From a virus: a stretch of 33,572 bases of DNA. Each line of letters opens with the position of its first letter. The first letter of the stretch is position 1. The notes beneath the pieces were generated by a model. That model did no database searches. It was not told the origin of the DNA and saw nothing but the letters and a program-made list of their open reading frames with translations. The stretch is taken from IMG/VR virus record IMGVR_UViG_3300050014_000314, positions 1 through 33,572 of that record. The stretch is one strand, 5' to 3'. Made by a program: the position numbers and the translations under genes. This document shows positions 1 through 33,572 of the stretch, one piece after another.

Positions 1-666
1 CAGTACAACACCGGCATGATGTACGAAGCTTTGCAGTTCCGTATGTTCGAGGATCAGTCGGTGGTGTCCCACACGACCGGCAGCTTGGCTACCGCAACTG
101 TTAACGGAGCAACGCAAACCGGACAGGCTTTGGTGGTGAACGCGTTAGGCGGAACGGTCAATGCCGGCGACGTGTTTACCATTGCCGGTGTTTACGCGGT
201 TAACCGGGTGAACTACTCTTCGCTCGGCACCTTAGCACAGTTTGTTGCTACGGCTAATGCGGCGGCGAATGCCACTTCGGTTTCGTTCTACCCGCCCATT
301 ATCCCGCCGGCCAGCGCCGTGCCTTACGCGGGGCTCCCCTATACGCCGCAACAGTATCAAACTGTTACGGCAAGTCCGGCAGCCAACGCGGTTATTACAC
401 CGTTCGCTAACGCGAGCGTCACCTACCGTGAAAACCTGGCTTACGCCCCGGATGCGATCACGCTGGTTGTCGCCCCGTTGTGGATTCCGCCTAACGAAAA
501 GGGCGTCATTGCAGCGGCACGGCATGAGTTTGATAGACTATCAATGCGTAGTTTAGTTTGCTATGAAGCCACCACCGACCAACCGATCGACAGGTTAGAT
601 ATCTTATTTGGCAGTGGAGTGCCTCGCCCTGAGTGGATTGTACAGGCGGCTGATAGTACACCGTGA
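1..666 (+). CDS. Major capsid (coat) protein, P22 gp5-like, C-terminal part
   Basis: The frame is open from base 1, so the gene begins outside the window; the ATGs at 16 and 19 are internal. The visible 221 residues carry the pattern GDVFTIAGVYAVN in an Ig-like insertion region. They end with the P22-coat-type C-terminus: a dispensable-loop-like stretch, ARHEFDRLSMR, then DRLDILFGSGVPRPEW. In this family the protein forms the icosahedral T=7-type shell and assembles with a scaffold and portal. The gp4- and gp10-like genes downstream fit a P22-like head/tail-neck module. The C-terminus looks complete despite the HNH gene inserted just after it. Family is fairly sure; the N-terminal half is unseen. 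Confidence 0.8.
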   Translation, partial: QYNTGMMYEALQFRMFEDQSVVSHTTGSLATATVNGATQTGQALVVNALGGTVNAGDVFTIAGVYAVNRVNYSSLGTLAQFVATANAAANATSVSFYPPIIPPASAVPYAGLPYTPQQYQTVTASPAANAVITPFANASVTYRENLAYAPDAITLVVAPLWIPPNEKGVIAAARHEFDRLSMRSLVCYEATTDQPIDRLDILFGSGVPRPEWIVQAADSTP

Positions 667-702
667 TCTGAGTACTTGAACTATACTTAGATTAAAAATT
701 GA

Positions 703-729
703 TTGACATGGGAGTACGGTACCTATAAT
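703..729 (+). promoter_or_regulatory. Candidate sigma70 promoter ahead of the HNH gene
   Basis: A perfect TTGACA (703-708) is followed by a perfect TATAAT (724-729) with a 15-bp spacer, shorter than the usual 17. It lies in the gap between the coat gene stop and the HNH start, so it could give the inserted gene its own transcription. The short spacer lowers confidence. Confidence 0.45.
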
Positions 730-736
730 AAAAGAC

Positions 737-772
737 AGGCCTCACCGATGCTATCAACATCGAGTGAGGCCC
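737..772 (+). other. Strong RNA hairpin in the HNH gene leader
   Basis: AGGCCTCACCGATG (737-750) pairs with 758-772 over 14 bp with one bulged A (763) and a 7-nt loop. No U-run follows on the + strand, so it is not a canonical terminator. It sits just after the candidate promoter and 16 nt before the SD of the HNH gene, so it may stabilise the transcript or limit read-through from the coat gene. Confidence 0.55.
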
Positions 773-799
773 TAACCACAACGAGTGCAGGAGGCACCC

Positions 800-1579
800 A
801 TGATGGCTACCGATCTCATATCACGCCAAGATGCAAAAGCTAAAGGATTGCTCCGGTATTTTACCGGGCAAGCTTGCACTTATGGGCATATTGCTGAACG
901 GCAAGTTTCAAATGGTATTTGTCTGAAATGCCGCAAAGATATTGAAAAACGCCATCGTGAGGCTCATCCTGAAAAATTCAGAACGAAATGGCGTAATTAT
1001 GAAAGAAACGCTTCGCTCGAACGGAAAGAGCAAAAGCGTTTAGCTAATAAGAAATATGGTAATTCTCATAAGAAAGAGGCATCTGCTAGATCCAGAAAAT
1101 GGGAAAAGGATAATCCTGAACGCCGTCGCGAAATTGATAAAAAATGGCGCGATGATAATCCTCAGAAAATAAGAGAAAAAAATAGAAATTACAAAACTAA
1201 ACATGCAGAGCGTCTTGCTCCAATTGCAATTGAGAGAACATTGCAATGGCGCACCAACAATCCAGAAAAGGTTCTGGAGAATGGCCGAAAAGGTTCTCAT
1301 GTACGCCGTGCTCGCAAATATAAATCTGGTGGTTCTTACACCAATGATCAAATTCGCGAATTGCTGAAACAGCAGGACTGGACATGTATTTATTGTTCAT
1401 CCTCTTTGAGGGAAAAAAGAGAATTAGATCATATAATGCCTCTTGCTAGAGGTGGTTCTAATGATATTGCAAACTTGCAATGGCTTTGTTCGCCTTGCAA
1501 TCGAAAGAAAAGAGATAGAGACCCAGTAGAATTTGCGGCTTCCATTTTAGTTACCAAAAATCGGCCTTCCCTCTGCTAG
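800..1579 (+). CDS. HNH homing-type endonuclease with zinc-binding N-terminus and KWR/NPE repeats
   Basis: This 259-residue protein probably nicks or cuts DNA and is likely a free-standing mobile endonuclease. The C-terminal third has a textbook HNH domain: CIYC, then RELDHIMPLARGG, NDIANLQWLC and SPCNRKK, giving two CxxC zinc pairs around the DH/N/H core. The N-terminus has an extra Cys cluster (CTYGH ... CLKC). The middle is Lys/Arg-rich with repeated W(R/E)xDNPEK-like units, as often seen ahead of HNH domains in phage enzymes. ATG at 800 is chosen because AGGAGG (789-794) lies 5 nt upstream; GTG 785 is less likely. The gene is visibly more A+T-rich than its neighbours, consistent with recent acquisition between head genes. 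Confidence 0.85.
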   Translation: MMATDLISRQDAKAKGLLRYFTGQACTYGHIAERQVSNGICLKCRKDIEKRHREAHPEKFRTKWRNYERNASLERKEQKRLANKKYGNSHKKEASARSRKWEKDNPERRREIDKKWRDDNPQKIREKNRNYKTKHAERLAPIAIERTLQWRTNNPEKVLENGRKGSHVRRARKYKSGGSYTNDQIRELLKQQDWTCIYCSSSLREKRELDHIMPLARGGSNDIANLQWLCSPCNRKKRDRDPVEFAASILVTKNRPSLC

Positions 1580-1630
1580 GTCCGGCCGCACTCAGAGCAA
1601 AGACGCTTTTGGTCCGTTCCGATTTTTGGT
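1553..1630. repeat. 12-bp perfect inverted repeat spanning the HNH stop codon
   Basis: ACCAAAAATCGG (1553-1564) is repeated exactly in inverse at 1619-1630 (CCGATTTTTGGT). The left arm lies inside the last codons of the HNH gene and the right arm in the 3' gap, with 54 nt between. It could be an mRNA structure over the end of the gene or a trace of how the cassette inserted. Confidence 0.6.
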
Positions 1631-1663
1631 TTCATGTGCATTGCGGAAACCAGAAGAAGAAAG

Positions 1664-1726
1664 TACAGCGCGCCATTGTTGGAATGAGCCAATAATTGCG
1701 CGCTGTATCGGCCATTTTATTTTTAT
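1664..1726 (+). terminator. Long hairpin plus U-rich tail (rho-independent terminator candidate)
   Basis: Bases 1664-1682 pair with 1689-1707 over about 19 positions with two weak or mismatched positions and a 6-nt AATGAG loop. The U-rich tail (attttattttta) starts about 6 nt after the stem. That spacing and length are somewhat larger than in a classic terminator, but it is the best candidate to end coat/HNH transcription. The SD of the next gene overlaps its end, so regulation by the structure is also possible. Confidence 0.55.
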
Positions 1727-1740
1727 AGGAGATTATTATT

Positions 1741-2196
1741 ATGTTTGACCAAGAAAACCATACTATCGACCCTGTCACCGGATTTGTTATTCACAAAGAT
1801 GACGGGCATCTTATTGGTATTGAACAAGTGCCTGCACCTGTTGTTCGTGGCGTTGAGTGGCCAAAATGGGTTGTTCCGCATGATAGCCAAATCCAACGCA
1901 AGAAAACCGAAGGCGCGCCAGATCATGTAAGCACGCCCGGCTTTACTGATTATAACGTTAACCGCGTTAATGGTGAGGTTATGGTCCTGGTTGCCGACGA
2001 AGACGAGGAAAAGGTAGCCACAGGCGAATACAAAGAGGCGGAAGCTGAGCCGCTTGTTGATGACGACACTACGCGGCGCGCTGTTCGTGCCGATGTAGCG
2101 CGGGCAAAGTTGGCGCTGGCCAATGCTCTGGCTAGAGAAGAAGCCCAAAAACAGGACGATATTGAAAACGAAGGAAGTTGCGCGCCGAGTTACTGA
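1741..2196 (+). CDS. Unknown virion-region protein; N-terminal part of a probably frameshifted gene
   Basis: The 151-residue protein was not recognised. It starts at ATG 1741 after a good SD (aggag at 1727-1731). The N-terminal 100 residues are mixed polar (HTIDPVTGFVIHKDDGHL, VEWPKWVVPHD). The end becomes a charged helix (RADVARAKLALANALAREEAQKQDD) that stops abruptly as ENEGSCAPSY. The helical, charged pattern resumes in the next frame just downstream, so this is probably the front half of a longer protein. It lies between coat and tail-accessory genes, where scaffold, decoration or head-completion proteins are common; no role is claimed. Confidence 0.6.
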   Translation: MFDQENHTIDPVTGFVIHKDDGHLIGIEQVPAPVVRGVEWPKWVVPHDSQIQRKKTEGAPDHVSTPGFTDYNVNRVNGEVMVLVADEDEEKVATGEYKEAEAEPLVDDDTTRRAVRADVARAKLALANALAREEAQKQDDIENEGSCAPSY

Positions 2197-2569
2197 AAGA
2201 CAGGAACTAGAGGTACGCAATCTTGAAGCAGCCGATGCTGCCGCCAAGGCACAGCGTGAGCGTACGGCCGGTAGCTTGGGTGTTGATGTTGACCCGCGTT
2301 ACGTGCCGTCAACTGTCAGGCCGGGAGATTGGCGTGGTAAGACAGGCGATACTGGGCCTGTTGTCAATTCTGACGTTGATCCGCGCTCTGCGCCATCAAA
2401 TGTCAGGACGGCTGATCGTCCTCCCTATACCCCTGGGCAACCTTATAACCGCCCTGTCGAGCGGTCTTATACCCCTAACGCCCAGACCGAGCCTGCTGTC
2501 CCAACTGAACAACGTGTCCCCGGTCAGCTAAACCGCGCTACCCCTGTTTACCCCACTAACAAAGGATAA
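2162..2569 (+). CDS. Unknown protein; C-terminal part of the frameshifted gene or a separate overlapping gene
   Basis: The frame is +1 relative to the preceding gene. It continues a charged helix (KEVARRVTERQELEVRNLEA, then ADAAAKAQRERT) and then has two similar segments, LGVDVDPRYVPSTVRPGD and SDVDPRSAPSNVRTADR, before a Pro/Thr-rich tail. Dropping one A from GAAAACG at 2164-2170 would fuse it smoothly to the upstream gene. Alternatively TTG 2162 with AGGA (2153-2156) five bases upstream could start it independently; an ATG at 2123 has no SD. Function unknown. Confidence 0.5.
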   Translation: MKTKEVARRVTERQELEVRNLEAADAAAKAQRERTAGSLGVDVDPRYVPSTVRPGDWRGKTGDTGPVVNSDVDPRSAPSNVRTADRPPYTPGQPYNRPVERSYTPNAQTEPAVPTEQRVPGQLNRATPVYPTNKG

Positions 2570-2576
2570 ATAAGCT

Positions 2577-3368
2577 ATGGCTTTTGTTCTCCCTTCCCGA
2601 CGCGAAGTTGGCGTTCTCTCACCTGATATTGCCGGGGAGGGAGCAAAAGTTCTTATGTCCGATGGCGACGTGATTAGTTTTAATATGCCGCCGCCTAAGC
2701 CTGTAATGCCGGATTGGAGTGGTATCAAATCAATCCGGCATTATTTCAACCGTACCGGCTACAGGGTTTATCCAGCTTGGCTTTATCATCCGACTGAGCA
2801 GCCGCGTGTTGTTAAGGATGAACATGAGGCAGCCGAGCTTGGCGTTTGCTACCGTGACGCATCGATAGAAGAGAAAGGCCGCTATGGTCTTGAGCATGTT
2901 TGGGATTGGAAAGACGATAGCCCGTGGCGTCCGCAGCCTTATGCGGGGACGACAAAATTTGATCCCAACAAAGCCGAACAAGGCAAGGTCTATATTGCTA
3001 CGCCGCAATCACAGCATTCTTCAAATCGTGAGTTGCTCAATACGGTCTTGCCGGAAGTAACAGCAGCCGTAGTTGCCGCTTTGAAACAGGGTGGATCAGT
3101 TGCACCCGGCAAAGTAAATCCTGAACAGTGGGATGAATTTCTTGCATTCCAAGCTTGGAAAAAAACCCAAGAAGCAATCGACGCCATTATACCGGCCACG
3201 GCGGCTGTTGAAGAGATAGTCGAGAAAGAGGCCGAGGTGGTTGATACAAACTTGCCTCCCGAGCAGGAACGCGAGCTTTGGCTTGAGGAAGCTAATCGTA
3301 AGGGCGTAAAGGTTGACGGGCGTTGGTCTTTAGAACGCTTGCGCACGGAAGTTGAGAAGGCAGCCTAA
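2577..3368 (+). CDS. Hypothetical phage protein in the head-tail module
   Basis: The 263-residue protein is not recognised. It begins 7 bp after the previous stop. The N-terminus is compact and aromatic (IRHYFNRTGYRVYPAWLYHP, WDWKDDSPW). The C-terminal third is acidic and helical and ends with a short segment (RELWLEEANRKGVKVDGRWS) that resembles the small HeH/SAP-like helix-extended-helix motif seen at the end of some phage proteins; this is suggestive only. Its last base overlaps the A of the next ATG, so the two are translationally coupled. Position suggests a virion or assembly role. Confidence 0.65.
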   Translation: MAFVLPSRREVGVLSPDIAGEGAKVLMSDGDVISFNMPPPKPVMPDWSGIKSIRHYFNRTGYRVYPAWLYHPTEQPRVVKDEHEAAELGVCYRDASIEEKGRYGLEHVWDWKDDSPWRPQPYAGTTKFDPNKAEQGKVYIATPQSQHSSNRELLNTVLPEVTAAVVAALKQGGSVAPGKVNPEQWDEFLAFQAWKKTQEAIDAIIPATAAVEEIVEKEAEVVDTNLPPEQERELWLEEANRKGVKVDGRWSLERLRTEVEKAA

Positions 3369-4132
3369 TGTCTATGCCCCCGGTAGAACCGGCGCTGCCC
3401 GTTGATACTTGCGGGCAGCTTTTAACCAATATGCTGGTTGACGCTGGGGTTGTAGGCATAGACGAATCTATCGAGCCTGAAATATTGAACAGAGCTTTTA
3501 AGCAGGTCAATTGGCTGCTGGCACAGTGGGCGAGAAAGAGGTGGCTGGTTTACCGCATTCAGGACTATTCGGTAGTTTGTACCGGAGCTAAAAGCTATTC
3601 GGTTGGCTTAAGGGCCGACATTAACATAAATCCGCGACCGGATCGGCTTGAATATGCTTTCCTTCGGTTCCTCAATAACCCGGCTGGCAATCTAGCGGTT
3701 GATATTCCGCTGGATATAATTCCAAGCCACGAGGATTATTCCAGGATTCCGGTAAAAAACATCGGCACGCTCGCTTGGCGTATTTTTTATGACCCGATCT
3801 GGCCGGTAGGCGTGCTATTCCCTTGGCCCGTGCCGCAGTCTTCAATCTATGAAATACATTGCGGGTTTAAGGTGGTCTTGCCCCGTTTTAATTCGGTACA
3901 GCAGCCGATAAATTTCCCGGCTGAATACGAAGCTGCTTTAAATTGGTGTGGGGCACGCAGGCTAAGGGCCAGTTATCAAATGCCTGCTGATCCCACGGTA
4001 GACGCTCTTGCGCGGGACGCTTTGAATACAATCCGATTGGCTAACCAAGCTATGGGTGTTTTGAGAATGCCGATGTTTTTACGAAACAGGGGCAGATCGT
4101 ATTCGTATCAATCGGATGACGCTGGAATTTAA
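3368..4132 (+). CDS. P22 gp4-like tail accessory / packaged-DNA stabilisation protein
   Basis: The 254-residue protein resembles the P22 tail accessory factor gp4, which attaches below the portal after packaging and starts the neck. Supporting features are the N-terminal helical region (CGQLLTNMLVDAGVVG, then FKQVNWLLAQWARKRWLVYR), the middle IYEIHCGF segment, FPAEYEAALNWCGARRLRASYQ and the C-terminal helix ARDALNTIRLANQAMGVLRMP. These match the order seen in podoviral gp4 proteins, and length is in the expected range. P22 gp4 also has reported muramidase activity; nothing in this sequence lets me assert that here. A gp10-like gene follows two genes later, as expected. Confidence 0.7.
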   Translation: MSMPPVEPALPVDTCGQLLTNMLVDAGVVGIDESIEPEILNRAFKQVNWLLAQWARKRWLVYRIQDYSVVCTGAKSYSVGLRADININPRPDRLEYAFLRFLNNPAGNLAVDIPLDIIPSHEDYSRIPVKNIGTLAWRIFYDPIWPVGVLFPWPVPQSSIYEIHCGFKVVLPRFNSVQQPINFPAEYEAALNWCGARRLRASYQMPADPTVDALARDALNTIRLANQAMGVLRMPMFLRNRGRSYSYQSDDAGI

Positions 4133-4156
4133 ATTTTATTTTCAAGGAGAACTATA

Positions 4157-4618
4157 ATGAAAGATTTTCTTAAAGTAATTGCTTATTCGATCTTATTTAT
4201 CGCCGTTCCCATCTTTGCCTTTGGCTACACGGTAGGAACGCCTCCTACAAATGGACCACAGCTCATAGACGGTACTTGGTCAAACGGTCTAGCCAACGGT
4301 AATAACCGTTCCTATCAATCTGGAATTACGGCAATAGGAAGCTCCCAAGCTACAGCCCTTCAACTTCCAGCGGGGATTGCTTTGATGGAGGTAGATACCG
4401 TTGCTGGAAGTACCGGGGTCGCTTTGCCGCCGTGTCTTGCCGGCACTACAACTAGAATTTATAACGCGAGCGGAACGACCGTTACAATTTATCCTGCTAT
4501 TGCGAATAACCCGAATACCGCTGCGCAAGATACAATTAACGCCGCCACCTCTACTACACTGGTAACACACGTAGGCAGTGCTTTTAATTGTGCCAAAGAT
4601 GGAAATTGGTTTAAATAA
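4157..4618 (+). CDS. Small protein with signal peptide, possible decoration or appendage protein
   Basis: This 153-residue protein starts at ATG 4157 after a strong SD (aaggag, 4144-4149). Residues 1-23 (MKDFLKVIAYSILFIAVPIF plus AFG) form a hydrophobic, signal-peptide-like segment. The rest is a Thr/Gly/Ala-rich beta protein with the phrase RIYNASGTTVTIYPA ... DTINAATSTTL, a pattern I know from phage virion-associated proteins. A single Cys pair (PPCLAGT, FNCAKDG) could form a disulfide if exported. The signal peptide in the middle of a virion operon is odd. Function unknown. Confidence 0.6.
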   Translation: MKDFLKVIAYSILFIAVPIFAFGYTVGTPPTNGPQLIDGTWSNGLANGNNRSYQSGITAIGSSQATALQLPAGIALMEVDTVAGSTGVALPPCLAGTTTRIYNASGTTVTIYPAIANNPNTAAQDTINAATSTTLVTHVGSAFNCAKDGNWFK

Positions 4619-5659
4619 ATGGGCAAAGGTCTAAACCGCGAAAGGCGCAGGCAAAAGCAGCAGCGGGACCAAGCGCCGTTCTCGGCTGTTTTTATGGATG
4701 ATCGTGCTTTAGAGAAAGCGCCAAAACATGAGGCCACGCCTGCAACTTTACGGCTGGTTCGACCAGCGGACGAACACATTCCGATTGAGCCGGTTGCCAC
4801 CAGACGCCCCGGTGAGGTTATCGGTCCCGTTCGAGAGCCAAAGCGAGGCAATGGCTTCAGCGGAACGGAAGAGGGCGGACATAATGTGGATACCGCCCCT
4901 GACGATGGAGCAGATGATGCGCCAAGCGTCGTAAGGTCTTTTGACGCAGAGGCAATCAATAAAGTCTTTAACGATCCGGCTGTATTTCCGCTAATTGCCG
5001 CGCCGGGTAGCGCGCCAATTGATGTCACTCCGCTTCTTCAAGACCAACGCAATATATTGCTAGTGGCCGAAGGTGGCGGGGTTTTATTTATATGGCAAGA
5101 GGCCGGTACATATGAGGCACACAACGCTTTAGCTGAAGCAAGGGTTGCATTGGAAACTTGCAGATGGATGTTTACTCATACCGACTGCATGGAGATTCTG
5201 ATTAGAGTCCCGGCTATCAATCAAGATGCAGATGAGTTTTGCAAATTGATTGGAGCAACTAAGGAATTTGAGCGCGAAGGGATTTGGCAAGCGGAAGATG
5301 GAGCCGTTGATATAGCTTTCTGGTCTTTGCAATATTATGGATGGGTCAGGAACACTTTCACTTTAAAGAAATCAGGTCAAAAGTTTCATCAGAAATTAGT
5401 CGATGAATATGCTCGGTTAGGACACGCTGAACTTGTGCGCACAGACGAAGACTGCCACGAGCTTTATAACGGCGTTTGCTTTGAAACCATACTGGGCGGC
5501 CAATTAGACAAGGCCGTTATTCTATACAACCGTTGGGCACGCTTTGCCGGCTACGCGCAGATTTCCTTGGTTTCCCACGATCCACCTTTGATTGATATTG
5601 CTGAATCTCTTTTGCAAATTACCGGCGATACTTTCAAAGTTATTTTGGTTCGGAAATAA
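4619..5659 (+). CDS. GNAT-like (acetyltransferase-fold) phage protein
   Basis: The 346-residue protein starts directly after the previous stop. Residues 1-95 are a basic then Pro/Asp-rich linker (RERRRQKQQRDQ). From about 105 a GNAT-like domain begins: FNDPAVFPLIAAPG, GVLFIWQEAGTYEAHNAL, ALETCRWMFTHTDCMEILIRVP, then FCKLIGATKEFEREGIW. This strand-helix order with a distal 'neighbour residue GF' type motif is typical of the GNAT-fold proteins placed among structural genes of podoviruses. The classic acetyl-CoA R/QxxGxG/A loop is not obvious, so catalysis is uncertain. It could modify a virion or host protein, or be a fold-only structural component. Confidence 0.6.
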   Translation: MGKGLNRERRRQKQQRDQAPFSAVFMDDRALEKAPKHEATPATLRLVRPADEHIPIEPVATRRPGEVIGPVREPKRGNGFSGTEEGGHNVDTAPDDGADDAPSVVRSFDAEAINKVFNDPAVFPLIAAPGSAPIDVTPLLQDQRNILLVAEGGGVLFIWQEAGTYEAHNALAEARVALETCRWMFTHTDCMEILIRVPAINQDADEFCKLIGATKEFEREGIWQAEDGAVDIAFWSLQYYGWVRNTFTLKKSGQKFHQKLVDEYARLGHAELVRTDEDCHELYNGVCFETILGGQLDKAVILYNRWARFAGYAQISLVSHDPPLIDIAESLLQITGDTFKVILVRK

Positions 5660-5660
5660 A

Positions 5661-7163
5661 ATGGTTGCACTTCCATTAACATCTGGCGCGTACTCTTCTC
5701 AAGGGTACATTGCGAATGCACAAAAATGTTTGAACCTGTATCCTGAAAAAAACCCGGAGGAAACTCACCCCGAATCGCCTGTTACCCATTACCCGCGTCC
5801 TGGGTTGCTTACTTTAAGTTTGGCCCCCGCAATCGGAACTGGGCGTTGTCTTTACGGGGCGACCACAGGCGACTTGTTTGCTGTTATCAATCAGAATATT
5901 TTCTATATCGACCCTGATTTTAAATTCAATTTACTAGGCACAACGTTAACGCCGGGACAAAATCCGGTTTCAATGGCGGATAACGGCCAAGATGTTCTTG
6001 TCGTAGACGGGTCGGCAAACGGCTACAATATAAATCTTGCTACAAAAGCCTTCACCCAAATTGGCGACCCTAATTTTCTAGGTTCAACGCGAGCGGATTT
6101 TATTGATAGTTTTTTGATTTTGAATATTCCCGGCACTAACCAATGGTATTGCACTCTTTCAGATCAAGTTGCGTTCAACGGGCTTTATGTAGGGCAAAAG
6201 ACAGCTTGGCCGGATAACATACTTTGCGCGGTGGCAATTGAGCGCGAGGTTTGGCTGTTCGGTACTAAAAAAAGCGAAGTTTGGTACAACGCCGGGACAG
6301 TGCCGTTTCCGTTTCAACTTTTGCCGGGCAATATTATCGAGCAAGGCTGCGCTGCTCAATATTCGCCTGCAAAGATGGATACCAATGTTTACTGGCTATC
6401 GCAAAGCCCCGAGGGCGACCGCATGGTTATGCGGGGCAATAACCAAAATGTGGCGGAACGTATTTCAAACCACGCCATTGAGTATGAATTTAGGAAATAT
6501 GCTCGTATCGATGACGCAATAGGCTCTACCTATCAGATAACCGGCCATTCGTTCTATAAGCTGCACTTTCCCACCGCAGATAAGACCTGGGGCTATGATG
6601 AAGCCACCAAACAATGGCACGAAGACAACTCTATAGATAAGAACGGTGTTTTGCACAGGGCGAGGAATACTTTTACGGCGTTTGCTTACGGCAAGAACGT
6701 TGCGCTCGATTGGAACAACGGCAGTCTATATCAAATTGATCCGCTGACTTACACCGACGCAAATATGCCAATCATTTGCGCGAGGTCGTTTCCCCATGTT
6801 GCCAACGAATTAAAACGGGTTGGGCATTCTTCTTTTATTGCCGATTTTGAAACCGGGACAATGCCTAATAGCGGCGAGGATGAGCAATTTTTAAGCCCTT
6901 GGAGCGAAGGGTTTAGTTCAGGCTTTGGCCCTCTAACGCAGCAACCGTCCCCGGTAATTGTCATGAGGTATTCTAAGGACGGCGGAAATACTTGGAGCAA
7001 TAACCGGGTTAAGGAAATGATCAGCGCGGGGCATTATCGCTCTATGTTACGCTGGCGGAATATGGGCTTGGCCAGGGACATGGTTTATGAGCTGTCTTGG
7101 TCGGCCCCTATGGCAACCGCATTGAACGGTGCTTTTATTGATCCTGTTCCGGCTGGCTCGTAG
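5661..7163 (+). CDS. P22 gp10-like packaged-DNA stabilisation (tail hub) protein
   Basis: ATG 5661 is chosen (1 bp after the previous stop), giving 500 residues; upstream in-frame codons overlap the GNAT-like gene. The N-terminus MVALPLTSGAYSSQGYIANAQ followed by NLYPE and a PGL motif is the typical opening of the P22 gp10 family. The body has beta-propeller-like strands with GNNIIEQG/APAKMD-type segments (ERISNHAIEYEF). In P22, gp10 follows gp4 and closes the head before the needle and tailspike bind. Order (gp4-like, then this) agrees. No obvious tail-needle (gp26) coiled coil follows. Confidence 0.75.
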   Translation: MVALPLTSGAYSSQGYIANAQKCLNLYPEKNPEETHPESPVTHYPRPGLLTLSLAPAIGTGRCLYGATTGDLFAVINQNIFYIDPDFKFNLLGTTLTPGQNPVSMADNGQDVLVVDGSANGYNINLATKAFTQIGDPNFLGSTRADFIDSFLILNIPGTNQWYCTLSDQVAFNGLYVGQKTAWPDNILCAVAIEREVWLFGTKKSEVWYNAGTVPFPFQLLPGNIIEQGCAAQYSPAKMDTNVYWLSQSPEGDRMVMRGNNQNVAERISNHAIEYEFRKYARIDDAIGSTYQITGHSFYKLHFPTADKTWGYDEATKQWHEDNSIDKNGVLHRARNTFTAFAYGKNVALDWNNGSLYQIDPLTYTDANMPIICARSFPHVANELKRVGHSSFIADFETGTMPNSGEDEQFLSPWSEGFSSGFGPLTQQPSPVIVMRYSKDGGNTWSNNRVKEMISAGHYRSMLRWRNMGLARDMVYELSWSAPMATALNGAFIDPVPAGS

Positions 7164-7588
7164 TGCTTACGCTTTACCCCTACCCGTTGCCGCCGGCACA
7201 GACGCCTTTGGTTACGCCCGATTCTGGCGCGGCTTCCTTAATAGGCCGGCAGCTTCTACTCGCTTTGCTAAATCGCACTGGTGGTTCGTCAGGCGCGCCT
7301 AGTGTTGGTGTTGGACTTGTTGTGGGGGCAGCAGCGTTTAATATAGTAAACGACTGGAACGAGTTTGATACGGTGCCAGTCGGCGGAATTGCTATAATAC
7401 CTGTTTTGAACGTAGGTGCTGAAATTGTTGTTTTTAATGGCGACGCGCCTTCTTTAAGCATTCAACCTCAAAGCAATATGAAAATTGATGCTTTGGGGTT
7501 GGGTGTGGGGTATGTCTTGACATCATTGAAGATGCAGATTTTCAAATGCTGGGCACCGACACAAATTAGATCGACACAACTAGGATGA
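7163..7588 (+). CDS. Hypothetical virion-region protein, GTG start
   Basis: The 141-residue protein begins at GTG 7163, overlapping the last base of the gp10-like stop, which implies coupled translation. It is Gly/Ala/Val-rich with a Pro-rich N-terminus (YPYPLPPAQTPL) and beta-type segments (GGIAIIPVLNVGAEIVVFNG, then SLSIQPQSNMKIDALGLG). No family is recognised. The position after gp10 is where P22 has gp26 (needle), but the long coiled coil expected there is absent. Confidence 0.6.
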   Translation: MLTLYPYPLPPAQTPLVTPDSGAASLIGRQLLLALLNRTGGSSGAPSVGVGLVVGAAAFNIVNDWNEFDTVPVGGIAIIPVLNVGAEIVVFNGDAPSLSIQPQSNMKIDALGLGVGYVLTSLKMQIFKCWAPTQIRSTQLG

Positions 7589-8031
7589 ACGAAATAAAGA
7601 CAGTTGAGGAAATGACTAACCGCGAGGTAGTCAACGCCCTTGAACTTGAAATGCTCAAGATGCCTCAACTTGACTTGTCGGTTAAGCATTATTTTTCACC
7701 GGGGATTTACGCACGCGAGCTTTTTATTCCGGCCGGCACGTTGCTTACTGGGAAAGTCCACAAATTTGAACATTTAAATATTATGTCGCAGGGCGATATG
7801 TCCGTCCTGACCGAAAACGGCATTAAGCGGGTACAAGCGCCTTTTACTATTGTTTCCCCTGCTGGAACGAAACGAATTGCATTTGCCCATGCAGATTCTG
7901 TGTGGACAACAATACACGCTACCGAAGAAACCGATCTCGATAAAATCGAAAATCTTTTAATTGCCAATAGCGATGCTGAATATTCAGAATTTATTTTAGC
8001 CGTAATGGAAACCAAGAAATGTCTTTCATAG
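7585..8031 (+). CDS. Cupin-like small virion-region protein
   Basis: The 148-residue protein overlaps the previous gene (ATGA). Residues 45-115 look like a single cupin barrel: ARELFIPAGTLLTGKVHKFEHLNIMSQGDMSVLTENG and later FTIVSPAGTKRIAFAHADSVWTTIHAT. The metal-binding His pattern is partly present (KVHKFEH ... H), as in cupin-like proteins I remember from podovirus structural modules. Its job there is not known to me; it could be structural or sugar-binding. Confidence 0.55.
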   Translation: MNEIKTVEEMTNREVVNALELEMLKMPQLDLSVKHYFSPGIYARELFIPAGTLLTGKVHKFEHLNIMSQGDMSVLTENGIKRVQAPFTIVSPAGTKRIAFAHADSVWTTIHATEETDLDKIENLLIANSDAEYSEFILAVMETKKCLS

Positions 8032-8684
8032 CAACGGCAATTGCTGGCAATGCAGTCGCGGGACTTGTTGGATCGGTGATTCAATCAAGCGCCGCGTCCA
8101 AAGCGTCGGCAGCGTCTATTGCCGCACAGCAAGGCATGTTTAATACTTCTGTTGGCTTAAATCAGCCTTTCATTAATGCCGGGCAAACTGCCAGTGGAAC
8201 ATTGACTAACCTTTTAACGCCCGGCCCTAATCAAACGGCAACATTGAACCAATTGCCTGGGTATCAGTTTGCACAGGATTGGGGACAAAAGGCAGTTCAA
8301 AATATTGGATCAACACAAGGATTGGGGGGAAACACACTTACTGCTGGCGCAAATTTTGCGACTGGGTTAGCTCAACAGCAGTTTGGTTCGCTGGCAGGAT
8401 TGTTGCAGAACCAAGTTAATAGTGGAGTCGGTGCCGCAGGCGGTCTTACTCAAGCTGCAACTCAAACCGGGGCCGGTACAGGGGCTAGCGCGGCAAGTGG
8501 AATTATGGGGTCGGCTAACGCACTTGCCGGCGGCCTTACGGGGGCTGGAAATACAGCGGTGAACGGTTTGTTGTTGAACAAATTGTTTAGCGGGGGGGCA
8601 AATTCTAATGCTTCCCAGCAACTTGGTATCTATAATTCAAATGCCGGTGGGATATCTGTTAATGATGCGCAATATGCCTTTTAA
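8019..8684 (+). CDS. Ejection / DNA-transfer type protein (P22 gp7-like position)
   Basis: The 221-residue protein has a hydrophobic N-terminal segment (FIATAIAGNAVAGLVGSVIQ). An Ala/Ser linker and a long Gly/Ala/Asn/Gln low-complexity body with the LPGYQFAQDWG phrase follow. That phrase and composition are typical of small DNA-transfer proteins of podoviruses that are ejected ahead of the DNA. The start overlaps the end of the cupin-like gene by 13 bp, and the next genes are of the same ejection type. Function is inferred from composition, motif and order. Confidence 0.6.
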   Translation: MSFIATAIAGNAVAGLVGSVIQSSAASKASAASIAAQQGMFNTSVGLNQPFINAGQTASGTLTNLLTPGPNQTATLNQLPGYQFAQDWGQKAVQNIGSTQGLGGNTLTAGANFATGLAQQQFGSLAGLLQNQVNSGVGAAGGLTQAATQTGAGTGASAASGIMGSANALAGGLTGAGNTAVNGLLLNKLFSGGANSNASQQLGIYNSNAGGISVNDAQYAF

Positions 8685-8702
8685 TTGAACAAGGCAAATT
8701 AA

Positions 8703-9245
8703 ATGCCCAACCCTCTTCAATCAGACATGACGCCAGCCCCTGTACCAGCGCAGCCTAACGCTATTCAGCAAGGCGGTGGGGCTCAGCCTATGGGGCCACA
8801 ACAGGGCGCTCCCCAAGGAGCGCAGCAAGCCCCGCCTGCACCTACGCACGCGCAGACTGTAGCGGCCTTAAGGCACTTTACTGCCTTAAAGCAGGAACTA
8901 ACCGTGCTGCTTAAAAACCCCGATCTTGGCAAAGCGGATATGAAATCGGCAATTATTGACGGCGTTACCAAGCTGGTGGCCGACCGCATTGTGCCCCCGG
9001 CCGCTGCTGTCCAGAAGCTTGCGATGGTGCCGGATACCCCTTTTCAACAAAAGAAATGGGTTGAGCAGGATTATGCTCAGGTGACGCAAGCGGAAAACTC
9101 CGTTTTAGATCACCATCGCGCTCAAGCAATTGGCACAGGTAATTTTCAACTGGAAAATGAATTGCACCAGTCAAACCCAGATAACCATTTACAGGATATC
9201 CAGGGCATGATGGCCTCGCATTACTCAGGACAACAAAATGCCTGA
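8703..9245 (+). CDS. Hypothetical virion-region protein with Gln/Pro/Ala-rich N-terminus
   Basis: The 180-residue protein has residues 1-50 disordered (Pro/Gln/Gly/Ala). Two helical segments follow (AQTVAALRHFTALKQELTVLL, FQQKKWVEQDYAQVTQAENSV) and a conserved-looking IVPPAAAVQKLAMVP turn. It lies between two ejection-type genes and overlaps the next by 8 bp. I recall similar proteins in alphaproteobacterial podoviruses, always unannotated. A role in the ejected inner body or its scaffold is likely but unproven. Confidence 0.6.
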   Translation: MPNPLQSDMTPAPVPAQPNAIQQGGGAQPMGPQQGAPQGAQQAPPAPTHAQTVAALRHFTALKQELTVLLKNPDLGKADMKSAIIDGVTKLVADRIVPPAAAVQKLAMVPDTPFQQKKWVEQDYAQVTQAENSVLDHHRAQAIGTGNFQLENELHQSNPDNHLQDIQGMMASHYSGQQNA

Positions 9246-10581
9246 CGTGTCTTCGCTTTATCCGCAAGCACCTGCGCAACAGCAGAGCTTGCTTTCGGGC
9301 AATCCGTTGCAAATGGTCGGCACGCTGCAAAGTATGCAGCAGCTTAACCTATTGACTAAAACCATAAACGCAAAACAAGCTGTTGGTAACGCTTATTCCA
9401 ATAATTTAAATCCAGACGGTACACCTAATATTCCAGGCATTGCGGCCGAATTAAAAGGCAACTCTGCCGCAGCCTTCGGCTTGCCAGAGGCACAAAGTAC
9501 ATTGCTTGCCCAGCGTGGACAGCAAATTCAAAATGATACTTCTCAATTCGATCTCTACGGCAAACAAAGTGGATTTGTTCAGCAGTGGATTGCAAGTCGA
9601 GCCGCTCAAGTGCAGTCTGGCCAAAAAGTTTCCGGAGAGGATTTAAATAACGACGCTGTTTCGTTAAGCCGAAATACAGGCATCCCGTCACCAGTCATAA
9701 ATTCAGTCATTCAAAACATACAGAGTGATCCAGGCGGCATTAAAGGCGGTCTAATTAACTTGCAGAACCGTGTCGCCGGGGCCGGGGCAGCAGCTGGGCG
9801 TGTTGCAGCCCCGCCGGGCGTTGGTGGCGCACAGCAGACTATGCCTGCCGGCGCTGCTGGATATGGAGCCCTAGGGGCAACTCCCGGCACAATGCCGATA
9901 GCGTTGCCGCCAGGTAGAGGCGAGGCGCAAACGGCTACAGGCTTGCAAGGAGGTCAGCAATTGGCGGCCGACCGATCCACAGCGGCCAATTACCGCCGTG
10001 AGGTATTTCCGCTTGAACAAGCAATCCCGGCCCTTGAAAACCTCGGAAAGACAGGAACAGGCCCCGGCACAGAGCAAATTAATCAAGTTAAATCGTTTTT
10101 GCAGTCGTCTGGAGCAGGCGCATTGCTTGGTATTGATCCTACAAAAATTAAAGACTTTGATGAGGCTAAAAAATATCTTACCGATTGGGTCATGGCTACC
10201 GGATCGACAGGAACCAACGATAAATTGGCAGCCGCATTTTCATCTAACGCCAATGTTGGCATTTCAAACGCCGCTGCGTCGGACGTGGCAAAATCGGCGT
10301 TATCTTTGCGCCGCATGAAACAAGCGCAGACCGTAGAATTTGCCAATACCGGCTTGCCGGACAGCGACTATACAAAATGGGCTTCAACGTGGAACATTGC
10401 CCAAGACCCCCGCGCTTATGGTGTTGATATGATGGGGCCTCAACAAAAGCAGCGGCTGTTGACAAATCTCAATCAACCGGGAAACCAAGCCGATAAGGCT
10501 CGTTTCCTTGCCTCGCTTCGTATTGCCGATTCCAACAGATTAACTTCCCCTAAAGGAGGTTGGAATGCCGGGCAGCAATGA
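9238..10581 (+). CDS. Probable internal virion / injection protein (447 aa)
   Basis: A Gln/Ala-rich N-terminus (SLYPQAPAQQQSLLSGNP) is followed by helices and a Gly/Ala/Pro linker near residues 180-235. The C-terminal helical domain contains DEAKKYLTDWVMATG and a RYDLAQDPRAYG-like phrase (WASTWNIAQDPRAYGVD). Placement between gp7-like and the 800-aa protein corresponds to P22 gp20/gp16 territory. Low-complexity, helix-rich composition fits proteins extruded through the narrow tail. No enzymatic domain is visible. The start overlaps the previous gene by 8 bp. Confidence 0.6.
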   Translation: MPDVSSLYPQAPAQQQSLLSGNPLQMVGTLQSMQQLNLLTKTINAKQAVGNAYSNNLNPDGTPNIPGIAAELKGNSAAAFGLPEAQSTLLAQRGQQIQNDTSQFDLYGKQSGFVQQWIASRAAQVQSGQKVSGEDLNNDAVSLSRNTGIPSPVINSVIQNIQSDPGGIKGGLINLQNRVAGAGAAAGRVAAPPGVGGAQQTMPAGAAGYGALGATPGTMPIALPPGRGEAQTATGLQGGQQLAADRSTAANYRREVFPLEQAIPALENLGKTGTGPGTEQINQVKSFLQSSGAGALLGIDPTKIKDFDEAKKYLTDWVMATGSTGTNDKLAAAFSSNANVGISNAAASDVAKSALSLRRMKQAQTVEFANTGLPDSDYTKWASTWNIAQDPRAYGVDMMGPQQKQRLLTNLNQPGNQADKARFLASLRIADSNRLTSPKGGWNAGQQ

Positions 10582-12967
10582 CGCCTTGATGGATGCTTAT
10601 TTTAATCCGCAATCGCCTAACGCGGCAATCGATGCAACCGACATAACATTAAATGCTGGTGCTGGTGGCCTCGGTTTGGGTGTACCGCGTTCGCAAGAGG
10701 CGGGCGCTGGCGCACCTGCCTTTTTTAATGAAGGGGTGAATGCAGATAGTAGGTCGTCAGCGTCGATAAGCGACGATGCTTTGTTAAGTTATTATCTTAA
10801 AGGCACAAGGCCCACAGGTAAAACTGCTGCGACTCCTAAAAGCAACTCTGACTATGTGCCAACTCCCGGCATTCCTAATATTCATATTTATCCAAATGTT
10901 ACCGATTTTCCTTCGGTACCCCCAGAACGTCTGACTACTTGGGCAGATACTCTTCATAATACACAGGAGGCCATTAGCCCAACTTCAGTCGCTAGTTCAA
11001 TCGGCAGTTCAATTAATGCGGCAGCCTTGCAAGCTAACAGCACCGCAAACGATTTAAAACAAAGCGGTCTTGCCGATCTTCGTAATTCGAATGTGTTTCC
11101 ATCATTCCCAAGTTCCGATCCGGCTACTTGGTCGGGAGGCGGCCTATTAAAAACGGGGGCCGGCGCTACTGGGCAATTATTTGCGCCTGTTACCGGGGCG
11201 GTTAACGCTCTTATCGCGAATCCTATTACTCAACTTACCGGCAGTCCTGAATCTGGCGAACGCGCTGCGTTTTTAGCCAACGCTCTTATCCCAGGTTCAA
11301 AAGGCGCTGCCGTCGCTAAAAATTCTCTTGCCCCCGCACAAGCCATCAATACGATTGTTAAAACCGTTGGAGCCGAAAACGTTCCAAGCCTTGTAAACGT
11401 ATTGCGTAATAATCCACGTTTAACTCCAATGGATGCTAGCGATAGCTTGAGACAATTGGGCCAAGGGTTAATTAGTAATCCTGCATTGCCATCTGCTCAA
11501 CAGCCATTGCTTGATTTGGTAAAAAATCGAACGGCAACGGCTCCCGCCGCAATAAACTCTGCTTATACGCGAGCTATGGGCGCTGCGCCGGACGTTGTTA
11601 AGATGGTACAAGGATTAAAAGACAAGGCCGCAGCGGTAGGCAAACAAATGATTGAACCGGCGTTAGAAAATGCCGCGCCAATTCCAGTCAAGTCTTTGAC
11701 TGGTTCAATTGATAGGATGATTGGATCGCCGGAAGCTATAGCTGGAGAAACTCCAAAGATTCCGCTTAACCCCACGCAAGTGAGGCTTTTGAACTTACGT
11801 AAACAGATTACTTCCGGGGAAATGGCTCCCCTTGGTGAGCGTGCTGGGTTGGGTGTTACACCGATTAATGACGCTTTGAAAGCTGGCGGCATGTCGCCGG
11901 AAAAAGTAGACGCATTTACTGAAGCAAAGCGGTTACTCAATAGCGCGCGTCGTGGTTATACATCTGAAGAAGACTTGATCCCGGCGCTTAAGAAACTAGC
12001 TGACAATCAAAAAATCGTTGGGCCTATTGATGCCGCTTTGAAAATGATCCAAAAAGGTCCAACTGAATACCGTGGTGCTGATTTTATTCATAGCCTCCAA
12101 TCGCGATTGAGGGAAGAGGCGGAAAGTCTCAGCAAAAGTTCAACTGGTTCTGATAAAATCATGGGCCGTGACCTTTTTAACGCCAGAGAAAAATTGGTCG
12201 GGAAGGTTGATGAAGCATCGAGCGGAACTTACCGTCCTGCATTAGCTAAATACCGTGAAGCCAAACAAATTGATGACGCTTGGGAATCCGGGTTTGATAC
12301 TCTTAAAAATCGTTCTGGCGTAAATGGTCTTGAAGACCGACCAGAAGCCTTAAGGGAGTGGATGAAAACCGCTACCCCCGAACAAATTGTAGCCAAGCGG
12401 CTAGGTACACGATCCGATATCGATCAAAAAATACGCGGCGTCAAAAACCAATCGCTTGCCGGTACTGGTATTACAAGAATTGAATATAACCAGGAAAAAC
12501 TTAAAGACCTTTTTGGTGAACAAGAGGGTTCTAGACTTATTCGCACTATGGATGATGCCCACCGGGAGGCAGAAACAAACGCCAAGCTTACTGCCGGTTC
12601 AAAAACCGCCGAAACCTTGGCTGGGCAGAAGGCTTTGGAAATCAGAGATGTCGGCAAAAGCGACCCTTTGGGTTATTTAAAATACATGGTCCCGATGGCC
12701 GCTGAAGGATTTAATTTTGGGGCTCATACCGGATTGACGCCTGGATTAGCTGCTAGTGGAGTGACTGCCACTATGTTAGCCGCCAAGGGCATTCATTTAG
12801 GTGCGCAAAAAATAGGGCAAATGCGCGACGTTGCAAAAAATAATGCGTTTGCGCGAGCGTTATCTGCGCTTGGACCGGAACGTGATGATGTGGTTAACAG
12901 GCTTATGGCGCATCCGGCGGTCGTCCGCCAACTGAATAAATCTAAAAACGCGCTGTCTGTACCGTAA
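10565..12967 (+). CDS. Large internal virion / injection protein (800 aa)
   Basis: ATG 10565 has an AGGAGG (10553-10558) a few bases upstream and overlaps the previous gene by 17 bp. The first about 170 residues are low complexity. Residues 190-330 have hydrophobic segments (TGQLFAPVTGAVNALIANPI; AAFLANALIPGSKGAAVAKN). From about 350 on, long amphipathic helices follow, rich in Lys/Glu/Ala and with no enzymatic motif I can name. Large helical proteins with membrane-active segments near the end of the podoviral ejection cluster usually form the trans-envelope DNA channel. This is an inference from order and composition. Confidence 0.6.
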   Translation: MPGSNDALMDAYFNPQSPNAAIDATDITLNAGAGGLGLGVPRSQEAGAGAPAFFNEGVNADSRSSASISDDALLSYYLKGTRPTGKTAATPKSNSDYVPTPGIPNIHIYPNVTDFPSVPPERLTTWADTLHNTQEAISPTSVASSIGSSINAAALQANSTANDLKQSGLADLRNSNVFPSFPSSDPATWSGGGLLKTGAGATGQLFAPVTGAVNALIANPITQLTGSPESGERAAFLANALIPGSKGAAVAKNSLAPAQAINTIVKTVGAENVPSLVNVLRNNPRLTPMDASDSLRQLGQGLISNPALPSAQQPLLDLVKNRTATAPAAINSAYTRAMGAAPDVVKMVQGLKDKAAAVGKQMIEPALENAAPIPVKSLTGSIDRMIGSPEAIAGETPKIPLNPTQVRLLNLRKQITSGEMAPLGERAGLGVTPINDALKAGGMSPEKVDAFTEAKRLLNSARRGYTSEEDLIPALKKLADNQKIVGPIDAALKMIQKGPTEYRGADFIHSLQSRLREEAESLSKSSTGSDKIMGRDLFNAREKLVGKVDEASSGTYRPALAKYREAKQIDDAWESGFDTLKNRSGVNGLEDRPEALREWMKTATPEQIVAKRLGTRSDIDQKIRGVKNQSLAGTGITRIEYNQEKLKDLFGEQEGSRLIRTMDDAHREAETNAKLTAGSKTAETLAGQKALEIRDVGKSDPLGYLKYMVPMAAEGFNFGAHTGLTPGLAASGVTATMLAAKGIHLGAQKIGQMRDVAKNNAFARALSALGPERDDVVNRLMAHPAVVRQLNKSKNALSVP

Positions 12968-13066
12968 ATAGATAATCCAATTTATTGCCGGTTCAATTTG
13001 ATACCAAGCATACATTACCGGGAAAAAGATTAGCGGGATCAATCTCATTGTTATAAGGATTTTCTT

Positions 13067-14797
13067 TTGAAGATACTCCGTCACCTTACCGCATTAGCCA
13101 TAGCCGTTCTAGCCCTTTCTTGGCAGACAGCTCAAGGGGCCACCACACTTTTGCCCCCCGGCGAGAACTGCTTTTCGGCTTTGCAGCCCACCTCCGGCGG
13201 CCCCGGCGGTACAGGCACCGGCTTTGTGGGGCTGCTCGGGGCTATAACCCCCGGCACAGGCGGCACAACGGGCACCTATGGCGGCGTGGCCCTTACGGGC
13301 GGCTCAGGCACAGGGGCTACCGCCAATATCACGGTTGCGGGTGGCGTGGTCACGCAGGTGGCCGTCCTTAACCCCGGCGTGCAGTACGTTGTGGGCGACG
13401 TTCTTTCTGCCACGTCCTCAACAATAGGCAACGCAAGCGGATTTTCTGTTCCTGTTTCTTCAATATCAATTAACTCATCGCTTGCTGGCGGCAAGATTTA
13501 TTTTTATGTGCCAAATACAAACACATTCAAGCAGACATGGAAAGACAGCGGCCAAGTCACTTTAAATCAAAATCCCGTACCTCTCGACGCCAATGGCTGC
13601 GCCATAATTTTCGGCGTCGGGACGTATCGGCAGGTTTTACAGGACTCGCTTTCGAATACTATTTGGGATCAATTAACCACAGACACCTCCGCTTATAATT
13701 CTACATTTTGGGCTGGCGTTGCGGCCGGGACGCCAAATGTCATTACCCTAACTGACGTTGGATTTAACGGTACAGATGGTTCGGTTCTTAATTTCACGGC
13801 GCTCGCAACCAATACCGGCGCGACGACGATCAACCCATCCGGCTACGGTGCTATTCCGGTTTTGCAGGACACAACTGCCGGGCCAGTTGCTTTGGTGCCT
13901 GGTCAGATTATCCAAGGCAATGTTATATCGGTTGTCTACCGAGCCCAGGACAATTCGTTCCATCTACTCAATCCGCCAATTCAGACAGCGGGGGGAAACA
14001 GCGCCCCATTATGTGGAGCGTCTGGCCTAAGTATAACCAACGGAACATCACCAAATTCCATCATTGCTGCAACGGCAAATGCGGCCGTGACGGTGAGCAG
14101 CAGCGGTATTGTCATTCACCGTTCTAATATCTCTCTGGCCAACATCAATATAACTACCGGCATATCGACAAGCACCGCCAACGGCATGGACGGTGAGGCC
14201 CCTGGAATAAGTGCGTGGCTTGATGTCTGGTTAATTGACAACGGGGCGGCGTCAGCCGGTCTTGTTTCTCTGGCTTCTGGAAACGGGCTTACGCCAACGC
14301 TGCCAAGCGGGTATATTTACATTTGCCGCATTGGGGCAATGTTTGTCGATGGAAATGGTAATCTTTTGCCTACTTTGCAAAAGGGAAACAACGGACAGTT
14401 TGTTAGCGCAGGGACGACAGCAACTCAACCGCGTATAATTGCAAATGGCACTGTAGGAACATTTTCGGCCACATCTCCAACATTGGCCAGCACATCAATT
14501 ACGTCCTGCGTTCCTCCGACAGCAACTCAGATTAAAATATCACTTAGTACATACTGGAAATCTGGAACCGTAGGCGTCGGATTCGTTGCTCCTAGCACAG
14601 CATGGGGCGGTACTAATAATGGCCCGAATGGGTCAAACGGTGTCGTGTATCCGTTGTATGTAGATGACGGATCATTTAACGGTAGCATATCAGACTGGAT
14701 GATACTTGAAAGCACTTCAACAATCGGAATAGCCGGGGTGAACGCTGGTTTTGCTGTCGCATGTATGGGTTGGAAGGACTCCGTCAATGCGAATTAA
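13067..14797 (+). CDS. Tail-fibre-like protein with signal peptide, TTG start
   Basis: The start is TTG 13067, set by AAGGA at 13055-13059, 7 nt upstream; no ATG fits. Residues 1-25 (MKILRHLTALAIAVLALSWQ then TAQGA) are a clear Sec-type signal peptide. A Gly-rich segment follows with GGVALTGGSGTGATANITV and VTQVAVLNPGVQYVVGDVLS, a repeat type common in phage tail-collar/fibre proteins. The remainder is beta-rich with Thr/Ser/Gly/Asn. It probably forms part of the receptor-binding apparatus, but export would be incompatible with simple cytoplasmic tail assembly. It precedes two more genes with the same architecture. Confidence 0.65.
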   Translation: MKILRHLTALAIAVLALSWQTAQGATTLLPPGENCFSALQPTSGGPGGTGTGFVGLLGAITPGTGGTTGTYGGVALTGGSGTGATANITVAGGVVTQVAVLNPGVQYVVGDVLSATSSTIGNASGFSVPVSSISINSSLAGGKIYFYVPNTNTFKQTWKDSGQVTLNQNPVPLDANGCAIIFGVGTYRQVLQDSLSNTIWDQLTTDTSAYNSTFWAGVAAGTPNVITLTDVGFNGTDGSVLNFTALATNTGATTINPSGYGAIPVLQDTTAGPVALVPGQIIQGNVISVVYRAQDNSFHLLNPPIQTAGGNSAPLCGASGLSITNGTSPNSIIAATANAAVTVSSSGIVIHRSNISLANINITTGISTSTANGMDGEAPGISAWLDVWLIDNGAASAGLVSLASGNGLTPTLPSGYIYICRIGAMFVDGNGNLLPTLQKGNNGQFVSAGTTATQPRIIANGTVGTFSATSPTLASTSITSCVPPTATQIKISLSTYWKSGTVGVGFVAPSTAWGGTNNGPNGSNGVVYPLYVDDGSFNGSISDWMILESTSTIGIAGVNAGFAVACMGWKDSVNAN

Positions 14798-15851
14798 ATA
14801 TTTTGCGCTCATTGTTGCGCTGTTGCTCGGCGTTGTCCCTGCTTGTGCTCAAACGGGGACAAATCAAACCGCTGCGCAATTAAACACTGAAATCAATTCC
14901 AAATTTCCAGATCAGAATGTAGGGGCTATTACGCCCTTTATTTTCCGTCAATTAACTTTAGATATGGTTGCGTCATCTGTAGGGACCACAATTACGGCGC
15001 TAACCGGAGATGTGACGGCAACCGGCCCTGGTTCGGCGGCAGCAACTCTTGCTTCTGTTAATGGCAACGTAGGAACGTTCGGTAGCGTTACGGGTTGCTC
15101 AACAATCACTGTCAATGCCAAAGGTCTAATTACCGCTATCAACAGCGCGACATGCACGCCATCAATTATAGCGGTGACCGGGCTCGGAACTGGTGTTGCC
15201 ACGGCGCTCGGCGTCAGTGTCGGAACGGCTGGCGCTCCGATAGTAAATGGCGGTGCGCTCGGTACGCCATCATCCGGTACGCTGACCAGCGTGAGTGGTC
15301 TTCCGATCGCCGGCGTAACAGGTTGGGGAACGGGCGTAGCGACGGCGCTCGGGATTAATGTCGGAACTGCCGGCGCTCCCGTGGTGAACGGAGGCGCATT
15401 GGGCACGCCATCGGGCGGAACGCTCACCAGTGCAACAGGGCTTCCGGCCGCTGGCGTGGTGGGAACGGCGGCGACATTGGGGGCTGCGCAATCTTTTACC
15501 AAGGCGCAACGCGGAACGCCGGTCAATGTTGGCATAAGCACGGCGACATTTACACCGAGTTTTGATAATTCGCAGAATTTTGAGATTGATCTTACATCAG
15601 CCTGCCCATGTACGCTGGCAAATCCTAGTACCAGCTTGGTTGCTGGCCAAAGCGGAGTTATCGAGGTGCATCAGGACGGCAGTGGAAGCCGCACGATTGG
15701 AACATGGGGAACAAATTATTTATACGTTGGGGGCACCAGTACCATAACGCTTTCCACCACCGCGAGCGCTGTGGATTATTTTTCGTACTATGTGAACAAC
15801 GCTGCCACCGGTGTTGTGCTCGGCGCACTGCTTAAGGCACCGGCCCATTAA
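14787..15851 (+). CDS. Repeat-containing tail-fibre-like protein with signal peptide
   Basis: ATG 14787 is chosen (AAGGA at 14774-14778, overlap of 11 bp with the previous gene); an in-frame TTG at 14751 is less likely. Residues 1-22 (MRIKYFALIVALLLGVVPAC, AQ) form a signal peptide. Residues 130-230 hold two copies of a 47-residue unit (GVATALGVSVGTAGAPIVNG ... GLP), a hallmark of phage fibre shafts. The C-terminus has a beta domain (GQSGVIEVHQDGSGSRTIG; TVDYFSYYVNN-like), resembling known fibre caps. The 354-residue protein likely makes a trimeric fibre. Confidence 0.65.
   Translation: MRIKYFALIVALLLGVVPACAQTGTNQTAAQLNTEINSKFPDQNVGAITPFIFRQLTLDMVASSVGTTITALTGDVTATGPGSAAATLASVNGNVGTFGSVTGCSTITVNAKGLITAINSATCTPSIIAVTGLGTGVATALGVSVGTAGAPIVNGGALGTPSSGTLTSVSGLPIAGVTGWGTGVATALGINVGTAGAPVVNGGALGTPSGGTLTSATGLPAAGVVGTAATLGAAQSFTKAQRGTPVNVGISTATFTPSFDNSQNFEIDLTSACPCTLANPSTSLVAGQSGVIEVHQDGSGSRTIGTWGTNYLYVGGTSTITLSTTASAVDYFSYYVNNAATGVVLGALLKAPAH
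15186..15467 (+). repeat. Two tandem 141-bp units encoding the 47-aa fibre repeat
   Basis: Unit 1 runs about 15186-15326 and unit 2 about 15327-15467. They are clearly related at protein level (GTGVATALG(V/I)(S/N)VGTAGAP(I/V)VNGGALGTPS) but diverged at DNA level. Such shaft repeats expand and contract by recombination and can vary host range. Confidence 0.75.
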
Positions 15852-16516
15852 TGAAAAAACTCTTTGTATCACTTGCCATAGCCTTGTCGTTGTTTGCGTC
15901 GTCTGTCTGTTCGCAGCCGGTTAACACTTTCGTTCAAGGCTCACTTAGCTCTTGTAGTAGATCAACCACATGGAACCCAAGTGACAAGGGTTCAAACATC
16001 ACGCTTTCAAACGGAAATCTAACCGCCACTGGCGCGACTGTTTGGAACTCCGTAAGAGGCACAACATCATCATCAACCGGCAAATTATATTTTGAGACGG
16101 TAGTTACTGCCACTGACGCGGCGTGGATTGTCGGTCTAGGCACGTCAGCAATGAGTTTAACAAGTTATGTCGGTAACTCAGCCACATCGGGTGGCGTTGA
16201 TATTGCCTCAAACACTATTTTCGTCAGCGGTATGACCAGTGCTGCCGCTGCCGCAGGAAGTTGGACAGTAAGTGATAGGTTCGACATTGCTGTTGATTTA
16301 GGTGCCGGAAAAATATGGTATGGGAAAAATGGCACCTGGACCGGATCAGGTGTCCCCTCTACAGGGACGGCCCCAAATATCACGTTCACTCCTTCATTGA
16401 CCCTTTTTATTGCGTGGGCGGGAAACTTAGCGGCCGATAGCGCGACGTTAAGAACGAAAACATCACAATTTTCGGACACGATCCCGGTCGGATTCACGGC
16501 ATGGGACGGGTGCTGA
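15851..16516 (+). CDS. SPRY-like domain protein with signal peptide
   Basis: The 221-residue protein starts at ATG 15851, overlapping the previous TAA by one base. Residues 1-21 (MKKLFVSLAIALSLFASSVC) form a signal peptide, perhaps a lipobox-like end (SSVC|S) although it is not a canonical LxxC. The rest reads as a single SPRY/B30.2-type beta-sandwich: TGKLYFETVVTATDAAWIVGLG, FDIAVDLGAGKIWYGKNGTW and PNITFTPSLTLFIAW. In phages such domains sit on tail tips or fibres and bind ligands. It is the third consecutive exported tail-type protein. Confidence 0.65.
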   Translation: MKKLFVSLAIALSLFASSVCSQPVNTFVQGSLSSCSRSTTWNPSDKGSNITLSNGNLTATGATVWNSVRGTTSSSTGKLYFETVVTATDAAWIVGLGTSAMSLTSYVGNSATSGGVDIASNTIFVSGMTSAAAAAGSWTVSDRFDIAVDLGAGKIWYGKNGTWTGSGVPSTGTAPNITFTPSLTLFIAWAGNLAADSATLRTKTSQFSDTIPVGFTAWDGC

Positions 16517-17049
16517 TGCAAGCCAATCTCCCTGCCGCGCTGACCTACATTACCGGCGATGAGGGGCCAGAACTCAACACTAGTCCTGGTGAGCCGGGGG
16601 GTGCCAGCAAGTGGGGCGTCTCCCTGACGGTATTATCTGAGTTTCGCGGTAAGCCGTGCAAAGTTGCCGATGTTGCCGCGCTGACGCAGGCCGACGCGAA
16701 CCAAATCTATTCCGCGCGCTTTGCAGCACCGATCCTCTTTGGCGACCTGCCTCCCGGCGTTGACTATCGGATGCTTGATTGCGCGGTGACACTAGGAGTT
16801 ACCGGGGCCATTGAGGCTCTACAGATGTGTCTCGCCATGTGGCCGACGACCGGCGTGATGGATACCCCCACGATGGCGGAAGCTCGCGCCGCAACGCCAG
16901 CGGTTCTGGTCCTGCAGCTCGACGCTGCGTGGCTGACATGGAAGCGCGGCCTTACGCCGACCGGATGGTTGGAAAACGGGCATGGGTGGAATAATCGTGT
17001 ACTCAAAGTAAGGAGCCGCTTGCCGGCAATGATGAGGGCACAGACATGA
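16516..17049 (+). CDS. Endolysin, GH108-type N-acetylmuramidase
   Basis: ATG 16516 overlaps the previous TGA (TGATG), so it is preferred over ATG 16501. In the 177-residue protein the N-terminus ALTYITGDEGPELNTSPGEP followed by GGASKWGVSLTVLSEFRG matches the GH108 pattern (EGGYVNxPxDPGGATxxGIT); Glu16 would be the catalytic acid. The later LTQADANQIYSARF and DYRMLDCAVTLGVTGAIEALQ also fit. The role is cleavage of peptidoglycan glycan strands for lysis. No signal peptide, so a holin should release it. An M15 peptidase overlaps downstream. Confidence 0.8.
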   Translation: MQANLPAALTYITGDEGPELNTSPGEPGGASKWGVSLTVLSEFRGKPCKVADVAALTQADANQIYSARFAAPILFGDLPPGVDYRMLDCAVTLGVTGAIEALQMCLAMWPTTGVMDTPTMAEARAATPAVLVLQLDAAWLTWKRGLTPTGWLENGHGWNNRVLKVRSRLPAMMRAQT

Positions 17050-17645
17050 CAATAGCTACACTCAAGGACAAGATCGTTCAGTTGCTCGACGCGGAGATGG
17101 CTGTGCCAGCATCGCCTGCGCCATCACCTGTCGCACCATCGATCGTGGTCCCGACATGGCCCCTACAGGCCGACTGCGACGCCTTCTACGGTTGCCCCGG
17201 CGACACGCCGGAACAGTGGGCGGCATGGGTGAAGGAGCACGTCATCGACGTTCAGTGCCCGTGGGTGCTGAACATGGGTGCGGAGGTCGTCAAGGAAATC
17301 CAGATCCACAAGAAGTGCGCCGATAGCCTGACGCGCATTCTGAATAATATCTGGGACGCGACCGGAAAGTCTCAGTCGGCCATCGAGACGCTGCGCTACA
17401 ACAGATACAGCGGCTCCTACAACCAGCGACCGATACGCGGCGGCACTTGCCGCTCGATGCACGGCTACGCGGCGGCGATCGACTGGGACGACCAAGACAA
17501 CCAGCAGCACTCGCTGAACCACCTATTCACCGACCAGTCCCTTCTCATCGTCAAATTCAAGGAGGACGGCTGGGTCTGCGGCCTCGACTGGAGTCCGCAG
17601 TCAATCGACTCCATGCACGTGCAGGCGGCGAGGGTGCATCCGTGA
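17046..17645 (+). CDS. M15-family peptidase (VanY / endolysin-type D-Ala or L-Ala-D-Glu peptidase)
   Basis: The 199-residue protein overlaps the muramidase by 4 bp (ATGA). The zinc-site signature is clear: CRSMHGYAAAIDWD with His139 and Asp146, and SMHVQAARVH with His191, which is the SxHxxGxAxD ... HxH-like pattern of M15 enzymes. Residues 20-35 are a Pro/Ala linker after a short helix. The enzyme would cut peptide stems or cross-links in peptidoglycan and thus complement the GH108 enzyme. No signal peptide. Confidence 0.8.
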   Translation: MTIATLKDKIVQLLDAEMAVPASPAPSPVAPSIVVPTWPLQADCDAFYGCPGDTPEQWAAWVKEHVIDVQCPWVLNMGAEVVKEIQIHKKCADSLTRILNNIWDATGKSQSAIETLRYNRYSGSYNQRPIRGGTCRSMHGYAAAIDWDDQDNQQHSLNHLFTDQSLLIVKFKEDGWVCGLDWSPQSIDSMHVQAARVHP

Positions 17646-17668
17646 ACAGAAAACCTGTGGGCGCATGA

Positions 17669-17905
17669 ATGAAATGGATTTGGACAAGTTGGATATTGCT
17701 GATCGTTGTCAGCTTCGCTGGCCTTGAAGGCTATGCGCTGCTCGACAACACGACCACGCTTTCGCGCTTCGTTTGGACGATCACAGCGGCATTCCCTCCT
17801 ATCCCATACATCGCCGGGTTTCTTTCCGGCTTTCTAGTCTGTCATTTTTGGTGGGGCGGAATCGTTCCATTCGCACCAGTCAAAGCAGGAAAGGATACGC
17901 AATGA
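17669..17905 (+). CDS. Small membrane protein, holin-like
   Basis: The 78-residue protein has two hydrophobic segments (WTSWILLIVVSFAGLEGYAL and PYIAGFLSGFLVCHFWWGGI). It lies directly after two peptidoglycan hydrolases and overlaps the next membrane protein, consistent with a class II holin or antiholin. The SD is weak. It lacks a short charged C-terminus of the classical type, so assignment rests on size, topology and neighbours. Confidence 0.5.
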   Translation: MKWIWTSWILLIVVSFAGLEGYALLDNTTTLSRFVWTITAAFPPIPYIAGFLSGFLVCHFWWGGIVPFAPVKAGKDTQ

Positions 17906-18285
17906 ACATGTCTTTGCTCACTCAATTTTTCGATGCCAGTAAGGTCGGCGGGTACGCGCGTTCTGGCGTGGCAGCGTTGCTCGGCATAGCCATTGCAAAA
18001 TGGCCTGCACTTAATTCGATACTCGACCCAACGACGCAAGCCGCACTTGGCTTGGCCGTGTCTGGCATGGTTGTCGGCATTTGGTCGCAATTGACAAAGA
18101 CAGATGCGGCAAAGATGGCTGCTGTGGATGCGCTACCTAAAAGTCAAGTTTTGAGTATTGTCGTCGCTCCGACAGCAACAGACGGAGTTCTTGCCGCCGC
18201 GCAAAACCCGGCAATGCCAAAAGTTATGATGTCTACACCCGCCATTACAGCGGCCATCGCGGCTGCTCCTGTAACGTCTAAATAA
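17902..18285 (+). CDS. Putative holin (Pam3 gp28-like)
   Basis: ATG 17902 is chosen because AAGGA (17891-17895) lies upstream and it overlaps the previous stop. The 127-residue protein has the pattern GYARSGVAALLGIAIAKWPA, then LDPTTQAALGLAVSGMVVGI and WSQLTKTD, that is two short hydrophobic helices joined by a turn, as in the Pam3-gp28 holin family. An Ala/Pro-rich tail follows. Its role would be membrane permeabilisation that lets the lytic enzymes reach the wall. Confidence 0.6.
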   Translation: MNMSLLTQFFDASKVGGYARSGVAALLGIAIAKWPALNSILDPTTQAALGLAVSGMVVGIWSQLTKTDAAKMAAVDALPKSQVLSIVVAPTATDGVLAAAQNPAMPKVMMSTPAITAAIAAAPVTSK

Positions 18286-19052
18286 TGAACCACTGTCTCG
18301 GCAAGACTGCCGCCCGCCCTGGTGCCATTAGCTTCAAGCTAGGAACCTATTTCAATCTTGCGGCGCTGCCGACACCGCCTGCTGTGTTCGGCCACTACGG
18401 CAATATCAACTACTACGGCGTTTTCGGCAACGACCACTATGGCGACTGCGTTCTTGCCGGCGCGGCGCACGAAACGATGATATGGACATCGGAGGTTGGC
18501 GATACCTCGCCGTTCAATGATAGCTGCGTGCTGTCCGACTACGCTGCCATCACCGGGTTCAACCAGGACGACCCGAACAGCGACCAGGGCACCGACATGC
18601 AGGCGGCGGCGAGCTACCGCCGTAAGACAGGCATCATCGACGCCACCAGCAAGCGGCACATGGTTGACGCCTACGTTGCGCCGCAGGTAGGCGACCTCAA
18701 TGAGATACTGACGGCGGCTTACCTGTTCGGCGCGGTCGGGTTTGGGTTTCAGTTTCCGAGATCAGCAACGGCGCAATTCGACGCAGGCAAACCGTGGTCG
18801 GTCGTGTCAGGCGATCCGATAGAGGGGGGCCATTATGTTCCGATTGTCGGCCGCGTTGCCAATGGCAATTTTTTAGTCGTGACATGGGGGCGGCTACAGG
18901 AAATGGAACCATCTTTCGCGCAGGCTTTTAATGATGAAAGCGTTTGTTATCTATCGCTTGAAATGTTGAAAAATTCTATGTCGCCGGAAAATTTCGACTT
19001 GGTGACGCTGCAATCTGATCTGAATGCAATCAATAAAGGAACTGCATCATGA
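18285..19052 (+). CDS. C39/papain-like cysteine peptidase-type protein
   Basis: The 255-residue protein starts one base inside the holin stop. It has GNDHYGDCVLAGAAHETMIW with Cys55 in the helix-cap position of papain-fold peptidases, and EGGHYVPIVGRV with His183. The TWGRLQEMEPSF segment (201 on) resembles the TWG...M..SF ending found in related phage and bacterial proteins. The fold suggests an amidase or endopeptidase; the substrate may be a peptidoglycan peptide or another protein. No signal peptide. Inside a lysis cassette it would be a third hydrolase, but a modifier or anti-host function is possible. Confidence 0.55.
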   Translation: MNHCLGKTAARPGAISFKLGTYFNLAALPTPPAVFGHYGNINYYGVFGNDHYGDCVLAGAAHETMIWTSEVGDTSPFNDSCVLSDYAAITGFNQDDPNSDQGTDMQAAASYRRKTGIIDATSKRHMVDAYVAPQVGDLNEILTAAYLFGAVGFGFQFPRSATAQFDAGKPWSVVSGDPIEGGHYVPIVGRVANGNFLVVTWGRLQEMEPSFAQAFNDESVCYLSLEMLKNSMSPENFDLVTLQSDLNAINKGTAS

Positions 19053-19222
19053 CGACAAAGGAAATGACCGCTGCCGAAATTGCAGCCGGCACTGCCGCGC
19101 TGAGAGACATGGTGGCAACGCTGATCCCCGCGTGGGAGCAGGCAATGGTGCCGGCATCCTATATCGAACAAGCCGTCGCAGCAGTTGTCGCGGCGGTGGA
19201 TAAAGTGAGAGACGCCGCCTAA
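19049..19222 (+). CDS. Small helical protein (57 aa)
   Basis: ATG 19049 overlaps the previous TGA (ATGA). The product is MTTKEMTAAEIAAGTAALRD followed by an Ala/Val-rich amphipathic region ending VDKVRDAA. No family recognised. The tight overlap with the upstream gene and the codon pattern suggest it is real. Confidence 0.5.
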   Translation: MTTKEMTAAEIAAGTAALRDMVATLIPAWEQAMVPASYIEQAVAAVVAAVDKVRDAA

Positions 19223-19248
19223 CTATAATCTTAACCAAGGAGACTACT

Positions 19249-19515
19249 ATGTCGATCGATCCATCAGTTCTTGTTGGCTACACCGTGCAGCTCAGTTCTC
19301 TACAACAGCAGGCCGCCACGGTCACAGACCCGACTGTGAAGGCATTCCTTAATTCACAGATTGCTACCGTCACCGCACAGCTCTCGGCGGAAGCTCAACA
19401 CCAGCAGTCGCAGGCCGATGCTTCAAGCAACCTCCTGAACGGCCTCGGGCTGATGACTACGTTGACACAGGTTGTTGGCACTGCTGCTCCGTCCATTATC
19501 GGTTTGTTCAAATAA
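19249..19515 (+). CDS. Small hypothetical protein (88 aa) in lysis module
   Basis: A good SD (aaggag) lies before ATG 19249. The protein is Gln/Ala/Ser-rich and helical (LSSLQQQAATVTDPTVKAFL; AQLSAEAQHQQSQADASSNL), with a mildly hydrophobic C-terminal segment (LGLMTTLTQVVGTAAPSIIG). No family is recognised. It could be a phage-encoded peripheral membrane or virion-associated factor. Confidence 0.55.
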   Translation: MSIDPSVLVGYTVQLSSLQQQAATVTDPTVKAFLNSQIATVTAQLSAEAQHQQSQADASSNLLNGLGLMTTLTQVVGTAAPSIIGLFK

Positions 19516-19517
19516 AC

Positions 19518-19832
19518 GTGAGTGTGCTGGCGCTCTTGCATGGCCTAGTCGTCCCGACGGTTATTCACATCGCCGGGACGACCTTACCCGTAAAAGCTAT
19601 TCCGGACTTATTGCAGGACGTTGTTACCAGCATTTCTAAAAGAGAAACGCCAGAACAGGCGGCGCTGCGAATAGGGCCAAACCTCGTACCGATTTTATTA
19701 ACGGCTACGAATATTGCAATTCCATATGCCGGCTTGGCCGTGACCGTAGTTATCTTTGCGCTCGCGCATTCAAAACCTCCAACGCCGGCCGACGAACAAA
19801 GAATATGGGATAGGGCACAGGGGATACCATGA
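19518..19832 (+). CDS. Small membrane protein (104 aa), GTG start
   Basis: GTG 19518 follows the previous stop by 2 bp. There is a hydrophobic N-terminal segment (LALLHGLVVPTVIHIAG) and a second one (LVPILLTATNIAIPYAGLAV then TVVIFALAH). The C-terminus is charged (PTPADEQRIWDRAQGIP) and overlaps the next gene. Topology suits a holin-like or 3TM-type phage membrane protein (DUF-type unknown). Role in lysis is inferred from context only. Confidence 0.55.
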   Translation: MSVLALLHGLVVPTVIHIAGTTLPVKAIPDLLQDVVTSISKRETPEQAALRIGPNLVPILLTATNIAIPYAGLAVTVVIFALAHSKPPTPADEQRIWDRAQGIP

Positions 19833-20137
19833 TAAAAAAGCGCAAGGTCAACTGGCCAATGATCATGGGTGTTCCGGGGGCGCTCGGCGCTCTCATCGCT
19901 TTATGGATACTGCTTGGATTCCCCACGCTGGCAACCAGCGGAGATATTCAGCGTCTTGATCGCCATCAGGCAGAGACTGCTGTGGAAGTTTATCAAAGCA
20001 AGGTACGAAATACTATCTTGAATGCTCCGGCACCAAGCGCAACGCCACAGACCCATAGCTTATACAAAGAGGAACTAGAGCAGGCGCGCAGCCAATTAAA
20101 GCGTGCGGAAGATCGTAAGATCGAACTAAGCAAATAG
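19829..20137 (+). CDS. Single-TM coiled-coil protein, inner-spanin-like
   Basis: The 102-residue protein overlaps the previous gene (ATGA). It has a basic N-terminus (MIKKRKVNW), one TM segment at about residues 12-32 (GALGALIALWILLGF), and a periplasmic-type coiled coil with Gln/Glu/Lys (HSLYKEELEQARSQLKRAED). Size and topology match an i-spanin, but no lipoprotein o-spanin is evident nearby, so this is tentative. Confidence 0.45.
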   Translation: MIKKRKVNWPMIMGVPGALGALIALWILLGFPTLATSGDIQRLDRHQAETAVEVYQSKVRNTILNAPAPSATPQTHSLYKEELEQARSQLKRAEDRKIELSK

Positions 20138-20161
20138 TTTGTTCAGCGAGAAACAAGTTTA

Positions 20162-20584
20162 ATGAGCCCAAGATTTATGAGCTACTGTCGGAACCGCCTG
20201 TTCGAATGGGTGATGACCCTAGCTATGCTAGGGATGGCCCTTGAAATTGCCGTCTGGCCAAAGGCCGTAGCCGCGAGTTCTTTCCGGTTGATGCTCGAAG
20301 TCATCAATCCGTCGAGCATCGGCATGTTCTTTATGGCGTTCGGGCTGTTGCGTATCGCTGCGCTGATAGCGAATGGAAGCTGGCCCGAGCATGGTCCGCG
20401 CATGAGAGCGATGGGTGCCGGTGCCGCTGCGCTAATGTGGGGCCAGATGTGCATCGCTCTAGTTATGCTGACTTCACAGAGAGATGGAATCCCCTCACCC
20501 GGCATTGCGCTGTATTTTTTTCTAACCATCGGAGAACTACTCTCCGCATACCGCGCGATCAGTGATGCCAGACCTGGGGATTGA
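20162..20584 (+). CDS. Multi-pass membrane protein (140 aa)
   Basis: Four hydrophobic segments are visible at about residues 17-35, 53-70, 85-103 and 118-133. The N-terminus (MSPRFMSYCRNRLFEWVMTL) is basic. I know similar four-TM phage proteins in lysis regions only as hypothetical. It could be a holin/antiholin or superinfection-type membrane factor. It overlaps the next gene by 20 bp. Confidence 0.55.
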   Translation: MSPRFMSYCRNRLFEWVMTLAMLGMALEIAVWPKAVAASSFRLMLEVINPSSIGMFFMAFGLLRIAALIANGSWPEHGPRMRAMGAGAAALMWGQMCIALVMLTSQRDGIPSPGIALYFFLTIGELLSAYRAISDARPGD

Positions 20585-20906
20585 CAGGCTCGGCCCTTTT
20601 CCGCTTCTGCAACTCGTGGCAGCGGTAGTTATTCTCGTCGGCCTCGCTGCCGCAGTTTATCGCGGGACGCGTGATCGCAGGCTTTCGATTGATCAGATGC
20701 CCGTACCCAGCAGCACTCGCTGGTATTTCGACGGGCCGCTGAAAGCCTCACTTGATACGCTGCACGACCAATACAAGGTGCTATGCAGCATAGACAACGA
20801 GATAGAGAGGTTCGGGGAAGAGTTTCGCAATCATACGCGGTTGCTTGAAGAAATCAAACAGAAGCTCAGCGAGATCAGGGATCAAGGGATCATCCGCCGC
20901 CGTTAA
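20565..20906 (+). CDS. Single-TM coiled-coil membrane protein
   Basis: ATG 20565 (or GTG 20562) starts a 113-114-residue protein. One TM segment (PLLQLVAAVVILVGLAAAVY) is followed by a basic stretch and a soluble coiled coil (TLHDQYKVLCSIDNEIERFG; HTRLLEEIKQKLSEIRDQ). This resembles i-spanin-like or other phage membrane-anchored factors. It starts inside the preceding gene and is followed by a well-spaced SD for the DUF3309 gene. Confidence 0.5.
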   Translation: MPDLGIDRLGPFPLLQLVAAVVILVGLAAAVYRGTRDRRLSIDQMPVPSSTRWYFDGPLKASLDTLHDQYKVLCSIDNEIERFGEEFRNHTRLLEEIKQKLSEIRDQGIIRRR

Positions 20907-20921
20907 CTAAGGAGAACTCTA

Positions 20922-21089
20922 ATGCTAGGAATTATTCTGCTCGTTTTTCTTGTTCTGGTTCTTGTCGGTGGCGTCGGGCCTTGGGGATTAGGCGGCGGTC
21001 CAGGATACGGTTATGGGCATGGCCTCAATGGCGGGATCGGGCTTATCCTGGTCATCGTTTTAATTCTTGTTTTGCTCGGTAGATTCTGA
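20922..21089 (+). CDS. DUF3309-like small membrane protein (55 aa)
   Basis: ATG 20922 follows a strong SD (aaggag at 20909-20914). The product has MLGIILLVFLVLVLVGGVGP, a Gly/Tyr-rich loop (GGGPGYGYGHGLNG), and a second hydrophobic helix ending LVLLGRF. This two-helix, Gly-rich-loop design is the DUF3309 family, common in Proteobacteria. Function is unknown; in this place it may be a holin-like or cargo gene. A terminator follows it. Confidence 0.7.
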   Translation: MLGIILLVFLVLVLVGGVGPWGLGGGPGYGYGHGLNGGIGLILVIVLILVLLGRF

Positions 21090-21117
21090 GCCCCCATTCT
21101 ACGTTCCTCCCGACTTT

Positions 21118-21150
21118 AGCCGTCAGCCCTAACAAGCTGGCGGCTTTTTT
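21118..21150 (+). terminator. Rho-independent terminator
   Basis: AGCCGTCAGC (21118-21127) pairs with GCTGGCGGCT (21136-21145) with one G-T wobble, loop CCTAACAA, followed by a run of Ts. It ends the structural/lysis transcript after the DUF3309 gene. Confidence 0.85.
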
Positions 21151-21177
21151 CTATGTTGCAACCTGACTAGGAGAGAC

Positions 21178-21684
21178 ATGATGATCCGTTTCACCATAGC
21201 CTTGATAGCTCTGATTGCCTTTAGTTTTCCAGCGCAGGCCAGACACCACCACTACCGGCACCATTTTCATCATAAAGTGCATGACGCCAATTGGAACTTG
21301 GCCCACAAATCGCCAAGGGTGCGTTATTCAAGGCATAGCCATAGGGAGGTAGCGCGGGGCTTTAATGAAGCGTTCCTGAGTCATCCTGCGGGCTGTCCAT
21401 CGCGGGCTTTCTGCGGTTGTGGGGCGGCTGTAGAGGTTTTTGGAACGGCTAAACGCTCACTATGGCTGGCGGCGGCTTGGTTTCACTTTCCGCACACGTC
21501 ACCCGCCCCCGGCATGGTGGCCGTTCGCTCGCACCATGTCTTTGTCTTGCGGAGCCATATTGGAGGCTCGGTATGGCAAGTGGCCGATTACAATTCAGGT
21601 GGCCATCAATCGCGGCTGCACGCTAGATCGATTAGCGGCTATGTCGTGGTAAACCCACATGGTGGGAGATACGCCAGTATGTGA
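21178..21684 (+). CDS. Secreted His-rich protein with conserved Cys/His core
   Basis: The 168-residue protein starts at ATG 21178 (SD aggag just upstream), after the lysis terminator. Residues 1-21 (MMIRFTIALIALIAFSFPAQ) form a signal peptide. It is followed by an extreme His-rich region (RHHHYRHHFHHKVHD) and then a domain with SRAFCGCGAAVEVFG, LWLAAAWFHFPHTSPAPG, HHVFVLRSH, DYNSGG and ISGYVVVNP. I recall similar proteins in Rhizobiales genomes and their phages as unnamed. The CGCG plus His pattern may bind metal. It is probably a cargo gene with its own promoter. Confidence 0.6.
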   Translation: MMIRFTIALIALIAFSFPAQARHHHYRHHFHHKVHDANWNLAHKSPRVRYSRHSHREVARGFNEAFLSHPAGCPSRAFCGCGAAVEVFGTAKRSLWLAAAWFHFPHTSPAPGMVAVRSHHVFVLRSHIGGSVWQVADYNSGGHQSRLHARSISGYVVVNPHGGRYASM

Positions 21685-21691
21685 GTGGCTT

Positions 21692-21883
21692 TTATTGATT
21701 GGAGGCGTGTTTGCGGTCTGATGCTTTTTGAACTTCGGTCAGGAATGCATCAGAAGCTTCTCGACCCTCTCTAAATCCTCGACTCAACGCTCCAAAGATC
21801 AATCCACTCCAATGACCGACAATGGTGAATGGCGTCAGTACAAGTACGGCAATAATTTCGAATACGTCCTTAGATTTTGCCAT
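21692..21883 (-). CDS. Small membrane-anchored protein (63 aa)
   Basis: Leftward gene with one hydrophobic segment (VFEIIAVLVLTPFTIVGHWS) and a charged C-terminus (REGREASDAFLTEVQKASDR). It starts at 21883 after the recurring leader motif CAATAAAGGCCCG. It is the last gene of the leftward operon; its stop is 7 bp from the stop of the convergent secreted-protein gene, with no terminator visible in between. No family recognised. Confidence 0.55.
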   Translation of the reverse strand: MAKSKDVFEIIAVLVLTPFTIVGHWSGLIFGALSRGFREGREASDAFLTEVQKASDRKHASNQ

Positions 21884-21907
21884 GTAGGTCGGGCCTTTAT
21901 TGGACGG

Positions 21908-22135
21908 CTAGAAGGTGGTGGGTTGGGCGATAGACCGCACAAGGGACATAAAGCCCTTCTGCAAGTCAGTCTTGGCGATGGCGAGCCAACGCTTATCGGT
22001 GCCCGGCAAATCGTCGAGCATTTTGCAGAGCGCGCCGACGCCTTCCGCGCGGCCCTTCGCGTCGTTCATCAAGGAGATTTCGGCTTCCGACAAATCGCGG
22101 TAGCCCTTAATTTTCTGATGCTGGTTATCGACCAC
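21908..22135 (-). CDS. acb2: Acb2/Tad1-like cyclic-nucleotide sponge (anti-CBASS)
   Basis: The 75-residue protein starts at GTG 22135 with AAAGGAG just upstream. It carries the family signature QKIKGYRDLSEAEISLMNDAK in the first half and RWLAIAKTDLQKGFM then SLVRSIAQPTTF in the second, that is the two-helix hairpin of the Acb2 family. Tyr12 and Lys27 sit where I remember the ligand-contacting Tyr11 and Lys26 of the characterised Acb2. That protein sequesters cyclic di- and trinucleotides so that host CBASS effectors stay off. Length is at the short end for the family. Neighbours are small early-type genes. The signature is strong; the ligand is not known. Confidence 0.8.
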   Translation of the reverse strand: MVDNQHQKIKGYRDLSEAEISLMNDAKGRAEGVGALCKMLDDLPGTDKRWLAIAKTDLQKGFMSLVRSIAQPTTF

Positions 22136-22146
22136 GGTTCTCTCCT

Positions 22147-22419
22147 TTACGCGCGCCCGGTCAACTCCGGTTGACCTTCAAAGCGAGCAATCATTTCCTT
22201 CATTAGCGTCACAACGTCGCGGCGGTCTGCACCGTTAGAGATATAGTTGCAGCGACCATTGGCAACGTCGCCATACGGATAGACCATCAAGACGAACCCG
22301 GTTTCCTTGGCCGCGCCCTTGGCGTCACCGTTGAACATTTGATCGAGGCCCTGCGCGATAGCATTCATCTTCGCGCGGTATTCTTCCTGTATTGGGCCAT
22401 CGCCAAGACGGTCGGTCAT
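22147..22419 (-). CDS. Conserved small phage protein (90 aa) upstream of the Acb2-like gene
   Basis: The segment GFVLMVYPYGDVANGRCNYI followed by SNGADRRDVVTLMKEMIARF and EGQPE is one I recall as a conserved hypothetical family in Rhizobiales phages. The N-terminus (LGDGPIQEEYRAKMNAIAQG) is helical. Its ATG (22419) is preceded by the leader CAATAAAGGCCCG, and its stop is followed within 11 bases by the Acb2-like start, so both belong to one operon. Function unknown; association with an anti-defence gene is worth noting. Confidence 0.6.
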   Translation of the reverse strand: MTDRLGDGPIQEEYRAKMNAIAQGLDQMFNGDAKGAAKETGFVLMVYPYGDVANGRCNYISNGADRRDVVTLMKEMIARFEGQPELTGRA

Positions 22420-22484
22420 TTCGGGCCTTTATTGTTTGAGGAATGAGGGGATCATGAGTGGAATCCACACCGCATATCCGGCCT

Positions 22485-22664
22485 TTATTGTTCGAGCGCA
22501 GCATGCGCGATTTCCATACGACGGCGAAACTCTGCGGACAATCCTTGAGCGGCACCCATGACGGTCCCCGGCGCGCTGATCCAGTCAGCGGCACAGACTT
22601 CAAGGGCGGCTCGAAGCCGTTTAATCTCGGCCTCGCGACCAACATCATCCTGAAACTGGCTCAT
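22485..22664 (-). CDS. Small helical protein (59 aa)
   Basis: ATG 22664 (MSQFQDDVGREAEIKRLRAA) is chosen because AGGAAAGGCCCG lies just upstream; a longer frame running into the TnpB element is not expected to be the original start. The product is charged and helical (ALEVCAADWISAPG; FRRRMEIAHAALEQ). Its TAA is part of the CAATAAAGGCC linker. No family recognised. The TnpB element ends about 36 bp upstream of its start. Confidence 0.55.
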   Translation of the reverse strand: MSQFQDDVGREAEIKRLRAALEVCAADWISAPGTVMGAAQGLSAEFRRRMEIAHAALEQ

Positions 22665-22699
22665 TCTGGCGGGCCTTTCCTGATTATTGAAAGCACTCG

Positions 22700-22723
22700 T
22701 GCTTATCCGGTTTAGACACACAG
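22700..22723. repeat. Inverted repeat arm A of the TnpB element
   Basis: 24 bp beginning TGCTTATCCGG and ending GACACACAG. It is 15 bp downstream of the tnpB stop codon (22739) in the minus orientation, and so may be part of the reRNA/omega-RNA 3' end. Confidence 0.8.
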
Positions 22724-22738
22724 ACGCTTTATGTTGCG

Positions 22739-23812
22739 TCATGCGGCTACCCGGCTTTCCACAACTGGACCCACAGCACTGCGGGCGGCAATGGCAAGAA
22801 TGTTCAGCGCGCTATTCACATCGCGGTCGTGGTCTGCACCACATGCCAAACATTGCCATTCCCTCACTCGCAACCCTTTTTGACTTTGTGGGCCACCGCG
22901 TACACCGCACGCGGAACAGGTTACGGTCGTGAATTTTTCATCCACTTCCACATATCCAACCGACTTGTATTTCAGCATGGAACGGAAAGTAGACCAGCCA
23001 GCATCCATCACGGACTTCGCCATCCGCGTCTTGGCTAACTGTTTCGAGTTGACATCCCCGACCGCGATTATCGCGTTCTGATCGGCCAAAGTTGTCGAAA
23101 GCTTGTGTAAAAAATCCTTGCGAGTGTTCTTGATCTTGGCGTGGATGCGTCGCACGCGCTGCTTATTGTGGGCGCGCTGTGCGACGGCAAGCTTGCCCTC
23201 TAAGGCGCGGTAGTGGCGTGGCGCTTCAATCTTTTGGCCATCGCTCGTAACAGCCAATGATTTCAGCCCCAAATCAATGCCGATGATGCCATTACCGTGC
23301 GGGTGGCGTTCGGCGACCTCGACATGGAAACAGACGTACCAGCGACCTAACGCATCCTCGACAAACATTCCGCCCCTGGCATTGTCAGGCAGCGGTCGCC
23401 GCTTGCTGCCGAAGAAACGGTAGCGTTTGCCGAGATACCAGATCGAGTTGCCCTCGATCTGCCGACTCTGCTTTTGAAACGGTATCCAGCCGAGTGCCCG
23501 CCTTACACCAAAGCTGGACCGGAAACGGAGTGAGTGTTTGGCCTTATCGCGGCTCTTGGCGAACTGATCGCAGACCGTGCCGACTGTCTGCTGATGGATG
23601 CCGAGTTCCTTGCCGGTGCCCTTGCAGAGTTTTGCCAGATCAAACGCTGACGGCCAGCGGCGCTTGGGCGCGCCAGCCCGATAGCGGCTCTCAATATCCC
23701 GCTGAAAAGCGTTGCAGTAATTCCAGACCTGATTGCAGGCCACAGCGTGCTGCGTCAGCGTTTTACTGGCGCTGCGGTCTTTCACCCGGTATTTATAGGT
23801 CACGGTCTGCAT
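22739..23812 (-). CDS. tnpB: TnpB-type RNA-guided nuclease (IS200/IS605 OrfB-like), RuvC Glu displaced
   Basis: The 357-residue protein has the TnpB architecture: N-terminal MQTVTYKYRVKD, a WED/REC-like region, RuvC-I with Asp180 (GIDLGLKSLA), a zinc ribbon (Cys299/302/321/324: CSACG, CLACG) and RuvC-III Asp331 (HDRDVNSALNI). In place of the RuvC-II (V/I)xxEDL motif it has IAVGDVNSK, that is Gly252 instead of Glu. A Glu at 292 (VDEKFTT) is 40 residues later, where TnpB subfamilies with a rearranged site place it. TnpB cuts DNA guided by an omega-RNA from the element end. Here it could be active with the displaced Glu or be an inactive, exapted protein. Length is near that of the family (about 380-400 aa). 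Confidence 0.85.
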   Translation of the reverse strand: MQTVTYKYRVKDRSASKTLTQHAVACNQVWNYCNAFQRDIESRYRAGAPKRRWPSAFDLAKLCKGTGKELGIHQQTVGTVCDQFAKSRDKAKHSLRFRSSFGVRRALGWIPFQKQSRQIEGNSIWYLGKRYRFFGSKRRPLPDNARGGMFVEDALGRWYVCFHVEVAERHPHGNGIIGIDLGLKSLAVTSDGQKIEAPRHYRALEGKLAVAQRAHNKQRVRRIHAKIKNTRKDFLHKLSTTLADQNAIIAVGDVNSKQLAKTRMAKSVMDAGWSTFRSMLKYKSVGYVEVDEKFTTVTCSACGVRGGPQSQKGLRVREWQCLACGADHDRDVNSALNILAIAARSAVGPVVESRVAA

Positions 23813-23819
23813 TTTGTGC

Positions 23820-23843
23820 CTGTGTGTCTAAACCGGATAAGCA
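23820..23843. repeat. Inverted repeat arm B of the TnpB element
   Basis: Exact reverse complement of arm A. It lies 7 bp upstream of the tnpB ATG (23812) in the minus orientation, and encodes the last residues and stop codon of the neighbouring small gene. Confidence 0.8.
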
Positions 23844-24025
23844 TGTTTAGCTCTATATTTCCCTTTTCCTGCGTAGGCTAGGGCACACCTATCGGTCATG
23901 CGGGTTATTTCTGCGTCTGTTGGCCAGCACATTTGCTGACCATTGCTCATGGTGGTCCATTCCCACCCGGTGTTACATGGCGGTGAACACCATAGCCCTA
24001 ATATTGTGCAGGCAACTTTTATCAT
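23828..24025 (-). CDS. Small Cys-rich protein whose 3' end lies in the TnpB element arm
   Basis: The 65-residue protein has a hydrophobic N-terminus (MIKVACTILGLWCSPPCNTG) and conserved-looking WEWTTMSNGQQMCWPTDAEI. Its last five residues (HAYPV) and stop are encoded within arm B of the TnpB element. If the element were removed at the arm boundaries, the frame would read KHECFQ and then TAA, so the original C-terminus was probably slightly different. It begins 5 bp after the stop of the upstream gene. Function unknown. Confidence 0.55.
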   Translation of the reverse strand: MIKVACTILGLWCSPPCNTGWEWTTMSNGQQMCWPTDAEITRMTDRCALAYAGKGKYRAKHAYPV

Positions 24026-24030
24026 GCGGT

Positions 24031-24306
24031 CTATTTTGTTTCAAGGACGCCTAGCGCGTCTAGCTGTTTCATCATCCAAACGTACAGGTCGGCATGATCC
24101 GGCCAAACAAGTGTCTTGCCGGTCTCATCTTGCCACTTCTTGATGGCTCTCATGTCGGCTTCCCAATGCAGATCAAAGCTGGCCTCTAGCTCTTTGTTTG
24201 CATCAACAAGATTCTCTAATTTCCATCGGCAGCCAGGATGTACACAATTTTCACCCTCGTGCCTTGAGGCCCCGCACGGGCATAATCCGGTAAAAACTGG
24301 TGGCAT
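24031..24306 (-). CDS. Hypothetical zinc-binding-type protein (91 aa), first gene of leftward operon
   Basis: The N-terminus reads PCGASRHEGENCVHPGCRW, with Cys spacing that could bind zinc. Helices (KLENLVDANKELEASFDLHW; YVWMMKQLDALGVLE) follow. The start at 24306 is preceded by GAAGGGCCCG, the operon's recurrent RBS form. It lies just downstream of the divergent promoter region, so it is probably the first leftward transcript gene. No family recognised. Confidence 0.6.
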   Translation of the reverse strand: MPPVFTGLCPCGASRHEGENCVHPGCRWKLENLVDANKELEASFDLHWEADMRAIKKWQDETGKTLVWPDHADLYVWMMKQLDALGVLETK

Positions 24307-24349
24307 CCAACGGGCCCTTCTCGGTTGGTTGGCCTTAATCTCAGGAACC

Positions 24350-24397
24350 CTTATATACCCCTTGCAATAGGATTACAATACGTGTATTACAAATAAT
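24350..24397. promoter_or_regulatory. Divergent promoter/operator between leftward and rightward operons
   Basis: Rightward: TTGCAA (24362-24367), 17-bp spacer, TATTAC (24385-24390), with the start codon at 24398 so near that the transcript may be leaderless. Leftward: TTGTAA (24373-24378, read on minus), 17-bp spacer, TATAAG (24350-24355). Both are overlapped by a direct repeat ATTACAA (24372-24378 and 24386-24392) and a palindrome AATAC-GT-GTATT (24377-24388). The RHH gene next door is a plausible binder. Confidence 0.5.
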
Positions 24398-24553
24398 ATG
24401 GAAAAGACGACAGTTTCTTTTAAGCTGCCCAAAGACCTACTTGCCAAGCTCCGGGCGGCTTGTAGAGGGCAATATGCACCAAAACTATCTGATGTGCTTC
24501 GGCGGGGGGTAGAATTGGCTTTGCGGGAATTGGAAAAGAAGGCCGCAAAATGA
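24398..24553 (+). CDS. Ribbon-helix-helix (CopG/Arc-type) regulator, 51 aa
   Basis: The product is MEKTTVSFKLPKDLLAKLRA followed by ACRGQYAPKLSDVLRRGVEL and ALRELEKKAAK. A beta-strand (TTVSFKLP) and two helices is the RHH fold; such proteins dimerise and bind direct or inverted repeats. No SD precedes ATG 24398, consistent with a leaderless message. It overlaps the GIY-YIG gene (ATGA). Auto-regulation of the divergent promoters immediately upstream is likely. Confidence 0.65.
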   Translation: MEKTTVSFKLPKDLLAKLRAACRGQYAPKLSDVLRRGVELALRELEKKAAK

Positions 24554-24927
24554 ACGAGCCTCGATCAATTCTTTATGTCGCCAAGGACAAATCCTTCTGC
24601 AAAATTGGCGTAACGAACAATCCAGAGCGACGTTGCCATGAGTTTTTCTTTCCAAGTTCGCCTCATTTATCTGTCTCGGCGCGGTCAAAAGCCGTGAAAC
24701 TCCTAATCGTAAAGACTTGGAGCCTTGGTCCTGCGGCAATCGTGATTGAGCGATATATAAAAGCTAAATTCAAACACAAGAATATACCGTGCGGCTATGA
24801 GTGGTTCCGCATAGGCCTAGACGAGATAGTGCAAGCGGTAGAAGACGCGATGAGTGGCGTACCAATCCCGACCCTATATCACTGGTTCGGGAAAACGCGG
24901 GTTCCAAAAGAACCCGGCAAGAAATAG
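24550..24927 (+). CDS. GIY-YIG-type nuclease-like protein (T5orf172/MUG113-like)
   Basis: The 125-residue protein begins with ILYVAKDKSFCKIGVTNNPE then RRCHEF, which corresponds to the YxxKxxx-KIGxTxNPxRR core of the GIY-YIG subgroup called T5orf172/MUG113. Later VIERYIKAKFKHKNIPCGYE then WFRI matches the ExxIH...F..ws.EWF part; Glu would be the catalytic acid. It probably cleaves DNA, but in phages such proteins may also be defence or mobility factors. Coupled with the RHH regulator. Confidence 0.65.
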   Translation: MNEPRSILYVAKDKSFCKIGVTNNPERRCHEFFFPSSPHLSVSARSKAVKLLIVKTWSLGPAAIVIERYIKAKFKHKNIPCGYEWFRIGLDEIVQAVEDAMSGVPIPTLYHWFGKTRVPKEPGKK

Positions 24928-24936
24928 GAGCAGACA

Positions 24937-25122
24937 ATGAGCAACTCAGCAAGACGCAAGGAACGCGAAGCGGAATTTGAAAAAGAGCAGGACGCTCGGC
25001 GTGTGGAAGAGGCTCGCAAAGATGCGCTGACTATGTGGGAACGCATTGAAGAAGCGGACGCGAACGACGATATGAAAGACATTCTACATCGGCTCGCTTC
25101 TCACATCGGCCTAGAACAATAA
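24937..25122 (+). CDS. Small charged coiled-coil protein (61 aa)
   Basis: Highly charged helix (ARRKEREAEFEKEQDARRVE) followed by MWERIEEADANDDMKDILHR. No family recognised. It starts after an SD (ggag) and is the first of a run of small genes; the next junction is the linker TAAGGAGCGCGGCGC. Confidence 0.55.
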   Translation: MSNSARRKEREAEFEKEQDARRVEEARKDALTMWERIEEADANDDMKDILHRLASHIGLEQ

Positions 25123-25134
25123 GGAGCGCGGCGC

Positions 25135-25326
25135 ATGGCAATGAACGAGGGTCAGTTGAGAGCTAGGCTTGCCGATGCAGAACGCGCCTTGGCTGAATGT
25201 GATCCAAAATACTTATCCGAGTATTGGGCGATGTATCTTCCGGTGACGCCAACTAGCTTGTCGCAAGAGTTAATCCGCAGCGAAGCTAAGAAGCATCCGA
25301 ATGTTATCAATCTCAAAGGACGATAA
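25135..25326 (+). CDS. Small hypothetical protein (63 aa)
   Basis: Helical N-terminus (MAMNEGQLRARLADAERALA) and YLSEYWAMYLPVTPTSLSQE. ATG 25135 follows AAGGAGCGCGGCGC. Function unknown. Confidence 0.5.
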   Translation: MAMNEGQLRARLADAERALAECDPKYLSEYWAMYLPVTPTSLSQELIRSEAKKHPNVINLKGR

Positions 25327-25336
25327 AGGAGCCGCC

Positions 25337-25531
25337 ATGCAATCGAAGCCCTTAGCGACCGATCCGAAGTTGCTGGCTCTACTTGAGAAGGCCAAGAGCC
25401 ACGTTATGACAAAGGTCGAGAAGGACGCACAGCGCAAGTCGTGGGTCATTGGCGAGTTCATGCTTGAGCATCCAGACGCGACGCGAGAGTACGCCGAGTC
25501 GGTTTATTCCAAAGTCAACGGAACCGAATAG
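25337..25531 (+). CDS. Small hypothetical protein (64 aa)
   Basis: ATG 25337 after TAAAGGAGCCGCC is chosen over an earlier ATG in the overlap. The protein is helical (KLLALLEKAKSHVMTKVEKD, then AQRKSWVIGEFMLEHPDATR) and ends VYSKVNGTE. The C-terminal VNGxE and the adjacent linker recur at the end of the next gene, pointing to a shared junction sequence. Confidence 0.55.
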   Translation: MQSKPLATDPKLLALLEKAKSHVMTKVEKDAQRKSWVIGEFMLEHPDATREYAESVYSKVNGTE

Positions 25532-25542
25532 GGAGCCGGGTG

Positions 25543-25737
25543 ATGCTGGGAAAAATAATTCAGCTATTCAAGGGCGTCTATGCTCGACGTTCCCACGGAG
25601 TGTGTCAGCGGTGCGGTGAGACAGACTACTTGCCTTGGGCAACAGAACACGGCGTTAGATATTGCGGGCACTGTTGGGAGAAGGATGCTCTTGAATACGC
25701 GGAATTAGCAAATTCTCATGTCAACGGGAACGAATAA
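25543..25737 (+). CDS. Small zinc-ribbon protein (64 aa)
   Basis: ATG 25543 (GTG 25540 possible). CQRCGETDYLPWATEHGVRY then CGHCW gives two CxxC pairs, a zinc ribbon. The C-terminus (NSHVNGNE) resembles the end of the preceding gene. Zinc ribbons of this size bind nucleic acid or host proteins; no specific family is recognised. Confidence 0.6.
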   Translation: MLGKIIQLFKGVYARRSHGVCQRCGETDYLPWATEHGVRYCGHCWEKDALEYAELANSHVNGNE

Positions 25738-25748
25738 GGAGCCGGATC

Positions 25749-25997
25749 GTGGTTAGTCGATTAAACGCACCGAGCTATAAGTTCAAGGCACGGGATGGGC
25801 GGATATTAAGCCGCACCACACGACGACCGATTACGCACGGCATAATCGCCAACTACGGAACCCATTGGGGTCTAGGGACTGTGTGTGAGAGCAAAGAAGA
25901 AGCGGACAGAATCGCGGCCCTCGGCACGATGGAAAGCTATGTTGTCCCCGTCGATCATATTGACGGGCAGATTCCCGCATACCACGACGCATCATAG
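25749..25997 (+). CDS. Small hypothetical protein (82 aa), GTG start
   Basis: GTG 25749 follows TAAGGAGCCGGATC. The protein is compact and beta-rich (FKARDGRILSRTTRRPITHG; YVVPVDHIDGQIPAYH). No family recognised. Its junction with the upstream gene is one of the repeated linkers. Confidence 0.55.
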   Translation: MVSRLNAPSYKFKARDGRILSRTTRRPITHGIIANYGTHWGLGTVCESKEEADRIAALGTMESYVVPVDHIDGQIPAYHDAS

Positions 25998-26006
25998 GAG
26001 CGCAGC

Positions 26007-26240
26007 ATGACGGACGACGAGATGGCATCGGAACTCCGGTCTAAAGGATGGCGAGTGCAAGAGCCGCTAACGCAGGCAAATTGCACCCATCCGAATAAAA
26101 TAGGGACCGGCTCATGCGGCTCTGACGGATCGAGTCACACAGAATGGTGGTGCGCGGCCTGTGGTGCGCACGAGAGACACGAGACACCACCGCGCGCTAA
26201 CCATCTCGGCATTGTTCTCACGCAACAGCTACATAACTGA
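26007..26240 (+). CDS. Small Cys/His protein (77 aa)
   Basis: ATG 26007 after TAGGAGCGCAGC. CTHPNKIGTGSCGSDGSSHT then EWWCAACGAHERHE gives paired Cys plus His, probably a zinc site. Helical N-terminus (DDEMASELRSKGWRVQE). No family recognised. Confidence 0.55.
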   Translation: MTDDEMASELRSKGWRVQEPLTQANCTHPNKIGTGSCGSDGSSHTEWWCAACGAHERHETPPRANHLGIVLTQQLHN

Positions 26241-26251
26241 GGAGACTTTGC

Positions 26252-26425
26252 GTGAGCGATCAATGGACACCAGGACACTCGCTGAAAGTTGGCGACGAAA
26301 TCCTTATGTCTTGGCCGCGTTCGCGATGGGCGATCTTGTGGGACCGTATTCGACATCCGTTCACCGAGCCGGAACGTACCGAGCCGCGCCGAGCTAAAGT
26401 TACAGCAACATCGACAAGCGAATAA
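26252..26425 (+). CDS. Small basic protein (57 aa), GTG start
   Basis: GTG 26252 after a GAGGAGA SD. The product begins MSDQWTPGHSLKVGDEILMS, then WPRSRWAILWDRIRHPFTEP and an Arg/Glu/Thr-rich end. No family recognised. Aromatic and basic composition. The next junction is the linker TAAGGAGCAACCG. Confidence 0.45.
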   Translation: MSDQWTPGHSLKVGDEILMSWPRSRWAILWDRIRHPFTEPERTEPRRAKVTATSTSE

Positions 26426-26435
26426 GGAGCAACCG

Positions 26436-26600
26436 ATGGCTTGCCGACATAAATGGGTTTCACTTTCGCAGTCTATCCGTGACGGTAAGATCGTTGGGGA
26501 ACTTTGCATCTGCGAAAAATGCAAGATGCAGCGCCAAGAAGGCGACTCGTTTTTAACGCCAACTTCCAAGACCGTTCCCGTCTTGGCTGACACGAAATAG
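26436..26600 (+). CDS. 54-aa zinc-ribbon-like protein, copy 1 of a duplicated gene
   Basis: The product is MACRHKWVSLSQSIRDGKIV then GELCICEKCKMQRQEGDSFL and an end LADTK. One CR-H and a CICEKC pair suggest a zinc site. It is about 91% identical in DNA to 27459-27623, with most differences at third codon positions. ATG 26436 has AAGGAG upstream. It is more likely to be the stand-alone original form because its linker is intact. Confidence 0.6.
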   Translation: MACRHKWVSLSQSIRDGKIVGELCICEKCKMQRQEGDSFLTPTSKTVPVLADTK

Positions 26601-26610
26601 GAGGATTTCG

Positions 26611-26982
26611 GTGAAAAAATTGCTCATGGTTATGCTGTTCATTAGTTCTCCCGCAATTGCGAGCGACGTAGGGGCATCTATCAACGCTGGCGCCGTTGAA
26701 TGTAGAGTGCAATCTAAAGATCAAATCGTTTGTTCTGATAATGGAAAAATATGCCAAGACGTTAGAGATAGGATGAGACAATACAGAGAGAGAATTTTTG
26801 GGTGCATCGATCCAAAATCTAAGAATTATCCTTGCCCACCATTTGAGGACACAACTACGCCGAGCTACCGGTGGCTGTCTCAGCTTGAACTGTCTTGCGG
26901 CAGTCATGGATTTCAAGAATTAAAGTGCCTCGACCCTTCGCAGGGTAAATGTGACAACTGGTGGGGTCACGGCGAAAAATGA
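26611..26982 (+). CDS. Secreted Cys-rich protein (123 aa)
   Basis: GTG 26611 after TAGGAGGATTTCG. Residues 1-17 (MKKLLMVMLFISSPAIA) form a signal peptide. The mature part has 8 Cys (VECRVQSKDQIVC, ICQDV, FGCID, YPCPP, SCGSH, KCLD, KCDNW), compatible with disulfides in the periplasm. Function unknown; a periplasmic phage cargo protein that modifies or blocks an envelope factor is possible. Confidence 0.55.
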   Translation: MKKLLMVMLFISSPAIASDVGASINAGAVECRVQSKDQIVCSDNGKICQDVRDRMRQYRERIFGCIDPKSKNYPCPPFEDTTTPSYRWLSQLELSCGSHGFQELKCLDPSQGKCDNWWGHGEK

Positions 26983-27021
26983 GAATTACATCCAACCCCT
27001 TAAACACTAAAGGAGCGCAGC

Positions 27022-27213
27022 GTGGAAACACGAGCAACGAACGTAGAAGGCCAATCGGTTGCTGAGTGGTTGGCGCAAGAACTCGTTACGGGTTGGCTGT
27101 GCCAATGTGACCCGGTTCCTCAGATCACCTTTGGACAATCGGAGCTTTTGCAGCAAATGATTGTTAAGGCAATCAGACCAGACCCAAAAATTCTAAACCG
27201 ACACAAACGATAA
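27022..27213 (+). CDS. Small hypothetical protein (63 aa), GTG start
   Basis: GTG 27022 preceded by CTAAAGGAGCGCAGC. Helical with VAEWLAQELVTGWLCQCDPV then PQITFGQSELLQQMIVKAIR. No family recognised. Codon use and linker agree with the neighbours. Confidence 0.5.
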   Translation: METRATNVEGQSVAEWLAQELVTGWLCQCDPVPQITFGQSELLQQMIVKAIRPDPKILNRHKR

Positions 27214-27222
27214 GGAGCGACG

Positions 27223-27402
27223 ATGGAACAAGTTTATAAACCAACCTATGCCTTCACCGTCACCATTAGCGACGATGTTTTGCATGATGGGTGGAGCGCC
27301 CTTGACGAAAAGACTAGATGCGACGAAACGCTGGCGAAACTCCGCAGGGTTCTTGCTGACGCTGGACTAACGGCGGGCGTACTATTTCAGAAGTTTAGGT
27401 AG
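27223..27402 (+). CDS. Small hypothetical protein (59 aa)
   Basis: ATG 27223 after TAAGGAGCGACG. The product is MEQVYKPTYAFTVTISDDVL then HDGWSALDEKTRCDETLAKL and an end TAGVLFQKFR. A beta-strand plus helix arrangement is possible. No family recognised. It is followed by a 5-bp gap to the fused gene. Confidence 0.5.
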   Translation: MEQVYKPTYAFTVTISDDVLHDGWSALDEKTRCDETLAKLRRVLADAGLTAGVLFQKFR

Positions 27403-27407
27403 CTAGT

Positions 27408-27623
27408 ATGAGCCACCCACGCATCATCTGCTGGTTTTCTTGTGGGACTGCCTCGGCGATGACTTGCCGACATAAATGGGTTTCTCTTTCGCAATCTATT
27501 CGTAACGGCAAGATTGTTGGTGAACTTTGCATCTGCGAAAAATGCAAGATGCAGCGCAAAGAGAGCGACTCGTTTTTAACGCCGACTTCCAAGACTGTTT
27601 CCGTCTTGGCTGACACGAAATAG
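27408..27623 (+). CDS. Fusion: PAPS-reductase-like N-terminal stub plus copy 2 of the 54-aa zinc-ribbon-like gene
   Basis: The frame begins MSHPRIICWFSCGTASA, which closely resembles the first residues of phage PAPS-reductase-family proteins (CWFSCGAASA, the PP-loop region). From 27459 it becomes the second copy of the 54-aa gene (MTCRHKWVSLSQSIRNGKIV ... LADTK). The join falls at the ATG of the copy. The rest of the PAPS reductase is absent, so the first part is a remnant. Whether the product starts at 27408 or at ATG 27459 is open; the latter has no strong SD. The copy itself seems still selected because most changes are synonymous. Confidence 0.6.
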   Translation: MSHPRIICWFSCGTASAMTCRHKWVSLSQSIRNGKIVGELCICEKCKMQRKESDSFLTPTSKTVSVLADTK

Positions 27624-27631
27624 GAACCAGA

Positions 27632-28450
27632 ATGCCGGTTCGCGTAATCACAGGTGACAGCAGGACCGCGCTGCGGGCGCTCGACGCCGCCAGCGTGCAG
27701 TGCTGCGTTACCTCGCCGCCGTACTACTGGCAGCGGGATTATGGCGTTGACGGGCAGATAGGGCTTGAGGTTACGCCCGAGAAATACGTCGAGGAAATCA
27801 TCGCCGTGTTCCAGGACGTAAAGCGGTGCCTATGCGACGATGGCGTGGTGTGGCTCAACCTGGGCGACGCATACTACAGCGGCAACGGCCAACCGAAGGG
27901 CAGCGACCCCCGGAGCCCGTCGCGCGATTGGATGAGAAAGAAGCTTCGGCCACTCGATGTCGGCGGCTGGGATATTCCAAAGAAAAGTCTGCTCGGAGTT
28001 CCTTGGATGGTCGCTCACGCTTTGCAGTCGGACGGCTGGACGATCCGCGCCGAGGTGGTGTGGTGCCGCAAGACGGCATTCGCGGAGCCTTCGGTCAAGG
28101 ACCGGCCGCACCGGCAGCACGAAATCCTATTCCTACTTTCCAAGAGCCGGATGTATTCGTTCAACCGCGCTATGCTGCCCGAGGAAAGTGTGTGGCATAT
28201 CCCGCACGAACGGACTGTGCGTGGGCACAATGCAGCCTACCCGGAAGAACTCGCCCGGCGCTGCATCGTGTCGGGCAGTGATGCCGGCGACATGATCCTC
28301 GATCCGTTTGGTGGCAGTGGAACGACCGGGCTCGTCGCTCAGCGTGAAGGTCGCAACGCAATCTTGGTCGAGCTTAATCCCGAGTACGCTGCTATGTCGG
28401 AACGCCGGATTGGCGTCGAAACCGATATGTTCTCAAAACTTACTGCCTAA
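27632..28450 (+). CDS. Site-specific DNA methyltransferase (N4-C or N6-A, beta class)
   Basis: The 272-residue protein has TSPPYYWQRDYG (catalytic SPPY, residues 28-31) near the N-terminus and DPFGGSGTTG (224-233, SAM-binding FxGxG) near the C-terminus, followed by ILVELNPEY. SPPY before FxGxG is the beta arrangement. Such phage enzymes methylate A-N6 or C-N4 in short sites, protecting phage DNA from restriction; no cognate endonuclease is visible. It is more G+C-rich than adjacent small genes, suggesting a different origin. Target site unknown. Confidence 0.85.
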   Translation: MPVRVITGDSRTALRALDAASVQCCVTSPPYYWQRDYGVDGQIGLEVTPEKYVEEIIAVFQDVKRCLCDDGVVWLNLGDAYYSGNGQPKGSDPRSPSRDWMRKKLRPLDVGGWDIPKKSLLGVPWMVAHALQSDGWTIRAEVVWCRKTAFAEPSVKDRPHRQHEILFLLSKSRMYSFNRAMLPEESVWHIPHERTVRGHNAAYPEELARRCIVSGSDAGDMILDPFGGSGTTGLVAQREGRNAILVELNPEYAAMSERRIGVETDMFSKLTA

Positions 28451-28465
28451 AAGGGGAGCGCAGCG

Positions 28466-28621
28466 ATGATCGATCCAGAACTCGTCTATACAAACGCCTG
28501 CGTCGCGCTAAGGAGGGCCGAAAGTGACTATGCGGCATCCGAGACAAAATTGATTGAGGCACGGAGGGCGGTTCAGGCGGCTAAGGTTGTAACATATTAC
28601 TATAAGCAACTACACAAATAG
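28466..28621 (+). CDS. Small helical protein (51 aa)
   Basis: ATG 28466 after AAAAGGGGAGCGCAGCG. The product is MIDPELVYTNACVALRRAES then DYAASETKLIEARRAVQAAK and VVTYYYKQLHK, a long amphipathic helix. No family recognised. Confidence 0.5.
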   Translation: MIDPELVYTNACVALRRAESDYAASETKLIEARRAVQAAKVVTYYYKQLHK

Positions 28622-28730
28622 GAGCTAAACCTCGGAACCGGCTCTGAAAGCGCACCCGGCCTTGGTCAGTACAATACTCCGTCGCCCGCTAGAAATTAAG
28701 CGACGGCCATCTAAAAAAGGGAGCGCAGCG
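28622..28730 (+). other. 109-bp gap with partial linker and hairpin
   Basis: It begins with the familiar TAGGAGCTAAAC but no ATG follows, so it may be the remnant of a deleted small gene. A hairpin CCGTCGC (28679-28685) / GCGACGG (28700-28706) precedes the linker AAAAGGGAGCGCAGCG of the next gene. A TTG-initiated extension of the next gene through here is unlikely. Confidence 0.4.
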
Positions 28731-28988
28731 ATGGTCAAAATTGCAACTGGTTTTTTTGTCGGATGTATGATGACAGCAATCACCGTCGCATGGGCAGAGT
28801 CCGTTAAGGACCAGCCATGTACGCACGATGGTTCAAGCTGCATGACAACAATCCCACCGGAAGTTGTCCCACAGATGCTGTTCAATGAAGTTGGCGTCGT
28901 TATGGCCGCCAGATCACAACAAGGGAAAGCCGTAACCATTCAGGCCGACGAAGATGGCTATGTTATCTGTAGCCCAAAATCAAAATAG
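28731..28988 (+). CDS. Secreted/periplasmic small protein (85 aa)
   Basis: ATG 28731, right after AAAAGGGAGCGCAGCG, is chosen over an upstream frame extension. Residues 1-22 (MVKIATGFFVGCMMTAITVA) form a signal peptide or anchor, then KDQPCTHDGSSCMTTIPPEV and two Cys that may bridge, ending VICSPKSK. Function unknown. Confidence 0.5.
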   Translation: MVKIATGFFVGCMMTAITVAWAESVKDQPCTHDGSSCMTTIPPEVVPQMLFNEVGVVMAARSQQGKAVTIQADEDGYVICSPKSK

Positions 28989-28998
28989 GAGCGCGGCG

Positions 28999-29193
28999 AT
29001 GGGCCTAACGCAGCACGAAATAATAATGTTGGGCGCGCTGCAAACCATTATTGCCCAAACCGAGCCGGATGCTATCCCACATAGAGACTATGGGCATCTT
29101 AGAAAAGACATCTATGATTGCGCAACGGCGGCAATATCCGAGTTTACCGAAAATGAGCGCGTAGAGGCAATGGTGGCACAGCCTCGGCACTGA
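28999..29193 (+). CDS. Small helical protein (64 aa), last gene of rightward operon
   Basis: ATG 28999 after TAGGAGCGCGGCG. The product is MGLTQHEIIMLGALQTIIAQ then TEPDAIPHRDYGHLRKDIYD and an acidic C-terminus. Helix-rich, no family recognised. It is followed 30 bp later by the convergent leftward operon, without an obvious terminator. Confidence 0.5.
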   Translation: MGLTQHEIIMLGALQTIIAQTEPDAIPHRDYGHLRKDIYDCATAAISEFTENERVEAMVAQPRH

Positions 29194-29223
29194 TAAAGGC
29201 CGAGTTTCCCTCTTTGTTCACGC

Positions 29224-29580
29224 TTATTCGCTTTCGCGGACTTGCTCGGCGGCGGTGAGCGCGCGAATGGCAGCCATTGGACGGCCACAGTATTCACATT
29301 CGACTGGCGCACCATCAATTACATCGGCAACGCCTTCATTACACATGCCACAAGCATCGCGCACGGCAAGCGCACACCGCTCTATTGTTGCCGCCTCAAT
29401 TTCTACTCTCGGCTCACTCGCACGGGCATGCTCTGCGGCGGTCAGGGCGGCTTTAGCAGCCAGTTTGTATGCAACACGCACTTGTTCATCAACTGCGCCC
29501 CAACTCATGCAATCAAGCCCGCTCTGATCCCAAACGTATATTTCACGCCCCGCCGCCACAATTTCTTTGTCTGTCGCCAT
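29224..29580 (-). CDS. Hypothetical protein with zinc-binding CxxC pairs (118 aa)
   Basis: ATG 29580 is chosen because TGA of the upstream gene lies 2 bp before it. The protein has a helical first half (REIYVWDQSGLDCMSWGAVD; VAYKLAAKAALTAAEHARAS) and CGMCNEGVADVIDGAPVECE then YCGRP, a zinc ribbon. TAAEHARASE and TAAEQVRESE are internal near-repeats flanking it. No family is recognised. It is the last leftward gene. Confidence 0.55.
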   Translation of the reverse strand: MATDKEIVAAGREIYVWDQSGLDCMSWGAVDEQVRVAYKLAAKAALTAAEHARASEPRVEIEAATIERCALAVRDACGMCNEGVADVIDGAPVECEYCGRPMAAIRALTAAEQVRESE

Positions 29581-29582
29581 TT

Positions 29583-29720
29583 TCAAACCACCGGCAGTTG
29601 TGGGCTTATTAGCGCGCGGTTTTCTTCCACCCACACCGCGCAGCGGGTTAGGAAAACATCTCTGCGGCCACACCGAGAAAGGACCATCTCGAAATCCGCT
29701 AGATGTTCCAGGAAGTTCAT
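29583..29720 (-). CDS. Very small protein (45 aa)
   Basis: ATG 29720 after TAAGAGAC, 5 bp downstream of the stop of the DUF968-like gene. The product reads MNFLEHLADFEMVLSRCGRR then DVFLTRCAVWVEENRALISP. A short helix-rich peptide, unknown. The longer frame upstream overlaps the neighbour and is not preferred. Confidence 0.45.
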   Translation of the reverse strand: MNFLEHLADFEMVLSRCGRRDVFLTRCAVWVEENRALISPQLPVV

Positions 29721-29725
29721 GTCTC

Positions 29726-30076
29726 TTAACCTGCCGCCAGAATGTTCACAGGATCGGCAGCCCGAAATGCCGCCTGTACGATTTTCTCTCCCTCGGCATG
29801 GTCCCCGCTGATTGAGAATAATGCGAGCGCCCATAGTTCAGGGTCGCAATCAACCCAAAAATTCTTTTCGCCAATCGCGTGCTGCCGCCTGTGGTCCTTG
29901 CCGCACAGAGGCAAAACAAACCTGTCATCAGGCTTGATCCCAATCCCCGTGATCGGCTTGGCAATGCGCGAGTCGGCGCGTCTAAGGTGCGCAGCTTCTG
30001 TGGAGGTGTTGTCCAAACAACGTATGCACGACAAACTACGGATGAATTTAAGGTGTGCTTCGTCATGTCGTCTCAC
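29726..30076 (-). CDS. HNH-type phage protein (DUF968-like)
   Basis: GTG 30076 is chosen; GTGA overlaps the stop of the HNH-AP2 gene and GGAGCGCAAG precedes it. The 116-residue protein has FIRSLSCIRCLDNTSTEAAH then LRRADSRIAKPITGIGIKPD and FVLPLCGKDHRRQHAIGEKN. The two Cys pairs, EAAH and the DHRRQH helix form a bbalpha-metal (HNH) site as in the DUF968/Ref group. Such enzymes act in phage recombination or DNA processing. It is in an early-type operon next to an SSB-like gene. Confidence 0.7.
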   Translation of the reverse strand: MRRHDEAHLKFIRSLSCIRCLDNTSTEAAHLRRADSRIAKPITGIGIKPDDRFVLPLCGKDHRRQHAIGEKNFWVDCDPELWALALFSISGDHAEGEKIVQAAFRAADPVNILAAG

Positions 30077-30567
30077 CTTGCGCTCCAAAATTGTCCAAAT
30101 AGTTTTCTAGCTTCTGCTACGTAAACTTCATGCGCCTCATTGGCTGACGTGAATGAGCCGAGGGCTACGCGGTTTCCATCGCAAGAAATAAAAGCTCTCC
30201 AGCATTTATCTCTTTTGCTCCAACTAACTCCACGCAAGCCGGAATTATTGTCACTTCGCAAATAAGTGTTAGCTAAGTTTTGTGTTGGCGTAGCTTCTCT
30301 AAGATTTTCGATCCGGTTGTCTGATTTATCACCATTAATGTGGTCGATTTGGTTTTTTGGCCATTCGCCAGTTATGAAAAGCCAAGCCAGTCGATGGGCA
30401 TAATATGTTTTGCCACCAATGTTTATTTTGATGTATCCGCGCTTATCTTTATAGCCCGCGATCTGACCAGCCTTCGCTAATCTCGCGCGGTCAACCTTCC
30501 AATTGAATGACCCGATGCTTGGATCATAGCTAAGAAATTCCGCGAATAAATTGGAGGTGTTTTTCAT
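30073..30567 (-). CDS. HNH homing endonuclease with AP2 DNA-binding domain
   Basis: The 164-residue protein has YAHRLAWLFITGEWPKNQID then HINGDKSDNRIENLREAT, a standard HNH core (H, N, H residues visible), then SGLRGVSWSKRDKCWRAFIS and GSFTSANEAHEVYVAEARK, an AP2 domain. This pair is the classic mobile phage endonuclease design. The A+T-rich sequence contrasts with the neighbours, consistent with invasion between two operon genes. Its stop overlaps the GTG of the DUF968-like gene. Confidence 0.85.
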   Translation of the reverse strand: MKNTSNLFAEFLSYDPSIGSFNWKVDRARLAKAGQIAGYKDKRGYIKINIGGKTYYAHRLAWLFITGEWPKNQIDHINGDKSDNRIENLREATPTQNLANTYLRSDNNSGLRGVSWSKRDKCWRAFISCDGNRVALGSFTSANEAHEVYVAEARKLFGQFWSAR

Positions 30568-30585
30568 CGTGTCGCCTTGGGTTTC

Positions 30586-30777
30586 TCATTTCGGTTGATC
30601 TTTTAACCTTGCAACGCCGAACCATTTCTCGCTTTCAAAGCTCGGCATACCGCCAAGCACGTTGTAGGCATGGTCAGCCGCCTTTAACGGCACTTCCAAA
30701 ACTATCTGCACGACTTGTCGGGTTTTGATAACCTTCCAATCGCTGTAGGTGGCGCTAAAGGCGGCTGGGTTTTCCAT
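30586..30777 (-). CDS. Conserved small phage protein (63 aa)
   Basis: The product reads MENPAAFSATYSDWKVIKTR then QVVQIVLEVPLKAADHAYNV and LGGMPSFESEKWFGVARL. I recall this family in alphaproteobacterial phages adjacent to recombination or ssDNA-binding genes, with no proven function. Its ATG overlaps the TGA of the SSB-like gene by one base, suggesting coupling. Confidence 0.65.
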   Translation of the reverse strand: MENPAAFSATYSDWKVIKTRQVVQIVLEVPLKAADHAYNVLGGMPSFESEKWFGVARLKDQPK

Positions 30778-31163
30778 CAGAACGGAATCTCATCATCCAT
30801 AGCCCCGCCGTTCTGAGCGGGAGCCATGCGTTGCGGAGCGGTTTGCGGTGGAGTGGATTTTCGTTGCGGTGCTCGAACGCGAATGGCAGGGACTGTCTTT
30901 CCCTGAAAATCAACCATTGCCTCGAACAGCACAATTTCAGCACCCTTCCATTCGTCGGTTTCTTCGCCATAAATGTGTGCGATGTTATTGGCGTTTGTTT
31001 TATTCAGCACCATTCCCTTTTCCTTGCCTTGAAAATAGAGAATAAGTTTTTTGTCATTGCCAATCATTTCGTATTCGGTGCGGTCCATCTTGATGAGTAT
31101 GTTCTTGCCTTGGAGATCAGCAGCTTTCAGATAGTTAGACGGAAATGCGGAAGAGATTTGCAT
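30777..31163 (-). CDS. SSB-like ssDNA-binding protein with acidic C-terminal tip
   Basis: The 128-residue protein has a compact beta-rich N-terminal domain (SNYLKAADLQGKNILIKMDR; LILYFQGKEKGMVLNKTNAN; FQGKTVPAIRV), probably an OB-like fold. A Pro/Gln linker follows and the tip MDDEIPF matches the SSB C-terminal motif (DDDIPF) that recruits partners. It is not a typical bacterial SSB in the N-terminal part. The role is probably ssDNA binding or replication-recombination partner recruitment. SD AGGACATGAC precedes ATG 31163. Confidence 0.65.
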   Translation of the reverse strand: MQISSAFPSNYLKAADLQGKNILIKMDRTEYEMIGNDKKLILYFQGKEKGMVLNKTNANNIAHIYGEETDEWKGAEIVLFEAMVDFQGKTVPAIRVRAPQRKSTPPQTAPQRMAPAQNGGAMDDEIPF

Positions 31164-31178
31164 GTCATGTCCTGTGAG

Positions 31179-31970
31179 TTAGAGTTCTTTCGTGGTTTCC
31201 GAAATAACGCCATCGGGAAGCGCCCCCCGTTCTTTTCGATATTCGCGGGCAGCGGAGAGAATTGCATCGCGAATCTTCTCGTTCGGTCCAATGGCGGTAA
31301 TCGCTTTGCCGTAACTCACCAATACAAGGGTTTCCTTGGTACGCAGTGAGACAGCATTGCCCCAGCCGCCGCCGATCTTGACGTGTTCGTTGCGCTCGGC
31401 TCTTGCGGCTTCGCGGTCGGCTTTCTGAAACTCTGCAAAGCGGCTATCGGCCTCGACCACTACTTGCGTAACGTCTACCCCGAGTTCGCCTGCCTGTGCG
31501 TTTTGGATGGCTTCGCGTTCCTTGGCTTCCGCTTCGCGGGCAATGCGCGCTGATGCCTCGGCAGCCAGTCTTAACCTGTCGGCTTCTGCTTGGCGTTTGG
31601 CTTCCTCGGCCCTGATAAAGATTGCCAGTCGTGCTTTGAGTTCGGCAACAATGCGATCAAGCGTGCCTGGTTTTTTTGGATCGGCGTTGTGAACAATTTT
31701 GTATTTACCGTTGATGTTGGCGATTTGCTCATTGAGCGGGCGCACCTGACGATCACGATCATTCTCGATTTCGCCAGCGCAGCCCTTGGCGCGGTCAAGT
31801 AGTTTCTTAGCTTCGCGGGCATCTTCTTCAATTTCAATAATCGGATGCTCGGCCATCCAATCGGATAGCGAGCGCATGGTGTCTTGCGCGGCCTCGATGG
31901 TTTCGGGCGGCTGATTATGGCCGATCCCGAGGATTTCCATATCGGCGTGAATTTCTGCCATTTTGCTCAT
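31179..31970 (-). CDS. Coiled-coil phage protein (263 aa)
   Basis: ATG 31970 is chosen (ATGA overlap with upstream stop). The protein begins MSKMAEIHADMEILGIGHNQ, then helical and charged stretches (RAKGCAGEIENDRDRQVRPL; RAEEAKRQAEADRLRLAAEA; AREAEAKEREAIQNA), ending in a small basic/beta part (VSLRTKETLVLVSYGKAITA). Similar proteins occur beside recombination genes (RecT/ERF type) in phages; no such recombinase is in view here. A coiled-coil helper of DNA metabolism is plausible but unproven. Confidence 0.6.
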   Translation of the reverse strand: MSKMAEIHADMEILGIGHNQPPETIEAAQDTMRSLSDWMAEHPIIEIEEDAREAKKLLDRAKGCAGEIENDRDRQVRPLNEQIANINGKYKIVHNADPKKPGTLDRIVAELKARLAIFIRAEEAKRQAEADRLRLAAEASARIAREAEAKEREAIQNAQAGELGVDVTQVVVEADSRFAEFQKADREAARAERNEHVKIGGGWGNAVSLRTKETLVLVSYGKAITAIGPNEKIRDAILSAAREYRKERGALPDGVISETTKEL

Positions 31971-32143
31971 GATGCGTCTCTCATTTCGTAATCGAGCAAA
32001 TCGTCGTCGCGTCGTCCCCGGCAGTTTTCGCAAATAATGATTGTCTGATGTAGGCGGCGCATGTTTCCGATTTCAACGAAACATTCAGGATCATCATCAC
32101 TGTCGATCAGCGAGTCACAATCAACGCAAATGACCATACTCAT
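31967..32143 (-). CDS. Small zinc-ribbon protein (58 aa)
   Basis: ATG 32143 after GGGAGTGTGAC. The product is MSMVICVDCDSLIDSDDDPE then CFVEIGNMRRLHQTIIICEN and CRGRRDDD. CVDC ... CENC gives the ribbon. The longer frame further upstream is not supported. It overlaps the coiled-coil gene (ATGA). Unknown role. Confidence 0.55.
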   Translation of the reverse strand: MSMVICVDCDSLIDSDDDPECFVEIGNMRRLHQTIIICENCRGRRDDDLLDYEMRDAS

Positions 32144-32144
32144 G

Positions 32145-32366
32145 TCACACTCCCGTTGGTTTAAAGTCCAAAACCAAGTCGTGAATTTTGCGAAGCACAG
32201 AAACCAATTCGGAATAGTTTTTCCGAATAATGTGTGCCCCTTCACGCGATTGAGCGAGCGTCGTCAGATCGTCGGCGGCGTAAGATAGATCGCTTAGCCT
32301 GCGCCCTACTTTCCCGGCGCTTGAGGCTTGCCAACGCTCTAGCAATTCCAGATCGGTATCGGTCAT
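32145..32366 (-). CDS. Small helical protein (73 aa)
   Basis: ATG 32366 is chosen (GGAG six bases upstream; overlaps the stop of the 21-aa gene). The product is MTDTDLELLERWQASSAGKV then GRRLSDLSYAADDLTTLAQS and KNYSELVSVLRKIHDLVLDF. Helical, no family recognised. Confidence 0.55.
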   Translation of the reverse strand: MTDTDLELLERWQASSAGKVGRRLSDLSYAADDLTTLAQSREGAHIIRKNYSELVSVLRKIHDLVLDFKPTGV

Positions 32367-32428
32367 GCTATTCTCCAAGCCAGAAAAGCCATGTTGAACA
32401 AAATCCAGATTTCGATTGCGTGGCTCAT
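32363..32428 (-). CDS. Micro-protein (21 aa), single hydrophobic helix
   Basis: ATG 32428 overlaps the stop of the 37-aa gene (ATGA), and its own TGA overlaps the ATG of the next gene. The product is MSHAIEIWILFNMAFLAWRI plus A. It reads as one membrane-inserting helix. Tight overlaps at both ends and no SD of its own suggest translation by reinitiation. Whether it is stable and made is unknown. Confidence 0.4.
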   Translation of the reverse strand: MSHAIEIWILFNMAFLAWRIA

Positions 32429-32538
32429 GGGAAAGTCACCACCATTGAGAGCGCGAGAATTACGAGAATGACAAAGCCGACAAGCGCCCAAGCGGTTATT
32501 TCTTCGGCTCTCTCTATGATTTCGCGGGGGGTGGTCAT
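32425..32538 (-). CDS. Micro-protein (37 aa), single TM
   Basis: ATG 32538 has AAGGAAG about 10 bp upstream. The product is MTTPREIIERAEEITAWALV then GFVILVILALSMVVTFP, an amphipathic N-terminus plus one TM helix. Overlaps the 21-aa gene downstream. Small membrane proteins of this type in phage early operons can be inhibitors of host membrane processes; unknown here. Confidence 0.45.
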   Translation of the reverse strand: MTTPREIIERAEEITAWALVGFVILVILALSMVVTFP

Positions 32539-32551
32539 GCGCCGTTCTTCC

Positions 32552-32734
32552 TTAATTTTCTAAGACTTCATCGCCTGCTGCGGTTGGCCCTAACTTGCTC
32601 AGAACTATTTTGAGCGCAGCCACATATCCCGCATCATGTCCTGCGCCGTAGCTATTCATTGCAGCTTTATGACTTTCCTTTGCTTCGTCCTCGGCATCAG
32701 TCAATTCATCAACAATCCAATCTTCTAAGGTCAT
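32552..32734 (-). CDS. Small acidic protein (60 aa)
   Basis: The product is MTLEDWIVDELTDAEDEAKE then SHKAAMNSYGAGHDAGYVAA and LKIVLSKLG. Helical and acidic. ATG 32734 overlaps the upstream stop (TATGA). No family recognised. Confidence 0.55.
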   Translation of the reverse strand: MTLEDWIVDELTDAEDEAKESHKAAMNSYGAGHDAGYVAALKIVLSKLGPTAAGDEVLEN

Positions 32735-32916
32735 AGCTGCCCGTCTTTCTTGCGCTGCCTAACGGCGTCCACCATGTCGGCGTACTTGTCGCGCATTCGC
32801 TCGTAAGCAGCGTCAGCGGTTTTGTCGTAGGCTTCCGCTTCCGTCGCGTTGGGATGCTGTTCGAGATAGAGCCCGATAAGCTCTTCGTGGGCGTCTATGA
32901 ACAGTTCGCGGGTCAT
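32731..32916 (-). CDS. Small helical protein (61 aa)
   Basis: ATG 32916 after GGAGGATTTGTC. The product is MTRELFIDAHEELIGLYLEQ then HPNATEAEAYDKTADAAYER and a basic C-terminus. Coupled at both ends. No family recognised. Confidence 0.55.
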   Translation of the reverse strand: MTRELFIDAHEELIGLYLEQHPNATEAEAYDKTADAAYERMRDKYADMVDAVRQRKKDGQL

Positions 32917-33089
32917 GACAAATCCTCCCCATGTACCGGGCAATTAGCTGGACCTGGGCATTGTCCTGGCCAGTCTGGATAACCACAGAGGCATCCGAGA
33001 TGTTTGCGGCGGAAGCGGCGGGCGAAGTAAGCCTCGCGGCGTTCATCATCGTCGGCCTCGTAGCGCCCAAATTCGTCGCGGTCGCTCAA
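32913..33089 (-). CDS. Small Cys-rich protein (58 aa), TTG start
   Basis: TTG 33089 is chosen because it overlaps the TGA of the preceding gene (TTGA) and has GGGGAG eight bases upstream. The product is MSDRDEFGRYEADDDERREA then YFARRFRRKHLGCLCGYPDW and PGQCPGPANCPVHGEDLS. CLC ... C ... C/H may bind zinc. No family recognised. Confidence 0.5.
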   Translation of the reverse strand: MSDRDEFGRYEADDDERREAYFARRFRRKHLGCLCGYPDWPGQCPGPANCPVHGEDLS

Positions 33090-33313
33090 GATCCCAACTC
33101 CCCATTGATTTCGCCCTGAATGCCGCTCGGCTCGTAATCCCAATCGAGTTTTTGGTCATTACGGGCCATCCAAATATCTTCCATGCACCGATCCCATTCC
33201 AATTTTTCAGTTTCCGACAAGGCGCTGTATTCGCCATGCGTAAGATCGGGATTGAACCGCTTGCGCTCGATCTGCCGATCCATTGCGGTGGCGAAGGATT
33301 TGAGAATGTCCAT
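33086..33313 (-). CDS. Small hypothetical protein (75 aa)
   Basis: ATG 33313 after GGAGGTCTAAC. The product is MDILKSFATAMDRQIERKRF then NPDLTHGEYSALSETEKLEW and DRCMEDIWMARNDQ. Helical. Coupled to the next gene through TTGA. No family recognised. Confidence 0.55.
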   Translation of the reverse strand: MDILKSFATAMDRQIERKRFNPDLTHGEYSALSETEKLEWDRCMEDIWMARNDQKLDWDYEPSGIQGEINGELGS

Positions 33314-33314
33314 G

Positions 33315-33572
33315 TTAGACCTCCGTCGCTTCGACGGCGCATTCAGTCGGCTTGCCGTCTTTGAGCATGTAGAGAACATCCGGCTTAATACCGTCGCGCC
33401 CGACGATACCAGCCCATGCCGCGATGATTTTGTATTCATTGTCGCGCTCGACTAGGAACAGCGCACAGCCATTAGCTCCAGAAACGCGGCCTTCGTATCC
33501 AGAAGCCATAGCAACGGCTTCTTTGCCCGTGTTGGTCGCGGCGCTCTGGTCGCCCGTGTTGGTCGCGGCGCT
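33315..33572 (-). CDS. DUF7666-like repeat protein, C-terminal part
   Basis: The frame is open to the window edge, so the N-terminus is outside (the ATG at 33509 is probably internal). The edge encodes tandem SAATNTGD(x) units (9 aa, 27 bp), followed by SGYEGRVSGANGCALFLVER and YKIIAAWAGIVGRDGIKPDV then LYMLKDGKPTE. This repeat plus domain combination is one I recall as DUF7666-type phage proteins. Repeats like these form a beta-solenoid. The role is unknown; it is near the beginning of the leftward operon. Confidence 0.65.
   Translation of the reverse strand, partial: SAATNTGDQSAATNTGKEAVAMASGYEGRVSGANGCALFLVERDNEYKIIAAWAGIVGRDGIKPDVLYMLKDGKPTECAVEATEV
33525..33572 (-). repeat. Tandem 27-bp repeat encoding SAATNTGDx
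   Basis: Two identical 21-bp stretches (33525-33545 and 33552-33572) are 27 bp apart and the second meets the window edge. The array probably continues outside. It is coding (solenoid-type 9-residue unit), not a CRISPR. Confidence 0.75.

What the first reader, a model, noticed from the sequence alone, without database searches (positions are those of the whole stretch)
22700..23843. TnpB gene framed by 24-bp perfect inverted repeats
The arms are exact reverse complements and enclose only tnpB. IS200/IS605 elements normally lack terminal inverted repeats and need a TnpA; IS607 needs a serine recombinase. Neither is here. This may be a non-autonomous unit mobilised by an unknown enzyme, or the arms may have an RNA role (arm A sits 15 bp after the tnpB stop, where the omega-RNA 3' end would lie).
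Basis: seen in the sequence. Interest (0 to 1): 0.65.

Follow-up and report, generated by a model that had tools for sequence, protein, structure and literature searches.

The report
TnpB carried by phage IS1595 mini-transposon
A phage gene for an RNA-guided DNA cutter sits between the ends of a transposon of a different family (IS1595), one of those ends doubles as the tail of the cutter's guide RNA, and a related phage carries about ten copies of the guide-RNA part alone as small mobile units.

Summary
The perfect 24-bp inverted repeats are real. They are the terminal inverted repeats of a family of short non-autonomous transposons in phages. The family's ends are CATGCTTATCCGGTT…AACCGGATAAGCATG. 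Of 84 distinct units, 50 are flanked by identical 8-bp direct repeats. Full-length members with the same ends and repeats encode an IS1595-family DDE transposase, the likely mobiliser. Other members carry single phage genes (methyltransferase, Mom, NADAR and others). The window unit (22698-23845) carries tnpB. It has no transposase and no target duplication of its own. In the tnpB units the 3' repeat is also the end of the guide (omega) RNA: a hairpin loop (GUGC) pairs with the last bases of the repeat (GCAC). This pseudoknot pairs in 44 of 44 relatives, with compensatory changes at all four pairs. The guide therefore starts at the first base outside the transposon. A tree places one origin of this end inside IS605-type TnpBs, followed by several losses of the left repeat. 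A relative, a 117-kb phage contig, holds a transposase, three tnpB units and at least ten guide-RNA-only units of 235-256 bp, several with perfect 8-bp duplications. Anatomy and mobility are well supported; RNA expression, TAM and cleavage are untested.

The parts
22698..23845 (-). Non-autonomous IS1595-type unit (mobile insertion cassette) carrying tnpB; 1148 bp, CATGCTTATCC...CCGGATAAGCACG in tnpB sense; no 8-bp duplication here (AAAGCACT / TTTAGCTC on the + strand)
23820..23845 (-). 5' (left) terminal inverted repeat, CATG type
22698..22723 (-). 3' (right) terminal inverted repeat with CACG end; predicted 3' end of the omegaRNA
22739..23812 (-). tnpB, 357 aa; D180, relocated Glu E292 (canonical site is G252), D331; Zn ribbon
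   Evidence: PMC10711439 for the alternative-Glu definition
22769..22786 (-). omegaRNA 3' hairpin GCCCGCA-GUGC-UGUGGGU, overlapping the tnpB 3' coding end
22776..22779 (-). hairpin loop GUGC, first strand of the pseudoknot
22699..22702 (-). GCAC at the transposon end, second strand of the pseudoknot
22678..22697 (-). predicted guide (AGTGCTTTCAATAATCAGGA), first bases outside the unit
   Evidence: inference; no exact match in viral contigs
23828..24025 (-). 65-aa ORF whose end runs into the left repeat and stops there; may have been cut by the insertion
   Evidence: no relative found to show an intact form
22485..22664 (-). next gene downstream of tnpB (59 aa), starting 33 bp outside the unit

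Best explanation
The unit is a non-autonomous mini-transposon of the IS1595 family that lives in phages and carries tnpB with its omegaRNA. An IS1595-type DDE transposase supplied in trans, encoded by full-length elements in related phages, recognises the repeats and inserts units with an 8-bp target duplication. The 3' repeat has a second job: transcribed with the tnpB 3' end, its terminal GCAC pairs with the GUGC loop of the omegaRNA hairpin and closes the scaffold exactly at the transposon end. Whatever DNA lies next to an insertion therefore becomes the guide. TnpB is predicted to be an active nuclease that would cut copies of that site lacking the insertion (homing, retention, or exclusion of unmarked sister phages). 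Guide-RNA-only units in a related phage would add further guides in trans. Shown by sequence: unit boundaries, duplications, matching transposase elements, pseudoknot covariation, guide-only copies. Inferred: transposition in trans, RNA processing, TAM, cleavage and its benefit.
For: Unit ends: 84% identity to L004 ends at the arms. Family: 62 exact hits of the 24-mer; 50 of 84 distinct units have identical 8-bp flanks against 7 of 6972 cross-pairs, with a peak at shift 0. A tnpB unit with 8/8 duplication: L011/L012. Full elements: Pfam DDE_Tnp_IS1595 7e-34 plus Zn_ribbon_IS1595, same ends, 10 of 14 with perfect duplications; 10 of 20 virus records tested that hold units or transposase elements encode the transposase. 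Joining flanks restores genes: D12 methyltransferase in L091, Rv2179c-like RNase in L113. RNA: pseudoknot paired in 176 of 176 cells with double-sided changes at 4 of 4 pairs, slid controls 31-42% for the whole structure; 19-member subset 100% paired, 3 of 4 pairs with double changes. TIR-framed members keep GCAC (9/9); members without the left repeat vary and covary (5/13 GCAC; p 0.006). Guide-only units: L014 and at least ten in contig 3300050119_000104, five with 8/8 duplications. Tree: the CCGGATA-ended group is one clade within IS605-type TnpBs, 99/98 support.
Against: The window unit and 8 of 9 TIR-framed tnpB units (window included) lack the 8-bp duplication, significantly fewer than other units. 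The window has no transposase. No empty allele of the window site was found. Sequences upstream of the duplicated sites in guide-only units show no common motif by eye, so a TAM is not guaranteed at new sites. About 14 of 44 pseudoknot tails were picked by eye. No expression data; no Rfam match.
Confidence: 0.86

Rival explanations
1. The arms are only DNA ends of the IS1595-type unit; the apparent pairing with the omegaRNA loop has no function and tnpB is an ordinary passenger.
For: Other cargo units use the same ends with no RNA; the window record has no independent copy to test.
Against: The pseudoknot covaries through 44 relatives, including TIR-less ones that keep the CCGGATA..CG terminus; tnpB units carry CACG rather than CATG at the 3' end, which turns a G-U into a G-C pair.
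Confidence: 0.07
2. The tnpB unit belongs to the IS605 group and is moved by a TnpA in trans; its likeness to the IS1595 ends is convergence or chance.
For: TnpB relatives outside the clade have IS605-type ends (TTAA/TCAA); most TIR-framed tnpB units lack duplications.
Against: Both ends match the IS1595-type ends over 15-24 bp; L011/L012 has an 8-bp duplication; guide-only units with the same ends have perfect 8-bp duplications; L078 looks like a chimera of a transposase element and a tnpB-unit end.
Confidence: 0.04
3. The window copy is a relic: it came in as an IS1595-type unit but has recombined or decayed and no longer moves.
For: No 8-bp duplication and no transposase in the record; several relatives have lost the left repeat altogether.
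Against: Both ends are intact and 24/24 complementary, the ORF is open with its catalytic residues, and a transposase could act in trans.
Confidence: 0.35
4. The repeat is a phage regulatory motif (promoter or start-associated sequence) and not a transposon end.
For: It recurs between phage genes, and its ATG and stop codons frame cargo ORFs.
Against: Copies occur in inverted pairs with matched 8-bp flanks that differ at every site, and as the ends of transposase elements.
Confidence: 0.01

Closest known systems
Mobile insertion cassettes (MICs), e.g. the qnrD and Bacillus cereus group MICs (PMC3913671, PMC6542083)
   Same: IS ends framing a passenger gene, no transposase, mobilised in trans by a related IS
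   Different: Ends are of the IS1595 type, hosts are phages, there are many different single-gene cargoes, and the passenger here is an RNA-guided nuclease whose guide RNA uses the IS end
IS1595 family insertion sequences
   Same: DDE_Tnp_IS1595 transposase with Zn ribbon in full elements, terminal inverted repeats, 8-bp target duplications
   Different: The window unit lacks the transposase; it carries tnpB and its repeat acts as an omegaRNA end
IS200/IS605 tnpB elements (IS1341-like) and ISDra2 TnpB (PDB 8bf8)
   Same: TnpB, omegaRNA overlapping the tnpB 3' end, guide taken from the flank beyond the element
   Different: No TnpA; terminal inverted repeats; the IS605-type end (PK-AA) is replaced by CCGGATA-PK-G, which is the IS1595 repeat; the nuclease has its RuvC-II Glu in the alternative position
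Alternative-Glu TnpBs and Fanzors (PMC10711439)
   Same: Glu placed six residues before the first zinc-finger Cys pair
   Different: RuvC-I motif is D-L-G and not D-P-G; phage-borne in an IS1595 unit. Fanzors inside eukaryotic DNA transposons with inverted repeats are a distant parallel (from general knowledge)
Mycobacteriophage mobile elements, MPME (PMC4351075, PMC3029335)
   Same: Very small inverted-repeat elements in phage genomes
   Different: Different ends and cargo; no link to IS1595 or TnpB
Stand-alone omegaRNAs reported for IscB (general knowledge, not checked here)
   Same: Many guide-RNA loci separate from the nuclease gene
   Different: Here they are TnpB-type, in a phage, and each is a mini-transposon with IS1595-type ends, several with an 8-bp duplication

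Membership tests
IS1595 family (as a non-autonomous derivative) | Encodes a DDE_Tnp_IS1595 transposase | tested here: not met
   None in the window; so it is filed only as a derivative. Present in 14 full elements with the same ends
IS1595 family (as a non-autonomous derivative) | Terminal inverted repeats of the family's full elements | tested here: met
   CATGCTTATCCGGTT core shared with L040/L090, L091, L102, L103, L114
IS1595 family (as a non-autonomous derivative) | 8-bp target duplication | tested here: inconclusive
   Absent at the window unit (0/8), present in tnpB unit L011/L012 and in 50 of 84 units of the family
Mobile insertion cassette | IS ends, passenger gene, no transposase | tested here: met
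Mobile insertion cassette | Moved in trans by a related transposase | not testable with these tools
   Only indirect: transposase and units in the same virus records
IS200/IS605 | TnpB with RuvC and Zn ribbon | tested here: met
IS200/IS605 | TnpA (HUH Y1 transposase) in the element | tested here: not met
   Only tnpB lies inside the unit
IS200/IS605 | No terminal inverted repeats | tested here: not met
   24/24 inverted repeats
IS607 | Serine recombinase TnpA | tested here: not met
   No other ORF of size in the unit
TnpB RNA-guided nuclease | D-E-D catalytic triad | tested here: met
   D180, E292 (alternative position), D331 invariant in the nine-member alignment; definition from PMC10711439
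TnpB RNA-guided nuclease | omegaRNA ending at the element boundary with the guide from the flank | tested here: met
   By covariation only; no RNA data
TnpB RNA-guided nuclease | TAM-dependent cleavage | not testable with these tools
   No common motif seen by eye upstream of duplicated target sites

The most novel reading that the evidence does not exclude
Phages run a self-programming, multi-guide RNA-guided nuclease system. One TnpB is served by many guide-only mini-transposons that an IS1595 transposase scatters. Each insertion both removes the target from its own genome and turns that site into a guide against genomes that lack the insertion.
Probability: 0.4. Interest if true: 0.92.

Novelty: new variant of a known kind. 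Interest (0 to 1): 0.76.

Why it matters
It joins two mobile-element worlds: a transposon family with inverted repeats and a DDE transposase, and an RNA-guided nuclease from the IS605 world, through one short sequence with two jobs. It shows how a guide-RNA system can leave its original transposase and be carried by another, a step long supposed for the origin of CRISPR-Cas12 and Fanzors. The scattered guide-only units make it directly testable whether a transposon can write new guides for a nuclease. The wider family also shows that phage accessory genes (methyltransferases, Mom, NADAR) travel as IS1595-type cassettes.

Tried and rejected
Empty site of the window unit: the relative found through the 91-aa neighbour gene (L130) aligns only in that gene, and the 20-base guide has no exact match in viral contigs. 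Empty sites among fetched loci: none. Bradyrhizobium (L116): the only long match outside the genome itself, in genome G177, covers the left flank and runs straight into the same kind of end at the same site. A second contig with guide-only units (G231) proved to be the same phage at 99.96-100% identity, so it gave no empty site but confirms the assembly. A unit called in L013 was spurious, its left 'repeat' lying inside the gene. Sigma-70 scan found no promoter above threshold in two guide-only units although a TTGACA is visible by eye. No Rfam family matches. TAM: no common motif seen by eye upstream of duplicated sites. Idea that the repeat is a phage start-associated motif: dropped once 8-bp duplications appeared. 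Literature searches for TnpB with IS1595 and for phage inverted-repeat cassettes found no precedent in the open-licence library, which misses many subscription papers.

Full report
Observation. The two 24-bp arms at 22700-22723 and 23820-23843 are exact reverse complements and frame a single gene, tnpB (22739-23812, minus strand). The core is absent elsewhere in the window even at three mismatches. Alignment to a relative at 84% identity (L004) ends at the arms, so the unit is 22698-23845.

What the arms are. The exact 24-mer lies in 62 other viral stretches. In most, it pairs with a second, slightly different copy in inverted orientation 260-2100 bp away, with tnpB absent. Just outside the dinucleotides CA and TG the flanks are identical 8-mers: 50 of 84 distinct units have 8/8, compared with 7 of 6972 cross-pairs between units, and the signal peaks at shift 0. 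These are target-site duplications. The units are 235-2302 bp long. Cargo includes NADAR, Dam, Mom and radical-SAM proteins, C5-methyltransferase-like and ASCH-like proteins (by eye, no Pfam match), and many unknown genes. Cargo ORFs often start at the same place after a conserved left end, and some read into the right repeat, ending TQDVGLCV. Bacterial genomes gave only eight stretches with the pattern, mostly alphaproteobacterial and six of them in units with perfect duplications.

Who moves them. Two ~2-kb members encode a protein with DDE_Tnp_IS1595 (7e-34) and Zn_ribbon_IS1595 domains. A search with it found 26 viral loci, and 14 transposase units with the same ends were delimited, 10 with perfect 8-bp duplications. 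Ten of 20 virus records tested, all holding units or transposase elements, encode such a transposase; the window does not. Closing the gap over transposase elements in L091 and L113 restores a D12 methyltransferase and an Rv2179c-like RNase. The enzyme is therefore most likely an IS1595-family transposase acting in trans. This is inferred and was not observed.

The RNA role. TnpB omegaRNA is expected to overlap the tnpB 3' end and stop at the element end (general knowledge of IS200/IS605). In 44 relatives I placed the last hairpin by stem strength and read the terminal motif. The four-base loop and the four bases at the terminus are complementary in all 44 (176 of 176 cells), with changes on both sides at all four pairs; whole-structure pairing falls to 31-42% when partners are slid. 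About 14 tails, mostly outside the window's clade, were chosen by eye. In the 19-member subset nearest the window (16 automatic tails) pairing is again 100%, with double changes at three of four pairs. In the window the loop is GUGC and the terminus GCAC, the last bases of the repeat. IS605-type relatives end in pseudoknot-AA; the window's clade ends in CCGGATA-N-pseudoknot-G, which is the IS1595 repeat itself. At the tnpB 3' end the repeat reads CACG where other units mostly have CATG, which makes the pairing Watson-Crick. Units with both repeats always keep GCAC (9/9); relatives without the left repeat drift and covary (5/13 GCAC, Fisher p 0.006).

Origin. In a tree of 43 TnpBs the CCGGATA-ended group is one clade (99/98) nested within IS605-type TnpBs; units with both repeats are scattered in it. 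The simplest reading is one capture by IS1595-type ends and several losses of the left repeat. Where the left repeat is lost, the RNA end stays.

Nuclease. The canonical RuvC-II Glu site is Gly252, but E292 lies six residues before the first zinc-finger Cys pair, the alternative position defined in PMC10711439. D180, E292 and D331 are invariant in nine relatives. The RuvC half matches ISDra2 TnpB (8bf8, 3e-35). It is predicted to be active.

Guide-only units. L014:166-433 has both repeats and the omegaRNA but no tnpB; its hairpin differs from the neighbouring tnpB copy by a compensated pair. Contig 3300050119_000104 (117 kb) holds at least ten more, three tnpB units and an IS1595 transposase. 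Five of its guide-only units have perfect 8-bp duplications with different sequences; two of these (14637 and 15472) are identical in sequence, as after recent transposition. An independent assembly of the same phage carries the copies near 29.7 and 32.0 kb. One unit abuts a tnpB unit, so its guide would read that unit's left end.

Limits. The window unit has no duplication, and only one of nine TIR-framed tnpB units has; recombination between units through shared ends is a possible cause. No empty allele, TAM, RNA or cleavage data exist here. In ordinary IS605 elements the TAM is guaranteed by target choice; here no motif is visible by eye upstream of the duplicated sites, so whether each new guide finds a cleavable target is open.

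Verdict. This is a new variant of known kinds: a mobile insertion cassette with IS1595-type ends whose passenger is TnpB and whose repeat doubles as the omegaRNA 3' end, with a related phage carrying scattered guide-only copies.

Noticed in passing
L041 5954-6664, L048 127-720, L054 10534-11101, L057, L067, L072 893-1659, L084 471-1016: A large family of single-gene IS1595-type cassettes in phages, with cargo linked to DNA modification or anti-restriction (C5 and Dam methyltransferases, Mom, NADAR, ASCH-like, PAPS-reductase-like, radical SAM), fused to conserved ends that supply the start codon region and sometimes the stop.
   Followed up: partly
L029 11810-12174 and L038 7073-7437; L048 and L077; L054 and L066: The same cargo in two phage contigs or places with different perfect 8-bp duplications, suggesting whole units move between phages.
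   Followed up: partly
L070 1153-1878 and 2327-2685: Neighbouring units whose inner flanks share the same 8-mer (GAAGGATT) while their outer flanks differ; suggests recombination or nested events.
   Followed up: no
L078 428-1680: Chimera: 5' part of an IS1595 transposase element joined to the last ~100 bp of a tnpB unit, cutting the transposase.
   Followed up: partly
L118 2899-3294 and 3303-3806: Two cassettes back to back sharing one 8-bp sequence (CGTTGATC) on all three sides in an alphaproteobacterial MAG.
   Followed up: no
window 26434-26602 and 27457-27625: 169-bp direct repeat, 92% identical, 1023 bp apart, unexplained.
   Followed up: no
window 28449-28471, 28714-28736, 28982-29004: Repeated start-like motif (AAAAGGGGAGCGCAGCGATG) every ~266 bp, possibly ribosome sites of successive small genes.
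   Followed up: no
window 33525-33572: 27-bp-period tandem copies of GCCCGTGTTGGTCGCGGCGCT cut by the end of the record.
   Followed up: no
window 24550-24927: 125-aa protein matching an endonuclease PHROG (phrog_681, 1.6e-6) close to the tnpB unit.
   Followed up: no
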